The notes under the pieces are model-generated. The model ran no database searches. It saw only the letters and a list, made by a program, of their open reading frames with translations, and was not told the DNA's origin. A stretch of DNA of 64,000 bases from Streptomyces natalensis ATCC 27448 (GTDB lineage: Bacteria > Actinomycetota > Actinomycetes > Streptomycetales > Streptomycetaceae): positions 496,001 to 560,000 of the forward strand of contig NZ_JRKI01000003.1 in assembly GCF_000935125.1 (NCBI RefSeq), given 5' to 3'. Below are positions 1 to 64,000 of the stretch, one piece after another; within the stretch, counting starts at the first letter, position 1, and each line of letters starts with the position of its first letter. A program made the position numbers and the translations under genes.

Positions 1-2564
1 GGCAGTACACGCGCCACGGCATCTGGACCGTCTGCAGCCCTGGGCAGGAACCCCTTGGCAAACAGGGGTGGAAGCTCCACATCGCGGTCACGCCCGAGTC
101 ATTCCCGGCTCTACTCGAGAAGGTCTCCGGTTTCTGTTTCTCGCGCCGGGTCCGATTCAAATTCCTGGCCCGGTACGAGTATGCGTGGCTGGTCAACGCC
201 AAGTACGCACCCCGGCCCGTCAGCGGGAAGGGCATCGTCCTCTACCCGGCCGACGAGGACCTGTCGGTCGCGCTGGCCCGCGAGCTGACCGAGTCACTGC
301 GGGATGCAAGAGGGCCGCGGATCCTGTCCGACCTGCAGCTCGACGACACCGTCGTGCATGCCAGGTACGGCGCCTACACCCGCCGGTACTGCCGTGACGC
401 CGTCGGAAAGGTTGCTTTCGCGCTGGAGGACCCCGACGGGCGCCTGGTGCCCGACCGGAGATCGGTTCCGTTCGCGGCACCACCGTTCGTCGTCGTACCC
501 GACGCGTTCAAGGCGCGCCGACCGACGGCCGAGGGGCCGCTGCCGCCGTACCGGGTCGACAAGACACTTCACTTCTCCAACAGCGGCGGCGTCTACCTGG
601 CCACCAACCTGGACGACGACCGACAAGTCGTCCTGAAGGAGGCACGCCCCCACGCCGGTTACGACCTCGTGGGAGGCGACGCCGTCCGGCGGGCCGTTCG
701 CGAGTACGAGGCGATGCGCAGGTTCGCCGACCTGCCGGAGGTGCCTGAGGCGTACGACCAGTTCACCTGGCAGTCCCACCTGTTCACCGCGATGGAGTAC
801 GTCCAGGGCGCCACGCTCCAGGAGTGGTGCGCCGCCCACCAGCCCTTCCTGCTGCGCTCCGACCCCTTCGCCCCGCCCGCTCCGGAGGAGGTCCAGGACT
901 ACCGGGAGAAGGTCGAGGTGATGCTGGTACGGCTGCGCAAGGTACTCGGAGCCCTGTGGAAGCGGGGGTACATCTTCGGGGACATCCACCCCGGCAATGT
1001 GATGGTGACGCCCGAGCTCGACGTCCGGCTCCTCGACCTGGAGGCGTGTCTGCCCGAGACGGAAGCACGTCCGTTCCCCGGCGCACCGGGGTTCAGCGAT
1101 CCGGCCAGGAGCGGCCGGGACGCCGACGAGTACGCGCTGGGCATGCTGGAGCTCTCCTGCTACCTGCCGCTCACCCACCTCGCCCGCATGGACGGCACAA
1201 AGCTGCGCCAGCTCACCGAGGTCGCCCGCAGCAGGTTCGGCCTGTCTCGGAGCTGGGCAGACCGGATCGCGGGTATCGACCCAACACCGGCCGCTGCGCA
1301 TCCCCACGACGGTCGCCCGGCCGGCTCCGCTTCCTCCAGCCACGTCGAGGAGGCCCTCGGGTTCGAGGCGTGGGCCGCCCGCATCGTGGCCGGCCTGAAG
1401 TCCGTGATGGACGATCACCGGCCCGACCGCCTCTTCCCCTGCGACCACACCGGGTTCGCCCTGTCGCCCGTGTCACTCGCCACGGGGGCGGCAGGTGTGC
1501 TGTGGGCTCTGCTGGGCACCGAAGACCTCGGCATACAGCCGTCCTCCGACGGAGCGGACTGTCGCGAGTTCGTCACCGCACTGGAGCTGGAGGGCCTCAA
1601 CGAGCGGATCACCAACTGGATCGTGACGCAGGGCCGCGCCTCCGCAGGGCGGCTCGAATGCGGGCTCTACGACAGCGGATTGGGCGCCGGGTACACGCTC
1701 TGGAGGGCTGGGCGAACCGAACACGCCCAGTGGCTGGTGGACGCCGCCCTCGCACGGGACCGCGCATCGTGCGGGCTGAGCCTGTTCAGCGGCCTCGCCG
1801 GCATCTACCTGGCGGTGGCGGAGATGTCGGGTGCGGCGAGGCCGCCGGGTGTTGCGGATCGGGACGTGCCTCGGCCCCCCTTGGTACCGGTCTCGCTTGC
1901 CGAGGAGATGGGTGCAGAACTTGCGGAGCGGGCGGACCGGTTCGCCATCCGGCTGCGCAAGGCCGGATCCCGTGATGTGTCGCAGTACGGGCTGATGCAC
2001 GGTGTTGCCGGCGTGGCCCTCGCGGTCCACCGGTACGGCAGGCTCGTCGGCGACGGCTCGGCCCTGCGCCTCGCGCAGGAACTGCTGGAGCTCGAGTTCG
2101 CCGCGTACGTCCGCTGCGTGGACGGGTCCCTGCAGTTCAACGAGGCGGAACGGCGGACCCTCGGATACCTCGAAGTGGGATCGTGCGGCAGCGCGCTCGT
2201 CCTCGCCGAGCTCACGCAGGACGGCTCCTGGCAACCGTCACACGCATCGATACCGGACCTGATGCGGGCTCTGGGACCCGAACTCATGGTGCAGAGCGGG
2301 TTGTTCCGGGGACGCGCGGGGTTCCTGGCCGGGCTCACCTCGCTGTCCGGGGCAGGCCACGGCGAGCGGGCGACTGCCCTTGTCGACCGGCATGTACGCC
2401 AGCTGGGCCTGCACGAGATCCGGGCCCGCGGTGGAGGGCTCCACTATCCGGGTTCGGGCAACTTCAAGCTCTCGTGCGACCTGCGCACGGGCAGCGCCGG
2501 AGTCCTGACCGGCGTCGCCTTCGCGACTCGCCGCAGAACGGACTGGCTTCCGGGGGTCGCCTGA
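1..2564 (+). CDS. Class III lanthipeptide synthetase (LanKC-like), 5' end cut by the window
   Basis: The reading frame is open from base 3, so the start codon lies outside. About 854 residues are visible, close to the usual LanKC length, so little is missing. Family knowledge: LanKC enzymes phosphorylate Ser/Thr of a precursor peptide, eliminate to dehydro-residues and cyclise. Order seen: an N-terminal lyase-like region, a kinase domain (VLKEARP near visible residue 210, catalytic loop GDIHPGNVMV near 330, LLDLEAC where DFG would be), then a LanC-like cyclase after about 460. The cyclase lacks the zinc ligands of LanC: LFRGRAG stands where CHG is expected, and the preceding Cys site reads EVGSCGS. 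That fits class III rather than class IV. No precursor peptide gene is visible downstream, so it is probably upstream and outside the window. Confidence 0.85.
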   Translation, partial: QYTRHGIWTVCSPGQEPLGKQGWKLHIAVTPESFPALLEKVSGFCFSRRVRFKFLARYEYAWLVNAKYAPRPVSGKGIVLYPADEDLSVALARELTESLRDARGPRILSDLQLDDTVVHARYGAYTRRYCRDAVGKVAFALEDPDGRLVPDRRSVPFAAPPFVVVPDAFKARRPTAEGPLPPYRVDKTLHFSNSGGVYLATNLDDDRQVVLKEARPHAGYDLVGGDAVRRAVREYEAMRRFADLPEVPEAYDQFTWQSHLFTAMEYVQGATLQEWCAAHQPFLLRSDPFAPPAPEEVQDYREKVEVMLVRLRKVLGALWKRGYIFGDIHPGNVMVTPELDVRLLDLEACLPETEARPFPGAPGFSDPARSGRDADEYALGMLELSCYLPLTHLARMDGTKLRQLTEVARSRFGLSRSWADRIAGIDPTPAAAHPHDGRPAGSASSSHVEEALGFEAWAARIVAGLKSVMDDHRPDRLFPCDHTGFALSPVSLATGAAGVLWALLGTEDLGIQPSSDGADCREFVTALELEGLNERITNWIVTQGRASAGRLECGLYDSGLGAGYTLWRAGRTEHAQWLVDAALARDRASCGLSLFSGLAGIYLAVAEMSGAARPPGVADRDVPRPPLVPVSLAEEMGAELAERADRFAIRLRKAGSRDVSQYGLMHGVAGVALAVHRYGRLVGDGSALRLAQELLELEFAAYVRCVDGSLQFNEAERRTLGYLEVGSCGSALVLAELTQDGSWQPSHASIPDLMRALGPELMVQSGLFRGRAGFLAGLTSLSGAGHGERATALVDRHVRQLGLHEIRARGGGLHYPGSGNFKLSCDLRTGSAGVLTGVAFATRRRTDWLPGVA

Positions 2565-2710
2565 CTCCCGGCCCCGGTGGGACAAAGCCGCCCGCCCGAG
2601 CCGCTGATCGTGGCTGATAACCCGTCGGCCCCCTCCGCCCCGGCTCACTCGACCGTGGGGCGCTCGTCGTTCCGTATACCGTTCATGCAACAGCGGAAGG
2701 CACGTACCAA

Positions 2711-3421
2711 GTGGACGTACTCGGCCGGATCCTGCCCTTAGCCCTGCTCGACACCATGAGCGTCTCCACACTGGCGATCCCGATCTGGTTCCTCCTGACT
2801 CCGCGCGGGCTGCGGATCGTGAACGTCTTCTGGTATCTGGTGCTCGTCGGTGCCGGGCACCTGCTGTGCGGCGTCGTGCTGATGGGCGCGTTGTCGGCGG
2901 TGCGGGACCCGCTACGCTCGGCCCTGGACTCGCCGGTCGGCGACACCGCTATGGCGGTGGCCGGGGTGGCGCTCATCCTGCTGGCCGTCTGGTACGGCTT
3001 CCTGCGGCGCCCCACCTCCGGCGAGGGCCGACTGACCCGCTGGCGGGCGTCCGCGGTCGGCGAGTCCGCAACGATGCGGGGCGTGGTTGCCGTCGCGCTC
3101 GTCGCCGTCGCCCTGGAAATCGCCACGATGTTCCCCTACATCGCGGCCATCGACATCCTCGGCCGCGGGGACCGTGCCTGGGGCCTGCGGGTCGGCCTCC
3201 TCGCGCTGTACTGCCTGGTGATGATCGCTCCGGCGCTCCTCGCGACGTTCCTCCGCTTGATCGCCGAACACGCCGTGCTGCCGGTCCTGCGGGGCCTCGA
3301 CCGCTGGCTTCGGGAGAACGCGCAGGAGAACACTGCGTGGCTGTTTGGCATCGCCGGCTTCATGCTGCTCTCCAACTCGGAGCTGTTCCGCGGGGTGCTG
3401 GCGCAGCTGTCCCACCGCTGA
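2711..3421 (+). CDS. GAP/Sap-family polytopic membrane protein with a TTA codon
   Basis: 236 residues with about six hydrophobic segments (near 4-24, 35-60, 75-95, 118-140, 155-180 and 210-228). The pattern resembles the GAP (peptidoglycolipid/Sap-addressing) membrane family related to LysE-type exporters. I chose the GTG at 2711; no stronger start is visible nearby. Codon 10 is TTA (2738-2740), which in Streptomyces needs the bldA tRNA, so translation is probably tied to development or antibiotic production. The gene follows the LanKC gene on the same strand with a 146-bp gap. It could export or address the lanthipeptide, but that is inference from position only. Confidence 0.7.
   Translation: MDVLGRILPLALLDTMSVSTLAIPIWFLLTPRGLRIVNVFWYLVLVGAGHLLCGVVLMGALSAVRDPLRSALDSPVGDTAMAVAGVALILLAVWYGFLRRPTSGEGRLTRWRASAVGESATMRGVVAVALVAVALEIATMFPYIAAIDILGRGDRAWGLRVGLLALYCLVMIAPALLATFLRLIAEHAVLPVLRGLDRWLRENAQENTAWLFGIAGFMLLSNSELFRGVLAQLSHR
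2738..2740 (+). promoter_or_regulatory. TTA codon (putative bldA control point)
   Basis: In-frame leucine TTA at codon 10 of the GAP-family gene. TTA codons are rare in Streptomyces and are read only by the bldA tRNA. An early position in the gene would make translation strongly dependent on it. Confidence 0.75.
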
Positions 3422-3496
3422 CGCGGCCTGAGATTCCCCGAGATGCGGCGCGAGGCGTCAGCAGGTCAGACGGGACTCATGAGCGGACCTTTGACC

Positions 3497-3664
3497 GTGG
3501 CTGCCCCGAGAACGTATCCGCTGGAGTCGCGGGAGCGTCTGGTGCGGGAGGTGTACCGCACCACCGGGCCGAAGCCGGTGATCAAGCAGCTGGCTGCCGA
3601 GCTGAGCGTGCATCCCGAGGTCCTGCGCGGCTGGATCCGGAACGAGGCCGCCTCGGCCTTTTTT
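3497..3664 (+). pseudogene. IS3-type transposase OrfA remnant (N-terminal helix-turn-helix only)
   Basis: From the GTG at 3497 the product starts VAAPRTYPLESRERLVREVY and continues with KPVIKQLAAELSVHPEVLRGWI. This is the typical N-terminal helix-turn-helix of IS3-family OrfA proteins. After about 55 residues the similarity stops and the frame runs on as low-quality sequence to a stop at 3958. No OrfB, DDE domain or inverted repeats are seen, so this is a dead fragment. It marks past insertion next to the lanthipeptide genes and the tRNA-Gly. Confidence 0.75.
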
Positions 3665-4018
3665 CGCCCAAGAAACTCGACACAACCCGGCGCAGGTGCA
3701 GCCAGGCCGGGCCTGTCTTTGCTCACAAGGGGTGGGGGTGTGCGTCTCGGGGGCCGGGAGGACCGTCATTCCGGTTCGCTCGCGCCATCCGGCCGCCGTG
3801 TACTGGCCGACCGGGCCGTGTCCGGACGGCTCGGTCCATGCGTGCTGCTCGACCGGTGGAGGGGAGAAGCGGGCTACCCGGTGGTCCTAGGGGCAGTGCG
3901 GCTCTGCTTGCAGTGCGCGAGGCCGCCTGGGACACCAACGCCCTGGTCTTGTCGGTGAAGCTGCTCACCGGTGGATGCCACGGCAGCGGTCTGCGCGCCC
4001 AAGTAACGGGGCCATTCC
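3665..4018. other. Intergenic stretch after the transposase remnant; no gene recognised
   Basis: The open frames here have no recognisable domain and no ribosome binding site. The stretch is probably degraded insertion-sequence flank. Confidence 0.5.
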
Positions 4019-4489
4019 CTAATCTCCTGCCCCGTTGAGGTCACTTCGCATTGTGGTGCGGAGTTCCGCGAAACGGTCTTCCCAGTGATCTCGGAGGTCG
4101 AGGTAGTTCTGCTCTGTATGGGTGGTGCCTTCTTCGATCAGGTCGCGCAGGTCCCGCAAAGCGCGAAAGGCCGTGGTGGATGCCTCGACCACGGCTGTGG
4201 GGGCTACGAGGGCGATCTGGTATCGCAGTTCGTAGGCATTTCCGTCCCGGAACGCCTCCACGGCTTTACGGGCCCTCTCCTCAAGGGAGGCACTGCGGGA
4301 GCGCGCCGCGAGCCGGAGGAGGTTCCTGGTCTGGGCGAGCGCGGCGAGGTAGTCGGCATAGAGCTGACGTCTGACGCTCTGGTCGTTGTCCCGGCGGGTC
4401 CGATTCGCCCTCGACCAGTCGGCGGCCAGCGTCGACAGGACGCCGATCAGTGCCCCCAATAGCGTGCTCAACAGTGATCCCCATCCCAT
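4019..4489 (-). CDS. Hypothetical protein with one N-terminal membrane anchor and a helical cytoplasmic domain
   Basis: 156 residues. A hydrophobic segment at residues 3-24 (LLSTLLGALIGVLSTLA) is followed by a basic stretch and then by long, charged, probably coiled helices rich in Leu, Ala, Arg and Glu. This layout is typical of small orphan membrane-anchored proteins on actinobacterial accessory islands. I do not recognise a family. It is on the opposite strand to the LanKC and GAP genes and lies between the transposase remnant and the tRNA-Gly. Confidence 0.6.
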   Translation of the reverse strand: MGWGSLLSTLLGALIGVLSTLAADWSRANRTRRDNDQSVRRQLYADYLAALAQTRNLLRLAARSRSASLEERARKAVEAFRDGNAYELRYQIALVAPTAVVEASTTAFRALRDLRDLIEEGTTHTEQNYLDLRDHWEDRFAELRTTMRSDLNGAGD

Positions 4490-4805
4490 CCGCCAAGGCT
4501 ATGCCGCGCCGGTCGGTGCCGCTTCGGTGCGCTGGCACGTGGCTGGCTCACACAGGCGGCCCTCCTGCCGTACCCCGATGCCACAACACGGAAGGAATTC
4601 AAGGCGTTTCGCCGTGGGTTCGACTCTATTGCGCCTCTCGTGCCGTCTTGCCGCAGCCGATGGTCGGCCGGGTTACGTCTCGCGATTCGAGATGGCGGTT
4701 GATCAGGTCGACGGGCAAGGGGCCGCCACCGTCAACGCGGTGCACTGATCGGTACGTTGTGGCACGCGAACGGCACGCGGCCCCGAAGCGGTCCAGGCAA
4801 CAAAC
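4490..4805. other. Gene-free stretch between the orphan membrane protein and the tRNA terminator
   Basis: No supported gene is seen. Overlapping open frames have poor composition and no ribosome binding site. The stretch adjoins the 3' side of the tRNA-Gly, where integrating elements usually insert. I looked for a second copy of the tRNA 3' end in the window and saw none. Confidence 0.4.
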
Positions 4806-4832
4806 AAGCCCCAGGCCACTGACCTGGGGCTT
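4806..4832 (-). terminator. Rho-independent-like terminator of the tRNA-Gly
   Basis: A 10-bp stem (AAGCCCCAGG with CCTGGGGCTT) and a 7-nt loop lie just past the 3' end of the tRNA on its strand. They are followed by a T-rich run (TTGTTTG). Confidence 0.75.
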
Positions 4833-4840
4833 TCGTATGG

Positions 4841-4911
4841 AGCGGGTGACGGGAATCGAACCCGCGCTCTGAGCTTGGGAAGCTCATGTTCTACCATTAA
4901 ACTACACCCGC
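4841..4911 (-). tRNA. tRNA-Gly (CCC)
   Basis: 71 nt on the minus strand. The acceptor stem GCGGGTG pairs with CACCCGC and the discriminator is T. The T arm reads GCGGGTTCGATTCCCGT. The anticodon stem TGAGC/GCTCA encloses the loop TTCCCAA, giving anticodon CCC. The 3' CCA is not encoded. The gene points towards the accessory genes at the left end, so its 3' end is a plausible attachment site for integrative elements. Confidence 0.95.
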
Positions 4912-4948
4912 GTGATTCGCTCGGATTCAGAGCGAAGCATCGTCGCAC

Positions 4949-4954
4949 ACTCTA
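4949..4954 (-). promoter_or_regulatory. Candidate -10 element of the tRNA-Gly promoter
   Basis: Minus-strand TAGAGT lies 37 nt upstream of the mature tRNA 5' end, a normal distance for a tRNA precursor leader. The matching -35 is weak. Confidence 0.4.
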
Positions 4955-5199
4955 CCCCATCGCTCCCCGTCGGTGCATTTGGCCTTTCCGGGGCGTGGGG
5001 AGCGCGCAAGGGGAGCCCCGGGGGAGGGTCTTCGGAGGGGCGTGGCGGAGTGGTGTGGGACACGGTCGTCGGGGCGGGATGCGGCTGCGGGGTGCGGGAG
5101 TTGGGGCGTACGGTTGGGGCTCGGAGTGCCGCGTGTGGTGGCGCCCAGTTCATCCCCTAATGTGGCTTTTGTTGTCCACGCAGTTGGGAGAGGGACTTG

Positions 5200-5358
5200 A
5201 TGGAGCGCACCGTCGTACGTTGTGCCGAGGGCCACGTGTTCAGCACCGCTTCTTTCCCCATGCAGACCACCGAGCGGCTCGGTCCGGGACGGCTTCTGCG
5301 GTGCCCGCGCTGTGCTCGGCTGCGGCAGTCGGTGCCCGTCGGGTACGCCAAGCGGTAG
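5200..5358 (+). CDS. Small zinc-knuckle-like protein (52 aa) upstream of dcd
   Basis: The ATG at 5200 follows a GGGAG ribosome binding site (GAGAGGGACTTG). The product is 52 residues. It begins MERTVVRCAEGHVF and ends with LLRCPRCARLRQSVPVGYAK, giving a C-x3-H plus C-x2-C set of possible zinc ligands (C8, H12 and a CPRC pair near residues 35-38). The frame has strong third-position GC. I believe similar small proteins are widespread next to dcd in Streptomyces, but I cannot check that here. Possible roles include nucleic acid binding or a protein-protein zinc ribbon; the function is unknown. Confidence 0.7.
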   Translation: MERTVVRCAEGHVFSTASFPMQTTERLGPGRLLRCPRCARLRQSVPVGYAKR

Positions 5359-5492
5359 CCGGCGGAGCAGACGGCAGCGAGCAGAGCAGGCAGGGCAGAG
5401 CAGAGCGGGAGAGGCCCGGAAGAGCCGGGCGAGTGGTACGAGCAGAGCCGGGGGAGTGGCTGTAGAAGTAGCAGGAGCTGGATGAGAGGAAC

Positions 5493-5520
5493 GGGCCCGG
5501 TCCCCCAGGGGGCCGGGCCC
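5493..5520 (+). terminator. GC-rich hairpin between the zinc-knuckle gene and dcd
   Basis: GGGCCCGG and CCGGGCCC form an 8-bp stem around a C/G-rich 12-nt loop that can itself pair. There is no U tract, as is usual for Streptomyces terminators. Confidence 0.6.
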
Positions 5521-5550
5521 TCGCCGTGCGGTGGGGGTGATGCGGGCGCG

Positions 5551-5556
5551 TATCCT
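5551..5556 (+). promoter_or_regulatory. -10 element TATCCT of dcd (leaderless start)
   Basis: TATCCT ends 7 nt before the GTG at 5564, so transcription should begin at or next to the start codon. This supports choosing 5564 over the upstream in-frame GTG. Confidence 0.55.
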
Positions 5557-5563
5557 CGTGTGC

Positions 5564-6139
5564 GTGCTTCTCTCAGACAAGGACATCCGGGCCGAGATCA
5601 AAGCTGGTCGGGTGTGCATCGACCCCTATGACGAGTCGATGGTGCAGCCGTCCAGTATCGATGTGCGCCTCGACCGCTACTTCCGGGTGTTCGAGAATCA
5701 CCGCTACCCGCATATCGACCCCGCCGTTGAGCAGCCCGATCTGACCCGGGAGGTCGTTCCGGAGGGGGAGGAGGCGTTCATCCTGCACCCCGGCGAGTTC
5801 GTGCTGGCCTCGACGTACGAGGTCATCAGCCTGCCGGACGACATTGCCTCCAGGCTCGAAGGCAAGAGCTCCCTGGGGCGGCTGGGGCTGCTGACGCATT
5901 CGACGGCCGGTTTCATCGACCCCGGCTTCAGCGGGCATGTGACCCTTGAGCTGAGCAATGTGGCCACGTTGCCGATCAAGCTGTGGCCGGGCATGAAGAT
6001 CGGGCAGCTGTGCATGTTCCGGCTGACCTCGCCGGCCGAGCACCCGTACGGCAGTGAGCGGTACGGCTCCCGCTACCAGGGGCAGCGCGGTCCGACGCCG
6101 TCCCGGTCCTTCAAGAACTTTCACCGTTCGCAGATCTGA
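5564..6139 (+). CDS. dcd: dCTP deaminase
   Basis: 191 residues, the expected family length, from the GTG at 5564 ([12 protein letters not shown]). The enzyme deaminates dCTP to dUTP for dTMP synthesis; some actinobacterial homologues are bifunctional and also hydrolyse dUTP. Seen: the trimer-type dUTPase/DCD fold signatures [10 protein letters not shown] near residue 30, [23 protein letters not shown] near 100-122 (shown as family landmarks) and GHVTLEL with the catalytic-type Glu just after. The upstream in-frame start at 5531 would add a tail without family support. A TATCCT -10 immediately upstream suggests a leaderless mRNA. A phosphoribosyltransferase gene follows. Confidence 0.95.
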
Positions 6140-6282
6140 GCTTCGGCGGACGGAAGATCCGTAGGGTCGGAGACGTACGGGGGATCCGTACGGGCAAGAC
6201 GTACGGGCGAGACGTACGGATGACGGCAGTGGATGGCGACGCCGGCGGTGGACGCGGGCGACAGAAGGTCTGAGAGATTTAC

Positions 6283-6780
6283 GTGAGCGGTGTACGGGAG
6301 AACCTGACCTACGAGCGGTTCGGCGGGGCGATCCGCGACCTGGCGCAGACGATCGCGGACGACGGGTACGAGCCCGACATCGTGCTGTCGATCGCTCGCG
6401 GCGGTGTCTTTGTCGCGGGCGGTCTGGCGTACGCGCTGGACTGCAAGAACATCCACCTGGTGAATGTGGAGTTCTACACCGGGGTGGGCACCACGCTGGA
6501 GATGCCGGTCATGCTCGCGCCGGTGCCGAATGCGATCGACTTCTCGGAGAAGAAGGTCCTGATCGCCGACGATGTGGCGGACACCGGTAAGACGCTGAAG
6601 CTGGTGCACGACTTCTGCCAGGGGACCGTGGCCGAGGTCCGTAGCGCCGTGATCTACGAGAAGTCGCAGTCGCTGGTGAAGTGTGAATACGTGTGGAAGC
6701 GCACGGATGACTGGATCAATTTCCCGTGGAGCGTCGAGCCGCCCGTCGTACGCCGGGAAAACCAGGTTCTCGACGCGTGA
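6283..6780 (+). CDS. Phosphoribosyltransferase-family protein
   Basis: 165 residues from the GTG at 6283. The PRPP-binding signature VLIADDVADTGKTL spans residues 92-105. SIARGGVFVAGGLAYAL lies near 36-52, where PRTases place the PPi loop. This is the compact type I PRTase fold used for purine or nucleobase salvage (xanthine/hypoxanthine-like). The substrate cannot be assigned from the sequence. It follows dcd on the same strand with a 143-bp gap, a nucleotide-metabolism context. Confidence 0.85.
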   Translation: MSGVRENLTYERFGGAIRDLAQTIADDGYEPDIVLSIARGGVFVAGGLAYALDCKNIHLVNVEFYTGVGTTLEMPVMLAPVPNAIDFSEKKVLIADDVADTGKTLKLVHDFCQGTVAEVRSAVIYEKSQSLVKCEYVWKRTDDWINFPWSVEPPVVRRENQVLDA

Positions 6781-6952
6781 AAGGCGCTCGCGGGCGCGCG
6801 CTGAGGTTTGTTGTTTGTCAGTGAGTTGACAGGTGGGGCGGCCGCCCCTGCGTTCGTCTGCGCATCTTCCGGCCAATTCCGTTCCGGGTGTTCCACCGGT
6901 GTCTACCTCCGAGTAAAAACCGGCGGTAACAGCAGACCGGAGGGGAGGCCCA

Positions 6953-8578
6953 ATGGTGCATGCGGGAACGTCGAGACGGCAGCGCAGGCCGCGGTGGTCG
7001 GGCAAGCAGGGACGGGCGGAAGTCGCGCGGCCGGCGGGATTACGGCGGTGGTGGCGGCTCGGTGTGGGGATCGCCGCAGGTGCGCTGGTCGTGGCCGGGG
7101 TCGGCGGGGCCACGCCGGTCCTTGCCGCGCCGGGGGCCCAGGCGCGGGCCGTGGCCGGGAAGCCGCTGCCGCCCGAACTGGAGAAGATCCGGGCCGCGGA
7201 GGCCACCGCGCTGTACGGCGACGCGGCGGAGCGGCCGGTCGGTGAGCGGAAGACCTCGTTGATCTCGCTGGGGGACAGCGAGATTTCGGGTGAGGGCGTC
7301 GGCACGTACGAACCGGGAACCGACGGGCCGAACAACTGGTGCCACCGGTCGCCGGATTCCGCGATTCACCGGACCGGAATCGCCGCGGACGTGACGTACA
7401 ACGTCGCCTGCTCCGGCGCCTACAGCGGCAATATCCGGATCGGCGGCACCAAACAGTATCCGGATGAGCTGGTGCAGAGCGATGCGCTGGCGATCAAGGC
7501 ACGTAATACCCGGCTGAAGATGGTGCTGCTGGTCGCCGGGGCCAATGACGATCTCCAGTTCGGGCCGGTGATGACGGACTGCGTCGAGCGGTGGTTCCTG
7601 CTCCAGGGGACCTGCGAGCCGAAATACGAACCTGGCTGGCAGGCGCGGGTCGACGGGCTGGTGCCGAAGGTCGAGCAGACGGTGAGCGATCTGCGGACCG
7701 TGATGCGGGACGCGGGATATGCGGACGGCGACTACCGGCTCGTGGTCATGTCGTATCCGAGCCCGATCGGGCCGGATGTCGAGGACAATCCGCATTTCCC
7801 GGGGAAGCTGCCCGGGGGGTGCACGGGATATACGTCGGATGCCGGGTGGGGGCGTAATGCCGCGGTGCCCGCGTTCGAGAAGGGGATGCGGAAGGCCGCG
7901 CACGACAGCGGGGCGGTCTATCTCGATGCCTCGCGGCTTTTCCACGGGCACGAGGTGTGCATGGAGGATCCCTGGGCCCGCGGGCTATGGGTCAACATCT
8001 CCAATCCCTTCCCGCCGGACGCGAATTCGGTACGGCAGTCCTTCCACCCGAATGTGCGCGGGCACGGTGCCTTCGCCTCGTGTCTGACCCAGCTGTACAC
8101 GGCCGCCTCGGCGACGGGCCTGCGGGAGGCGTCCTGCGCCGACCCGGGGAGCAGCGGGCGGCCGACGCTGTATCCGCTGGCCTGGGACGACGCCTACCAA
8201 CCGCTGAAGAACGCCGGGACGGGCAGCTGTGTGGACGCGACCGGTGCATCGAGCCGTAACGGGACGGCGGTCGGCGGCTGGGACTGCAACGGGCAGCGCA
8301 ACCAGAGCTGGTGGTACGACCCGGCCGCCGGGCAGAAGTCGCTGCACGTGGGGCTGACCCAGGACCGGTGCCTGGATGTGCCGGGCGGGCGCTACGACCC
8401 GGGGGCCGCGCTGGTGCTGTGGGACTGCTCGGGCGCGGCCAACCAGCAGTTCGTCCGGGACGGTGGCGGGACGGTCCGGCCGGCCGCGGCGCCCTCGCTG
8501 TGCCTGACCCTGGACGGCGCGAAGGAGCCGCTGCGGCTGCGGGCGTGTGGGGGGTCGGCGGGCCAGCGGTTCGCCTGA
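6953..8578 (+). CDS. Secreted SGNH/GDSL hydrolase with C-terminal ricin-type lectin domain
   Basis: 541 residues. A twin-basic-rich N-terminus and hydrophobic segment (about 36-58) end in LAAPGAQA, a probable signal peptide. SLGDSEISGEG near residue 104 carries the catalytic Ser of the GDS block. VLLVAGANDDLQF near 186-198 matches the GxND block. SFHPNVRGHGAFA near 363 supplies the Asp/His-type C-terminal block. The last about 130 residues are a ricin-B beta-trefoil with NQSWW and NQQFV repeats, expected to bind polysaccharide. The ribosome binding site GGAGGGGAGG at 6939-6948 supports this ATG. The protein is probably an extracellular esterase acting on plant or microbial polysaccharide; the substrate is unknown. 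Confidence 0.88.
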   Translation: MVHAGTSRRQRRPRWSGKQGRAEVARPAGLRRWWRLGVGIAAGALVVAGVGGATPVLAAPGAQARAVAGKPLPPELEKIRAAEATALYGDAAERPVGERKTSLISLGDSEISGEGVGTYEPGTDGPNNWCHRSPDSAIHRTGIAADVTYNVACSGAYSGNIRIGGTKQYPDELVQSDALAIKARNTRLKMVLLVAGANDDLQFGPVMTDCVERWFLLQGTCEPKYEPGWQARVDGLVPKVEQTVSDLRTVMRDAGYADGDYRLVVMSYPSPIGPDVEDNPHFPGKLPGGCTGYTSDAGWGRNAAVPAFEKGMRKAAHDSGAVYLDASRLFHGHEVCMEDPWARGLWVNISNPFPPDANSVRQSFHPNVRGHGAFASCLTQLYTAASATGLREASCADPGSSGRPTLYPLAWDDAYQPLKNAGTGSCVDATGASSRNGTAVGGWDCNGQRNQSWWYDPAAGQKSLHVGLTQDRCLDVPGGRYDPGAALVLWDCSGAANQQFVRDGGGTVRPAAAPSLCLTLDGAKEPLRLRACGGSAGQRFA

Positions 8579-8679
8579 GGGGCGGAAGGTGCGCGGTCGG
8601 TACGCGGACGGGTAGGTCCGGGGCCGGGTGTGTCCGGGCGAGGTGTGCCCCCGGGCCAGGCGTGCCACAGCGTAGGCCG

Positions 8680-8711
8680 AGGGCCCGCTACGGAGCTTCG
8701 TAGCGGGCCCT
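8680..8711. terminator. Bidirectional terminator between convergent genes
   Basis: A perfect 13-bp inverted repeat (AGGGCCCGCTACG with its complement) and 6-nt loop GAGCTT lie between the convergent hydrolase and Yip1-like genes. Confidence 0.85.
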
Positions 8712-8765
8712 CGGGGTGCGGCCTTTCGCGCGAGAGGCCGTAAGGGAAGGCCGGACAGGCGCGGG

Positions 8766-9698
8766 TTACAGCGTGCCGAGCTTCACCAGGCCCAGCACGG
8801 CGACCAGCTGGATGGCGGAGGCGCCGAGCGCCTTGGGCCACGGCAGGTCGTGCGACTTGCTGACCATCGAGGTGAGCAGGAAACCGGTCGCGAGCCAGGT
8901 CAGCCAGCCCAGGACCTGGACGAAGGGGCTGTCGCCGCCGAGGAACATCGCGAACAGCAGGCGGGGTGCGTCCGGGATCGTCATGATCAGCATCGACAGG
9001 CCTATGGTCGGCGCCCAGGCGCCGTCGCCGCCGAGCTGCCGGGCCATGGTGTGGGTCACCGCGCCCAGGATCAGGCTGCCGACGATGAACATCGCGGCGG
9101 TGATCAGGACCCAGGGGATGCTGTTGGCGAGTGTGGCGTTGAGCACATCCTCGCGGGCCTTGTCGAAGCCGAAGACGGCGAGCAGACCGTAGAGGAAGGT
9201 GACGGTCAGCGCCGGTCCCCAGACCGTGTGGTCGCGCATCTGCCAGAAGGTGGGCGTCGGGCGCAGCACGATGCCGGGCAGCAGCTGCTTCCAGTGCAGC
9301 CGCGGGCCGGCCGGCGGCGCGGTGGCCTGGCCGGCGCGGTAGGTGCCGCCGTCGCCGTACTGGTCGTCGGGGCCGGCACCGTCGTCGTACGAGCCCTGGG
9401 ACCGGCCGTAGGCGTCCGGGGCCTCGCCGATGCTGAACTGGCGGGTGCCGCCGGGGCTGTTGTCCTGGGAGTACGGCGCATTGGCCGCCTGCCGGGGGTC
9501 GTAGCCGCCGTCGCCGAAGTACTCCGGCTCGCCCTGCCCGCCCTGCTGCGCCGCCCCGTACGGCTGTGACGCCTGCCACTGCCCGTGCGGGGGCGCGGTG
9601 GGGCGGCCGTACGGTCCTTGCTGTCCGTACGGAGCCTGTTGCCCCTGGTGCGCCTGCTGTCCGTCCTGCGCGGTGCGGGGATCTCGTCCTCGACCCAT
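8766..9698 (-). CDS. Yip1-domain membrane protein with a Gln/Gly/Tyr-rich cytoplasmic N-terminus
   Basis: 310 residues. I start at the ATG at 9698 (MGRGRDPRTAQD); the open frame runs upstream to 10145 but over the neighbouring gene and with noncoding composition. Residues 1-130 are low complexity (PYGQQGPYG-type repeats). From about 133 a Yip1-like domain begins (WKQLLPGIVLRPTPTFWQM) with five membrane segments at roughly 158-178, 192-216, 225-250, 262-278 and 290-308. Yip1 proteins are membrane-traffic factors in eukaryotes; in actinobacteria the role is unknown. The gene is convergent with the hydrolase gene. Confidence 0.8.
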   Translation of the reverse strand: MGRGRDPRTAQDGQQAHQGQQAPYGQQGPYGRPTAPPHGQWQASQPYGAAQQGGQGEPEYFGDGGYDPRQAANAPYSQDNSPGGTRQFSIGEAPDAYGRSQGSYDDGAGPDDQYGDGGTYRAGQATAPPAGPRLHWKQLLPGIVLRPTPTFWQMRDHTVWGPALTVTFLYGLLAVFGFDKAREDVLNATLANSIPWVLITAAMFIVGSLILGAVTHTMARQLGGDGAWAPTIGLSMLIMTIPDAPRLLFAMFLGGDSPFVQVLGWLTWLATGFLLTSMVSKSHDLPWPKALGASAIQLVAVLGLVKLGTL

Positions 9699-9868
9699 CC
9701 TGAATCCAGCCACGTCTTCGAAAGTACCTGGTCCGTGACGATTAGGTGGCCGGGCCAGAGAGTGGGCGGGGGTTTGCTGCTGAGCTGTGACATCCCTTAG
9801 GGGAAGAGGTCGGGGGAAACCCTGAGGGAGGGGCGGGGGTCCCCTACGGGGTGGTCGCCTCCGCCGGG

Positions 9869-10381
9869 TCAGTTGCCGTCGTCGCCGTCGTCGCCCCCGG
9901 CCGGCGTCCAGCGCAGGGTGAGTTCCGGGAGGTTCTCCATGTTGTCGCTGCCGTCGCCGGTGGCGATGACCGTGAAGCCGTGGTGGGCGTAGAACGCGCG
10001 GGCGTCGGTGTTGAGTTGGAAGACGTGCAGGGTCAGGCCGTCGGGGCTCAGCCGCTGCGCTTCGGTGAGGAGACGGGTGCCGATGCCGGTACGGCGGCAG
10101 TCCGGGCTGAGGTAGAGGTGGTCGAGGAGGTCGCCCCGTACGCACGCGTAGCCGAGGATCTCCGGGCCGCGGGCCGCCACCAGGGTGTGGGACTGCGGCA
10201 GCACGATCTCGCGGATCCAGCGGGTGATCTCGTCGTGGGTGCGTTTCCGCGGCGGGAGGTAGGGCATGGTGGCGCGCCGGGACTCCGCGTGGACGGCGGC
10301 TATCGCGGAGGCGTCGGCGGGCCGGGCGGGGCGGATGCGGAGGGGCGGGGGCGCGGCGGTGTGGGGGGTGTCCGTGTCCAT
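9869..10381 (-). CDS. GNAT-family N-acetyltransferase
   Basis: 170 residues with the acetyl-CoA pyrophosphate loop CRRTGIGTRLL near 104-114, preceded by the beta-4 strand LDHLYLSPD, and the C-terminal AFYAHHGFTVIA block near 135. The N-terminus is a short disordered lead. The substrate is unknown; small GNATs of this kind acetylate amines, antibiotics or protein N-termini. It stands alone on the minus strand between the Yip1-like gene and the MFS transporter. Confidence 0.85.
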   Translation of the reverse strand: MDTDTPHTAAPPPLRIRPARPADASAIAAVHAESRRATMPYLPPRKRTHDEITRWIREIVLPQSHTLVAARGPEILGYACVRGDLLDHLYLSPDCRRTGIGTRLLTEAQRLSPDGLTLHVFQLNTDARAFYAHHGFTVIATGDGSDNMENLPELTLRWTPAGGDDGDDGN

Positions 10382-10499
10382 ACGGTCATGGTTGGGGCGG
10401 CGGGAGTTGGGGGCAACCGGATTGTGCCGGGGCGAAGGGATCCGATGTCGCTGTCGGATGCCGGTGGGGCGACCGGGGGCGGGTTGAGGGCCGCCGGGC

Positions 10500-11912
10500 C
10501 TACCTTGCCGTACGGCGCGGCAGCAGCAGGGCCGTTGCCACCGTCGTCGTCAGCATCATGCCGCCGCAGATGAGGAAACTGGTCGTCATCCCGCTCTGGA
10601 AGGCGGACCGGTCCGCGATCAGCGCACCGAAGGTCGCCACCGCGAGGCAACTGCCCACCTGGCGGCTGGTGTTGAGGACGGCGGCCGCCGTGCCGGCGCG
10701 TTCGGCGGGGACGCTCTCCAGGAGGGCGGCGGTCAGCGACGGTACGGCGAGCCCGCCGCCCAGGCCGATCGGGATGAGCAACAGCACCGGGACCAGGAGG
10801 GACGTACCGGCGTTCACCGTGAGCATCAGCAGGGCGCCGGCGCCCATGATCAGCTGACCCAGTGTCATCGGGAGCCGGGCGCCGGTGCGGGCCGCGAGCC
10901 TGACCCCCGCCATGTTGACCACGGAGATCAGCGCGCACATCGGGATGAACATCGCGCCCGCGCCGACCGCCGAGACGCCGCGGGCCTGCTGGAAGTACAT
11001 GCCGAGCATGAAGATCGCGCCGTAGAAGACCGCGTTGAGGGCGAATCCCGCGGACAGGCAGACCAGCACCGTACGGGAGGTGAAAAGGCTCAGCGGCACC
11101 ATCGGCGCGCTGCGGCGGGACTGGGTGACCAGGAAGACCGTCATGGACACCGCCGCGACCGCCAGGGTGAGCAGGACGCCCGGGGTGGCGAATCCGTCGC
11201 GGCCGCCCTCGATGACGGCGTACGTGAGGGCGGTCAGCGCGATGACGACGGAGAGCTGGCCGAGGAGGTCGAGGGGCACCTGACGGCGCGGGGAACGGGG
11301 GAGACGGCTGAGCAGGGCGAGGCCCACGGCGCCGATGGGAAGGTTCACGAAGAAGATGGCGCGCCAGCTCAGTCCACTGGTGAGCAGCCCGCCGGCCACC
11401 GGGCCGACGGCCACCGCGACCGAACCGGCCGCCGTCCAGATGGCTATCGCGCGGGCCCGTTTGCCGGGGTCGGAGTACGTCTGCCGGATCAGCGCCAGAG
11501 AGGCGGGGACCATCAGCGCGGCGGCGCCCCCCTGCACCATGCGGGAGACGATCAGGGTGCCGAGCTCGGGCGCGAGGCCGCAGGCGGCGGAGGCGAGGGT
11601 GAAACCGGCCAGGCCGAGGGCGTAGGCGCGGGCGGCACCGATCCGGTCCGAGAGGGTGCCGGCCGAGAGCATCAGGGCCGCGAACATCAGGGTGTACCCG
11701 TCCACGATCCACTGCAGATCGGCCATCCCGCCGCGCAGGCTGTGCGAGATGGCCGGCAGGGCGACGTTGACCACGGATCCGTCGAGCGAGATCACGAAGA
11801 AGCTCAACAGGGCGGCGACCAGGACCAGATGGGGGGAGGCGCGGGGCGGGGCGGGGGCTTGCGGGGGAGCGGCGGCGGGGGCGGTTTTCGGGGCGCGGGT
11901 GAGCAGGGCCAT
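10500..11912 (-). CDS. MFS multidrug efflux transporter (DHA2/EmrB-QacA type)
   Basis: 470 residues from the ATG at 11912, which is preceded by an AAGGAG ribosome binding site; the longer open frame up to 12167 is rejected. There are about 14 hydrophobic segments. Motif A-like GTLSDRIGAARAY follows TM2, motif C-like AVAVGPVAGGLL is in TM5, and the N-terminal LDGSVVNVALPAI block is typical of DHA2 drug:proton antiporters. The TetR regulator lies upstream on the same strand. Two copies of a shared operator-like sequence (one 144 bp upstream of this start) suggest drug-inducible repression by that TetR. The substrate cannot be inferred. Confidence 0.92.
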   Translation of the reverse strand: MALLTRAPKTAPAAAPPQAPAPPRASPHLVLVAALLSFFVISLDGSVVNVALPAISHSLRGGMADLQWIVDGYTLMFAALMLSAGTLSDRIGAARAYALGLAGFTLASAACGLAPELGTLIVSRMVQGGAAALMVPASLALIRQTYSDPGKRARAIAIWTAAGSVAVAVGPVAGGLLTSGLSWRAIFFVNLPIGAVGLALLSRLPRSPRRQVPLDLLGQLSVVIALTALTYAVIEGGRDGFATPGVLLTLAVAAVSMTVFLVTQSRRSAPMVPLSLFTSRTVLVCLSAGFALNAVFYGAIFMLGMYFQQARGVSAVGAGAMFIPMCALISVVNMAGVRLAARTGARLPMTLGQLIMGAGALLMLTVNAGTSLLVPVLLLIPIGLGGGLAVPSLTAALLESVPAERAGTAAAVLNTSRQVGSCLAVATFGALIADRSAFQSGMTTSFLICGGMMLTTTVATALLLPRRTAR

Positions 11913-12055
11913 GGGGGCTCCTTCGGGGCGTCGCGGCAGCGGTCGAGGCTGCGCCAAGTCACCCTGAGAGCAGGCGAGTTGGGGTTTCGCGATGAGGTGA
12001 GGGTGGCTGGGATCAGCCTGATGGGACGACGGTAGCGGGAGCCGGACCGTCATGC

Positions 12056-12072
12056 AACCATCTAGTTGGTTT
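12056..12072. promoter_or_regulatory. Putative TetR operator copy 1 (upstream of the MFS gene)
   Basis: AACCATCTAGTTGGTTT matches the second copy upstream of tetR in 15 of 17 positions (AACYATCYAGTTGGTTT) and is nearly palindromic (AACCA...TGGTT). Confidence 0.65.
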
Positions 12073-12123
12073 TTCGCCGGACCCCGGCGACCTCTGTGCC
12101 CCTGTGGCCGCGTACTCGCGGCG

Positions 12124-12729
12124 TCAACCAGTCCCGCCCACCGCGCTGTCGATGATGGTCTCGCCATGCGTCACGACGCTGGTGCGCAGCAGCGCCCAGC
12201 CCGCTTCGCTGTCGGCCTCCGGGCCGAGCATCAGTCGGCGCTGCTGCGGCACGATGAACGGCCATGACGCCAGCCCGATGAGGGAGATCAGGACGCGGGC
12301 CGCCGCGGCGGGGTCGTCGATGCCGAGGGCGGTGCTGAGCGCGGCGGCCTTGCCCGCGTAATAGGTCTCGCGGTCCTTCTCGTCGGGGATCGGGCGGTCG
12401 CGGTAGTGCAGGCCCTCCCAGGCCAGCAGTCGCACGAGGTCCCCGGAGGTGCGGTGGTAGTCGAAAACCTCGCCGATGTAGGCGCGCAGGCCGTCCTCCG
12501 TGGTGGGCAGCGGGACGCGCTCGGCGAGATGGGCGTAGGCGCGGGCCAGTACGGCCGAGAACAGCGCCTCCTTGTTGCCGAAGTAGGCGTAGATCCGCTG
12601 CTTGTTCACTCCGGAGCGTTCGGCGATCCGGTCCACGCGGGCACCGGCCAGGCCGAGCTCGGAGAACTCCGCGTGCGCGGCTTCCAGGAGCTTGTTGCGC
12701 GTCTCTTGGGCTTTGGGGGTGGCGGCCAT
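12124..12729 (-). CDS. TetR/AcrR-family transcriptional repressor
   Basis: 201 residues. An N-terminal TetR helix-turn-helix spans about 10-55 (RIAERSGVNKQRIYAYFGNKEALF). An all-helical ligand-binding domain follows with the C-terminal TetR-like block LIGLASWPFIVPQQ. It lies directly upstream of the MFS efflux gene on the same strand (211-bp gap). A 17-bp operator-like site sits 22 bp upstream of its start and again in front of the MFS gene, so autoregulation and control of the pump are likely. The ligand is unknown. Confidence 0.9.
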   Translation of the reverse strand: MAATPKAQETRNKLLEAAHAEFSELGLAGARVDRIAERSGVNKQRIYAYFGNKEALFSAVLARAYAHLAERVPLPTTEDGLRAYIGEVFDYHRTSGDLVRLLAWEGLHYRDRPIPDEKDRETYYAGKAAALSTALGIDDPAAAARVLISLIGLASWPFIVPQQRRLMLGPEADSEAGWALLRTSVVTHGETIIDSAVGGTG

Positions 12730-12750
12730 GAGTCGAGCCTAGCCGAGGAG

Positions 12751-12767
12751 AAACCAACTGGATAGTT
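12751..12767. promoter_or_regulatory. Putative TetR operator copy 2 (upstream of tetR)
   Basis: Read on the minus strand the site is AACTATCCAGTTGGTTT, matching copy 1 at 12056. It ends 22 bp before the tetR start codon, as expected for autorepression. Confidence 0.65.
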
Positions 12768-12783
12768 TGGAAGCCTGTGCAGG

Positions 12784-13521
12784 CTACTTGGCGTCCGCTG
12801 CCCCCGCCGTGTCCGCCGCGCCCCGGCACGCCGGATGCCCCCAGCCGTCGGCGTTCTTGGCGATGGGCTCGCCCGCCGCGTATGAGCGGCCGCACCGGCA
12901 GCGTCCCGGGAACTTGGCCTTCAGGGTCCGTGCGGACGTACGCGAGGTGCTCCGTCCGGCCGCGGGCGACGCGGACCCGGTGCGCGAAGCGCCGGTGCGG
13001 CGGCCGGTGCCTGCGGGCCTGGGGACGGTGGGTGAGGCCGGCGGCTCCGGGGAGCCCAGGTCGCTGCCGGCCGGCTCCTGGGCGGTGGCGGCCCGGCTCG
13101 CGGCGCGGTCGGCGAAGTCGTTGAGCGGGTCGCCGTCCACCTGGTGCGCGGGTACGTACCGGAATTCCACCGAGCGTCCCGCGAGCAGCTCGTCGATACG
13201 CATCACCAGGTCCTGGTTGGCGACCGGCTTGCCCGCCGCGGTCTTCCAGCCCTTGCGCTTCCAGCCGGGCAGCCAGGTGGTGACCGCCTTCATCGCGTAC
13301 TGCGAGTCCATCCGGATCTCCATCGGAACGGCCGGATCGGTGGCCGCCAGCAGACGCTCCAGCGCGGTGAGCTCCGCGACGTTGTTGGTCGCGGTCCCCA
13401 GGGGGCCGGCCTCCCAGCGGGCCGCCGTGCCCTCGTCGTCGCCGATGACCCAGGCCCAGCCCGCGGGGCCGGGGTTTCCCTTCGAGGCGCCGTCACATGC
13501 GGCGGTCATGCGTTCAGCCAT
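12784..13521 (-). CDS. rnhA: Ribonuclease HI with C-terminal Cys/His tail
   Basis: 245 residues. The N-terminal RNase HI domain (about 1-145) keeps the acidic catalytic set: Asp in CDGASKGNPGPAGWAW, Glu in NNVAELTAL, Asp in MDSQYAMK and Asp in NDFADRAA. It degrades RNA in RNA:DNA hybrids. A Pro/Ser/Thr-rich linker (150-195) joins a C-terminal motif RCRCGRSYAAGEPIAK plus GWGHPAC, a C-x-C...H-x2-C set that could bind zinc. The start could be Met1 (13521) or Met5 (13509); neither has a clear ribosome binding site. The gene lies just upstream of tetR on the same strand. Confidence 0.88.
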   Translation of the reverse strand: MAERMTAACDGASKGNPGPAGWAWVIGDDEGTAARWEAGPLGTATNNVAELTALERLLAATDPAVPMEIRMDSQYAMKAVTTWLPGWKRKGWKTAAGKPVANQDLVMRIDELLAGRSVEFRYVPAHQVDGDPLNDFADRAASRAATAQEPAGSDLGSPEPPASPTVPRPAGTGRRTGASRTGSASPAAGRSTSRTSARTLKAKFPGRCRCGRSYAAGEPIAKNADGWGHPACRGAADTAGAADAK

Positions 13522-13658
13522 GCGGGCGATGATGTCAGGTGGCGGGTGGGCGGGCGAAACCGTGCCGGGTGCGCGGGTCGGCAGGTACGCGCAAGGTGAC
13601 GTAACCGCCCGCGTAGGGGCCGCAATTCGTCTGGCGCCGAGGGTGCGGGGCAGCGAGG

Positions 13659-14258
13659 ATGCCGATCATGAGTTTCACGTTTGCGCCCGTCATACCTGCG
13701 GGGAGTCTCTCCGCCGCCGTTCAGCCCTCGTTGGCTTCGACGGACGGTGAGTTGGTGTTGCGGCCGTGGGGCGGGGACGACGCCGCCATGGTGCAGCGGG
13801 CCTATGCGGATCCGGAGATTCACCGTTGGCATTCGCGGCACGTGGCGTCGCTGGAGGAGGCGCGGGAGCGGATCGCGTCCTTTGGGCGGGGCTGGCGGGA
13901 GGAGCGGGCGGCCGAGTGGGTGGTGACGGCGGCCGTCGGGGGCGAGGCCCTGGGGCGGGTGGCGTTGCGGTGGATGGATCTTCAGCGGGGGCTCGCCGAG
14001 TGTGCGTACTGGGTGCTGCCGCACGCCCGGGGAAAGGGCGTCGCCCCGCGCGCCCTCACCACGCTGGCCGACTGGGCGCTGGACGAGGTCGGGTTCCACC
14101 GGCTGGAGTTGGTGCACTCGGACCGTAACGAGGCGTCCTGCCGGGTGGCCACCAAGGCCGGTTTCGCGGGGGAGGGCGTGCGGCGCAGCGCGCATCTGCA
14201 CGGGGACGGGTGGCATGACATGCATCAGCACGGGCGGGTGCAGGGGGACGACGGCTGA
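13659..14258 (+). CDS. GNAT acetyltransferase, RimJ/RimL-like
   Basis: Up to 199 residues; the true start is either the ATG at 13659 or the one at 13668 (MSFTF). LVLRPWGGDDAAMVQRAYADPEIHRW is the typical N-terminal strand/helix of RimJ/RimL acetyltransferases. The CoA loop HARGKGVAPRAL is near residue 125 and the closing block NEASCRVATKAGFAGEG near 155. These enzymes acetylate protein N-terminal residues or small amines. The gene stands alone and is divergent from RNase H. Confidence 0.88.
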   Translation: MPIMSFTFAPVIPAGSLSAAVQPSLASTDGELVLRPWGGDDAAMVQRAYADPEIHRWHSRHVASLEEARERIASFGRGWREERAAEWVVTAAVGGEALGRVALRWMDLQRGLAECAYWVLPHARGKGVAPRALTTLADWALDEVGFHRLELVHSDRNEASCRVATKAGFAGEGVRRSAHLHGDGWHDMHQHGRVQGDDG

Positions 14259-14311
14259 GGCGAGGCCAGGGGGCTGGCGGCAGGCGCTCCTCGGCCCTGG
14301 TGCCGGGCTGC

Positions 14312-15136
14312 TCAGCCCCGTACCGGGCTGCCGCCCCGCCCCCGTACCGCTCGCTCGTACAGGGTCCGCGCCCGGTGGTCGAAGAGCACCGCCACCGACT
14401 CGTGGTCGGTGTTGCCGCCGCTCAGGACGCCGATGAGACGGCCGGGGCGGGAGGCGTCGCGGTGGTTCGCGAGCCAGGGGCCGCCGCTGGTGCCGGGCCA
14501 GAAGCCGGGGCATTCCATACGGATCATGTACGGCTCGTCGGGGTCGCGGCGGGTGCGGGTGGTGCAGGAGGTGGGGCGGTTGCGGGGGTTGTGGTCCTCG
14601 TTGGGGTAGCCGACGACGGTGACGCGGCGGCGCGGTGACGAGGACCAGTCGGGGGCCGCGGCACCGACGACGTCCTGGATGCGGCGGCCGTGTTTGTCGG
14701 GGGCGACGGTCAGGAAGGCGTAGTCGCCCTGGTCGTCGTTGTCCTTCGTCCACAGGCTGTTGACATGGAGGGCGGTGACCTTCCACGTCCCGTAAGGGGA
14801 GCGGCCGGAGCCGGCCCCTGAGAACCCGGGGGCGAAGCGGAGGTCGCCCTTGAACGGCCCGGGCTCGTAGCCGTCCGCCTTGTCCTCCTTCTGGAAGTAG
14901 ACGCAGTGGGCGGCGGTGGCGAGGAGATTGCGGCTCGGGCTGTCGATGACGCTCGCCGTGCACCAGTGGTCGTTGTCGCTGGTGAGGACGCCGACGAAGG
15001 GCAGCAGGCCATCGGCGGCGGCCTTCGGCGGGGAGGCGGGGGCGGCGTCGGCGCATCCGGAGAGGAGCGCGGCCAGGAGCGAGAAGGCCGTGGCCAGGAC
15101 GGCACGGGAGCGGCGCGGCGTGTGGTGCGTAAGCAT
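14312..15136 (-). CDS. Trypsin-like serine protease lipoprotein
   Basis: 274 residues. The signal peptide ends in a lipobox, LLSGC (Cys near 28), so the protein is probably lipid-anchored outside the membrane. The chymotrypsin-fold triad is visible: His in LLATAAHCV, Asp in DYAFLTV and Ser in PGTSGGPWL. Ser-neighbouring GTSGGPW is typical of the V8/trypsin-like S1 group. Two or more Cys pairs could form disulfides. The substrate is unknown. No linked operon partner is seen. Confidence 0.88.
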   Translation of the reverse strand: MLTHHTPRRSRAVLATAFSLLAALLSGCADAAPASPPKAAADGLLPFVGVLTSDNDHWCTASVIDSPSRNLLATAAHCVYFQKEDKADGYEPGPFKGDLRFAPGFSGAGSGRSPYGTWKVTALHVNSLWTKDNDDQGDYAFLTVAPDKHGRRIQDVVGAAAPDWSSSPRRRVTVVGYPNEDHNPRNRPTSCTTRTRRDPDEPYMIRMECPGFWPGTSGGPWLANHRDASRPGRLIGVLSGGNTDHESVAVLFDHRARTLYERAVRGRGGSPVRG

Positions 15137-15234
15137 GACGCCCGGCTAGAGGGCAAGGGGGCCGTACGGGTTCCGTGGCCCGAGACGGCCGGGAACGGTC
15201 TACGGACGGAAACGCCAACGGTCACAAACGCCAA

Positions 15235-15275
15235 CGGCCGGCCCCTTGGTGAACGGGACCGGCCGCAGGCCAGGA
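15235..15275 (-). terminator. Hairpin after the Fe-S oxidoreductase gene
   Basis: CGGCCGGCCCC pairs with GGGACCGGCCG (one mismatch) around a short loop, just past the stop codon at 15289 on the minus strand. A direct repeat AAACGCCAACGG lies beside it. Confidence 0.6.
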
Positions 15276-15288
15276 AACGGAAGCGGCG

Positions 15289-17556
15289 TTACTTCGCCGG
15301 CTCCGGCTCGGGGGCGTCCGCCGACTCCGCGTCGTCCGTCGGGTCGAGCGGGGTCTTGACGGAGTCCAGCAGCAGCTGGGCCACGTCGACGACCTGGATG
15401 GACTCCTTGGCCTTGCCGTCGTTCTTCTTGCCGTTGACCGAGTCCGTCAGCATGACCAGGCAGAACGGGCAGGCCGTCGAGACGATGTCGGGGTTGAGGG
15501 ACAGGGCCTCGTCGACGCGCTCGTTGTTGATGCGCTTGCCGATGCGCTCTTCCATCCACATCCGGGCGCCGCCGGCGCCGCAGCAGAAGCCGCGCTCCTT
15601 GTGGCGGTGCATCTCCTCGTTCCGCAGGCCCGGCACCTTGGCGATGATCTCGCGCGGGGGCGTGTAGACCTTGTTGTGGCGGCCGAGGTAGCAGGGGTCG
15701 TGGTAGGTGATCAGACCCTCGACCGGGGTGACGGGGATGAGCTTGCCCTCGTCCACCAGGTGCTGGAGCAGCTGGGTGTGGTGGATGACCTCGTACTCGC
15801 CGCCGAGCTGCGGGTACTCGTTCGCGATGGTGTTGAAGCAGTGCGGGCAGGTGGCGACGATCTTCTTCGACGACTTCGGCTTCTTGGTCGACTCGTCCTC
15901 GTCGTCCTCGCCGAATGCCGCGTTGAGCGAAGCGACGTTCTCGGTGCCCAGCTGCTGGAAGAGGAACTCGTTGCCCAGGCGGCGCGGCGAGTCACCGGTG
16001 CACTTCTCGTCGCCGCCCATGATGGCGAACTTGACGCCGGCGATGTGCAGCAGCTCCGCGAAGGCCTTGGTGGTCTTCTTGGCGCGGTCCTCCAGGGCGC
16101 CGGCGCAGCCGACCCAGTAGAGGTAGTCGACCTCGGTGAGGTCCTCGACGTCCTTGCCGACGACCGGGACCTCGAAGTCGACCTCCTTGGTCCAGGCGAG
16201 GCGCTGCTTCTTGGCCAGGCCCCAGGGGTTGCCCTTCTTCTCCAGGTTCTTGAGCATCGTGCCCGCCTCGCTGGGGAAGCTGGACTCGATCATGACCTGG
16301 TAGCGGCGCATGTCGACGATGTGGTCGACGTGCTCGATGTCGACCGGGCACTGCTCGACACAGGCGCCGCAGGAGGTGCAGGACCACAGGACGTCGGGGT
16401 CGATGACGCCGTTCTCTTCGAGGGTGCCGATCAGCGGGCGCTCGGCCTCGGCGAGGGCGGACGCCGGGACGTCCTTCAACTGCTCCTCGGTGGCCGTCTC
16501 ATTGCCCTCGGCGTCCTTGCCGCCGCCCGCCAGAAGGTACGGGGCCTTGGCGTGCGCGTGGTCGCGCAGCGCCATGATCAGCAGCTTGGGGGAGAGCGGC
16601 TTGCCGGTGTTCCAGGCGGGGCACTGCGACTGGCAGCGGCCGCACTCGGTGCAGGTGGAGAAGTCGAGCAGGCCCTTCCAGGAGAAGTGCTCGATCTGGG
16701 AGACGCCGAACTGGTCGTCCTCGCCCGGGTCCTCGAAGTCGATCGGCTTGCCGGCGGAGGTCATCGGCTGGAGCGCGCCGAGCGCCACATCGCCGTCCGC
16801 CTCGCGCTTGAACCAGATGTTGGGGAAGGCCAGGAAGCGGTGCCAGGCGACACCCATGTCCGTCTTCAGCGCGACCGTGATCATCCAGATGAAGGACGTC
16901 GCGATCTTGATCCCCGCGAAGAGGTAGGTGAGGTTCTGGAGGGTGGCGACGCTCATGCCCTTGAAGGCGGCGACGAGCGGGTACGTGGCGAAGTAGGCGG
17001 CCTCGTAGTGGTCGACGCCGTGCTGGGCACCTTCCAGGGCGTGCAGCGTGACGATGCAGATGCCGACGATGAGGATGACGCCCTCGACGAAGTACGCCTG
17101 GCCGGTGTTGGAGCCCGCGAAGCGGGACTTGCGGCCCGCCTTGCCCGGACGGCTCATCTGGCGGATGGCGATCAGGACGACGATGCCCACGGTCGTGAGG
17201 GTGCCCATGCCCTCGACCCACATCTCCCACGGCACCCAGTCGCCGATGAACGGGATCAGCCAGTCGGCCTTGAAGAGCTGGCCGATGGCGTTGACGATCG
17301 TCAGCAGCAGGGAGAGGAAGCCCACCGCCACGAACCAGTGCGCGACGCCGACGACACCCCAGCGGTTCATCCGGGTGTGGCCGACGAATTCCTTGGCCAC
17401 CGTGACCGTGCGCCGGGCGGGGTCGTCGGTCCGGGTGCCGGCGGGTACGGACTGGCCGAGCCGCATGAAGCGGTAGATCTGCCAGATGGCGCGGCCGAAC
17501 AGCGCGACGCCTACCGCGATGAGGACCAGCGACACGATGATCGCGGCGAGTTGCAT
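15289..17556 (-). CDS. Membrane-bound Fe-S oxidoreductase (heterodisulfide-reductase/GlpC-like)
   Basis: 755 residues. The N-terminal about 250 residues hold five or six membrane segments resembling a NarI/HdrE-type cytochrome b unit. Then come two ferredoxin-like 4Fe-4S motifs (CTECGRCQSQCPAW near 300 and CTSCGACVEQCPVD near 390) and two CCG-type domains of the HdrD/GlpC family (MGGDEKCTGDSPRR and HDPCYLGRHN with GFCCGAGGARMW). It should move electrons between a soluble donor and the quinone pool; the actinobacterial donor is not known to me. The C-terminus is a short acidic tail. The gene is divergent from dnaK across a 356-bp regulatory region. Confidence 0.88.
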   Translation of the reverse strand: MQLAAIIVSLVLIAVGVALFGRAIWQIYRFMRLGQSVPAGTRTDDPARRTVTVAKEFVGHTRMNRWGVVGVAHWFVAVGFLSLLLTIVNAIGQLFKADWLIPFIGDWVPWEMWVEGMGTLTTVGIVVLIAIRQMSRPGKAGRKSRFAGSNTGQAYFVEGVILIVGICIVTLHALEGAQHGVDHYEAAYFATYPLVAAFKGMSVATLQNLTYLFAGIKIATSFIWMITVALKTDMGVAWHRFLAFPNIWFKREADGDVALGALQPMTSAGKPIDFEDPGEDDQFGVSQIEHFSWKGLLDFSTCTECGRCQSQCPAWNTGKPLSPKLLIMALRDHAHAKAPYLLAGGGKDAEGNETATEEQLKDVPASALAEAERPLIGTLEENGVIDPDVLWSCTSCGACVEQCPVDIEHVDHIVDMRRYQVMIESSFPSEAGTMLKNLEKKGNPWGLAKKQRLAWTKEVDFEVPVVGKDVEDLTEVDYLYWVGCAGALEDRAKKTTKAFAELLHIAGVKFAIMGGDEKCTGDSPRRLGNEFLFQQLGTENVASLNAAFGEDDEDESTKKPKSSKKIVATCPHCFNTIANEYPQLGGEYEVIHHTQLLQHLVDEGKLIPVTPVEGLITYHDPCYLGRHNKVYTPPREIIAKVPGLRNEEMHRHKERGFCCGAGGARMWMEERIGKRINNERVDEALSLNPDIVSTACPFCLVMLTDSVNGKKNDGKAKESIQVVDVAQLLLDSVKTPLDPTDDAESADAPEPEPAK

Positions 17557-17819
17557 TGGGGGCTCCTCGGACCTGCGCGAGCGGAAGAGTTGGGAGAACT
17601 GAGCGGGACTGCCAAGCAGGGCTCCAAGCGGAACTACTAAGCAGTAACTTTTTTGGTCTGCGGCTGAGGTTACCCATTCTCCCGGGCCTCATGAAGCCGC
17701 GCGGCCGGTGATCTGTATCGCGCAGGCATGCCTCAGATGCTCCCTCCGGGGGCCCGCGCAACCGTTCCCGCCGCCCCGTCGTCCTTATGAACGCCCTGGT
17801 GAGGATAAGGGCCGAATAA

Positions 17820-20443
<2,624 letters not shown>

Positions 20444-20488
20444 CGTGACGACGCAGCAGATACCCGCGCGGAAGGAGGGACGTCGGGG

Positions 20489-21667
20489 ATGAGCACCAAG
20501 GACTTCGTCGAGAAGGACTACTACAAGGTTCTCGGCGTCCCGAAGGACGCGACCGAGGCGGAGATCAAGAAGGCGTACCGCAAGCTCGCCCGGGAGAACC
20601 ACCCGGACGCCAACAAGGGCGACGACAAGGCCGAGGAGCGCTTCAAGGAGATCTCCGAGGCCAACGACGTCCTGGGCGATCCCAAGCGCCGCAAGGAGTA
20701 CGACGAGGCGCGTGCGCTGTTCGGCAACGGCGGGTTCCGGCCCGGTCCCGGTGCCGGTGGCGGCAGCTTCAACTTCGACCTGGGCGACCTGTTCGGGGGC
20801 ACCACCCAGGGCGGCGGCCAGGGAGGCGGTGGCTTCGGCGGCGGCCTCGGGGACGTCTTCGGCGGCCTGTTCAACCGCGGCGGCGCGGGCACCCGTACGC
20901 AGCCGCGGCGGGGCCAGGACATCGAGTCCGAGGTGACGCTCAGCTTCACCGAGGCGGTCGACGGGGCCACGGTCCCGCTGCGGATGTCCAGCAGGGAGCC
21001 CTGCAAGGCGTGCTCGGGCACCGGCGACAAAAACGGTACGCCGCGGGTGTGCCCGACCTGTGTCGGCACCGGCCAGGTCAGCCGGGGCGCGGGCGGCGGC
21101 TTCTCGCTCACCGACCCGTGCGCCGACTGCAAGGGCCGGGGCCTGATCGCGCAGGACCCTTGCGACGTCTGCAAGGGCAGCGGCCGCGCGACGAGCGCCC
21201 GCACCATGCAGGTCCGTATCCCCGCGGGCGTCTCGGACGGGCAGCGCATCCGGCTGCGCGGCAAGGGCGGTCCGGGCGAGCAGGGCGGCCCCGCGGGCGA
21301 TCTGTATGTCGTCGTGCACGTCAAGCCCCACCCGGTCTTCGGCCGCAAGGGCGACAACCTCACCGTCACGGTGCCGGTCACCTTCCCGGAGGCCGCGTTG
21401 GGCGGCGAGATCAAGGTGCCGACACTGGGCGGCCCGCCGGTCACGCTCAAGCTGCCGGCCGGCACCCCCAACGGACGCACCATGCGGGCCCGCGGCAAGG
21501 GCGCGGCCCGTAAGGACGGCACCCGTGGTGATCTGCTGGTCACCATAGAGGTGGTCGTTCCCAAGGACCTCGGCGACAAGGCGCAGGAAGCGCTGGAGTC
21601 CTATCGCGAGGCGACCGCGGGACCGGATCCGCGGGCAGAGCTGTTCCAGGCCGCGAAGGGAGCTTGA
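20489..21667 (+). CDS. dnaJ: Chaperone DnaJ (Hsp40), type I
   Basis: 392 residues, third gene of the chaperone operon. The J domain carries HPD in ENHPDANKG near 37. A Gly/Phe-rich region (80-140) follows, then four zinc repeats CKACSGTG, CPTCVGTG, CADCKGRG and CDVCKGSG, and the C-terminal substrate-binding domains. It delivers unfolded clients to DnaK and stimulates its ATPase. It begins 45 bp after grpE with GGAGGGACG upstream of the ATG. Confidence 0.97.
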   Translation: MSTKDFVEKDYYKVLGVPKDATEAEIKKAYRKLARENHPDANKGDDKAEERFKEISEANDVLGDPKRRKEYDEARALFGNGGFRPGPGAGGGSFNFDLGDLFGGTTQGGGQGGGGFGGGLGDVFGGLFNRGGAGTRTQPRRGQDIESEVTLSFTEAVDGATVPLRMSSREPCKACSGTGDKNGTPRVCPTCVGTGQVSRGAGGGFSLTDPCADCKGRGLIAQDPCDVCKGSGRATSARTMQVRIPAGVSDGQRIRLRGKGGPGEQGGPAGDLYVVVHVKPHPVFGRKGDNLTVTVPVTFPEAALGGEIKVPTLGGPPVTLKLPAGTPNGRTMRARGKGAARKDGTRGDLLVTIEVVVPKDLGDKAQEALESYREATAGPDPRAELFQAAKGA

Positions 21668-21668
21668 G

Positions 21669-22121
21669 ATGGACAGCCGGGGCGGGCAGCGTCGTAACCC
21701 GTATGAACTGACCGAAGAATCGCCGGTGTACGTCATCTCCGTCGCGGCCCAGCTCTCCGGCCTGCATCCGCAGACCCTGCGGCAGTACGACCGCCTGGGT
21801 CTGGTCTCCCCCGACCGTACGGCCGGCCGGGGCCGCCGCTACTCCGCCCGCGACATCGAACTGCTGCGCACCGTCCAGCAGTTGTCGCAGGAGGAGGGCA
21901 TCAACCTCGCCGGCATCAAGCGCATCATCGAGCTGGAGAACCAGGTCGCCGCCCTCCAGCAGCGGGTCGCCGAGCTCCAGGGCGCCCTGGAGGGCGCGGC
22001 CAGCGCCATGCAGCAGCGGGAGGCGGCGGTGCACGCCTCCTACCGCCGCGATCTGGTGCCGTACCAGGACGTCCAGCAGACCAGCGCGCTGGTGGTGTGG
22101 CGGCCCAAGCGGTCGGAGTAG
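21669..22121 (+). CDS. hspR: Heat-shock repressor HspR (MerR family)
   Basis: 150 residues starting 1 bp after the dnaJ stop. The MerR-type winged helix VYVISVAAQLSGLHPQTLR spans about 18-36, with the wing RTAGRGRRYS near 55. A C-terminal coiled coil (90-125, ENQVAALQQRVAELQ) and a short tail follow. HspR represses the dnaK operon and clpB at HAIR sites with DnaK as co-repressor. Matching HAIR sites are present at 17822, 17874 and 24236, closing the loop inside this window. Confidence 0.97.
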   Translation: MDSRGGQRRNPYELTEESPVYVISVAAQLSGLHPQTLRQYDRLGLVSPDRTAGRGRRYSARDIELLRTVQQLSQEEGINLAGIKRIIELENQVAALQQRVAELQGALEGAASAMQQREAAVHASYRRDLVPYQDVQQTSALVVWRPKRSE

Positions 22122-22159
22122 TACGGCGCAGCGCCGTCGGTGGCGCGCCGTGGCTTGTA

Positions 22160-22200
22160 CGGCGGAGGGGCCGGGGATGCTGTCCCCGGCCCCTCCGCCG
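22160..22200. terminator. Strong terminator hairpin after hspR
   Basis: A perfect 18-bp stem with loop TGCTG, between hspR and the convergent resolvase-like gene. It likely serves both directions. Confidence 0.88.
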
Positions 22201-22217
22201 TCCCCGCGTGCCGGGGT

Positions 22218-22622
22218 TCAGCAGCCGTTGTAGCCCGCCGTCGGCATCGACAGCCGCCGGTGCACCTGGGACTTCATCGCCAGGGTGTAGACCGGCTCGT
22301 CGAGGTCGGCGGTCTCCAGCCGTACGCCCGCCGCCGCGCACCGTGCGCCGAACTCCTCGGCCCCGGCGATGGCGTTCTCCAGCGCCCGCCGGTTGGGGAC
22401 CACGAACACATCGACCAGGCCCTCTTCGACATCGCTCCACAGCGCGCTGTGGTCGGCGCGCAGCTGGTGCAGGCTCAGCCGGCAGGTCAGGTGGTAATCA
22501 CGGGCTGCCGCCCACTGTTTGCACATGTCGTGCTGGCTGCGGTCGTCGACCAGAAACGGATCCTCGTCCAGCTCGGACAGCGGCATCAGGCAGGCGATCG
22601 CCGTCACTCGGACCGAGTTCAT
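22218..22622 (-). CDS. Resolvase-like N-terminal-domain protein lacking the catalytic serine
   Basis: 134 residues; the ATG at 22622 has GGAGG six bases upstream. The pattern VRVTAIACLMPL, DDRSQHDMCKQWAAARDYHL, W-DVEEGLVDVFVVPNRRALEN and GVRLET follows the N-terminal fold of serine recombinases. The catalytic R-x-S of strand 1 (YARVS) is replaced by ACLMPLS, and no DNA-binding C-terminal part exists. I infer a repurposed, non-recombining protein; similarity is by eye only. It is convergent with hspR, and its 5' end overlaps the zinc-ribbon frame at 22498-22854 by 125 nt. Confidence 0.65.
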   Translation of the reverse strand: MNSVRVTAIACLMPLSELDEDPFLVDDRSQHDMCKQWAAARDYHLTCRLSLHQLRADHSALWSDVEEGLVDVFVVPNRRALENAIAGAEEFGARCAAAGVRLETADLDEPVYTLAMKSQVHRRLSMPTAGYNGC

Positions 22623-22854
22623 CGTGCCCTCCGGGGCGTGGCGATTGTGGGGGCGACGATACCCCGCAGCCGCCCCTGGGTGGAGGGGTGGCGCCGGGTG
22701 GCGAGGCATAGCCGCAGGCGTGGCAGATCTTCCAGCCGTCCTGGTTGATGGCGAGCTGTCCGCCGCACCGCGGGCAGGACTCCGCACGCGGGTGCGGGCG
22801 GGTGGGCCGCCGACGGCGTGGAACGGTCGTCGAGGTGCGCAGCGCCTGCGCCAT
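22498..22854 (-). CDS. Small zinc-ribbon protein, overlapping the next gene
   Basis: 118 residues. The ATG at 22854 follows a good ribosome binding site (CTGGAGG, 6-nt spacing). After a basic N-terminus comes a clear four-Cys zinc ribbon: CPRCGGQLAINQ...WKICHACGYAS near residues 27-50. The C-terminal half overlaps the start of the resolvase-like gene in another frame and has low-complexity composition, so the conserved part may be just residues 1-60. Three 11-bp direct repeats lie 51-79 bp upstream of the start. Function unknown. Confidence 0.5.
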   Translation of the reverse strand: MAQALRTSTTVPRRRRPTRPHPRAESCPRCGGQLAINQDGWKICHACGYASPPGATPPPRGGCGVSSPPQSPRPGGHDELGPSDGDRLPDAAVRAGRGSVSGRRPQPARHVQTVGGSP

Positions 22855-22904
22855 ACGGGCCTCCAGCTGCCGTGATGTGCGCGAAGGAGGGCCGAGAAGG
22901 TCCG

Positions 22905-22937
22905 CTTGGATGTCACTTGGATATCGCTTGAGTGCGG
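22905..22937. repeat. Three 11-bp direct repeats (CTTGGAT-type iterons)
   Basis: CTTGGATGTCA, CTTGGATATCG and CTTGAGTGCGG begin at 22905, 22916 and 22927, one helical turn apart on the same face. They sit upstream of the minus-strand zinc-ribbon gene. They look like a regulator-binding array. Confidence 0.55.
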
Positions 22938-23087
22938 AACTGTTCGGTGCCTGCCGCTTCTTTTCGCTCTACTTTCGTTCTGTGTCCGCTTCCTGGGTAC
23001 CAGGCGACCGGCCCCCGGCGGATACGGACCGGCCGTTTCAGGCCAGCTTCGGACCGGAGGGGGTACGCAGCGGCGTCGGTACGGCGC

Positions 23088-23492
23088 TCAGGCCCGCCCC
23101 ATCGCCCGGTTCACCGCGATCTCGATCATGACGCGGTCGGGGTTGGGCTCCGGCGTCCGCCCGTACCGCTCGGCGTACCGGTTCACCGCATCGGCCACCG
23201 TCTCGGCGTCCGTGCGCACCCGGGCGATGCCCTCCAGCGTCGCCCAGCGGCCGCGGTCCACCTGGCACACGGCGACGGTGGCCCCGTCGGCCCCGGCGGC
23301 GAGGATGTTCTTGACCTTGGTGCTGTCCTTGCGCGTGATGATCCGCGCGATCCGCTGCCCGGCGTCGTAGGTGACGCCCACCGGGACGACATGCGGGGTC
23401 CCGTTCGCACGCAGCGTGGTGAGGGTCGGCATCAGGTACTCGCCCCAGAAGGCGACGTACTCGGGGCTGAGGGCGTTCAGGTCGTGGGCCAT
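23088..23492 (-). CDS. PPOX-class (F420/FMN-type split-barrel) oxidoreductase
   Basis: 134 residues from the ATG at 23492. It has the split-beta-barrel pattern of pyridoxamine-phosphate-oxidase-like proteins: LMPTLTTLRANGTPHVVPVGVTYD near 20-43, IARIITRKDSTKVKNI near 48-63, VAVCQVDRGRWATLEGIARV near 73-92. In actinomycetes this class usually binds F420 and reduces or oxidises small molecules. The short length fits the class. The substrate is unknown. It is not obviously in an operon. Confidence 0.85.
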   Translation of the reverse strand: MAHDLNALSPEYVAFWGEYLMPTLTTLRANGTPHVVPVGVTYDAGQRIARIITRKDSTKVKNILAAGADGATVAVCQVDRGRWATLEGIARVRTDAETVADAVNRYAERYGRTPEPNPDRVMIEIAVNRAMGRA

Positions 23493-23565
23493 GGGGGCAA
23501 GGGTAGGCCCGCGCCCCTTGGGGGTTCGCGGGCCGTTCTGGAAAGCCGGAGGAAGCCAGCGGAAG

Positions 23566-24147
23566 TCAGAGGAAGTCGGTGGTCTCCAGGTCGAAGGAGA
23601 AGGGGGCGGGGAGGGGGAGGGGTTTGCCGAAGAGGGCGGAGTGAGTCTTGCAGTAGTCGCCCTCCTGCGGCTCACTGAACAGTGTCAGCGTGGATTTGTC
23701 GCGGTCGACGAGGAGGTAGAGCGGAATGCCGCCACGGGCGTAGGCACGCCGTTTGCCCTCGCGGTCGTTGCGGGGCCTGGTCGATGTCACCTCGATGACC
23801 ATGGAGACGCCGTCGCTGGGCATCCAAGGGGGCGCGCCCCGGAAGAGGCGCAGGGCAAGAGGGGCGATGGTGGCGTCGGGGATCACGTGGTCCGCGGGCT
23901 GGTCATCTGCACTTGAGAGGACGAGTCCCTTGTAGCCCGAGATCTGCATGTCGGTCGCGGACTCTCGCGTCACCTGCCTCGAGATGATGCTCAGATAGTC
24001 CTCGTGATCGCCGTCCGTCGGCGGTGTCACAACGATCTCCCCCTCGATGAGCTCGGCCCTGAAGCCGGTAGGCGTGTCCAGGGCCAGAAAGCCCTCCAGG
24101 AGGGTGTCTTCGTCGGTGGCCATCGGCTCGTGTGCCATAGCCGTCAT
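23566..24147 (-). CDS. Uma2-family (DUF820) endonuclease-like protein
   Basis: 193 residues. RAELIEGEIVVTPPT near 29, a PDATIAP block near 87, MVIEVTSTRPRNDREGKRRAYARGGIPLYLLVD near 115-147 are the PD-(D/E)xK-like core of Uma2 (E, D, E-x-K with VIEVTS). Uma2 proteins are numerous in Streptomyces and are predicted nucleases of unknown role. The gene is divergent from clpB; the HAIR site of clpB is in the shared 171-bp gap, about 90 bp from this start. Confidence 0.85.
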   Translation of the reverse strand: MTAMAHEPMATDEDTLLEGFLALDTPTGFRAELIEGEIVVTPPTDGDHEDYLSIISRQVTRESATDMQISGYKGLVLSSADDQPADHVIPDATIAPLALRLFRGAPPWMPSDGVSMVIEVTSTRPRNDREGKRRAYARGGIPLYLLVDRDKSTLTLFSEPQEGDYCKTHSALFGKPLPLPAPFSFDLETTDFL

Positions 24148-24235
24148 GCTGCACCTCCTTGTGGTCGAAGGCCAGTGTCACCGGGCAATGTCAGCGGCGA
24201 AGGGGCGTTCGTCGCCGTTCACTCGTACGAGCAGC

Positions 24236-24256
24236 CTTGAGTGGAATAGACTCAAC
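24236..24256. promoter_or_regulatory. HAIR operator (HspR-binding) of clpB
   Basis: CTTGAGT-N7-ACTCAAC, one mismatch from consensus, 62 bp upstream of the clpB start. The left arm probably overlaps the -35, with a TATCGT -10 at 24258-24263. Confidence 0.88.
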
Positions 24257-24318
24257 TTATCGTAGGTTGGTAACTGCAAGAGCAACAGGACACCGCGCAC
24301 AAGGAGGAGCACGAGCCC

Positions 24319-26952
<2,634 letters not shown>

Positions 26953-27069
26953 CCGCCGGTCCGTGGGCCGACGGCCCACAGCACCCGGCCGTGCCCCGTC
27001 CTCCGGCACTTGCCAGGACGGGGCGGATGTGGGGGAGGATGGCAGAGACCATACGAAGGGAATTCCACG

Positions 27070-27603
27070 GTGAGCATCGACCCGTCCTCGATTCCGAATT
27101 TCGGGGGCCAGCCCGAACCCCAGCCGTCGGGGCCTGATGGTCCCGTCGTGCCCGACCAGGACCTGGTCAAGCAGCTCCTCGATCAGATGGAGCTGAAGTA
27201 CGTCGTCGACGAGGAGGGTGACCTCGCCGCGCCGTGGGAGCAGTTCCGCACGTACTTCATGTTCCGTGGCGAGGAGGAGCAGCAGATCTTCTCCGTCCGT
27301 ACGTTCTACGACCGCGTCCACGGCATCGACGAAAAGTCGAAGCTCCTGGAAGCGATCGACGACTGGAACCGCAGGACGCTGTGGCCCAAGGCCTACACCC
27401 ACACCCACGACGACGGCTCGGTCCGTCTGATCGGTGAGGCATCGATGCTGATCGGCACCGGTGTCTCGCTCGAACACTTTGTGTCGAGCACGGTCAGCTG
27501 GGTGCGTGCCTCGATCGAATTCGACAAGTGGCTCGTCGAGCAGCTCGGCCTCGAAGCCGAGATCGAAGGCAAGGACGAGAAGCCGGGCGACGACGAGGCC
27601 TGA
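27070..27603 (+). CDS. YbjN-domain protein
   Basis: 177 residues from the GTG at 27070 with CGAAGGGA upstream. A Pro-rich lead (1-30) precedes a YbjN-type alpha/beta domain: LLDQMELKYVVDEEGDLAAPW, YFMFRGEEEQQIFSVRTFYD and a C-terminal acidic tail. YbjN proteins resemble type III secretion chaperones in fold and are linked to stress and motility in enterobacteria; the actinobacterial role is unknown. It follows clpB after 117 bp with no visible terminator between them, but it has its own ribosome binding site. Confidence 0.85.
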   Translation: MSIDPSSIPNFGGQPEPQPSGPDGPVVPDQDLVKQLLDQMELKYVVDEEGDLAAPWEQFRTYFMFRGEEEQQIFSVRTFYDRVHGIDEKSKLLEAIDDWNRRTLWPKAYTHTHDDGSVRLIGEASMLIGTGVSLEHFVSSTVSWVRASIEFDKWLVEQLGLEAEIEGKDEKPGDDEA

Positions 27604-27627
27604 GCCCCGGCACACCCCACCCGGCTG

Positions 27628-27662
27628 CGCGGGCCCCGGAGCACTTCGCTCCGGGGCCCGCG
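27628..27662. terminator. Terminator between convergent ybjN-like and aminotransferase genes
   Basis: A perfect 15-bp GC-rich stem with loop ACTTC, about 25 bp past the YbjN stop and 60 bp before the aminotransferase stop on the other strand. Confidence 0.88.
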
Positions 27663-27723
27663 TCCGTCTGTCCGTCTCTCGGTGTGTGCCGTGTGGGCAG
27701 ACCCCGGACTCCCGGCCGCCGCC

Positions 27724-28926
27724 TCAGAGTTTCTGAAGCCGCGCGGCCGCCTCCCGCAGCACCTCTTCCTGCTTGCAGAAGGCGAAGCGGACATACGGTG
27801 CGCCGCGGTCCTTGTGGTCGTAGAAGACGGCATTGGGGATGGCGACGACGCCGGCGCGTTCGGGGAGGGCGCGGCAGAAGGCGAAGCCGTCGCCCTCTTG
27901 GGACAGGGCGGCGCCGAGGGGGCGGATGTCGGTGGTGATGAAGTACGTGCCGGAGGGCCGGAAGACCTGGAAGCCGGCGCTGGTGAGGCCGGCTGCCAGG
28001 ATGTCGCGTTTGGCGCGCAGGCCGTCGCGCAGGGCGGTGTAGTACGTGTCGGGGAGGGCGAGGGCCTCGGCGACGGCGTACTGGAAGGGGCCCGCGGAGA
28101 CGTAGGTGAGGAACTGCTTCGCGGAGCGGACGGCGCCGATCAGGTCCGGGGTGGCGGTCACCCAGCCGACCTTCCAGCCGGTGAAGGAGAAGGTCTTGCC
28201 GGCGGAGGAGATGGTGACCGTGCGGTCGCGCATGCCGGGGAAGGAGGCGAGGGGAATGTGCTCGCCTTCGAAGACCAGGTGTTCATAGACCTCGTCGGTG
28301 ATGACGAGGAGGTTCCGTTCCACGGCCAGTTCGGCGATGGCGGCGAGTTCGTCGCGGGTGAGGACGGTGCCGGTGGGGTTGTGCGGGGTGTTGAGCAGGA
28401 TGAGCCGGGTGTCGTCGGTGACGGCGTCGCGCAGTTCGTCGAGGTCGAGGCCGTAGGAGCCGGTCGAGGCGTCCGGGCGCAGGGTGACCGGGATGCGGCG
28501 GGCGCCGGCCATCGCGATGCAGGCGGCGTAGGAGTCGTAGTACGGCTCCAGTGCGATGACCTCGTCGCCGGGCTCCAGCAGGGCCAGCAGGGACGCCGCG
28601 AGGGCCTCGGTGGCGCCCGCGGTGATCAGGACCTCGGTGTCGGGGTCGTAGGACAGACCGCGGTGACCGTAGAAGCGCTGCTGGTGGGCGGCGACGGCGG
28701 CGCGCAGTTCGGGGACGCCGGGGCCGGGCGGGTACTGGTTGCCGCGTCCGTCGCGCAGGGCGCGGACCGCCGCCTCTCTGACCTCGTCCGGGCCGTCGGT
28801 GTCGGGGAAGCCCTGGCCCAGGTTGATGGAGCCGGTCCGTACGGCGAGTGCGGACATCTCGGCGAAGATCGTGGTGCCGAATTCGGCGAGGCGACGATTG
28901 AGCAGCGGTCGGTCCATGCGCGCCAT
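27724..28926 (-). CDS. PLP-dependent class I/II aminotransferase
   Basis: 400 residues. The PLP lysine lies in SSAGKTFSFTGWKVGW near 238. Other fold-type I landmarks are the N-terminal LGQGFPDTDGP, NTPHNPTGTVL near 170 and TDEVYEHLVFEG near 206. The closest groups by motif are kynurenine/glutamine transaminase-like and succinyl-diaminopimelate aminotransferase (DapC-like) proteins; the sequence alone does not decide. No lysine-pathway neighbours are present. Single gene, convergent with the YbjN gene. Confidence 0.85.
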   Translation of the reverse strand: MARMDRPLLNRRLAEFGTTIFAEMSALAVRTGSINLGQGFPDTDGPDEVREAAVRALRDGRGNQYPPGPGVPELRAAVAAHQQRFYGHRGLSYDPDTEVLITAGATEALAASLLALLEPGDEVIALEPYYDSYAACIAMAGARRIPVTLRPDASTGSYGLDLDELRDAVTDDTRLILLNTPHNPTGTVLTRDELAAIAELAVERNLLVITDEVYEHLVFEGEHIPLASFPGMRDRTVTISSAGKTFSFTGWKVGWVTATPDLIGAVRSAKQFLTYVSAGPFQYAVAEALALPDTYYTALRDGLRAKRDILAAGLTSAGFQVFRPSGTYFITTDIRPLGAALSQEGDGFAFCRALPERAGVVAIPNAVFYDHKDRGAPYVRFAFCKQEEVLREAAARLQKL

Positions 28927-29094
28927 CCTCGTCCGAACCTCTGGAGTTCCTCAACTGTGCTTTGAGCCCGACGGGCCCCGGGCATGCGCCTCGCACAACA
29001 GACACGGACGGCCGCCGACGAGGGCGGTCAGCGGCGCACACGGCGCCGGACGGAGCGTGCCTCGCTTCGGGGGACGGAAAGGAGTGTGAGGCAG

Positions 29095-29394
29095 ATGGTT
29101 GGTGCCGTGATTTTCATGGTGATTGTTCTGCTGGTGGTGGCACTGGTGTCCTGGGCTGCCCGGGGCGACGGAGGCGGCCGGAAGCGCGGGCGCGGCTACG
29201 CGAAGTCGAGCGGCGGCAGCTGGTGGGCCGCCGGCGGCGGCGTCAGCAGCTGCGGATCGAGCGGCGGTCACCACCACGGCGGTGGCGGTGGCCACCATGG
29301 CGGCGGTGGTCATCACGGCGGCTGCGGGGGCGGCTCGTCGTGCGGCGGTGGTGGCTGCGGTGGCGGGGGAGGCTGTGGCGGCGGAGGCTCCTGA
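29095..29394 (+). CDS. Gly/His/Cys-rich single-pass membrane mini-protein
   Basis: 99 residues from the ATG at 29095, which follows AAAGGAG at 29078. One membrane helix (about 4-22, MVIVLLVVALVSWAA) is followed by a basic patch (RKRGRGYAK) and then a tail of almost only Gly, His, Cys and Ser with HHH, HH and CGGG-type runs to the end. The tail could bind metals or form disulfides. Similar glycine/cysteine tails end larger actinobacterial membrane proteins. The longer upstream start at 28984 is rejected because its lead is noncoding in composition. Confidence 0.6.
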   Translation: MVGAVIFMVIVLLVVALVSWAARGDGGGRKRGRGYAKSSGGSWWAAGGGVSSCGSSGGHHHGGGGGHHGGGGHHGGCGGGSSCGGGGCGGGGGCGGGGS

Positions 29395-29755
29395 CCTCTC
29401 CCGGTGGCCGTGTCGCATGGCCGTCCCTGCCCTCCCGAGCTGCACGGATGTCGTACACATGCACACGGCTCATGCCGTACCGCATATGCGCCCGGCGGGC
29501 CGCGGGCCGAGGGCCAACGGCCGCTGGGCGCTTGGTCGTTGAACAACTGAACTGAGGGGCCCTCTAGGGGATGGAAACCCAACGTAGATGGGTAAAACGA
29601 CTGTGGTCGACCTGCCATCCGTGATTCCCTCTCCCTTAGAGAATCCCCCAGTTCTCGCATCCCACGTGGGCACGAGCCGGCAGGCAGTCGTACATCCCTG
29701 ATTCCTTCTCGGGCGGGCCGGCCCACCATCCACTGCGTGCTTGCGGAGCCGACCC
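29395..29755. other. 361-bp gap; probable leader/promoter of DUF2617, no gene seen
   Basis: No supported open frame. The stretch is less GC-rich than its surroundings around 29550-29700, with short imperfect inverted repeats (GTTGAACAAC; GGGGCCCTCTAGGGG). I could not match it to a known riboswitch by eye. Confidence 0.4.
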
Positions 29756-30277
29756 ATGCTCACCACTCTGAAGACGGCGTACACCGATACCCGTGCCTGT
29801 GACCTCGCCTGGGCCCTGGGCAGGGAACCCCTGCCGGCGCTGGCGGTGCTGGACCTCCAACTCGACGACGCCCAGGTGCAGTTGAGGCTGCTGGGCGCCT
29901 CTCATCAGGTGCTTCTCGAAGAGGAGCACGGTACGTGTTCCGAGACCGTCGCCTGTATGCCGGGCAGCAGTACACCGCTGCCGCTCGGCGTGGCCAAGCG
30001 GCTGGGCGACTGGGAGTACGAATTCGCCGCCCATGTCGAGACGCTTTCGCGCGGCTCCTTCGCGGGGCGGGCGCAGGAGCTGCTGGCGCTGGTCGCCGAA
30101 CATCCGCACGGTCTGGCGGGGACCTTCCCCGGCTCGCCGTACGCCTTCACCGCGATGCTGGCGCAGCGTCAGCACGGTCAGGTGAACTGGCGGACCTGGC
30201 ACGCGTATCCGCAGGAGGGCCGGCTGGTGGCCACCCGCACGCGGGTAGGCGTACGGGCGGCGGTCGCGGCCGTCTAG
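29756..30277 (+). CDS. DUF2617-family protein
   Basis: 173 residues from the ATG at 29756. It starts MLTTLKTAYTDTRACDLAWAL and continues with VLDLQLDDAQVQLRLLGASHQV and GTFPGSPYAFTAMLA. This is the DUF2617 pattern, commonly found immediately upstream of spermidine synthase in Streptomyces, as here. Function unknown. The in-frame TTG at 29741 is a possible but less likely start. Confidence 0.8.
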   Translation: MLTTLKTAYTDTRACDLAWALGREPLPALAVLDLQLDDAQVQLRLLGASHQVLLEEEHGTCSETVACMPGSSTPLPLGVAKRLGDWEYEFAAHVETLSRGSFAGRAQELLALVAEHPHGLAGTFPGSPYAFTAMLAQRQHGQVNWRTWHAYPQEGRLVATRTRVGVRAAVAAV

Positions 30278-30501
30278 ACGCGCATCCGACAGGGGGCGTG
30301 CCGCCTTTCGTCGCCCCTTGTTCGCCCGGGGCGCGCTGTCCTGGGGCTCCGAGCAGGACGCTTACATATGCCCCCTGCATGGCGACATCGGTGACATGCC
30401 CCCGTGCGCCGTGCCGATGACCTCAACTGCCGTGTGTAAAGCGGAGACTGCACTCGTGTGGGTGACAAAAGCGTACGGAACCGTCACGTAGCGTTCATTT
30501 C

Positions 30502-32271
30502 ATGATCGACCCGTCAGAGCCCGCTGTTCCCGGCGCCCTCGGGCCGCCGGAGACCCTGGAAGCGGCGCGGCTGCCCGTGCCGTCCGGGCTCGGCCGTCTG
30601 CTCGTCCTCGCGGTCGTCTTCGTCTGCGCCGCCTGCGGTCTGGTCTACGAACTCGAACTGGTCGCGCTGGCCACGTACTTGGTCGGCGACTCCGTCACCC
30701 AGGCGTCGGTCGTGCTGTCCGTCATGGTCTTCGCCATGGGCATCGGCGCCCTGCTCGCCAAGCGGATGCGCTGCCGGGCGGCGGTCGGCTTCGGCGTGGT
30801 CGAGGCGCTGCTCGCGCTGGTCGGCGGCAGCTCCGCGATGGCGCTCTACTCGTGCTTCGCCTGGTTCGGCCAGTCGCGCTCCGCGCTCGTCGGCTTCTCC
30901 CTGGCCATCGGGGTGCTGATCGGCGCCGAGGTGCCGCTGCTGATGACGCTGATCCAGCGGATCCGGCGGCAGGACGCGGGTGGTGCGGTCGCCGACCTCT
31001 TCGCCGCGGACTACGTCGGCGCGCTCGTCGGCGGACTGGCCTTCCCCTTCCTGCTGCTGCCCCGCCTGGGCCAGCTGACCGGTGCGCTGGTCACCGGCGC
31101 GGTCAATGCGGTGGCCGGCGGCGCGCTGGTGCTGTGGCTCTTCCGCCGCGATCTGAGTCCGCGTACGCGCTGGCTGCTGCTCCTGGTCAATGTGCTGGTG
31201 CTCGCCCTGCTCGCCACGGGGACGCTGCTGGCCTCGCCCTTCGAACGGGCCGCCCGGCGCGCGGTGTACGGGCCGGGGGTGCGGGTCGCGGTGCAGACCG
31301 GCGTCCAGGAGGTGGTGATGACCGGCGGCACGGGCGGCGGAGCCGGTGCGGGACGGGGGAGGAAAGGTTCCGGCGGGCCGCTGGAGCTGTATCTGGACGG
31401 CCGGCTGCGGGTCAGCGAGGTCAACGAATACCGCTACCACGAGGCGCTGGTGCATCCGGCGATGGCGGGCGGGCCGCATGCCCGGGTGCTGGTCCTCGGC
31501 GGCGGCGACGGCCTGGCGGTGCGCGAGATCCTGCGCTATCGCGCGGTCCGCTCGGTCACCGTCGTCGAACTGGACCCCGGCGTCCTGCACCTGGCCCGTA
31601 CGGACCCCGGCCTCTCCCGCCTCAACCATCACGCGCTGCGCGATCCCCGGGTCCATACGGTGACGGCGGACGCCTTCGACTGGCTGCGGCAGCGGCGCGC
31701 CGCGGCCTCCGGCGGCCGGCTGCCGGGGTCCCCCCGACGCGGGCCGCCGGGCGGGCGCGGGGAGAGCGCACCGTACGACGTGATCGTCTCCGACCTCCCC
31801 GACCCCGGGATCACCGCCAGCACCAAGCTCTATTCCCAGGAGTTCTACGGGCTCGCCGCGCGGCTGCTGGCCCCCGGCGGCCGCCTCGTGGTGCACGCCG
31901 GGGCGCCGACGGAGCGGCCGCGGTCGTACTGGACGGTGGAGGCGACGATGCGGTCGGTGGGCCTGGCGACCGTCCCCTACCGCGTCCCCGGACAGCCCGC
32001 CGACTTCTCCGGCGCCCCGGACCGCGCAACCGGCCCGGAGGGTTCCCTCCCGCCGGGGCGCTGCTCCGCCGTGCCGGCCCCCGGCGGCAACACGTTCTGG
32101 GGCTTCGTCCTGGCCGCGCGGCGCCCGCCCCGGCTGGACCTGGCCCCGGACGCCCCGCCGTTGGCCTCCGTCACCCGCGCCGGACTCCGCGCCGACGAAC
32201 GCGGCGCGGCCGCCGACCGCATCCCGTTCCTGCGGCCGTCGACCCTGATGCATCCGCGCTACCAGGGCTGA
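30502..32271 (+). CDS. Membrane-fused spermidine synthase (polyamine aminopropyltransferase)
   Basis: 589 residues. The N-terminal 250 residues form seven or so membrane helices. The C-terminal domain is a spermidine-synthase/methyltransferase fold with [16 protein letters not shown] near 330, a conserved [10 protein letters not shown] upstream, and [12 protein letters not shown] near 426 where the catalytic Asp and Y/D gate sit. It transfers an aminopropyl group from decarboxylated SAM to an amine. A glycine-rich stretch before the catalytic domain is an insertion. The promoter may be GTGACA...TAGCGT at 30461-30490. It follows DUF2617. Confidence 0.88.
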
Positions 32272-32353
32272 GGCGCGGCGGTCCCGCCGCCAGGACCACG
32301 GACTCCCGCCGGGGGGTGCCCGCAGCGCCGGGAAACGAATTAGGCTCCCTGCC

Positions 32354-33265
32354 ATGGAGCATGAGGTGTACGTTCCGTTTCCCGCCGGGACCGTGCGGCA
32401 GGCGCTCACCGAACCGGAGCGCGTGGCGCGCTGCGTGCCCGGTGTCCAGCTCGACGCCGACGCGGCCCCGCACATTCCCGAGGGCCGCCTCCGGCTGCGT
32501 ATCGGCAGCTCCACCATCACCTATCGCGGCACGCTGACGATCGCCAGCGGTGCCTCCTCGCAGGAGGACGCCGAGCTGGTCTTCGAGGCGAAGGGGACGG
32601 AGTCGCGCGGCGACGGCGCGGTCGCCCTGACGCTGACGGTCCGTCTGGTGCCGGCCACCGAGCCCGCCCCCGGTACGACGCTGGCCTGCACCGGCGCGCT
32701 GCGCGGGGACGGCCGCCTGGCCGAGGCCACCGACCAGGCCGCCGAGGCCGCGGGCCGCCGCCTCCTCGACCGTTTCGCGGAGAACCTCGCGGCGGATCTG
32801 GAGCGGCATCCGGTGGAGGACCCGCCCCAGAAGCCGTCCGGGACCGCGCCTGAGGCGCCGTCCGGTGAGCCCGCCGGGCGGGGGATCTTCGAGACCGAGG
32901 TGCCGCCGCCGTCGCTCGACGCCGGTAGCGAGGTGGACGCGGGGGATCTTGAGGAGGCGGACGACCAGGAGCTCGACGAGGTGGATGCCGCGCTCGACGG
33001 CGACCTGGTGCGCGAGGCGGACCTGGACGGCGACGGCGAGGACGAGCTGGGTGAGGTGCCGGCCGAGGCCGCACATGCGCGCCGGACGATGATCGGGCGC
33101 AGCGCCGAGGAGGTCGACCACGCACCGCCGCGCGGGCGGTATGCGCCGGTGCCGCCGCCGGAGGTGAACACCGCCTCGGCGACGCTGCGCTGGGCGGCAC
33201 CCGCGGCGGCGGTGGTGCTGGCCTCCGCCGTGGTCGTCGGCCGGGTGCTGCGCCGCCGGCGCTGA
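32354..33265 (+). CDS. CoxG/SRPBCC-domain protein with C-terminal membrane anchor
   Basis: 303 residues. MEHEVYVPFPAGTVRQALTEPERVARCVPGV begins a CoxG-type SRPBCC fold (about 1-150) ending in AAEAAGRRLLDRFAENL. A Glu/Asp/Pro-rich linker (155-265) and a C-terminal helix (277-298) with terminal Arg cluster follow. CoxG anchors CO dehydrogenase in carboxydotrophs; no cox genes are here, so the role is unknown. TAGGCT at 32341 ends 7 nt before the ATG, so the mRNA is probably leaderless. Confidence 0.8.
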   Translation: MEHEVYVPFPAGTVRQALTEPERVARCVPGVQLDADAAPHIPEGRLRLRIGSSTITYRGTLTIASGASSQEDAELVFEAKGTESRGDGAVALTLTVRLVPATEPAPGTTLACTGALRGDGRLAEATDQAAEAAGRRLLDRFAENLAADLERHPVEDPPQKPSGTAPEAPSGEPAGRGIFETEVPPPSLDAGSEVDAGDLEEADDQELDEVDAALDGDLVREADLDGDGEDELGEVPAEAAHARRTMIGRSAEEVDHAPPRGRYAPVPPPEVNTASATLRWAAPAAAVVLASAVVVGRVLRRRR

Positions 33266-33347
33266 GCGGGGCGGACTGCGGCGGGACGGCCGTGGCGGTC
33301 GGCGGTGGCGTCGCAGCCGTCCGCGGGCCCACCGTTAGGGTCGTGGC

Positions 33348-34196
33348 GTGAGCACCGACAACACCACCCGGAGCGCGGCGCCGACGCGGGCGGACGACGT
33401 ACGACTGGCCGCCGGGGACGCCGAAGTGACCGTCCGTCCGGACCTCGGCTGCCGCCTGGGCAGCCTGCGCGTCGGCGGCGTGGAGCTGCTGCGGCAGGGC
33501 GACACCTACGGCAGCTTCCCGATGGTTCCGTGGTGCGGCCGGATCGACCACGGCCGCTTCCGCAACGGCGGTGCGCTGCACCAGATGCCGGTCAACGCCG
33601 CACCGCACGCCATCCACGGCACCGGCCGCGATCTGCGCTGGCGCACCGCGCGGGCGGGCGCGAGGGAGGCCGTCTTCACCTACCGCCTGGCCGATCCGGC
33701 CGCCCCCTGGCCGTATCCGGGCACGGTGACCCAGCAGGTCGAGCTGGCCGAGGACGGCGGCTCGCTCACCCTGACCCTGGGTGTCGAGACGATCGGCGAC
33801 TCCTTCCCGGCGCAGGCCGGCTGGCACCCGTGGTTCCGGCGGAATCTGGGCGACGGCGGGGCGGATGTCACCGTCGACTTCGCGGCGGAGTGGCAGGAGG
33901 AGCGCGGCGCGGACCATCTCCCGACCGGCCGCCGGATCCCGCCGAAGCCGGGGCCCTGGGACGACTGCTTCGGGATGCCGCAGGGCGTGCATGTCACGCT
34001 CACCTGGCCGGGACGGCTCCAGCTGACGGTGGCCAGCCGCGCCGAGTGGGTCGTGGTCTACGACGAGCAGGCGGAGGCGGTCTGCATCGAGCCGCAGTCG
34101 GGCCCGCCCAACGGGCTCAATACGCTGCCGCACCTGGTCACGCCCATCGATCCGCTGGAGGTCTCCACGACCTGGAGCTGGCGGACGCTGTCCTGA
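33348..34196 (+). CDS. Aldose 1-epimerase-like protein
   Basis: 282 residues with mutarotase-type beta-sandwich signatures: PMVPWCGRIDHGRF near 57 and AIHGTGRDLRW near 85 with the catalytic-type His, and HPWFRR near 160, plus the C-terminal ...EPQSGPPNGLN (Glu). It should interconvert alpha and beta anomers of a hexose. TAGGGT ends 6 nt before the GTG start, indicating a leaderless mRNA. It is followed by pyrE on the same strand. Confidence 0.88.
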   Translation: MSTDNTTRSAAPTRADDVRLAAGDAEVTVRPDLGCRLGSLRVGGVELLRQGDTYGSFPMVPWCGRIDHGRFRNGGALHQMPVNAAPHAIHGTGRDLRWRTARAGAREAVFTYRLADPAAPWPYPGTVTQQVELAEDGGSLTLTLGVETIGDSFPAQAGWHPWFRRNLGDGGADVTVDFAAEWQEERGADHLPTGRRIPPKPGPWDDCFGMPQGVHVTLTWPGRLQLTVASRAEWVVVYDEQAEAVCIEPQSGPPNGLNTLPHLVTPIDPLEVSTTWSWRTLS

Positions 34197-34238
34197 GCGC
34201 CCGGTCCGGGCCCTGGGGCAGGCTCTAAGCTCATGGCC

Positions 34239-34781
34239 ATGAGTGACGACGTGCGCGGCGAGCTGCTGCAGCAGATCAAGGACAAGGCCGTGGTGCACGG
34301 CAAGGTGACGCTTTCCTCCGGCAAGGAAGCCGACTACTACATCGACCTGCGCCGGATCACCCTGGACGGCGAGGCCGCGCCGCTGGTCGGCCGGCTGATG
34401 CTGGACATCACCGCCGACCTGGACTACGACGCGGTGGGCGGGCTGACGCTGGGCGCCGATCCGGTCGCGACCTCGATGCTGCATGCGTCCGCCGCCCGTG
34501 GCCGCCGGCTGGACTCCTTCGTCGTCCGCAAGGCGCAGAAGGCGCACGGTATGCAGCGCCGTATCGAGGGCCCGGACATCAAGGGCCGCCGGGTGCTGGT
34601 CGTCGAGGACACCTCCACCACCGGCGGCTCGCCGCTGACCGCCGTCGAGGCAGCGCGCGAGGCGGGCGCCGAGGTCGTTGCGGTTGCGACGATCGTGGAC
34701 CGGGGCGCGGCCTCGGCCATCGCCGAGGCGGGCCTCCCGTACATCACCGGCTACCAGCTCGGCGACCTCGGCCTGGCCTAA
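34239..34781 (+). CDS. pyrE: Orotate phosphoribosyltransferase
   Basis: 180 residues from the ATG at 34239; an ATG at 34233 is the other option, but TAAGCT at 34226-34231 places a leaderless transcript start at 34239. The enzyme makes orotidine 5'-phosphate from orotate and PRPP. Seen: TLSSGKEADYYIDLRR near 25-40 (orotate contacts) and the PRPP motif VLVVEDTSTTGGS near 120-132. The gene ends in a terminator hairpin with a parS core. Confidence 0.97.
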   Translation: MSDDVRGELLQQIKDKAVVHGKVTLSSGKEADYYIDLRRITLDGEAAPLVGRLMLDITADLDYDAVGGLTLGADPVATSMLHASAARGRRLDSFVVRKAQKAHGMQRRIEGPDIKGRRVLVVEDTSTTGGSPLTAVEAAREAGAEVVAVATIVDRGAASAIAEAGLPYITGYQLGDLGLA

Positions 34782-34829
34782 GCGATCTTGCCTGACGGTC
34801 GCACCGCTTTGACCTGCGGCTTTCGCAAG

Positions 34830-34865
34830 GGGCGGTCGGTTTCACGTGAAACCGACCGCCCTTTT
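34830..34865 (+). terminator. Perfect 32-bp palindrome with U tract: terminator of pyrE with a parS core
   Basis: GGGCGGTCGG + parS core + CCGACCGCCC is a perfect 16-bp inverted repeat followed by TTTT. The same DNA is a complete parS 14-mer at its centre (34839-34852). Confidence 0.85.
34839..34852. other. parS site (ParB-binding)
   Basis: GTTTCACGTGAAAC, the perfect Streptomyces-type parS 14-mer, at the tip of the pyrE terminator palindrome. Confidence 0.88.
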
Positions 34866-34985
34866 GCATGAAGGCCGGACGGGCGATGTGGAGCGAACAA
34901 CCGAGTCTGGGAGGATGGCCCCGGCGAAAGTCCTCGCCCCCTGGTCAGGGAAGAACGCACACCCGCCTACACAAGGAGCGGACAG

Positions 34986-36008
34986 ATGCCCATCGCAACT
35001 CCCGAGGTCTACAACGAGATGCTCGACCGGGCGAAGGCAGGCAAGTTCGCCTACCCGGCCATCAACGTCACCTCGACCCAGACCCTGCACGCCGCACTGC
35101 GTGGTTTCGCGGAGGCCGAGAGCGACGGCATCATCCAGATTTCCACCGGCGGTGCGGAGTTCCTGGGCGGCCAGTACAACAAGGACATGGTCACCGGTGC
35201 GGTGGCGCTCGCCGAGTTCGCGCATGTCGTGGCCGCCAAGTACGACATCACCGTCGCGCTGCACACCGACCACTGCCCCAAGGACAAGCTCGACGGGTAC
35301 GTCCGTCCGCTCCTGGACGTCTCCGCGGAGCGCGTCGCCAAGGGTCTGAACCCGCTCTTCCAGTCCCACATGTGGGACGGCTCGGCCGAGACCCTCGCCG
35401 ACAACCTGTCCATCGGCCAGGAGCTGCTCGCCAAGGCCGCCGCCGCCAAGATCATCCTTGAGGTCGAGATCACCCCGACCGGCGGCGAGGAGGACGGCGT
35501 CACCCACGAGATCAACGACGAGCTCTACACCACGGTCGACGACGCGATCCGTACCGCCGAGGCGCTGGGCCTGGGCGAGAAGGGCCGCTACCTGCTCGCC
35601 GCCTCCTTCGGCAACGTCCACGGCGTCTACAAGCCGGGCAACGTCGTGCTGCGCCCCGAGCTGCTCAGGGACCTCCAGGAGGGCGTGGCCGACCGGTTCG
35701 GCAAGCAGAACCCGTTCGACTTCGTCTTCCACGGCGGCTCCGGCTCCACCGAGCAGGAGATCGCCACCGCGCTGGAGAACGGCGTGGTCAAGATGAACCT
35801 CGACACCGACACCCAGTACGCCTTCACGCGCCCGGTCGCGGACCACATGTTCCGCAACTACGACGGCGTGCTGAAGGTCGACGGCGAGGTCGGCAACAAG
35901 AAGACCTACGACCCGCGCAGCTGGGGCAAGCTGGCCGAGGCCGGTATGGCCAAGCGCGTGACCGAGGCCTGCGCCAACCTGCGCTCCACGGGCACCAAGA
36001 TCAAGTAA
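34986..36008 (+). CDS. fba: Class II fructose-bisphosphate aldolase
   Basis: 340 residues. It splits fructose 1,6-bisphosphate in glycolysis and gluconeogenesis and uses zinc. Seen: VALHTDHCPKDKL near 92 (zinc His), the central GRYLLAASFGNVHGVYKPG near 200 and the phosphate loop HGGSGSTEQE near 250 with NLDTDTQYAF near 280. This is the standard type for actinobacteria. A GGAGCGGAC ribosome binding site precedes the ATG. It is separated from pyrE by the parS-terminator palindrome and ends with a strong hairpin. Confidence 0.97.
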   Translation: MPIATPEVYNEMLDRAKAGKFAYPAINVTSTQTLHAALRGFAEAESDGIIQISTGGAEFLGGQYNKDMVTGAVALAEFAHVVAAKYDITVALHTDHCPKDKLDGYVRPLLDVSAERVAKGLNPLFQSHMWDGSAETLADNLSIGQELLAKAAAAKIILEVEITPTGGEEDGVTHEINDELYTTVDDAIRTAEALGLGEKGRYLLAASFGNVHGVYKPGNVVLRPELLRDLQEGVADRFGKQNPFDFVFHGGSGSTEQEIATALENGVVKMNLDTDTQYAFTRPVADHMFRNYDGVLKVDGEVGNKKTYDPRSWGKLAEAGMAKRVTEACANLRSTGTKIK

Positions 36009-36023
36009 GTCCGTACGGGCTTT

Positions 36024-36060
36024 GAAGGGCCCCGCATCCGTCCGGGATGCGGGGCCCTTC
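36024..36060 (+). terminator. Terminator of fba
   Basis: A perfect 16-bp stem (GAAGGGCCCCGCATCC and its complement) with a 5-nt loop, 15 bp after the fba stop. Confidence 0.88.
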
Positions 36061-36104
36061 CGCGTCGCCGGGCAAGCACGCGCCGGGAGGGGCATGCTCG
36101 CCGT

Positions 36105-37631
36105 ATGAGCGAAGCGGGCTTTCCCGGCGGGGTACGGCTGGCGTCGGGGCGGGGGCGCTGGGTGCTGATGACGGCCGTGCTGGGGTCGGGCATGGCGATG
36201 CTCGACAGCACCGTCGTCAACGTCGCGCTGCCCACCATCGGCCGGGACCTCCAGGCCGGTCTGGGCGTGCTCCAGTGGACCGTCTCCGCCTACATGCTCA
36301 CCCTCGCCTCGCTGATCCTGCTCGGCGGCTCGCTCGGCGACCTCTACGGGCGGCGGCGGGTGTTCGTCATCGGCGTGGTGTGGTTCGCCGCGGCCTCGCT
36401 GCTGTGCGGGCTGGCGCCGAACGCCGGGGTGCTGATCGCGGCCCGTGCGCTGCAAGGGGTGGGCGGGGCGCTGCTCACGCCGGGGTCGCTGGCGCTGATG
36501 CAGGCGGTTTTCCATCCGGACGACCGGGCGCGGGCGGTCGGCGCGTGGTCGGGGCTCGGCGGGGTGGCCGCGGCGGTCGGGCCGTTCCTCGGCGGCTGGC
36601 TGGTGGACGGGCCGGGCTGGCGCTGGGTGTTCTTCGTGAATGTCCCGCTGGCGGCGGTGTGTGTGCCGGTGGCGCTGCGGCATGTGCCCGAGACCCGCGA
36701 GCGGGGTGTCCGCGAGCACCGCGGGTTCGATGTGCCGGGCGCGGTGCTGGGGGCGCTGGCGCTGGCCGGGGTGACGTATGCGCTGATCGCGGCGCCGGAC
36801 CGGGGCGCCTCGCCCGCGGTGGTCGTCCCGGCGGTGATCGGGCTGCTGCTCGGGGCGGCGTTCGTCCGGGTCGAGCGGCGGCGCCCCGACCCGATGCTGC
36901 CCCCGGAGATCTTCGCCATCCGCCAGTTCACCGCCGTCAACGCCGTGACGGTCTGTGTGTACGCGGCCTTCGGCGGCTTCTTCTTCCTCTCCGTGCTCCA
37001 GCTCCAGGTCGTGGCGGGCTACTCGGCGCTGGAGGCCGGTACGGCGCTGCTGCCCACGACCGTGCTGATGCTGCTGCTGTCCGCCCGCTCCGGCGAACTC
37101 GGCCAGCGCATCGGGCCGCGGATCCCGCTCACCGTGGGGCCCGTCCTCTGCGCCGCCGGGATGCTGCTGATGATGCGGGTCGGGGCGCATGCGTCGTATC
37201 CGGCCGAGGTGCTGCCCGCGCTGGTGGTGCTGGGCATCGGCATGGTGACGCTGGTCGCGCCGCTGACCTCGACGGTGCTGGCGGCCGTGGACGTCGACCG
37301 GGCGGGTCTGGCCAGCGGTATCAACAACGCGGCGGCGCGCGCCGCGAGCCTGGTCGCGGTCGCCGCGCTGCCCCTGCTCGCGGGAATGGGCCCCGAGGCC
37401 TACCGCTCCCCGGATGTCTTCGCGGCCGCCTTCCGCCGCGCCATGCCCCTGTGCGCCGGAATCCTGCTGGCCGGAGCCCTGATCGCCTGGCTCACCGTCC
37501 GCAGCGACGCGCTACGCGCCGAACCCGAGCCATGCCACCCGGAGTGCCAGTACCACTGCGGGGTGAGCGCCCCACCCCTGGACCCCGGCGAGGCCCGGGA
37601 CCCGGGCGCCGGAAGTCCGGACGGAGGGTGA
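36105..37631 (+). CDS. MFS drug:proton antiporter (DHA2, 14-TM type)
   Basis: 508 residues and about 14 membrane segments. The N-terminal LDSTVVNVALPTIG block, motif A-like GGSLGDLYGRRRVFV near 70, and motif C-like AVGPFLGGWLVDGPGWRWVFFVN near 155-178 mark a DHA2-family multidrug transporter. CATGCT ends 6 nt before the ATG, consistent with a leaderless mRNA. No regulator gene is adjacent. A polar C-terminal tail extends about 45 residues. Confidence 0.9.
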   Translation: MSEAGFPGGVRLASGRGRWVLMTAVLGSGMAMLDSTVVNVALPTIGRDLQAGLGVLQWTVSAYMLTLASLILLGGSLGDLYGRRRVFVIGVVWFAAASLLCGLAPNAGVLIAARALQGVGGALLTPGSLALMQAVFHPDDRARAVGAWSGLGGVAAAVGPFLGGWLVDGPGWRWVFFVNVPLAAVCVPVALRHVPETRERGVREHRGFDVPGAVLGALALAGVTYALIAAPDRGASPAVVVPAVIGLLLGAAFVRVERRRPDPMLPPEIFAIRQFTAVNAVTVCVYAAFGGFFFLSVLQLQVVAGYSALEAGTALLPTTVLMLLLSARSGELGQRIGPRIPLTVGPVLCAAGMLLMMRVGAHASYPAEVLPALVVLGIGMVTLVAPLTSTVLAAVDVDRAGLASGINNAAARAASLVAVAALPLLAGMGPEAYRSPDVFAAAFRRAMPLCAGILLAGALIAWLTVRSDALRAEPEPCHPECQYHCGVSAPPLDPGEARDPGAGSPDGG

Positions 37632-37853
37632 CCACCAGGCGAGCGGAAAGCGCCACGCCCACCCCCACCGACCTCCTCCTCCCCACCCACGTAGGACGAA
37701 GTCCGCAGGGTCGCCCCCGCTCCCGACACACCACGCCCGCCGCTGGGGGTACCTCCCAGCGTCAGCTGGGGGAGCCACGGCGAAGAACCCCCACGGCGGG
37801 AAAGCCGACAACGTGGGGAGGAAGCACAGCGCAGCTCTTGGCAGACTGAAGCC

Positions 37854-38267
37854 ATGCCCATTCACGAGAACCTCCTCGGGGGACCGCCCCCGACCCAGCT
37901 GCCCGACGAGCCCGAGCCCCGCGAGCTGCTCGCGTCGGGCACGGCTCCGACCGATGTCGCCGCCAAGTACCCCACGTCCTCGCTGGCCTGGGCGCAGCTC
38001 GCGGACGATGCGTTCCAGGGCGGCCGGACCGTCGAGTCGTACGCCTACGCCCGCACCGGCTACCACCGGGGTCTGGACGCGCTGCGCCGGGCCGGCTGGA
38101 AGGGCCACGGCCCGGTGCCCTGGGAGCACGAGCCCAACCGCGGTTTCCTGCGGGCCCTGCACGCGCTCGCCCGCGCCGCGCAGGCGATCGGCGAGCAGGA
38201 GGAGTACGAGCGCTGCTCGACGTTCCTGCGTGAGTCCTCGCCGACCGCGGCCGACATGCTGTCCTGA
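37854..38267 (+). CDS. DUF3151-family protein
   Basis: 137 residues, MPIHENLLGGPPPTQLPDEP at the N-terminus. Helical repeats AWAQLADDAFQGGRTVESYAYARTGYHRGLDALRRAGWKG and FLRALHALARAAQAIGEQEEYERC match the DUF3151 pattern of actinobacteria. It looks like a short TPR-like fold. Function unknown. CAGACT ends 6 nt before the ATG. It lies just upstream of the kynurenine operon on the same strand, separated by 176 bp. Confidence 0.85.
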   Translation: MPIHENLLGGPPPTQLPDEPEPRELLASGTAPTDVAAKYPTSSLAWAQLADDAFQGGRTVESYAYARTGYHRGLDALRRAGWKGHGPVPWEHEPNRGFLRALHALARAAQAIGEQEEYERCSTFLRESSPTAADMLS

Positions 38268-38443
38268 CGGCTGCGATCTCCAGGGCCGGCCGCATGATCG
38301 CGGTCGGCCCTTGCGCGGCCGGAGCCCAGCACCGATGATTTCAGGTGGGCCGGGTCAGACCCGCGCCTGAGGGGACCGGGGCTCCCGAGCCGACAAGGAA
38401 GGAGCGGACCGCTACCCGGTAGTTCGCACCTGAGGAGTCCCTC

Positions 38444-39409
38444 ATGTCGCAGCCATTTCCTCTTTCTCCCGCCGTGACCGAAGATTCCGGCGGCAATGTT
38501 TCACGTGAAACCCTCGCATTCGCCGCCGACGATGTTTCACGTGAAACACCGGCCGCCGGCGCGGCCGTAGCGGCCCCCAAGGCCCCCGTGGCCCTCGTGG
38601 CCCCCGATCTGAGCATCGGCAGCACCACCACGACCCCGTACGAGGACTACGTCCAGGCGAGCGTCCTCACCCACCTCCAGCACCCGCTCTCCGACGATCC
38701 CGGCGAGATGGTCTTTCTGGTGACCACTCAGGTGATGGAGCTGTGGTTCACGGTCATCGTGCACGAGTGGTGCACGGCCGCCGAGGCGCTGCGCCGCGAC
38801 GATCTGACGGTGGCCATGGACGCCCTGCGCCGCTCCACCTACGAGCTGGAGGCGTTGAACGCCGCCTGGAAGCCGCTCGCCCGGCTGACCCCGGAGCAGT
38901 TCAACGCCTACCGCAGCGCGCTCGGCGAGGGCTCCGGGTTCCAGTCCGCGATGTACCGGCGGCTGGAGTTCCTGCTGGGCGAGAAGTCCGCGGCGATGCT
39001 GGTGCCGCACCGTGGCGCTCCGCGCGAGTACGCCGAGCTGGAGAAGGCGCTCCAGGAGCCGAGCCTGTGGGACGAGGTGCTGCGGCTGCTCGCGCGCCGT
39101 GGCCATGCGGTCCCTGAGGCCGTGCTCCGGCGGGACCTGGGGCTGCGCTATGAGTCGGACCCGGGCGTCGAGGCCGTATGGGCCGAGATCTACGCGGGCC
39201 CGCAGGAGTCCGAACTGGTCCTTCTCGGCGAGGCGTTGACCGATGTCGGCGAGCTGGTGTGGCGATGGCGCAACGACCACCTCGTCGCGACCCGGCGGGC
39301 GATGGGCTCGAAAATGGGCACCGGCGGCTCCGCGGGCGTGGCCTGGCTGGAGAAGCGGGCCCGTAAGAACGTCTTCCCCGAGCTGTGGACGGCGCGCAGC
39401 CATGTCTGA
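38444..39409 (+). CDS. kynA: Tryptophan 2,3-dioxygenase (N-terminus encodes two parS sites)
   Basis: 321 residues. It opens the indole ring of tryptophan to N-formylkynurenine with a heme. The core starts about residue 52 (STTTTPYEDYVQASVLTHLQHPL, a TDO pattern). Other landmarks are EMVFLVTTQVMELWFTVIVHEW and a C-terminal GTGGSAGVAWLEKRARKNVFPELW. Residues 1-50 are a nonconserved lead that includes VSRET twice, because two perfect parS sites are in frame there. The ATG has GAGGAG 7 bp upstream. The stop overlaps the kynU start by 8 nt. Confidence 0.93.
   Translation: MSQPFPLSPAVTEDSGGNVSRETLAFAADDVSRETPAAGAAVAAPKAPVALVAPDLSIGSTTTTPYEDYVQASVLTHLQHPLSDDPGEMVFLVTTQVMELWFTVIVHEWCTAAEALRRDDLTVAMDALRRSTYELEALNAAWKPLARLTPEQFNAYRSALGEGSGFQSAMYRRLEFLLGEKSAAMLVPHRGAPREYAELEKALQEPSLWDEVLRLLARRGHAVPEAVLRRDLGLRYESDPGVEAVWAEIYAGPQESELVLLGEALTDVGELVWRWRNDHLVATRRAMGSKMGTGGSAGVAWLEKRARKNVFPELWTARSHV
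38498..38511. other. parS site inside kynA
   Basis: Perfect GTTTCACGTGAAAC in frame, encoding part of NVSRETL. Confidence 0.88.
38534..38547. other. parS site inside kynA (second)
   Basis: Perfect GTTTCACGTGAAAC in frame, encoding part of DVSRETP, 36 bp after the first copy (start to start). Confidence 0.88.
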
Positions 39410-40685
39410 GAACTCCGAGAACAAGACCCCGCACGAGGCCACCGAGAACGCTCCCGGCGCCCGCGACCACGCCGCGCAGGCCGGGCAGCTGGATGCCGCC
39501 GACCCGCTCGGTGCGGCCGTCCGCGACCGCTTCGTCCTGGACGACACCGTCTACCTCGACGGCAATTCGCTCGGCGCGCTGCCCCGCGCGGTGCCCGGCC
39601 GGCTGGCCGAGGTCATCTCCCACGAGTGGGGCGAGCTGCGCATCCGCTCCTGGGACGAGGCCGGCTGGTGGACCGCGCCCGAGCGGATCGGCGACAAGAT
39701 CGCGCCGCTGATCGGCGCGTCACCGGGCCGGGTGGTGGTCGGCGATTCCACCAGCATCAATGTGTTCAAGGCCGTGGTCGGCGGCATACGGATGGCCGGG
39801 AAGGGCTGTACGGAGATCCTCGTCGATGCCACGACCTTCCCGACCGACGGCTATATCGCCAGGTCGGCGGCCCGGATGACGGGCCTTGCGGTGCGCCCGG
39901 TCGAGCCCACGCGGATCGCCGACGAGGTCACCGAGCGGACCGCGCTGGCGCTGGTCAACCATGTCGACTACCGCACCGGCGAACTCAACGACCTGCCCGG
40001 CATCACCAACGCGCTGCACTCCGCCGGCGCGCTGGCCGTCTGGGACCTGTGCCACAGCGCCGGTGCGCTGCCGGTCGGGGTCGAGCGGTACGGCGTCGAT
40101 CTGGCCGTCGGCTGCACCTACAAGTACCTCAACGGCGGGCCGGGATCGCCCGCGTATCTCTATGTGCGCGAAAGCCTCCAGGAGCGGTTCGACTCTCCGC
40201 TGCCCGGCTGGAACTCGCACGCCGATCCGTTCGGGATGACCTCCGACTACGCCGCCGCCGAGGGCATCGTCCGCGGCCGGGTGGGCACCCCCGACATCCT
40301 GTCGCTGCTCGCGCTGGAGACGGCGCTGGACGCCTGGGACGGCGTCGCCGTCGAGGACGTCCGCACCAAGAGCCTCGCCCTGACGGACTTCTTCCTCGAC
40401 TGTGTGGCCGCCTATGCGCCGCCCGGCCGGGTCCGCTCGATCACGCCGTACGACCACGGCCGCCGCGGCAGCCAGGTGTCCCTGGAGTGCTCGGGCGCGG
40501 CCGAGGTGATGGCCGAGCTGATCCGGCGCGGGGTGATCGGCGACTTCCGCCGGCCCGACGTGCTGCGCTTCGGCTTCACCCCGCTCTACACCTCCTTCGC
40601 GGACGCGGAGCGGGCGGCATGGGTGCTCGGCGAAGTGCTGCGGGAGCTGCCCGAGGAGGACGCGGCGCCCGGGGCCGGCGGGTGA
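39402..40685 (+). CDS. kynU: Kynureninase
   Basis: 427 residues from the ATG at 39402, overlapping the end of kynA. It cleaves kynurenine to anthranilate and alanine with PLP. Landmarks are VYLDGNSLGALPRAVPGRL near 46, DLCHSAGALPVG near 215, and the PLP lysine in CTYKYLNGGPGSPAY near 240. Residues 1-35 are a flexible lead. The longer open frame from 39243 is rejected because it would run inside kynA. The stop overlaps the formamidase start (GTGA). Confidence 0.95.
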   Translation: MSENSENKTPHEATENAPGARDHAAQAGQLDAADPLGAAVRDRFVLDDTVYLDGNSLGALPRAVPGRLAEVISHEWGELRIRSWDEAGWWTAPERIGDKIAPLIGASPGRVVVGDSTSINVFKAVVGGIRMAGKGCTEILVDATTFPTDGYIARSAARMTGLAVRPVEPTRIADEVTERTALALVNHVDYRTGELNDLPGITNALHSAGALAVWDLCHSAGALPVGVERYGVDLAVGCTYKYLNGGPGSPAYLYVRESLQERFDSPLPGWNSHADPFGMTSDYAAAEGIVRGRVGTPDILSLLALETALDAWDGVAVEDVRTKSLALTDFFLDCVAAYAPPGRVRSITPYDHGRRGSQVSLECSGAAEVMAELIRRGVIGDFRRPDVLRFGFTPLYTSFADAERAAWVLGEVLRELPEEDAAPGAGG

Positions 40686-41503
40686 GCGCACCGGACGAGG
40701 AGTCGGCGCTGCTGGGGCTCGCCCCGGCGGCGCCGGTCCGGACGGTGGCGTACGGGGACCATCCGGACCAGCTCGTCGACCTGTACGGGACCTGGGGCGC
40801 GGGCGCCGGTCCGCCGGTGGTCCTGCTGCACGGAGGCTTCTGGCGCGCCGCGTACGACCGCCGGCATCTCTCCCCGCTCGCCGCCGAGCTGGCCGGGCGG
40901 GGGCTGCCGGTCGCGCTCGCGGAGTACCGCAGGGTGGGCGCCGGCGGGGGCGCGCCGCGCACGTTCGAGGACGTGGCGGCGGCGGTCGAGGCGGTGGCGT
41001 ACGAGGCGGGAGCACCGGGGACGGGCGGGTATGCGGAGGACCCCGGGGCAGCGGGGGGCCGGGGCCTCGTCCTCGTCGGGCACTCCGCGGGCGGGCATCT
41101 CGCCCTGCTCGCAGCGGCCCGCCCCGGTACGCCGGTCACCCGTGTCCTGGCCGTCTCGCCGGTCGCCGATCTCGCCCGCGCCCATGAGCTGGGCCTGAGC
41201 AACGGTGCGGTGGCGGAGCTGCTCGGCGGCGGTGACGGGCCCGCCTTCGCGGAGCGGCTGGCCGCGGCCGATCCGCTGCGGCTGCCGCCGTCCCCCGGCA
41301 TTCCCGTCACGATCCTGCACGGCACCGACGACCCGGACGTCCCCCCGGACCTCTCCCGCCGCTACGCCGCCGCGCACCGCGCCGCCACGGACCTGCGCGA
41401 ACTGCCCGGCGTCGGCCACTACGCGCCCGTCACACCCGGCACCGCGGCCTGCCGCACCCTCGTGGGCCTCCTCGCGCCTGTCCACCCACGCTCCCAGGGC
41501 TGA
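40682..41503 (+). CDS. Alpha/beta hydrolase, probable kynurenine formamidase
   Basis: 273 residues from the GTG at 40682 that overlaps the kynU stop. It has HGGFWRAAYDRRHL near 46 (the HGGxW motif of KynB/arylformamidase-like hydrolases), the nucleophile elbow GHSAGGHLAL near 131 and a C-terminal GVGHYAPV His block. In this operon it should convert N-formylkynurenine to kynurenine, completing the tryptophan to anthranilate path with kynA and kynU. The assignment to formamidase rests on motif plus context. Confidence 0.85.
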   Translation: MSAPDEESALLGLAPAAPVRTVAYGDHPDQLVDLYGTWGAGAGPPVVLLHGGFWRAAYDRRHLSPLAAELAGRGLPVALAEYRRVGAGGGAPRTFEDVAAAVEAVAYEAGAPGTGGYAEDPGAAGGRGLVLVGHSAGGHLALLAAARPGTPVTRVLAVSPVADLARAHELGLSNGAVAELLGGGDGPAFAERLAAADPLRLPPSPGIPVTILHGTDDPDVPPDLSRRYAAAHRAATDLRELPGVGHYAPVTPGTAACRTLVGLLAPVHPRSQG

Positions 41504-41586
41504 CCAGGCGTAGTACCTGGGGTGGACGCGGAAGATACGCGCCGCAGCGGACGCCCGACCGGCCGGTTTTGCTTACCGTGGTCTAC

Positions 41587-42981
41587 GTGAACCAGACGAG
41601 CCAGACGACCCAGACGCAGAGCACCCTGCGCTCGGAGGCACGAATAGTCCGTGGCGCGCTGCACCGGCTGCGCCAGGACCTGTTCGTCGATGCCTTCGCC
41701 TTCCGCCCGATGCCGCCGCTGGACGACGCCAAGGTGTCCCGGTGGGTGCCATGGATGCCGGAGCGGGTGCGGCACTGGGTGCGCTGGCTTCCGCATTGCG
41801 TCGTCGGCTTCTTCTCCCTGTGCGTGTTTCTGGCCTGCTTCACCGCGGGCTACTCCCTGGGCCCGCTGCGCGGCGTCCTGATCGTCGGTCTCTGCGTGCT
41901 GGTCGCCGTGCCGCCGGTGCTCACCCTCTTCCGCCCGGTGGGCGCCTTCTGGCTGTCGCTGATGGTGTTCGTCGTGACGCTGGGCGGCAATCTCCTCTTC
42001 GGCTCGTACGGGGGCAGCCTCTTCAACGGCATCGCGTACCCCGCCCACCTCGCCGTGATGACCCTGGTCGTGCTGCGCACCCGCCCCCGCCTGGCCGTGG
42101 AGATGTGGCTGGTCACCTTCGCCGTCGCGGCGGTGCCGTCCGTACTCGTCGGCTACGGCACGGGCGATCTGCCGCCGGTGGCGTTCTTCTCCGGGCTGAT
42201 GCTGGTCGCCGCGGCCGCGGTCCGCGCCTGGCGCCAGGAGCGTCAGCAGGTCGTCGAGACGCAGACGGCCACCGCCGAGGAGCGCTCCCGGCGCACGCTG
42301 CTGGAGGAGCGCGCCACGATCGCCCGCGAACTGCACGATGTCGTCGCGCACCATATGTCGGTCATCGCCATCCAGGCCGAGGCCGCCCCCTACCGCGTCA
42401 AGGACACCCCGCCGGAGCTGGCCACCTCCTTCGCGACGATCCGTGAGAACGCCGTGGCCGCGCTGACCGAGCTGCGGCGCATCCTGGGCGTGGTCCGCTC
42501 CGAGGATCCGGACGCCTTCGCCGAGGCCGACCCGGAGGCCCCGCAGCCCACCCTCGCCAGCCTCGATGCGCTGCTGACCAGCGTCCGCGGCGCCGGGCTG
42601 ACCGTCGAGGCGGTGATCACCGGATCGCCCAGGCCGCTGCCCCAGGGCGTGGAGCTCTCCGCCTACCGGATCGTGCAGGAGGCGCTGAGCAACACCCTGC
42701 GGCATGCGCCCGGCGCCGAAGCCCGGGTGGAGATCTCGTACGTCCTGGGCGGGATCGGCCTGCGGATCGTCAACGGCGCCCCGAGCCGCCTGGCCAAGCC
42801 CTCTCCGGGCGCCGGACACGGCGTCCTGGGGATGCGTGAGCGCGTGCAGATGCTGGGCGGCGAGATGACGGCCGACCACACCGAGGAGGGCGGCTTCGAG
42901 GTCGCGGCGTTCATACCCGTGGCGCACGCCCCGGCGCAGCCGGCGGCCGGGAAGAATGCGGCGGGGGAGGCCAAGGCATGA
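41587..42981 (+). CDS. Sensor histidine kinase, NarL-type
   Basis: 464 residues from the GTG at 41587; TACCGT at 41574-41579 ends 7 nt earlier, so this start is probably leaderless. The open frame extends to 41569. Membrane segments occupy about 65-210. The DHp motif RATIARELHDVVAHHMSVIAI near 240-258 carries the phospho-His. The HATPase domain has EALSNTLRHAPGAEARVEI and GAGHGVLGMRERVQMLGG. The signal is unknown. The response regulator gene overlaps the stop (ATGA). Confidence 0.93.
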   Translation: MNQTSQTTQTQSTLRSEARIVRGALHRLRQDLFVDAFAFRPMPPLDDAKVSRWVPWMPERVRHWVRWLPHCVVGFFSLCVFLACFTAGYSLGPLRGVLIVGLCVLVAVPPVLTLFRPVGAFWLSLMVFVVTLGGNLLFGSYGGSLFNGIAYPAHLAVMTLVVLRTRPRLAVEMWLVTFAVAAVPSVLVGYGTGDLPPVAFFSGLMLVAAAAVRAWRQERQQVVETQTATAEERSRRTLLEERATIARELHDVVAHHMSVIAIQAEAAPYRVKDTPPELATSFATIRENAVAALTELRRILGVVRSEDPDAFAEADPEAPQPTLASLDALLTSVRGAGLTVEAVITGSPRPLPQGVELSAYRIVQEALSNTLRHAPGAEARVEISYVLGGIGLRIVNGAPSRLAKPSPGAGHGVLGMRERVQMLGGEMTADHTEEGGFEVAAFIPVAHAPAQPAAGKNAAGEAKA

Positions 42982-43634
42982 TCCGCGTACTGATCGTCGA
43001 CGACCAGGTGATGGTCCGCGAGGGCTTCTCCGTGCTGCTCAACGCCATGCCGGACATCGAGGTCGTCGGCGAGGCCGTCGACGGCCGCCAGGCGGTGGCC
43101 AAGGTCGCGGAGCTGAAGCCGGATGTCGTGCTGATGGACATCCGCATGCCGGAGATGAACGGCCTGGAGGCGACCCGCGAGATCGTGGCCGCCGATGCCG
43201 AGGCCAAGGTCCTCGTGCTGACCACCTTCGACCTGGACGAATACGTCTACCAAGCGCTGCGGGCCGGAGCCAGCGGCTTTCTGCTCAAGGACGCCTCGGC
43301 CGGCCAGCTCGCCGAGGGCGTCCGCATCGTCGCCTCGGGCGAGGCGCTGCTCGCCCCCACCGTCACCAAGCGCCTGATCTCCGAGTTCTCCCGCCTCGGC
43401 ACCCCGCGCGCCCCCGCCCAGGAGCGGATCGGTGATCTGACGGAACGGGAGACGGAGGTGCTGGTGCTGGTCGCCCAGGGGCTGTCGAACGGCGAGATCG
43501 CCGAGCATCTGGTCGTCGCCGAATCCACGGTGAAGACCCATGTCAGCCGGATTCTCGTCAAGCTGGGGCTGCGCGACCGGACCCAGGCGGCGGTGTTCGC
43601 GTACGAGGCCCGGTTGGTCACACCGGGAGGCTGA
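42978..43634 (+). CDS. Response regulator, NarL/LuxR type
   Basis: 218 residues. The receiver has IVDDQVMVREG, the phospho-Asp in VVLMDIRMPEMNG near 54 and KDASAGQL near 103. The LuxR helix-turn-helix (LTERETEVLVLVAQGLSNGEIAEHLVVAESTVKTHVSRIL) is C-terminal. It is coupled to the upstream sensor kinase by a 4-nt overlap, so they form a two-component system. The target genes are not evident. The C-terminus is rich in helix-breaking Gly. Confidence 0.95.
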   Translation: MIRVLIVDDQVMVREGFSVLLNAMPDIEVVGEAVDGRQAVAKVAELKPDVVLMDIRMPEMNGLEATREIVAADAEAKVLVLTTFDLDEYVYQALRAGASGFLLKDASAGQLAEGVRIVASGEALLAPTVTKRLISEFSRLGTPRAPAQERIGDLTERETEVLVLVAQGLSNGEIAEHLVVAESTVKTHVSRILVKLGLRDRTQAAVFAYEARLVTPGG

Positions 43635-43672
43635 CCCCCGCCCGGCGCGCGCCCGCCCGGCGGTCCGCGTCG

Positions 43673-43681
43673 TTGTCCACA
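43673..43681 (+). other. Perfect DnaA box
   Basis: TTGTCCACA, the preferred Streptomyces DnaA box, embedded in the inverted repeat TCCACA-GCC-TGTGGA in the gap after the response regulator gene. Confidence 0.65.
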
Positions 43682-43703
43682 GCCTGTGGAGAAAGTGGAG
43701 TGT

Positions 43704-43776
43704 GCCGCCGGAGTCCGCTACAGCTCCGGCGGCGCACGTACCAGGGGGCGGCCGTCCCCTGAGGGACGACCGCCCC
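43704..43776. terminator. Double hairpin between convergent response regulator and ABC permease
   Basis: Two inverted repeats lie in the 145-bp convergent gap: a 10-bp perfect stem (43704-43713 with 43724-43733) and a 14-bp stem with one mismatch (43745-43758 with 43763-43776). Confidence 0.75.
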
Positions 43777-43779
43777 GGG

Positions 43780-45423
43780 TCAGCCGATATCGCGCCGGCG
43801 GAAGCCGACGAGACCGGCCGCGGCGAGCAGGACCGCGAGGCCGAGCAGCCAGAGGAACGGGGCGGCCGTGGCCTCGCCGCCCGGGAGCTTGGGCAGATGG
43901 CTGTACGGGGAGAGGTCCATCGCCCACTGCGGGAATTTCAGGGCCGGGCCGATCCAGCCGATGGCGAGGCAGCCGCCCACCACGGCCCACACGGCGGTGG
44001 TGGCCTTGGGCACCAGCCCGTAGACGCAGACGGCCAGGCCCGTGAGCACCCAGACGGCGGGGACCTGGGCGAGCGCGGCGCCGAGCACCGGGCCGAGCCG
44101 CCCGGTGACGTCATGGGCGGAGACGCCGTAGCCGAGGCCCAGGGCCAGGCCGCCGAAAGCCAGGATCACGGCCGCGCCGACGTAGGCGACGGCCAGATGG
44201 CCACAGGCCCAGCGCAGGCGGCCGACGGCGCAGGCCAGGACCGGTTCGGCGCGGTCGCCGGTTTCCTCGCTGCGCAGCCGGAGCACCGACCCGGCCGCAT
44301 AGATCGCCGCGACCATGCCCAGCATCCCGGTCATCGTGGCCAGGAAGGCGTCGGTCAGCGCCTGCTGCCCGCCCATCCGCCGGAAGATCTCCAGGGCCTG
44401 CCGGTTGGTGCCGACCAGGTCGGCGGCGCCCTTGGCGATACCGCCGAAGATCCCGCCGGCGCAGAGGAAGCCGAGCGTCCAGCCCAGCACGGTGGTGCGC
44501 TGGAGGCGCCAGGCCAGGCCGAACGGGCCGCTCAGCGACCGGGGCGCGCGGGCCGGGCCGGGGCGGGCGGGCAGGAAGCTCATCCCGATGTCGCGACGGG
44601 CCGTCAGGACGTAGCCGGCGGCGAGGGCGAGGGCCGTACCGGCGGCGAGGAGAAGGAGCACCCACCAGCGGTCGCCGGCGTAGGCGCGGACGTTCTCGGC
44701 CCAGCCGATCGGCGAGATCCAGGTGAGCGGCGACGAGGCATCCGCCGTCGCGGCGTCTCCCGCGGCGCGCAGGGCGAAGACGAGGCCGAGGACCGCGCCG
44801 GTCAGTCCCTTGGCGAGCCGGGCGCTCTCGGTGAACTGCGCGGCGATGGCGGCCAGCGCGGCGAACAGCAGGCCCGTGCCCCCGATGGCGAGGCCCAGGG
44901 CGAATGAACCGGCCGCCGGCTGCCCCGATGCGGCCAGCCCGCCCCCGATCAGCACGGCCAGCGCGATATCGGCGATCAGGGCCGCGAGCAGCGCGGCGGT
45001 CAGCGGCGCACGACGCCCGACCATGCCCGCGGAGAGCAGCTCCTGACGCCCCGTTTCCTCCTCCTCACGGGTGTGCCGTACGACGATCAGCAGGCTCATC
45101 ACGGCGGCGAGGACGGCGCCGAAGCCGGCCATCCGCCAGGTGACCAGGCCGCCGATGGTGTCGCCGAAGACCGGTCCGTACAGCGCGCGCAGCGAGGCGT
45201 TGGCGTTCATCGACGCGGCCAGCTCGGCCCGTTTGGCGGCGGTGTCGTACAGCGCCTGGAAGGACGAGCCCATCGCGGCGACGAGCAGTCCGAGGGCCAG
45301 CACCCAGGCCGGGATCATCACCCGGTCGCGGCGCAGCGCGAGCCTCAACAGCACGCCGGTGCCCGCCAGATGACGGGGCCCGCGGGCCGGCGCCAGGGCG
45401 GCCCCGGCCGATACGGCGGTCAT
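43780..45423 (-). CDS. ABC-2 type exporter permease
   Basis: 547 residues from the ATG at 45423, overlapping the ATPase stop by 4 nt. Twelve or so membrane segments in two halves form a duplicated ABC-2 exporter like those in the tetronasin/multidrug group. A polar loop near 258-275 ([18 protein letters not shown]) separates the halves. It should pump a hydrophobic compound outwards together with the upstream ATPase. The long open frame up to 46116 is rejected because it runs through the ATPase gene. Confidence 0.88.
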
Positions 45424-46397
45424 CGCGCGCTCGCCTCCTCGCCGCGGTCGCCGGCCCCGGCCGCCCGGCCGGCGCCGGTCTCGTCCTGGTAGTGCCGTAG
45501 GAACAGCTCTTCCAGGGTGGGCGGGGTGCTGGTCAGGCTGCGGACGCCGGATGCGCTGAGCGCGCGCAGGACGGCATCGAGCCGGTCGGTGTCGGCCTGG
45601 AGCGCGACCCGCACGCCCTGGCCGTCCTCGGCCGCCTGACTGGTGAGGCCGTGCACCCCGGGAAGCTGGGCCAGGCCGTTGGGCGGGCTTGCCAGTTCGG
45701 CGATGATGGAGGTGCGGGTCAGATGCCGCAGCTGCCCGAGCGAGCCGGACTCGACGGTCCGCCCCTGACGGATGATGCTGACCCGGTCGCACAGCGCCTC
45801 GACCTCGGACAGCACATGGCTGGAGAGCAGGATCGTACGGCCGCGGTCGCGCTCCTCGGCGACGCAGCTCCGGAAGACCTCGTCCATCAGCGGGTCCAGC
45901 CCGGAGGTCGGCTCGTCCAGGATCAGCAGATCGACGTCGGAGGCGAAGGCGGCGGCCAGGGCGACCTTTTGACGGTTGCCCTTGGAGTACGTCCGCCCCT
46001 TCTTGGTCGGGTCCAGCTCGAAGCGCTCCAGCAGTTCGTCGCGCCGGGCGCCGTCCAGGCCGCCGCGCAGCCGGCCGTAGAGATCGACGACCTCTCCGCC
46101 GGAGAGATTGCGCCACAGGGTGACGTCCCCGGGGACGTAGGCCACCCGCCGGTGGAGCGCGACCGCATCGCGCCAGGGGTCCTTGCCCAGCACCCGGGCG
46201 GTGCCGCCGTCGGCGCGCAGCAGGCCCAGCAGGACGCGGATCGTCGTGGACTTCCCGGCGCCGTTGGGCCCGAGGAAGCCGTGCACCTCACCGGCCTCGA
46301 CGTCGAGGTCGAGGCCGTCCAGCGCGTGGGTGCGGCCGAACGACTTGTGCAGGCCGGCCACCCGGATCGCGACAGAGGAGGAGATTGCCGTCGTCAT
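45420..46397 (-). CDS. ABC transporter ATP-binding protein (drug exporter type)
   Basis: 325 residues. Walker [10 protein letters not shown] near 43-51 and Walker [14 protein letters not shown] near 160-172 are intact. The family signature is the unusual [12 protein letters not shown] instead of LSGGQ, typical of drug-resistance ABC exporters such as the tetronasin type. A C-terminal domain of about 100 residues follows. It is coupled to the permease. The promoter carries a perfect palindrome 21-36 bp upstream, presumably bound by the divergent GbsR-like regulator. Confidence 0.93.
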
Positions 46398-46399
46398 GC

Positions 46400-46433
46400 T
46401 TGTGAAGATACGCTAGATTCACAAATTTGTGAA
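46400..46433. promoter_or_regulatory. Palindromic operator between the ABC exporter and its regulator
   Basis: TTCACAAATTTGTGAA (46418-46433) is a perfect 16-bp palindrome. A third half-site TTGTGAA lies at 46400-46406, making TTGTGAA-N11-TTCACAA. It sits in the 93-bp gap shared by the two divergent genes. Confidence 0.75.
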
Positions 46434-46490
46434 GCTAAGAAACCGTAATAAGTTGGAGCCGCGTTTCTGATCAGGGGAGATGATGCGGAC

Positions 46491-47060
46491 ATGGCCGACC
46501 AGCGCCACAGCGACCACGAGCAGCGCGGGCGACAGGAGCAGGAGCGCTCCCCGGAGCGGCCGAGCGTCGGGGAGCGGCGCGGCACCGAGGCCGTCGGGGA
46601 GTTCGTCGAGCGGTTCGCCGCACAGCTCGTCGACGCCGGTATGCCACGGATGCCCGCGCGCGTTTTCGCCTGCCTGCTGGCGTCCGAGTCCGGCGTCCTG
46701 ACCTCGTCGGAGCTCAGCGAACGCCTCCAGATCAGCCCCGCCGCCGTCTCCGGCGCCGTGCGCTACCTCTCCCAGGTCAACATGCTCAGCCGCGAACGCG
46801 AGCCCGGCTCCCGCCGCGACCGCTACCGCGTCCACAGCGACCAGTGGTACGAGGCCCTGGCCCGCCGCGACAACGTCCTCAGCCGCTGGGAGGCCACCTT
46901 GCGCGAGGGCCTGGCAAGCCTCGGCGACACCTCCCCCGCCGCCCACCGCATCGGCGAGACCCTCGCTTTCTTCGAGTTCATGCAGGGTGAGCTCGGCGGC
47001 ATGATGGAGCGCTGGCGCCACCACCGCGACCAGCTGCGGGAGGGCGACGCCGACGGCTGA
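46491..47060 (+). CDS. GbsR/MarR-type transcriptional regulator
   Basis: 189 residues, divergent from the ABC exporter. A polar N-terminus (1-35) leads to a winged helix-turn-helix: MPARVFACLLASESGVLTSSELSERLQISPAAVSGAVRYLSQVNMLSREREPGSRRDRYRV. C-terminal helices (130-189) are typical of the GbsR subgroup of MarR-like proteins. It probably represses the ABC exporter and itself through the palindrome in the shared gap. The ligand is unknown. Confidence 0.9.
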   Translation: MADQRHSDHEQRGRQEQERSPERPSVGERRGTEAVGEFVERFAAQLVDAGMPRMPARVFACLLASESGVLTSSELSERLQISPAAVSGAVRYLSQVNMLSREREPGSRRDRYRVHSDQWYEALARRDNVLSRWEATLREGLASLGDTSPAAHRIGETLAFFEFMQGELGGMMERWRHHRDQLREGDADG

Positions 47061-47250
47061 GGGCTGACGGCTCAACTCCGCCCGGCCGTACGGCGATCGG
47101 CCCGTATCCCGGCTGCCGGACGTGCGGCCCGCCGTGGTGCAGCCTGCTGTAGTGCCCCCGCCCGGCCCCGTACCGCAGACTGATCCGCATCCGGGGCGAT
47201 CGCGGGCGCATCCCGTGATCGCGGCACAACGACGCGGGGGGACGGGGAAC

Positions 47251-48561
47251 ATGACGACAGCGGGGCGGGGTCGGGGGCAGGACCGGAGACGGGGCCAGGA
47301 AAGCGACCCGGGTCAGGGGCGCGACCGCGGTGGGGCCCGGGTCTGGCGGGGCGGGGGATATCTGCTGGTCGGGCTGGTGTCGGGGCTGGTGTCGTTGCTG
47401 ATGCTGCCCCTGCTGGTCGTGGGGGTGCTGAGTACGGCGGTGGGCGGGCTGGGCCTGGTGGTGTTCCCGCGGATGGTGGTGGCGGTGCGGTGGTGGAGCG
47501 AATGGCACCGGGGGCGCGCCGCCGCGCTGTTGGGGGTCTCGGTCGCCGCGCGGCCTACGGGGCTGCCCAAGGGGATCGGCGCCCAGTGGCGGCAGGCCGT
47601 CCGCGGGCCCGAAGCGCGGCAGGACCTGCGCTGGCTGTGCCGGCAGGTGCTGACCGGGATTCCGGCCGGGCTGGTCGCGCTCGCCGGCATCGGCGGGGCG
47701 CTGGGCACCGTGGCCGTGACCGCCGTGTGGTGGCTGTTCCCGGAGGGCGAGCCGCTGCGGCTGCTGGGGAGCGTCCCGGTGGCCGGATGGGGCGCCGCGC
47801 TCGGCCTGGGGGCCGTGCAGACCGCCGTCGCCGGGGCGGTGGCCTGGTGGGCGGTGCCGCGGCTGGCGCGCCGGCACGCACGGAGCTGTCTGACGGCGCT
47901 GGCCCCGTCCATGGAGGCCCAACTCGCCGAGCGAGTAGGGGAGTTGACCGAGAGCCGGGCCGGGGTGCTGGATGCGCACGGTGCGGAGCTGCGCCGTATC
48001 GAGCGTGATCTGCACGACGGGACGCAGGCCAGGCTCGTGGCGATCGCGATGCGGCTCGGGGTGGCCAGGGAAACGGTACCCGAGGAGTCGGGAGCGCTGG
48101 CGAAGCTGCTCCAGGAGGCCCACGAAGGCGCCGAGGAGGCGATGACCGAGCTGCGGGAGGTGATCCGCACGATGTACCCGCCGATCCTCACGGACCGCGG
48201 GCTGGAAGGCGCGCTCACCGCCGTGGCCGCGGGCGCCGGCATCCCCGCCGAGGTGGAGCTCGGCGAACTGGGCAGGCTGCCCGCCGCCGTGGAGGCCGCC
48301 GCCTACTTCATCGTCACGGAGTCGCTCACCAACGCCGCCAAGCACAGCGGCGCCACCCGGGTCGTGGTCCGGCTGACCCGCGACGAGGCCGGGCTGCTGA
48401 TCGAGATCACCGACGACGGGACCGGCGGCGCCGACGAGACGCGGGGCACCGGCCTCGTCGGCATCCGCCGCCGCGCGGCCGCGCTGGACGGCACCGTCCG
48501 GGTCACCAGCCCCGTCGGCGGGCCGACCGCCGTCGTGGTGGAGCTGCCGTGCGGGTCGTGA
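47251..48561 (+). CDS. Sensor histidine kinase with membrane sensor domain, NarL-type
   Basis: 436 residues from the ATG at 47251 (GGGGGGACGGGG upstream); the longer frame from 47122 has poor N-terminal composition. Four membrane helices lie at about 30-75 and 130-215 in two pairs. The DHp motif RRIERDLHDGTQARLVAIAMRLG near 249-271 carries the phospho-His. HATPase motifs are ESLTNAAKHSGATRVVV and GTGLVGIRRRAAALDG. The regulator gene overlaps its 3' end by 13 nt. The signal is unknown. Confidence 0.92.
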   Translation: MTTAGRGRGQDRRRGQESDPGQGRDRGGARVWRGGGYLLVGLVSGLVSLLMLPLLVVGVLSTAVGGLGLVVFPRMVVAVRWWSEWHRGRAAALLGVSVAARPTGLPKGIGAQWRQAVRGPEARQDLRWLCRQVLTGIPAGLVALAGIGGALGTVAVTAVWWLFPEGEPLRLLGSVPVAGWGAALGLGAVQTAVAGAVAWWAVPRLARRHARSCLTALAPSMEAQLAERVGELTESRAGVLDAHGAELRRIERDLHDGTQARLVAIAMRLGVARETVPEESGALAKLLQEAHEGAEEAMTELREVIRTMYPPILTDRGLEGALTAVAAGAGIPAEVELGELGRLPAAVEAAAYFIVTESLTNAAKHSGATRVVVRLTRDEAGLLIEITDDGTGGADETRGTGLVGIRRRAAALDGTVRVTSPVGGPTAVVVELPCGS

Positions 48562-49211
48562 TCGCCGAGGACAATGTGCTGCTCTCGGCGGGCCTGGAAC
48601 TGATCCTGGGGACCAAGGACATCGAGGTGGCCGCCGTCGTCACGGACGGCCCCGGCCTGCTGGACGCCGCGGCCCGCCACCGACCGGACGCCCTGATCGT
48701 CGACGTACGGCTGCCCCCGTCGTTCCGCGACGAGGGCATCCGGGCCGCGCTCGCCGTCCGGCGCGCGCATCCCGGGCTGCCGGTCCTGGTGCTGTCGCAG
48801 TACGTGGAGCGGGTGTACGCCCATGAGCTGCTCGCCGACGGCTCCGGGGGCGTCGGCTATCTGCTCAAGGACCGGGTGAGCCGGGTCGGCGAGTTCGTCG
48901 ACGCCCTGCACCGGGTGGCCCGGGGCGGCACCGTCATGGACCCCGAGGTCGTCGACCAGCTCATGACCGGGACCGGCCGTAATGCCGCGGTCCATGCCGC
49001 CGTCGATGCGCTCACCCCGCGCGAGCGCGAGGTGCTCACCCTGATGGCGCGCGGTCTGGGCAACCGGGAGATCGGCGAGCGGCTGGTCATCACGGACAAC
49101 GCCGTGCACAAGCACATCGGCAACATCTTCGCCAAGCTCGGGCTCCCGGTGGACGACCGGGGGCACCGGCGGGTGCTGGCGGTGCTCACCTATCTGGACA
49201 GCAGGGGCTGA
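48549..49211 (+). CDS. Response regulator, NarL/LuxR type (second system)
   Basis: 220 residues, start GTG at 48549 overlapping the kinase. The receiver has VIAEDNVLLSAGLELIL and phospho-Asp in LIVDVRLPPSF, with LKDRVSRVGEF downstream. The LuxR helix-turn-helix LTPREREVLTLMARGLGNREIGERLVITDNAVHKHIGNIFAKLGL is C-terminal. It is paired with the sensor at 47251. A short triple repeat lies downstream at 49242. Confidence 0.95.
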   Translation: MRVVIAEDNVLLSAGLELILGTKDIEVAAVVTDGPGLLDAAARHRPDALIVDVRLPPSFRDEGIRAALAVRRAHPGLPVLVLSQYVERVYAHELLADGSGGVGYLLKDRVSRVGEFVDALHRVARGGTVMDPEVVDQLMTGTGRNAAVHAAVDALTPREREVLTLMARGLGNREIGERLVITDNAVHKHIGNIFAKLGLPVDDRGHRRVLAVLTYLDSRG

Positions 49212-49241
49212 CGGGGAGGCGGGAGCCGCCGGGCACGGCGC

Positions 49242-49304
49242 CCCCTCACCGCGGCACCCTCAAGCCCCTCACCGCGGCACCCTCAACCCCTCACCGCGGC
49301 ACCA
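49242..49304. repeat. Three tandem copies of the 3' end of the downstream-facing gene
   Basis: CCCCTCACCGCGGCACCCTCAA-type units begin at 49242, 49265 and 49287 (23- and 22-bp spacing). The third overlaps the stop codon and last codons (LMVPR) of the kinase-like gene on the minus strand. The first two are noncoding copies beyond the stop. Confidence 0.7.
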
Positions 49305-50301
49305 TCAGCCGCCACGCCCCCGCCTGCACCGTCCACGTACGCGTCCGCACCGGTCCGCCCACCACCGCGTCCGCCCGGTAGTGGAAGTCGGCCCCGGACA
49401 CCGTCACCGCCCGCGCCTGCGCCCGGACGGGTCGCGCCCCGTCCGGCCAGCGCACCTCGATCTCGGCCAGACCGCCGCTGCTACGGGCGTCGGGCCTGCC
49501 GCGGCCGTTGGGCCGGGGGCCCCCGTTCGCCCCGGCGCCCCCGCGGTCCTCCTCGGGCTCGGGTCCTGTCGTCACCGAGACCCCCCGCACCGGCCGGTCC
49601 AGATCGGCCAGGAGCACCCCGTCCGCCTCGATCCGCAGCCGGTGTTCCGGGGCCTGGCCGCGCCGCCCGCCGAGCCCGAGCCCGAGGCCCCGTCCCGCCC
49701 CCGGGGCCAGCAGGGCCAGCGCCGTACGGGCCGTCCGCGCGGCCGGCTCCCACCAGGACCGGTGGTCCGCCACCGGCCCCGCGCGCTCCACCAGGGGCGC
49801 GAGCCCCGCCACCGGGGCGCCGTCCGCACACGGGATCCGCAGCCCGCCCAGCACGATCCCGTCGCTGTCGTCCGTGAGCAGATCCATGGCCCGCTCCCCG
49901 CCGTCCAGGACGGTCCGCGCCGCCGCCACCGTGTCCGTGGGCACCCCCAGCAACCGGCTCAGCGCGAGCGTGGCCGGCGCCCCCACCGGGACCACCGACA
50001 CCGGCACCCGCGCCAGCTCCCGCTCCTTGTGCAGCAGCCCCACGGCCCGCAGCAGCGCCCGGTCGTCCCCGATCACCACCGGGCGCCGCTGCCCGCGCCG
50101 TGCCAGCGCCCGCGCAAACTCCTCCGGCCCCTCCGGCAGGCAGATCTTCGCCCCGGCTCCCGCCGCCCCCGCACACAGGACATCCCGCGCAATCCGTACG
50201 GATTCCCCGTCCGTCCGGCGCGCGACCGGATCGATGACCACGAGCAGGGGGTACCCCCGAACGGAGTCCGCGGGAGTGTGCCCAGAAGGCTGCGCCGACA
50301 C
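49291..50301 (-). CDS. Diacylglycerol-kinase-fold protein lacking the catalytic GGDGT motif
   Basis: 336 residues with the DAGK/lipid-kinase layout: an N-terminal strand LLVVIDPVARRTDGES and a middle VPVSVVPVGAPATLALSRLLGVP where the family has P-x-GTgNDfA. The nucleotide-binding GGDGT is replaced by VIGDDRALLR. Both core motifs are therefore altered, so phosphotransfer is doubtful. The C-terminal half has low-complexity Gly/Arg/Pro and then beta-rich sequence. It is divergent from purA. It may bind a lipid or nucleotide without catalysis. Confidence 0.7.
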   Translation of the reverse strand: MSAQPSGHTPADSVRGYPLLVVIDPVARRTDGESVRIARDVLCAGAAGAGAKICLPEGPEEFARALARRGQRRPVVIGDDRALLRAVGLLHKERELARVPVSVVPVGAPATLALSRLLGVPTDTVAAARTVLDGGERAMDLLTDDSDGIVLGGLRIPCADGAPVAGLAPLVERAGPVADHRSWWEPAARTARTALALLAPGAGRGLGLGLGGRRGQAPEHRLRIEADGVLLADLDRPVRGVSVTTGPEPEEDRGGAGANGGPRPNGRGRPDARSSGGLAEIEVRWPDGARPVRAQARAVTVSGADFHYRADAVVGGPVRTRTWTVQAGAWRLMVPR

Positions 50302-50321
50302 CTCGGTCCTTCCTCAGGTAG

Positions 50322-50363
50322 CATCTCGGTGCAAGAGCCCCTTGCGCTATTGCGCCAGGGGCT
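50322..50363 (+). promoter_or_regulatory. purA promoter -10 candidate and leader hairpin
   Basis: TAGCAT near 50319-50324 could be a -10. AGCCCCTTGCGC (50336-50347) pairs with GCGCCAGGGGCT (50352-50363) with one mismatch. The hairpin would lie in the purA leader, about 115 nt before the start codon, where an attenuator could sit. Confidence 0.45.
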
Positions 50364-50477
50364 TCGTCTATTCCGGGGCACCGGTCCGACGGATCTGGCG
50401 ATGACGGACGTGTGAACACGCACGCCGACACCAGCCACGCACGTTGGACATGCCCCGCCCGGAAGGGGTGTACGCCT

Positions 50478-51764
50478 GTGCCCGCACTTGTGCTGCTCGG
50501 TGCTCAGTGGGGTGATGAGGGCAAGGGAAAGGCCACCGATCTGCTCGGTGGATCCGTTGATTACGTAGTGCGCTACCAGGGCGGCAACAACGCCGGCCAC
50601 ACGGTCGTCGTCGGCGACCAGAAGTACGCACTGCACCTTCTCCCTTCCGGAATCCTCTCCCCGGGGTGCACCCCGGTGATCGGTAACGGAGTCGTCGTCG
50701 ACCCGGCGGTCCTGCTCTCCGAGCTGAGCGGACTCAACGAGCGCGGCGTCGATACGTCCAAGCTGCTGATCAGCGGTAACGCGCATCTGATCACGCCGTA
50801 CAACATCACCGTCGACAAGGTGACCGAGCGCTTCCTCGGAAAGCGCAAGATCGGTACGACCGGCCGCGGCATCGGCCCGACCTACGCCGACAAGATCAAC
50901 CGCGTGGGCATCCGGGTCCAGGACCTCTACGACGAGTCGATCCTGCACCAGAAGGTCGAGGCGGCCCTCGACGTCAAGAACCAGCTGCTCACCAAGCTCT
51001 ACAACCGCCGCGCCATCGAGGCCGGCCAGGTCGTCGAGGAGCTGCTGGGCTACGCCGAGCAGATCAAGGGCTACGTCGCCGACACCACCCTGCTCCTCAA
51101 CAACGCCCTCGACGACGACAAGGTCGTGCTCTTCGAGGGCGGCCAGGGCACCCTGCTGGACATCGACCACGGCACGTACCCCTTCGTCACGTCCTCGAAC
51201 CCGACGGCCGGCGGTGCCTGCACCGGTGCCGGCGTCGGCCCGACGAAGATCAGCCGGGTCATCGGCATCCTGAAGGCGTACACCACCCGCGTCGGCGCCG
51301 GCCCGTTCCCCACCGAGCTGTTCGACAAGGACGGCGAGGCGCTGCGCACCATCGGCGGCGAGCGGGGCGTGACCACCGGCCGCGACCGCCGCTGCGGCTG
51401 GTTCGACGCGGTCATCGCGCGCTACGCGACCCGGGTGAACGGCCTGACCGACTTCTTCCTCACCAAGCTGGACGTCCTCACCGGCTGGGAGCAGATCCCG
51501 GTCTGCGTCGCCTACGAGATCGACGGCAAGCGCGTCGAGGAACTGCCGTACTCGCAGACCGACTTCCACCACGCGAAGCCGGTGTACGAGATGCTGCCGG
51601 GCTGGTCCGAGGACATCACCAAGGCGAAGTCCTTCTCCGACCTGCCGAAGAACGCGCAGGCGTACGTCAAGGCGCTGGAGGAGATGTCCGGCGCCCCGAT
51701 CTCGGCCATCGGCGTCGGCCCCGGCCGCGACGAGACGATCGAGATCAACTCGTTCCTGTCGTAG
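50478..51764 (+). CDS. purA: Adenylosuccinate synthetase
   Basis: 428 residues from the GTG at 50478; the frame is open to 50412 but the family starts here ([18 protein letters not shown]). It makes adenylosuccinate from IMP and aspartate with GTP, the first step from IMP to AMP. GDEGKGK near 12 is the P-loop-like motif, [14 protein letters not shown] near 128 binds IMP and [18 protein letters not shown] near 295 follows. A strong hairpin follows the stop. Confidence 0.97.
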
Positions 51765-51808
51765 GCCCGTTGCCAGGTCTGCTGTAGGTCTCCCGGGAGC
51801 CGGGACGG

Positions 51809-51852
51809 ACAGGGCCCGCGCACCGTTCTCATGGACGGGGCGCGGGCCCTGT
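51809..51852 (+). terminator. Terminator of purA (bidirectional)
   Basis: ACAGGGCCCGCGC and GCGCGGGCCCTGT form a perfect 13-bp stem across an 18-nt loop, between convergent purA and the Ser/Thr kinase. Confidence 0.88.
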
Positions 51853-51898
51853 TGCGTACGGCCTTGGAGGGCGGCGCCGCGCGCCGAAGCCGCCCGGG

Positions 51899-53635
51899 TC
51901 AGCCGGTCTTGCGGTACATCAGGGGCGCCTTGCCGCCCGCCATGGAGCGCTCCAGCTGTCCGCCCACCAGCCTCAGGGTGCTGGGCGAGCCGGGGCTGCA
52001 ACTGGGGGTCCGCCCGCCGTCGACCTGGGAGGGGCCGAGGCGGACCGGCGGTCCGGCCTTCTTCAGGGCGGCCGAGAACGCGCAGCGGTAGTTTTCCCCG
52101 GTCACCGTCATCCGCAGGACGATGTCGCCGGTCGCGCCCTGTTTGAGCGTGATGCGGTGGACGTCGCCGGCCCCGCCCGTGGCCTCCCAGGTGCCCAGAT
52201 AGCCCGCCGGGATGTGCCCGCTCCCGTGCGCTGCCGAGCCCCGGCCGTTCTTGCCCTGTGCGCCCTCCGCCCGTACGCCGTCGGTGTCCTCGCTCAGCAC
52301 GAAATACCCGGTGACCGCAGCGGCTGCGCAGGCGACCAGCGCGATGACGGCCGCCAGGGTCGATCCGACGCGCCGCTGTCGGCGGCGGGACGCCCGCGGT
52401 GCCATCGGGGCGGGCGGCTGTGGCGCCGAGGCCGGTGCCTGGGCCGCCGGCGGGTACCCGTACCCCCCTTGGGGCGGGTACGGGGCCGGGCCCTGGGGGA
52501 CGGGCGACGGCAGCGGGGCGGGCGGCGGCCCGGGCGGCGGCCCGGGCGGTGTGCGCTGACCGGGCGGTGTGCGCTGACCGGGCGGTGTGTGGTGCGGGGG
52601 AGGCGTGTGCGGGGCGATCGCGGGCGTGACAACGGTGGGCATGGCGTGCACCCCCGTGTCGCTCGGGTTCTCCGCCTCCAGCAGCTCGATGGCGTGTCGT
52701 CCCAGCCGCGCGACCAGGGCCCCCGGCAGCCAGGGCTCGTCCTCGTCCGCAACGCCCGCCAGGGGATCCTCCGCCATCGCCACCAGCTGCGCCGGCGTGG
52801 GACGTTGGGCCGGGTCCTTGGTCAGGCAGGCGGCGACCAGGGGGTGCAGACCCGCCGGCAGGGTGGTGAGGTCGGGCTCCTCCTGGGCGATGCGGTACAT
52901 CAGCGCATGCACCCCGCTCTCCGCCGTCCCGAACGGCTGCCGGCCGGTGGCCGCGTACATCAGGACCGATCCGAGGCAGAAGACGTCACAGGCCGGGCCG
53001 ATCGGCTCGCCGCGTACCTGCTCGGGCGCCATGAAGCCGGGGGAGCCGAGCGTCGCACCGGTGCGGGTCATGCCGTCGGCCACCGCTTCCAGCGCTCGGG
53101 CGATGCCGAAGTCGATGACGCGGGGGCCGTCGATGGTGATCAGGACGTTGGAGGGCTTGAGATCCCGGTGCACGATGCCGGCGGCGTGGATCGCCTGGAG
53201 CGCGCGGGCCAGCCCGGCCGCCAGGATCCGTACCGTCCGCTCGGGCAGCGGGGTGCCGCCGGAGACCACCTGCTGGAGGGAGGGGCCGGCGATATAGCCG
53301 GTGGCGACCCAGGGCGTCTCGGCCTCGGTGTCCGCGTCCAGTACGGGCGCGGTCCACTCCCCGCCGACCTGCTGCGCGGCCCGCACCTCGCGCCGGAAGC
53401 GGGCGCGGAACTCCTCCTGGCCGGCCAGTTCGCCGCGCACGAGTTTGACGGCGAGGGTACGGCCGCGGTCCGAGCGGGCCAGGAACACCTTGCCCATCCC
53501 GCCCTCGCCGAGCCGCGCGATCAGGCGGTAGTCCCCGATGCGCTTGGGGTCCCCGGCGTTGAGCGGTGTCAGCCCGCCCGCCCGCCCCGTCCGCCCCGAG
53601 TGTCCCTGCTGCCCAGCATGTCCCGGCTGTTCCAC
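51899..53635 (-). CDS. PknB-type transmembrane Ser/Thr protein kinase
   Basis: 578 residues. The kinase domain spans about 35-300: LGEGGMGKVFLARSD, Lys in LAVKLVR, HRDLKPSNVL, DFGIARAL and GFMAPEQVRGE are all intact. A Pro/Gln/Thr-rich juxtamembrane region (330-430) includes an 18-bp DNA repeat coding for TPPGQR units. One membrane helix lies near 437-457, then an extracellular domain of about 110 residues with a Cys pair. No PASTA repeats are seen. The kinase should sense an external signal. It is convergent with purA. Confidence 0.92.
   Translation of the reverse strand: MEQPGHAGQQGHSGRTGRAGGLTPLNAGDPKRIGDYRLIARLGEGGMGKVFLARSDRGRTLAVKLVRGELAGQEEFRARFRREVRAAQQVGGEWTAPVLDADTEAETPWVATGYIAGPSLQQVVSGGTPLPERTVRILAAGLARALQAIHAAGIVHRDLKPSNVLITIDGPRVIDFGIARALEAVADGMTRTGATLGSPGFMAPEQVRGEPIGPACDVFCLGSVLMYAATGRQPFGTAESGVHALMYRIAQEEPDLTTLPAGLHPLVAACLTKDPAQRPTPAQLVAMAEDPLAGVADEDEPWLPGALVARLGRHAIELLEAENPSDTGVHAMPTVVTPAIAPHTPPPHHTPPGQRTPPGQRTPPGPPPGPPPAPLPSPVPQGPAPYPPQGGYGYPPAAQAPASAPQPPAPMAPRASRRRQRRVGSTLAAVIALVACAAAAVTGYFVLSEDTDGVRAEGAQGKNGRGSAAHGSGHIPAGYLGTWEATGGAGDVHRITLKQGATGDIVLRMTVTGENYRCAFSAALKKAGPPVRLGPSQVDGGRTPSCSPGSPSTLRLVGGQLERSMAGGKAPLMYRKTG
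52543..52590. repeat. 18-bp tandem repeat in the kinase linker
   Basis: CGGGCGGTGTGCGCTGAC occurs at 52543 and 52561 and partly at 52579, coding for tandem TPPGQR. The copy number could vary between strains. Confidence 0.8.
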
Positions 53636-54087
53636 GATCCGTCGCCCTTTCCCCCGAATCCGCCCTGCCCGCGTCCCCGTGTCCGCGGTGAGGATATCCA
53701 GGGGCCGGCGGGCCGGGGCAGGCGGAGCGCCCCTGAATCGCCACGGGCTCTGTCACGCCGGGTTCGCGCGGGCGGTCCAACGGCCGGACCGTGTCCGGAA
53801 CCTGACGGTGGTGGATGCCTGATTCCGCGTCCCGGAACTTTCCCGGGGTGCGGAACGTAGAACGCGTACCGCTACGTATCCCGTACCGCTACGCATACCA
53901 CGGTGGCGTGTGCGGCACGGCGCACCGCACCACGCACGACCTGCGGCTCCCGCAGAGCCCCGGCGCACCTCACCGCACCGACGCGCACCACACCCAGCGC
54001 ACTGCACCACACCGCGCAGCACAGCACCGTAAGCACCGCCCGGTCCCGCACGATCCCCCGTCCTCACTTCCTTGCCAAGGAGACCGT
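53636..54087. other. 452-bp gap with C/A-rich leader before the VTC gene
   Basis: No gene is seen. It holds a 17-bp-period direct repeat (CGTACCGCTACG at 53865 and 53882) and, from about 53905 to 54060, a G-poor, C- and A-rich stretch of repeated CACC/GCAC. That is the composition expected of an unstructured leader or a Rho-loading site. Confidence 0.5.
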
Positions 54088-54882
54088 GTGATTCCCGCCG
54101 TACGAGCCCTCGCCCGCGCCGCCATGGCCGCGCGCCCGGTACCGCTCGCCGACGTCCAGGCACGGGCCGAACTCCTCGCCCGCTTCGACAACACCTATCT
54201 CGTCCCGGTCGAGGTCTTCGCCGCATTCGCGGCCGAGCTCACCGACCGCCGCCGCCCCGGCGGCCCGTTCGCCGTCCTGTGCATCAACGGCAGGCGCTGG
54301 TTCCGCTATCACTCCGTCTACTACGACACCCCCGACCTGCGCTCCTTCCACGACGACCGGCAGCGTCGCCGGCTGCGCTACAAGATCCGCGAGCGGCTGT
54401 ACGCGGACACGGGGGAGCGGCAGTTCGAGATCAAGCTCAAGGGGCGGCGCGGCGAGACGGTCAAGCACCGGCAGCCGCTGATGCCGGGCGATGCGGCCCT
54501 CGGCGCGGCCCCGCGCGGCTTCCTCGCCTCCGTACTGGACCGTTCGTACGGGATCGCGGCCCCCACCGAGCTGGGCCGCTCCATCGAGACGGAGTACACC
54601 CGGGCCACCTTCGTCGCCAACGGTCAGCGCATCACCTGCGATGCGGCCCTGGTCTGCCGCGACCTGGAGACCGGCCACACGGTACGGGCCGACGGCGGGC
54701 TGCTCCTCGTCGAGACCAAGACCACCGGCCACCTGACCGAGGCCGACCGGCTGCTGCGCGGCTACGGCATCCACGCCGCCGAATTCACCAAATACTGCGG
54801 CGGGTTGTCGGCCCTGCGCCCGGACCTCACCGCCCACCACTGGCAGCGGGCGGTGCGTACGGCATTTCCCACCGCGGCTTGA
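54088..54882 (+). CDS. VTC-domain (polyphosphate polymerase-like) protein
   Basis: 264 residues from the GTG at 54088 (CCAAGGAGA upstream). Landmarks of the VTC fold: LLARFDNTYLVPVEVF near 28, SVYYDTPDLRSFHDDRQRRRLRYKIRERLY near 71-100, QFEIKLKGRRGETVKHRQPL near 108, VETKTTGHL near 212 and EFTKYCGGLSAL near 235. Bacterial family members are predicted to polymerise phosphate. The N-terminal R-x-D-x-K-Y motif reads RFDNTY, with Thr in place of Lys, so activity may differ. No polyphosphate kinase neighbour is seen. Confidence 0.82.
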   Translation: MIPAVRALARAAMAARPVPLADVQARAELLARFDNTYLVPVEVFAAFAAELTDRRRPGGPFAVLCINGRRWFRYHSVYYDTPDLRSFHDDRQRRRLRYKIRERLYADTGERQFEIKLKGRRGETVKHRQPLMPGDAALGAAPRGFLASVLDRSYGIAAPTELGRSIETEYTRATFVANGQRITCDAALVCRDLETGHTVRADGGLLLVETKTTGHLTEADRLLRGYGIHAAEFTKYCGGLSALRPDLTAHHWQRAVRTAFPTAA

Positions 54883-54906
54883 GGGGAGCGCCGGGCAGGG
54901 GCCGAT

Positions 54907-54920
54907 GTTTCACGTGAAAC
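54907..54920. other. parS site (ParB-binding)
   Basis: Perfect GTTTCACGTGAAAC, 24 bp after the VTC gene stop. Confidence 0.9.
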
Positions 54921-54936
54921 CGGCATCCTCGGCAAT

Positions 54937-54950
54937 GTTTCACGTGAAAC
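54937..54950. other. parS site (ParB-binding), second of a pair
   Basis: Perfect GTTTCACGTGAAAC, 30 bp after the previous copy (start to start). Confidence 0.9.
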
Positions 54951-55286
54951 ACCCCCCGGCCGTTGGGGCGGCGCAGCGGATGGCGCCCGGACCGGTGCGG
55001 TCCGGCCAGGGGGCGACGATCTGCCGCGCAACCAGCCACCGCCTCGGGCCCGGTCCGGGCGCCGTCGATCTTCCTCATGCCGATCATGCCCATGGCCTCG
55101 GCCGCCCCCTCGGAGCTTCCTCCAACCCCGCAGACGATCCGCCCGTCCCGTAGACATTCTGTCCGAGCGCGTGGTGAGCGCCATACACACTGTCGGTACC
55201 CGTCAGCGGACGGTGATCCTTACGCTGAGAGGTGTCCGCCGGGCCTGTCCACCGGCGGCCCGAGCGACCGATCCGAGGTACTGACC

Positions 55287-56663
55287 GTGAGCACGACGCC
55301 CTCCGCTTCCGCCGCCGACCCCGCCGCCGGGGCCGCAGTCAAGGCCGCCGACCGCGCGCATGTCTTCCACTCCTGGTCCGCGCAGGGTCTGATCGACCCG
55401 CTGCCGATCGCCGGGGCCGAGGGTTCGTACTTCTGGGACTACGACGGCAATCGCTACCTCGACTTCTCCTCCCAGCTGGTCAACACCAACATCGGCCACC
55501 AGCACCCCAAGGTCGTTGCGGCGATCCAGGAGCAGGCCGCCAAGCTGTGCACCCTCGCGCCCGGTTTCGCCGTCGATGTCCGCTCCGAGGCCGCCCGGCT
55601 GATCGCCGAGCGCACCCCCGGCGACCTCGACAAGATCTTCTTCACCAACGGCGGCGCGGAGGCCGTGGAGAACGCGGTCCGGATGGCCCGCCTGCACACC
55701 GGCCGCAGCAAGGTGCTGTCCACCTACCGCTCGTACCACGGCGCCACCGCTGCCGCGATCAACCTGACCGGCGACCCGCGCCGCTGGCCCTCCGACACCG
55801 CCTCGGCGGGCGTCGTCCACTTCTGGGGCCCGTTCCTCTACCGTTCGCCCTTCCACGCCGAGAACGAGGCGCAGGAGTGCGAGCGCGCCCTCGCTCATCT
55901 CGAGCAGACCATTGCCTTCGAGGGTCCGCAGTCCATCGCGGCGATCATTCTGGAGACCGTGCCCGGCACCGCGGGGATCATGGTCCCGCCGCCCGGCTAC
56001 CTCGCCGGCGTCCGTGAGATCTGCGACCGCCACGGCATCGTCTTCATCCTCGACGAGGTCATGGCGGGCTTCGGCCGCACCGGCCAGTGGTTCGCCGCCG
56101 ACCACTTCGGCGTCACCCCCGACCTGCTGACCTTCGCCAAGGGCGTCAACTCCGGCTATGTCCCGCTGGGCGGCGTCGCGATCAGCGCCGAGATCGCCGC
56201 CACCTTCGACCAGCGGCCCTACCCGGGCGGTCTGACCTACTCCGGCCACCCGCTGGCCTGCGCCTCCGCCGTCGCGACGATCAACGCGATGGCCGAGGAG
56301 CGGATCGTGGAGAACGCCGCGGAGATCGGCGAGAAGGTCATCGGCCCCGCCCTGCGGGAGATCGCCGAGCGGCACCCGTCCGTCGGTGAGGTCCGCGGTC
56401 TGGGCGTCTTCTGGGCGCTCGACCTGGTCAAGAACAAGGAGACCCGCGAGCCCCTGGTGCCGTACAACGCCTCCGGCGCCGCCAACGCCCCGATGGGCGC
56501 ATTCGCCGCGGCCTGCAAGCGCGGCGGTCTGTGGCCGTTCGTGAACATGAACCGCACCCATGTGGTCCCCGCCTGCACGATCACCGAGGCGGAGGCCAAG
56601 GAGGGCCTGGCCGCCCTCGACGAGGCCCTGACCGCGGCGGATGCGCACACGGACGCCGCCTGA
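55287..56663 (+). CDS. Class III PLP-dependent aminotransferase (omega-amino acid/taurine-pyruvate type)
   Basis: 458 residues from the GTG at 55287; the open frame to 54963 is noncoding upstream. FWDYDGNRYLDFSSQLVNTNIGHQHPKV near 50-78, FFTNGGAEAVENAVRMAR near 115, GIVFILDEVMAGFGRTG near 250 (PLP Asp) and LLTFAKGVNSGYVPLGGV near 285 (PLP Lys) are all present. The motif set resembles omega-amino acid:pyruvate and taurine:pyruvate transaminases. The GntR regulator downstream may control it. Confidence 0.88.
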   Translation: MSTTPSASAADPAAGAAVKAADRAHVFHSWSAQGLIDPLPIAGAEGSYFWDYDGNRYLDFSSQLVNTNIGHQHPKVVAAIQEQAAKLCTLAPGFAVDVRSEAARLIAERTPGDLDKIFFTNGGAEAVENAVRMARLHTGRSKVLSTYRSYHGATAAAINLTGDPRRWPSDTASAGVVHFWGPFLYRSPFHAENEAQECERALAHLEQTIAFEGPQSIAAIILETVPGTAGIMVPPPGYLAGVREICDRHGIVFILDEVMAGFGRTGQWFAADHFGVTPDLLTFAKGVNSGYVPLGGVAISAEIAATFDQRPYPGGLTYSGHPLACASAVATINAMAEERIVENAAEIGEKVIGPALREIAERHPSVGEVRGLGVFWALDLVKNKETREPLVPYNASGAANAPMGAFAAACKRGGLWPFVNMNRTHVVPACTITEAEAKEGLAALDEALTAADAHTDAA

Positions 56664-56845
56664 GGGGGGCCGGCAGCCGCGTACGGGACCCGTAGCGAAT
56701 CCGTGAGGCGGCGGCCGCGCGCCCTGCCCTGGGCGTATCGTCCCAGGTACGGTGCGTGGCCGCCGCCGCCCTCGCCTATCGTTGGCCAGGGCCGCTTCCC
56801 ATCTGCGCGGTCAGGAAAGTCGAGTCGTCGAAGGAGACGGACACG

Positions 56846-57535
56846 ATGCCCGCCGGCGGAGACAGCTCATTCATACGGCGCAGCACGCTGCGCCAGCAGA
56901 TCGCCGATGCGCTGCGCGACGAGGTCCTGGCCGGCCGGCTGCCCTCCGGCCATCCCTTCACGGTCAAGGAGATCGCCGAACAGTACGGCGTCTCCGCCAC
57001 CCCGGTCCGCGAGGCGCTGCTCGATCTGTGCGCCCAGGGCCTGCTCGACGTCGAACAGCACCGCGGCTTCAAGGTGCACGCCTTCAGCGCCGGCGACTTC
57101 GTCGCCATGGTCGAGGCCCGCACCCTGATCATCGAGGGCATCTTCCGCAGCGGCGCCGAACACGCGCTGCGCGCCACCCCCGCCGAGGTACTGATCTCCA
57201 TCCGCCGCCGCGCCGACGAGGCCGAGCGCGCCGCCCGCGCCGGCGACCTCGATGTGCTGATCGGCTACGACCTGCGCTTCTGGCGCGAGCTGGGCAGTAT
57301 CGTCGGCAATCCGTACATCAGCGACTTCCTCGACCGGGTCCGCGTCCAGACCTGGATGTTCGCGGTGCCGCTGCTGCGCGGCATGGACGACCTCGGCGCC
57401 CGTCTCTGGCACGGCCACAGCCAGCTGGCCAAGGCCCTCGTCCAGTACGACATCGCCGAGGCGCAGCGCCTCATCGCCGAGTACAACGAGCACTCCCTGG
57501 CCCTGGTGGGCAATCGCGGCGAGCACTCCGGCTAG
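56846..57535 (+). CDS. GntR-family regulator with FCD domain
   Basis: 229 residues from the ATG at 56846 (GAAGGAGA upstream). The winged helix TLRQQIADALRDEVLAGRLPSGHPF...VSATPVREALLDL spans 15-60. The FCD ligand domain (about 85-220) has the typical helical layout. The D-x-x-F-H metal signature reads DLRFWREL, with Trp for His, so ligand binding may not use the usual metal. It likely regulates the adjacent aminotransferase or its own operon; the inducer is unknown. Confidence 0.88.
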   Translation: MPAGGDSSFIRRSTLRQQIADALRDEVLAGRLPSGHPFTVKEIAEQYGVSATPVREALLDLCAQGLLDVEQHRGFKVHAFSAGDFVAMVEARTLIIEGIFRSGAEHALRATPAEVLISIRRRADEAERAARAGDLDVLIGYDLRFWRELGSIVGNPYISDFLDRVRVQTWMFAVPLLRGMDDLGARLWHGHSQLAKALVQYDIAEAQRLIAEYNEHSLALVGNRGEHSG

Positions 57536-57685
57536 TACTACTGGTAAAGCGCGACGGGCACTACGCTGTCCCGACTCGGCCCTGTGAGCCGTACCGCATC
57601 CGTATCCGTACCGTCCCCGTGCCCGTGCCGCCCCTGGTACGTGCCCGCCGGCGCCCCGTCCCCGACCGGAAGCGAGTCCTCACCC

Positions 57686-58333
57686 GTGGCATGTGACCTG
57701 TGGCTGGTGCCCCTCGTAGACGTGCTGTGCCACAGCCCCGACAACCCGTTCTCCGAAGAGATCGCCGCCTACGACAAGGCCCTGACGGACGCGGGTCTGC
57801 CGCCGATCCCGGTCTTCAGCTATATGCCGGGCCTGACCGGCGATGTCGCGCCGGTCGCCGGGTTCGACTACGACGCGCTGCATTTCCTGCGCCGCGCCTA
57901 TCTCCTGCGCCTGTGCGGCCTGGAGGTGACCCCGGTGGACGAACTGGGCGGTGACTACGAGCAGTTGCTGGAGATGTTCGAGGCGACGGCGCAGCAGTCG
58001 CATCTGGTCTGGCACTACGACCACGCGGGCGCCTACGTCCCGGTCGACTTCCCCCATCCGCTCGCCAACGACGAACTGCTGGAGGGCGGCGGCCCGCTGG
58101 GCTCCTCGCACGGGCTGCTGCGCGAACTCGAAGTCGTCGCGCCGTCCCTGGGCATCGATCCGGCCAACCCCCCGGCCGCGCCGGACCCCCCGGCCGGACC
58201 GACCTCCCTGGAGGAACGGGCGGCCGTCCCCCAGGACGACGGACCCTTCGCCAGGGAGCGGCACGTATGGCTGGGCCTGCATGCGGCCGCCACCAGGAGC
58301 CTGGGCCAGGGCTCGATGATCGTCTTCAGCTAG
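57686..58333 (+). CDS. Conserved hypothetical protein (215 aa)
   Basis: From the GTG at 57686 (VACDLWLVPLVDVLCHSPDNPF), which is better than the 57584 start because the lead from 57584 is low complexity. The protein is acidic and mixed alpha/beta with no membrane segment. YDALHFLRRAYLLRLCGLEVTPVDELGGDYEQLLEMFEATAQQSHLVWHYDHAGAYVPVDFP is the most regular core (shown here as landmarks rather than as one motif). I do not recognise a family. It lies between the GntR gene and the SLATT gene, the latter convergent with it. Confidence 0.6.
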   Translation: MACDLWLVPLVDVLCHSPDNPFSEEIAAYDKALTDAGLPPIPVFSYMPGLTGDVAPVAGFDYDALHFLRRAYLLRLCGLEVTPVDELGGDYEQLLEMFEATAQQSHLVWHYDHAGAYVPVDFPHPLANDELLEGGGPLGSSHGLLRELEVVAPSLGIDPANPPAAPDPPAGPTSLEERAAVPQDDGPFARERHVWLGLHAAATRSLGQGSMIVFS

Positions 58334-58356
58334 GGCCCGCCCCGGGGCCCCGGCCC

Positions 58357-59226
58357 TCAGCGCCCCGGCTCCGGCGGCCGCTGCCGCGGCATGTTCGGCC
58401 GGGTCCCCGGAGGCAGCATGAACCGCGCCGGCGGCTCCACGCTCTCCTGCCGCGGCGGCGACCACGGGCCCAGGACCTGCGCCGTCGACGGCGCAGGACC
58501 GGCCCGGAACTCCGCCATCCAGTCCGCCGTTTCGGCCCGTACGAGCTCCCCCAGGTCCTCGTTGAACCGCCGCAGCACCCCCAGGCACCGCTCGGCCGCC
58601 TCGCTCGCCGTGCCGTCGGTCGGGCCCAGGACCTCGCGGACGCTCTCCGACGCCCAGTCGAACTGCAACGCCTCCAGCCGCCGGTGGATCGCCTGGGCGG
58701 TCGCCAGATCCCGCATCCACCCTGCGGTCACCCCGAAATACCGGTCGCAGCCCACGCACACCGCCGCCACCAGCAGCGACAGATAGCCCCACGGGGCCCC
58801 GCCCTTCCAGGCCCCCGCGAAGTCCAGCAGCGGCAGCAGCCCGCCCACCGACACCCCGGCCGCGGCGCCCAGCCGCAGCGCCCGCGCCCCGCGGCGTTTG
58901 GCCTGCCGGTCGCGCAGGTACCAGTCGGCGGCGCGCAGCGCGCCCTCCTCCGTCCACAGGTAGAGCGCGTCCAGGCGGTCGGCCGGCTCCCCCCAGTCGC
59001 CCAGCGGGAACAGCCGCCCCGAAAGGTCCTCGCGGCCCCGGACCGGGCCGCCGTACTCCCCTCCGCAGCCGTCGTACGGGCCCCGGTCGCGGCCGGCCCC
59101 CCGGTACCGGAAACGACTGCGCTCCCGGTCGCGGTACCGGTCCCAGCGCCATTCGCGGCCGTTCCCCCGCCTCTGCTCACCCTCCCTCCGGGGAAGCCCC
59201 TCGGGCTGCATCTCCGGCTGACTCAC
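58357..59226 (-). CDS. SLATT/DUF4231-type two-TM membrane protein
   Basis: 289 residues from the GTG at 59226 (GGGAG 5 nt upstream). An Arg/Glu/Gly-rich N-terminus (1-65) is followed by LYLWTEEGALRAADWYLRDRQAKRRGARALRLGAA, then two membrane helices (about 115-137 and 150-166) and a helical tail with a Pro-rich end. This two-TM SLATT layout is predicted in family studies to be a membrane effector when next to SMODS or SLOG nucleotide-sensor genes. None of those are present here, so the protein may be a housekeeping relative. Confidence 0.7.
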   Translation of the reverse strand: MSQPEMQPEGLPRREGEQRRGNGREWRWDRYRDRERSRFRYRGAGRDRGPYDGCGGEYGGPVRGREDLSGRLFPLGDWGEPADRLDALYLWTEEGALRAADWYLRDRQAKRRGARALRLGAAAGVSVGGLLPLLDFAGAWKGGAPWGYLSLLVAAVCVGCDRYFGVTAGWMRDLATAQAIHRRLEALQFDWASESVREVLGPTDGTASEAAERCLGVLRRFNEDLGELVRAETADWMAEFRAGPAPSTAQVLGPWSPPRQESVEPPARFMLPPGTRPNMPRQRPPEPGR

Positions 59227-59558
59227 CCGTGCTCCCTCGATACGGATCCGTGCGGTGCGCGCGATGGGGGTCCCTCCCGTGCCTTTGGGGCTACGGGGGA
59301 GTACGAGACGGCCGTTGCACGCAGCCCCCATTCCTACCGCCGAACGGTTGGCGTCCCTCGCAAGATCGCCTGATTTCCGCCCAGAAGTGGTGGTGGATCC
59401 GGTATAAGGCGACCGCGTCTCACCCGAAAGAGTTGCCGCCAAGGGCCGCCAAGGGCCGCCGCCGCGGTCACGGACGGTTTCCGGCCGCCGCACGGGCCTT
59501 GTGCGATCAGGCGACGGCCGACGTCAGGCCGTCTGGTGCGTTCGTCTAGGCTGCCCTC
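59227..59558. other. 332-bp divergent gap before purD; promoter region
   Basis: No gene is seen. It contains a GCCGCCAAGG-type short tandem repeat near 59438-59462 and the purD -10 at 59547. The remainder is ordinary high-GC intergenic sequence. Confidence 0.5.
59547..59552 (+). promoter_or_regulatory. -10 element TAGGCT of purD (leaderless start)
   Basis: TAGGCT ends 6 nt before the GTG start codon, so transcription should begin at the start codon. Confidence 0.55.
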
Positions 59559-60845
59559 GTGAAGGTCCTCGTCATCGGCGGCGGCGCCCGCGAACACGCC
59601 CTGTGCCGCTCTCTGTCCCTCGATCCCGACGTCACCGCGCTGCACTGCGCTCCCGGCAACGCCGGTATCGCCGAGGTGGCCGAATTGCACGGGGTCAACG
59701 CCCTCGACGGCCAGGCCGTCGCCGACCTCGCCGCCCGTCTGGAGGCCGACCTGGTGGTCGTCGGCCCCGAGGCGCCCCTGGTGGCGGGCGTCGCGGACGC
59801 CGTGCGCGAACGCGGCATCCCGGTTTTCGGCCCCTCGGCCCGCGCCGCCGAGCTGGAGGGCTCCAAGGCCTTCGCCAAGGACGTGATGGCGGCCGCGGCC
59901 GTCCCCACCGCCCGTAGCTATGTCTGCACCACCCCGGAAGAGATCGACGAGGCCCTGGACGCCTTCGGGGCGCCGTACGTCGTCAAGGACGACGGCCTGG
60001 CCGCGGGCAAGGGGGTCGTCGTCACCGAGGACGTCGAGGCCGCCCGCGCACATGCGCGGGCCTGCGACCGCGTGGTGATCGAGGAGTTCCTCGACGGCCC
60101 GGAGGTCTCCCTCTTCGCCATCACCGACGGTGAGAGCGTCGTCCCGCTCCAGCCCGCCCAGGACTTCAAGCGCGCCTACGACGGCGACCAGGGCCCCAAC
60201 ACCGGCGGCATGGGCGCGTACAGCCCGCTGCCCTGGGCCGATCCCAAGCTGGTCGACGAGGTCATGGCCACCGTGCTCCAGCCCACGGTCGACGAGCTGC
60301 GCCGCCGCGGCACCCCGTTCTCCGGGCTGCTCTACGCGGGTCTGGCGATCACCTCGCGCGGTGTGCGGGTGATCGAGTTCAACGCCCGCTTCGGCGACCC
60401 GGAGACCCAGGTCGTCCTCGCCCGCCTCAGGACCCCGCTCGGCGGTCTGCTGCTCGCCGCCGCCACCGGCAACCTCGCCGCCCTGCCCCCGCTGCGCTGG
60501 AGCGACGACGCCGCCGTCACGGTCGTCATCGCCTCGCACAACTACCCGGACACCCCGCGCACCGGCGACGCCATCGAGGGCCTGGCCGAGGTCGCGGCGC
60601 AGGACGCCCCGGACGCCTATGTGCTGCACGCCGGCACCAAGCGCGACGAGACGGGCGCGGTGCTCAGCGCGGGCGGCCGGGTGCTGTCCGTCACCGCCAC
60701 CGGCGCCGACCTGACCATCGCCCGGCAGCGCGCCTACCGCGCCGTAGGCCGGATCGCGCTGGACGGCTCCCAGCACCGTACGGACATCGCCGCCAAGGTG
60801 GCGGGAGAGGCCGCCGGGGAGCCCGTGGGGGACGTCGCTCCGTAG
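59559..60845 (+). CDS. purD: Phosphoribosylamine--glycine ligase (GARS)
   Basis: 428 residues, the normal length. It joins glycine to phosphoribosylamine in purine synthesis with ATP. Seen: [18 protein letters not shown] at the N-terminus, [24 protein letters not shown] near 87, the ATP-grasp region [21 protein letters not shown] near 174 and [14 protein letters not shown] near 275. The start is GTG with a TAGGCT -10 just upstream (leaderless). Confidence 0.97.
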
Positions 60846-61200
60846 GCAGCTCCGTACGCAGGGAGGTCCCGTTTCCCGGCTTGGTTCCCGGCTTTGCCCA
60901 AAGCCATTCCATCGAGTGACGACGCCAGGTATCCGCTGACGGAGTCCACACCCCCAACTAGGGTGCCGCGCAAGCGTCCTGCGGTGGCCGCGCCGGAATC
61001 CGGCACGGTTGCCGTGGCGGCGTCCGGCAAGTGGCTCACCGGCATTGCGATGTCAGTGGCGGGTGCCACAGTGGTGGTGAAGTGAGCTCGCCCCGCGTGA
61101 GCCCGAGCGAGTCCGCTTGCCCCGCGCACTGCGCGGTTCACCGTCCGTCCCGCGTTCTCTCCGTCCGGCTCGATCAGGACAGCAGGGGGTGTACAGGCTC
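60846..61200. other. 355-bp gap after purD; one doubtful 63-aa frame
   Basis: A TTG frame at 60894-61085 would make a basic peptide with a hydrophobic C-terminus (WLTGIAMSVAGATVVVK). It has no ribosome binding site, so I do not call it a gene. No terminator is obvious. Confidence 0.35.
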
Positions 61201-63207
61201 GTGGCAAGTCCGGAAACAGGCGTCCTGGCGGCGCGCGCCCGCGCTCTCGCCGTGCTGCGGATCCGCAGCACGGCGATGGCCGTGGCGCTGCTGCCCGCGG
61301 CGGTGGCCGTGGTGCTGTACACCGGCCGCGCGACCGGCCATCTCGGCGCGGGCGGCGGCTGGGACACCGCCCGCTGGGCGGCCGTCGGCCTCGCGGTGCC
61401 GGCGCTGCTGCTGGCGGCGCTGGTCGCTGCCGTCATCGCCCGCGCCAGACCCGCACTCAGCCCGTCCGTGCCGGTCTCCGAGGAGTCGGCCCCCGATCTC
61501 TACCGTCTGGTACGTGATCTCGCCGAGCGCCTGGAGGTGCCCGCGCCGTCGGCCATAGCGCTCACCCCCGACTGCGACAGCTGGCTGGAGGACCGTACGC
61601 ACCGCGCCACCGGCCCGCCGCGTCGCACCGACGGCCGCCGCGAGCCCCAGGCGCCGGTCCTGGTCATCGGCTCGCCGTTCCTGTGGTGGATGCGGGTGGC
61701 CGAGCTGCGCGCCCTGCTCGCCCCGGTGGTGGCCGGTACGGGCCCCTCCGCGCACCCCGACATAGCCGCCGCCCGCCGCTTCATCCGGGGCCTGGACGCC
61801 GCCGTCGCGGTCTCGTCCCGCGCCAAGGGGCCGCTGCGCAGGCTGCCGATGCGGTTCGTCGGCAAGGTGGCGCGCCTGCTGCTGCGCTCCTGCCGCGATC
61901 ACGCCATGATCATGGAACGCGGGGTCGCCGCGGCCGCCTCCGAGCGTGCCCAGGGCGTCGACTACGGCCTGCGGATCGTCGCCCAGGAGCAGGTCGGCCT
62001 GGCGTATGCGGGCTGGGACCGGCTGCTGACCCGGGTGGCGCTGCCCGCCTGGCGGATGGGCCGCTGGCCCTCACGGCTGGACGCCGGGGTGGTCTCCGCG
62101 CTCACCGAGCTCTCCCGCCGCGACCGCCTCGCCGAGGGCTTCACCTCCCGGCTGGGCGAGCGCCCCGCCTGCGATCTGCTGGAGGAGCCCGGCGCCATCG
62201 ACCGCGCCGCCTCCCTGCTGGCCGCCCGGCTCTTCCACGGCGGCCCGGCCGAGCCCGGCCCCGACTGGTCCCCGGTGGGCTGGCAGCAGTACCCGGAGGA
62301 GGTCGTGGACCGTAAATGGCGCCTGGAGGCCGCCCGGCTGCACCGGGTCCTGGACGCGCTCCCGGCCGCGGACCTGTCCGCCGCAGACCTGTCCGCCGCG
62401 GACCTCCCGGCCGCGGACCAGGGAACGGGCCCCGTACCCGGCACGGCCGCGGTGACGGCTGCCGGTACGGCCTCCGGCACGGCCACGGCCGCCAGTACGG
62501 CCTCCGGCACGGCCACGGCCTCCGGCACGGCCTCAGGCCCGGCCGCAGCGACCGCCGCCGGTACGGCTGCCGTGGCGGACACGGCCCGCTCGTACGCCCG
62601 CGCCCCGGCCCGTACGGCCCCCGCCCCCGGCACCCGCCCGACCGCCGATGCCGCGCTGACCGAGGCCACGCCGCTCGCCGCGGGCGCCTCGTCCGCCCCC
62701 GGTACCTCGTCCGCCCCCGGCGATCTCGCGGCGGTCGCGTCCGGCCCCACCCTCGCCTGGGTCATCGACCGGCTGGCCCGCGACAACCGTGCGGGTGATC
62801 TTGTCGCCGCCCGCCTCGGCGCGGAGGTCGCCCGTGAGGAGCGCGAGGAAGCGGCCCGCCAGGCGGCCCGCGGAACCGTCGCGCAGGACGCCGCCGCGGG
62901 CGTGGCCTGGGGCGACGGCCTGGCCGAGAGCGGCCTGCCGCTCTTCCCGCTGCAACCTCCCCGTACGGGCCGCGAGTTGCTAGCCGACCACCTCACCGCC
63001 ATGGTGTGCTGTGCGGCCGTCGACACCGCGGGCGCCGCCCCGGGTCTGGACTGGCTGGACGGCCCGGCCCTGCTGGTCGACGGCGCCCGCCGCGCCGACC
63101 TGGGCGTTCCGGTGCTCAGCCTGGTGGACGACGGCGACGCCGAACCGCTCCGGGGCTGGCTGACGACGGTCGGCGTACGCCCGGAAAAGCCGGTCCGGCT
63201 GGTCTGA
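61201..63207 (+). CDS. M48-like membrane protein without the HEXXH zinc motif (pseudo-peptidase)
   Basis: 668 residues from the GTG at 61201 (AGGGGG upstream; a GTG at 61189 is the alternative). Membrane helices lie at about 23-41 and 61-80. Then an M48-type pattern follows: PDLYRLVRDLAERLEVPAPSAIALTPD (98-124), VLVIGSPFL (153-161) and VAELRALLAPVVAGTG (166-181). In active M48 proteases the last block is ELRAVLAHELAH. Here HE-x2-H reads APVVAGT, so zinc binding and catalysis are not expected. A low-complexity Ala/Thr/Gly/Ser region with 15-bp repeats (AADLS) spans about 385-510. The C-terminal part is unrecognised. Confidence 0.75.
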   Translation: MASPETGVLAARARALAVLRIRSTAMAVALLPAAVAVVLYTGRATGHLGAGGGWDTARWAAVGLAVPALLLAALVAAVIARARPALSPSVPVSEESAPDLYRLVRDLAERLEVPAPSAIALTPDCDSWLEDRTHRATGPPRRTDGRREPQAPVLVIGSPFLWWMRVAELRALLAPVVAGTGPSAHPDIAAARRFIRGLDAAVAVSSRAKGPLRRLPMRFVGKVARLLLRSCRDHAMIMERGVAAAASERAQGVDYGLRIVAQEQVGLAYAGWDRLLTRVALPAWRMGRWPSRLDAGVVSALTELSRRDRLAEGFTSRLGERPACDLLEEPGAIDRAASLLAARLFHGGPAEPGPDWSPVGWQQYPEEVVDRKWRLEAARLHRVLDALPAADLSAADLSAADLPAADQGTGPVPGTAAVTAAGTASGTATAASTASGTATASGTASGPAAATAAGTAAVADTARSYARAPARTAPAPGTRPTADAALTEATPLAAGASSAPGTSSAPGDLAAVASGPTLAWVIDRLARDNRAGDLVAARLGAEVAREEREEAARQAARGTVAQDAAAGVAWGDGLAESGLPLFPLQPPRTGRELLADHLTAMVCCAAVDTAGAAPGLDWLDGPALLVDGARRADLGVPVLSLVDDGDAEPLRGWLTTVGVRPEKPVRLV

Positions 63208-63430
63208 GCCGGGGTCGCCCCGCCCCGGCCGCCCCGGCTGAATGTTCCCCATCAGTTCGTGTTTCGGGCCAAGGCCCTCTAAATTCACGACGAAGGGTGA
63301 CGGAGTGGGTGCGTAATGTGATGTGCTGGACGTGGGGCCGTCTACGCGCGGCGGGACATAACGCAACCCGTCGGAACGAAACGGCCGTTGTCGGCCGCGG
63401 CCATTGGGGGACGCGGGAGGGGAGCGGAAG

Positions 63431-64000
63431 GTGGGCACGGAACAGATCAGGCGCTGGGAGTCGGGCGCACTCGCCCACGCGGTCACGGACCCGTTCGGGC
63501 AAGGCCCGCTGCCCTGGCTGCGAGGCAGCGAGAACTACTTCGATTCGGGCCGGGTGGTGCCCTGGTACGTCGATCCCGCCGTCGCCCAGGGTGATCTGCG
63601 GGTCCCCGCACCGCGCAAGCACAACGGCCCGCGCACCGCCGATGACGTCCGCCGGCAGATCAAGGGCTTCGCCAGTACGGGCGCGGTGGCCCCCGGAGAG
63701 GCCATCGACTTCCGCGTCTCGGTCGATCCGCCGCAGCCGTTCAGCATCGACGTGTACCGCATCGGCCATTACTCCGGCGCCGGCGCCTCCAAGATCACCA
63801 CTAGCCCGCGCCTGGCCGGCATCGTCCAGCCCGCCCCGCTCACCGTCGACCGCACCGTCTCCTGCCACCACTGGTGGCTCTCCTGGCGCCTCCAGGTCCC
63901 CACCTACTGGCAGCTCGGCGCCTATGTCGCCGTGCTGACCACCGCCGACGGCTATCGCTCCCACATCCCGTTCACGGTCCGCGACGACCACCCCGCCGAC
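63431..64000 (+). CDS. N,N-dimethylformamidase beta-subunit-like protein (3' end outside the window)
   Basis: The frame is open from the GTG at 63431 to the window edge (190 codons). The start is preceded by GGAG. After a Trp-containing N-terminus (WESGALAHAVTDPFGQGPLPWLRGSENYF) comes a beta-rich domain with FSIDVYRIGHYSGAGASKI near 103-121, the YRIGHYSGAGA signature of the dimethylformamidase-like family. Members hydrolyse amides or are uncharacterised secreted proteins. A signal peptide is not evident. The rest of the domain and the catalytic iron ligands lie beyond the window. Confidence 0.7.
   Translation, partial: MGTEQIRRWESGALAHAVTDPFGQGPLPWLRGSENYFDSGRVVPWYVDPAVAQGDLRVPAPRKHNGPRTADDVRRQIKGFASTGAVAPGEAIDFRVSVDPPQPFSIDVYRIGHYSGAGASKITTSPRLAGIVQPAPLTVDRTVSCHHWWLSWRLQVPTYWQLGAYVAVLTTADGYRSHIPFTVRDDHPAD

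Follow-up and report, generated by a model that had tools for sequence, protein, structure and literature searches.

The chromosomes of Streptomyces coelicolor and Streptomyces venezuelae are reported to carry 24 and 16–17 parS sites, respectively (PMC4852455, PMC12511625), and nine of the ten parS sites of Corynebacterium glutamicum are described as intergenic (PMC7083940). Streptomyces transcript 3' ends mapped by term-seq are reported to have 3–4 U in the first 10 nt past the hairpin and to lie at a median of 66–76 nt from the CDS (PMC12207403). Among the transcript ends of S. clavuligerus, the median fold of the more structured peak is given as −32 kcal/mol over 40 nt, and highly structured ends without U runs are also described from Streptomyces term-seq (PMC8269248). 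A word search of the main text of two Streptomyces ParB papers (PMC12511625, PMC4852455) returned no mention of terminators, and the mentions in excerpts of PMC5521831 refer to vectors. No earlier description of parS used as a terminator was found in the open-access literature.

Here we analysed the intergenic gap between pyrE and fba, which begins with an ATG on the same strand, in a window of Streptomyces natalensis ATCC 27448 (the window being the whole 64,000-nt stretch of DNA examined; Table 1). The preliminary description had reported a perfect palindrome after pyrE with parS at its exact centre and TTTT behind it, and direct reading confirmed this arrangement. The palindrome, GGGCGGTCGGTTTCACGTGAAACCGACCGCCC, consists of two 16-nt halves with 0 mismatches, and the TTTT follows immediately 3' of it. 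It starts 48 nt past the pyrE stop codon, the U run ends 84 nt past the stop and 124 nt lie between the palindrome and fba. The reading we favour, with a probability of roughly three in four (0.74), is that of a composite element, in which the core is kept by ParB and the arms are kept as a 3'-end or terminator hairpin.

Table 1 Features of the pyrE–fba region and the evidence for each (positions in the window).
Feature	Position	Strand	Evidence or remark
pyrE, orotate phosphoribosyltransferase, 182 aa	34233–34781	+	NCBIfam TIGR00336, 120.3 bits (cut-off 106.8); stop codon 34779–34781
Perfect 32-bp palindrome (parS core with a 9-bp arm on each side)	34830–34861		Direct reading, fold, arm covariation in 56 loci
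parS core GTTTCACGTGAAAC, 14 bp	34839–34852		Exact match; exact in 53/56 loci
Left arm of RNA stem	34830–34838	+	Pairs with 34853–34861; covarying
Right arm of RNA stem	34853–34861	+	Pairs with 34830–34838; covarying
Short U run after stem	34862–34865	+	Transcript 3' end expected at about 34864–34868
fba, class II fructose-bisphosphate aldolase, next gene	34986–36008	+	NCBIfam NF006628, 486.3 bits (cut-off 297)

The core belongs to a large parS set. It is one of five exact copies in the window, where a mean of 0.07 would be expected even at up to two mismatches. The source assembly (8.65 Mb, 63 contigs) contains 65 exact parS sites, or 67 at up to one mismatch, and 58 of the 65 were placed on the contig that includes the window (C3) and analysed. 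On this contig, parB lies at C3:295240–295767, dnaA at C3:301341–303098 and the pyrE parS at C3:530839, the latter thus being ~235 kb from parB. The pyrE site belongs to the oriC-proximal parS set of a ParB-encoding genome, in the outer part of that set, and its nearest neighbour lies within the same window at a distance of 3.7 kb. ParB would be expected to bind it. In S. nigrescens (G041), the pyrE core has one mismatch and two exact parS sites lie ~9 kb away. The pyrE site is more isolated in three further genomes, G042 and G043 (closest listed parS of the contig ~195 and ~205 kb away) and G044 (pyrE site at 4,064,001, next listed parS at 4,529,330, ~465 kb away).

The number of sites varies widely. 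The 65 exact copies in S. natalensis far exceed the counts published for S. coelicolor and S. venezuelae; S. nigrescens has 46 sites and four other Streptomyces genomes have 9–14. Pairs or triplets of parS with a spacing of ~19–60 bp are common (38498–38547 and 54907–54950 in the window, and many places on C3), and, once transcribed, such neighbours might also base-pair with one another.

The pyrE palindrome is neither a product of chance nor peculiar to S. natalensis ATCC 27448. We compared the window with 80 named loci chosen by PyrE similarity (the best 80 of 279) and scored a core as present at no more than two mismatches to parS within the pyrE–fba gap. A parS-like core occurred in 56 of these 81 loci and was absent from 25; a pyrE parS is present in most of the Streptomyces relatives examined. 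It starts 13–157 nt past the pyrE stop (median 57; for L037, which has four parS copies, the first only was used). The preliminary description had suggested comparing the palindrome arms across other Streptomyces, and this comparison revealed a near-invariant core next to arms whose letters vary yet mostly still pair. There were 44 different 9-nt left arms among the 56 parS-bearing loci. Nevertheless, 466 of 560 arm positions were complementary, versus a mean of 269 and a maximum of 302 in 2000 re-dealings of the right arms among loci. In an ungapped alignment of 38 columns and 55 distinct rows, all 12 arm pairs had changes on both sides and 87.3% of arm cells were paired. Double-changed cells numbered 199 over all 17 pairs (198 in the arms) versus 65.1 in shuffled alignments, with 0 of 500 shuffles reaching 199. 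The covariation score was 0.559 versus 0.145 when shuffled, and at most 0.176 when the partner was slid by one to three columns. This arm covariation over 56 loci rules out a chance palindrome. Counting against the composite reading, nine of the 56 loci had fewer than 7 of 10 Watson–Crick arm pairs. As the stem re-pairs when letters change and the tip keeps the ParB-site sequence, one palindrome appears to serve two jobs.

The arm changes are spread over the tree and are not one inheritance counted repeatedly. A quick tree built from pyrE and fba comprised 80 rows, L105 being omitted because no fba was found there. Parsimony on this tree gave at least 91 switches from one Watson–Crick type to another, summed over the 10 inner arm pairs and counted among Watson–Crick rows, a figure that is not a count of independent events because neighbouring pairs may change in one event. 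The presence of parS needed only two changes on this tree, the rows without it being the single row from Nonomuraea and a Streptomyces clade of 23 loci.

In one genome, the core was also found to follow the local parS dialect. The pyrE core of Streptomyces sp. PH10-H1 (locus L101, genome G046) reads GTTCCACGTGGAAC. Searching this genome with GTTYCACGTGRAAC returned 15 sites, of which 9 read GTTCCACGTGGAAC (including the pyrE copy), 4 were mixed and 2 had the usual form. The pyrE core thus has the commonest parS spelling of PH10-H1 and so tracks the ParB site there, which supports its identity as parS. The arms of this copy remain complementary. By the same finding, L101 was rejected as a candidate for a hairpin kept without parS. 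The parS set of PH10-H1 as a whole has mostly shifted to GTTCCACGTGGAAC (9/15), with mixed half-site forms alongside.

These patterns are consistent with two separable constraints. The 14-bp centre would be a ParB nucleation site conserved at the DNA level, and we propose that it cannot drift because ParB reads it. Upon transcription from pyrE, the whole palindrome is predicted to fold into a hairpin of ~14–17 bp that is capped by an ACGU loop and followed by a short run of U. This hairpin most likely defines or protects the transcript's 3' end, as a terminator of the U-poor Streptomyces type. Selection at the RNA level would then keep the GC-rich arms complementary while their sequence drifts. 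As ParB would constrain the core and the RNA hairpin the arms, that is, different letters, the two could be mutated separately.

Arm pairing could in principle arise without such selection. Template-switch correction of quasi-palindromes is an established process and would yield covariation without function. A parS close to parB (C3:296950) and its flank-matched counterparts, four genomes in all, have partial arms with 5–8 of 10 pairs, as this process would allow, and partial arms are therefore not confined to gene ends. However, the neighbouring near-parB parS (C3:297236), flank-matched in G041, G042 and G044, has hardly any arms in the same number of genomes (1–3 of 10 pairs), and palindromes therefore do not simply grow at parS. 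Two further features speak against template switching, the T-rich positions after the right arm and the mismatches in the arms, which on the pyrE strand were G-U in 33 cases and A-C in 14 where composition predicts 45:39 (p = 0.017), a test that is only suggestive because the counts are not independent. We consider a mutational origin of the pairing very improbable, and infer that the arms are kept paired by selection on the RNA.

The RNA-level properties agree with this. The segment 34815–34875 folds at −40.2 kcal/mol (z = −7.2), with 0 of 200 shuffles equally stable, and the stem can be extended, as read by eye, by G34829-U34862, A34828-U34863 and A34827-U34864. As in an intrinsic terminator, the hairpin is stable and GC-rich, has a small loop and a covarying stem, and lies just 3' of pyrE on the transcribed strand. 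Taking the most stable 46-nt fold of each of the 56 gaps with parS, the median was −33.75 kcal/mol. With the count started at arm position 10, the 46 well-paired loci had 1–5 T in 10 nt, with a mean of 3.0. Three observations were less favourable. A simple terminator scan of the window did not list the pyrE parS hairpin, perhaps because some of its U's are engaged with A's 5' of the stem, leaving few T's in the tail window. Tails were U-poor (1–2 T in the 10 nt counted) in 19 of the 46 well-paired loci, and in 9 of the 56 parS-bearing loci the strongest hairpin of the gap lay away from parS.

Those U-poor tails, together with the published structured Streptomyces ends without U runs (PMC8269248), would suit a hairpin that is real but acts in processing or stability, or as an attenuator of read-through into fba, and is not a strict terminator. 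We rate this as the least probable of the readings weighed here, because the T enrichment immediately 3' of the stem and the spacing from the stop codon fit termination sites. The hairpin probably terminates pyrE transcripts in the cell.

The preliminary description had claimed that the palindrome is a terminator hairpin and a ParB site in one. At the level of evolution, this double role appears to be the best supported reading: the core is conserved and follows the parS spelling of its genome, the arms covary as a stem, and the position past the stop and the U content fit published Streptomyces transcript ends. The cellular side of the claim, termination and ParB occupancy, would be expected if this reading holds.

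Two further observations concern structured RNA in this gap. No credible Rfam match was obtained; two microRNA-family hits scored far below their gathering thresholds (22.6 vs 72 and 23.8 vs 69), and one of them overlaps the pyrE hairpin. In addition, a separate GGGGGCGACGATGACGTCGCCCCC-like hairpin occurs in the leader just before fba in several of the loci L032–L111. In at least seven loci, mostly ones without parS, it is stronger than any other hairpin of the gap. Its counterpart in the window (34905–34950) folded no better than shuffles.

The arms could instead act on the DNA, with a longer palindrome aiding ParB loading or cruciform extrusion at a distant parS and the RNA hairpin as a by-product. 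Perfect palindromy is expected of a dimer site, and the isolated pyrE sites of G042, G043 and G044 might profit from improvement. The argument from isolation does not extend to S. natalensis or S. nigrescens, with other parS sites 3.7 and ~9 kb away, respectively. Speaking against a DNA-level role, most of the 58 parS on C3 have no arms that reach past the first few flanking bases (49 with fewer than 8 of 10 complementary flanking pairs). Furthermore, the arm sequence is not conserved and, on the pyrE strand, G-U mismatches are favoured over A-C. We regard this DNA-level alternative as improbable.

Long arms do recur at a minority of parS sites. We surveyed 137 sites in stretches of five Streptomyces genomes, with G045 (14 sites) left out and 13 of the 14 sites of G044 recovered. 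On C3, at least 8 of 10 flanking pairs were complementary at 9 of 58 sites, versus a mean of 1.7 (maximum 8 in 3000) after re-dealing. Over the five genomes such long arms occurred at 17 of 137 sites, about an eighth, versus a mean of 1.9 (maximum 8 in 3000). An upstream stop codon no more than 100 nt away was not significantly more frequent among the long-armed sites (13/17) than among the others (67/120; Fisher test, p = 0.12). Since so many of the other sites also lie near stops, closeness to gene ends characterises parS in general.

Another parS of the contig, C3:254074, shows parS-tipped and plain hairpins after the same gene. In S. natalensis, a parS-tipped hairpin with a six-U tail lies 56 nt past the stop of an aminotransferase-like gene (its best NCBIfam match is below the cut-off of that model). 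In the relative G036, the hairpin after the same gene is likewise tipped by parS, 89 nt past the stop, but its arms differ and its tail is U-rich. In two others (G035, G018), the place is taken by an ordinary GC-rich hairpin that has a U run but no parS. Only S. natalensis and G036 carried the parS among the 30 loci scanned, 5 of which were folded. After this gene, the two hairpin types thus appear interchangeable; the two relatives with an ordinary terminator also argue against arms that serve the DNA only. Two other genes gave a different picture. Counterparts of the gene at C3:379330 had a parS 15–60 nt past the stop in 3 of 29 relatives (L152, L167, L171) with only 2–6 of 10 arm pairs, which counts against the composite reading, and no parS followed the gene at C3:387368 in any of 29 relatives. 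For both genes, several of the downstream stretches folded (16 of 60 loci, the two in S. natalensis included) hold ordinary hairpins. In L120 and L126, a parS lies upstream of the C3:387368 counterpart. The Streptomyces genome L126 has a parS core at 3891–3904 with 14 of 14 flanking pairs complementary, ~600 nt 5' of the query gene.

The clade of 23 loci without a pyrE parS had weaker hairpins in the pyrE–fba gap (median of the best hairpin −21.5 kcal/mol, versus −33.75 kcal/mol in parS-bearing loci). A best hairpin at −23 kcal/mol or below was present in 10 of these 23 loci compared to 56/56 with parS, and in 5 of the 10 it was the separate hairpin in the fba leader. This counts against the composite reading and suggests that Streptomyces can do without a strong terminator after pyrE. 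That hairpin strength and parS fall together in this one clade would also be expected if the arms acted on the DNA, the alternative judged improbable above.

We also compared the gene contexts of parS, using a home-made codon-usage caller. The 116 intergenic sites were over-represented in convergent gaps (42, versus 13.3 expected from gap length) and rare in divergent gaps (4 versus 33.3), with tandem gaps as expected (70 versus 69.4). The surveyed stretches had been chosen for their parS content, and the choice was narrow in G042 and G043. With neighbouring sites counted once, the numbers were 24 convergent, 4 divergent and 45 tandem versus 8.4, 21.0 and 43.7 (p = 5e−10), and for clusters in S. 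natalensis and S. nigrescens alone they were 16, 4 and 31 versus 5.7, 16.4 and 28.9 (p = 7e−7). This suggests a placement rule in the five Streptomyces genomes, by which parS is rare in divergent (promoter) gaps and over-represented in convergent (terminator) gaps. Avoidance of promoters would make sense because ParB bound at two intergenic parS of Pseudomonas aeruginosa is reported to repress the adjacent genes (PMC7022226).

The favoured composite reading bears on how ParB complexes coexist with transcription. The preliminary description had further suggested that ParB could affect transcription through the site or be displaced by it; ParB-gated read-through between pyrE and fba would be one such effect and is speculative. 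A broader class of centromere-terminators, combining ParB loading and termination on one palindrome, seems unlikely; in it, ParB, for example in large sporulation complexes, would be a roadblock that tightens pyrE–fba termination, and termination after parS would shield the DNA beyond from RNA polymerase. The pyrE element may offer a natural, genus-widespread site with separable ParB and RNA-hairpin constraints.

Compared to described systems, the element shares the exact 14-bp core, the multi-site set around parB/dnaA and the presence in most relatives examined with the chromosomal parS (ParABS) of Streptomyces. It differs in its distance of ~235 kb from parB and in forming the apex of a covarying hairpin stem. 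With the U-poor intrinsic terminators known from Streptomyces term-seq it has in common a long GC-rich hairpin, few U's and a location tens of nt past the stop; unlike in these, the loop and the upper stem consist of a fixed sequence recognised by ParB and do not vary freely. The DNA uptake sequences of Neisseria and Pasteurellaceae are similar in that a motif for DNA recognition also contributes to a 3' hairpin; the terminator role proposed for them has been termed contentious (PMC2346458). In uptake sequences, however, inverted-repeat copies of the motif make the hairpin, whereas in the pyrE element a single self-palindromic motif is the tip and separate arms are the stem.
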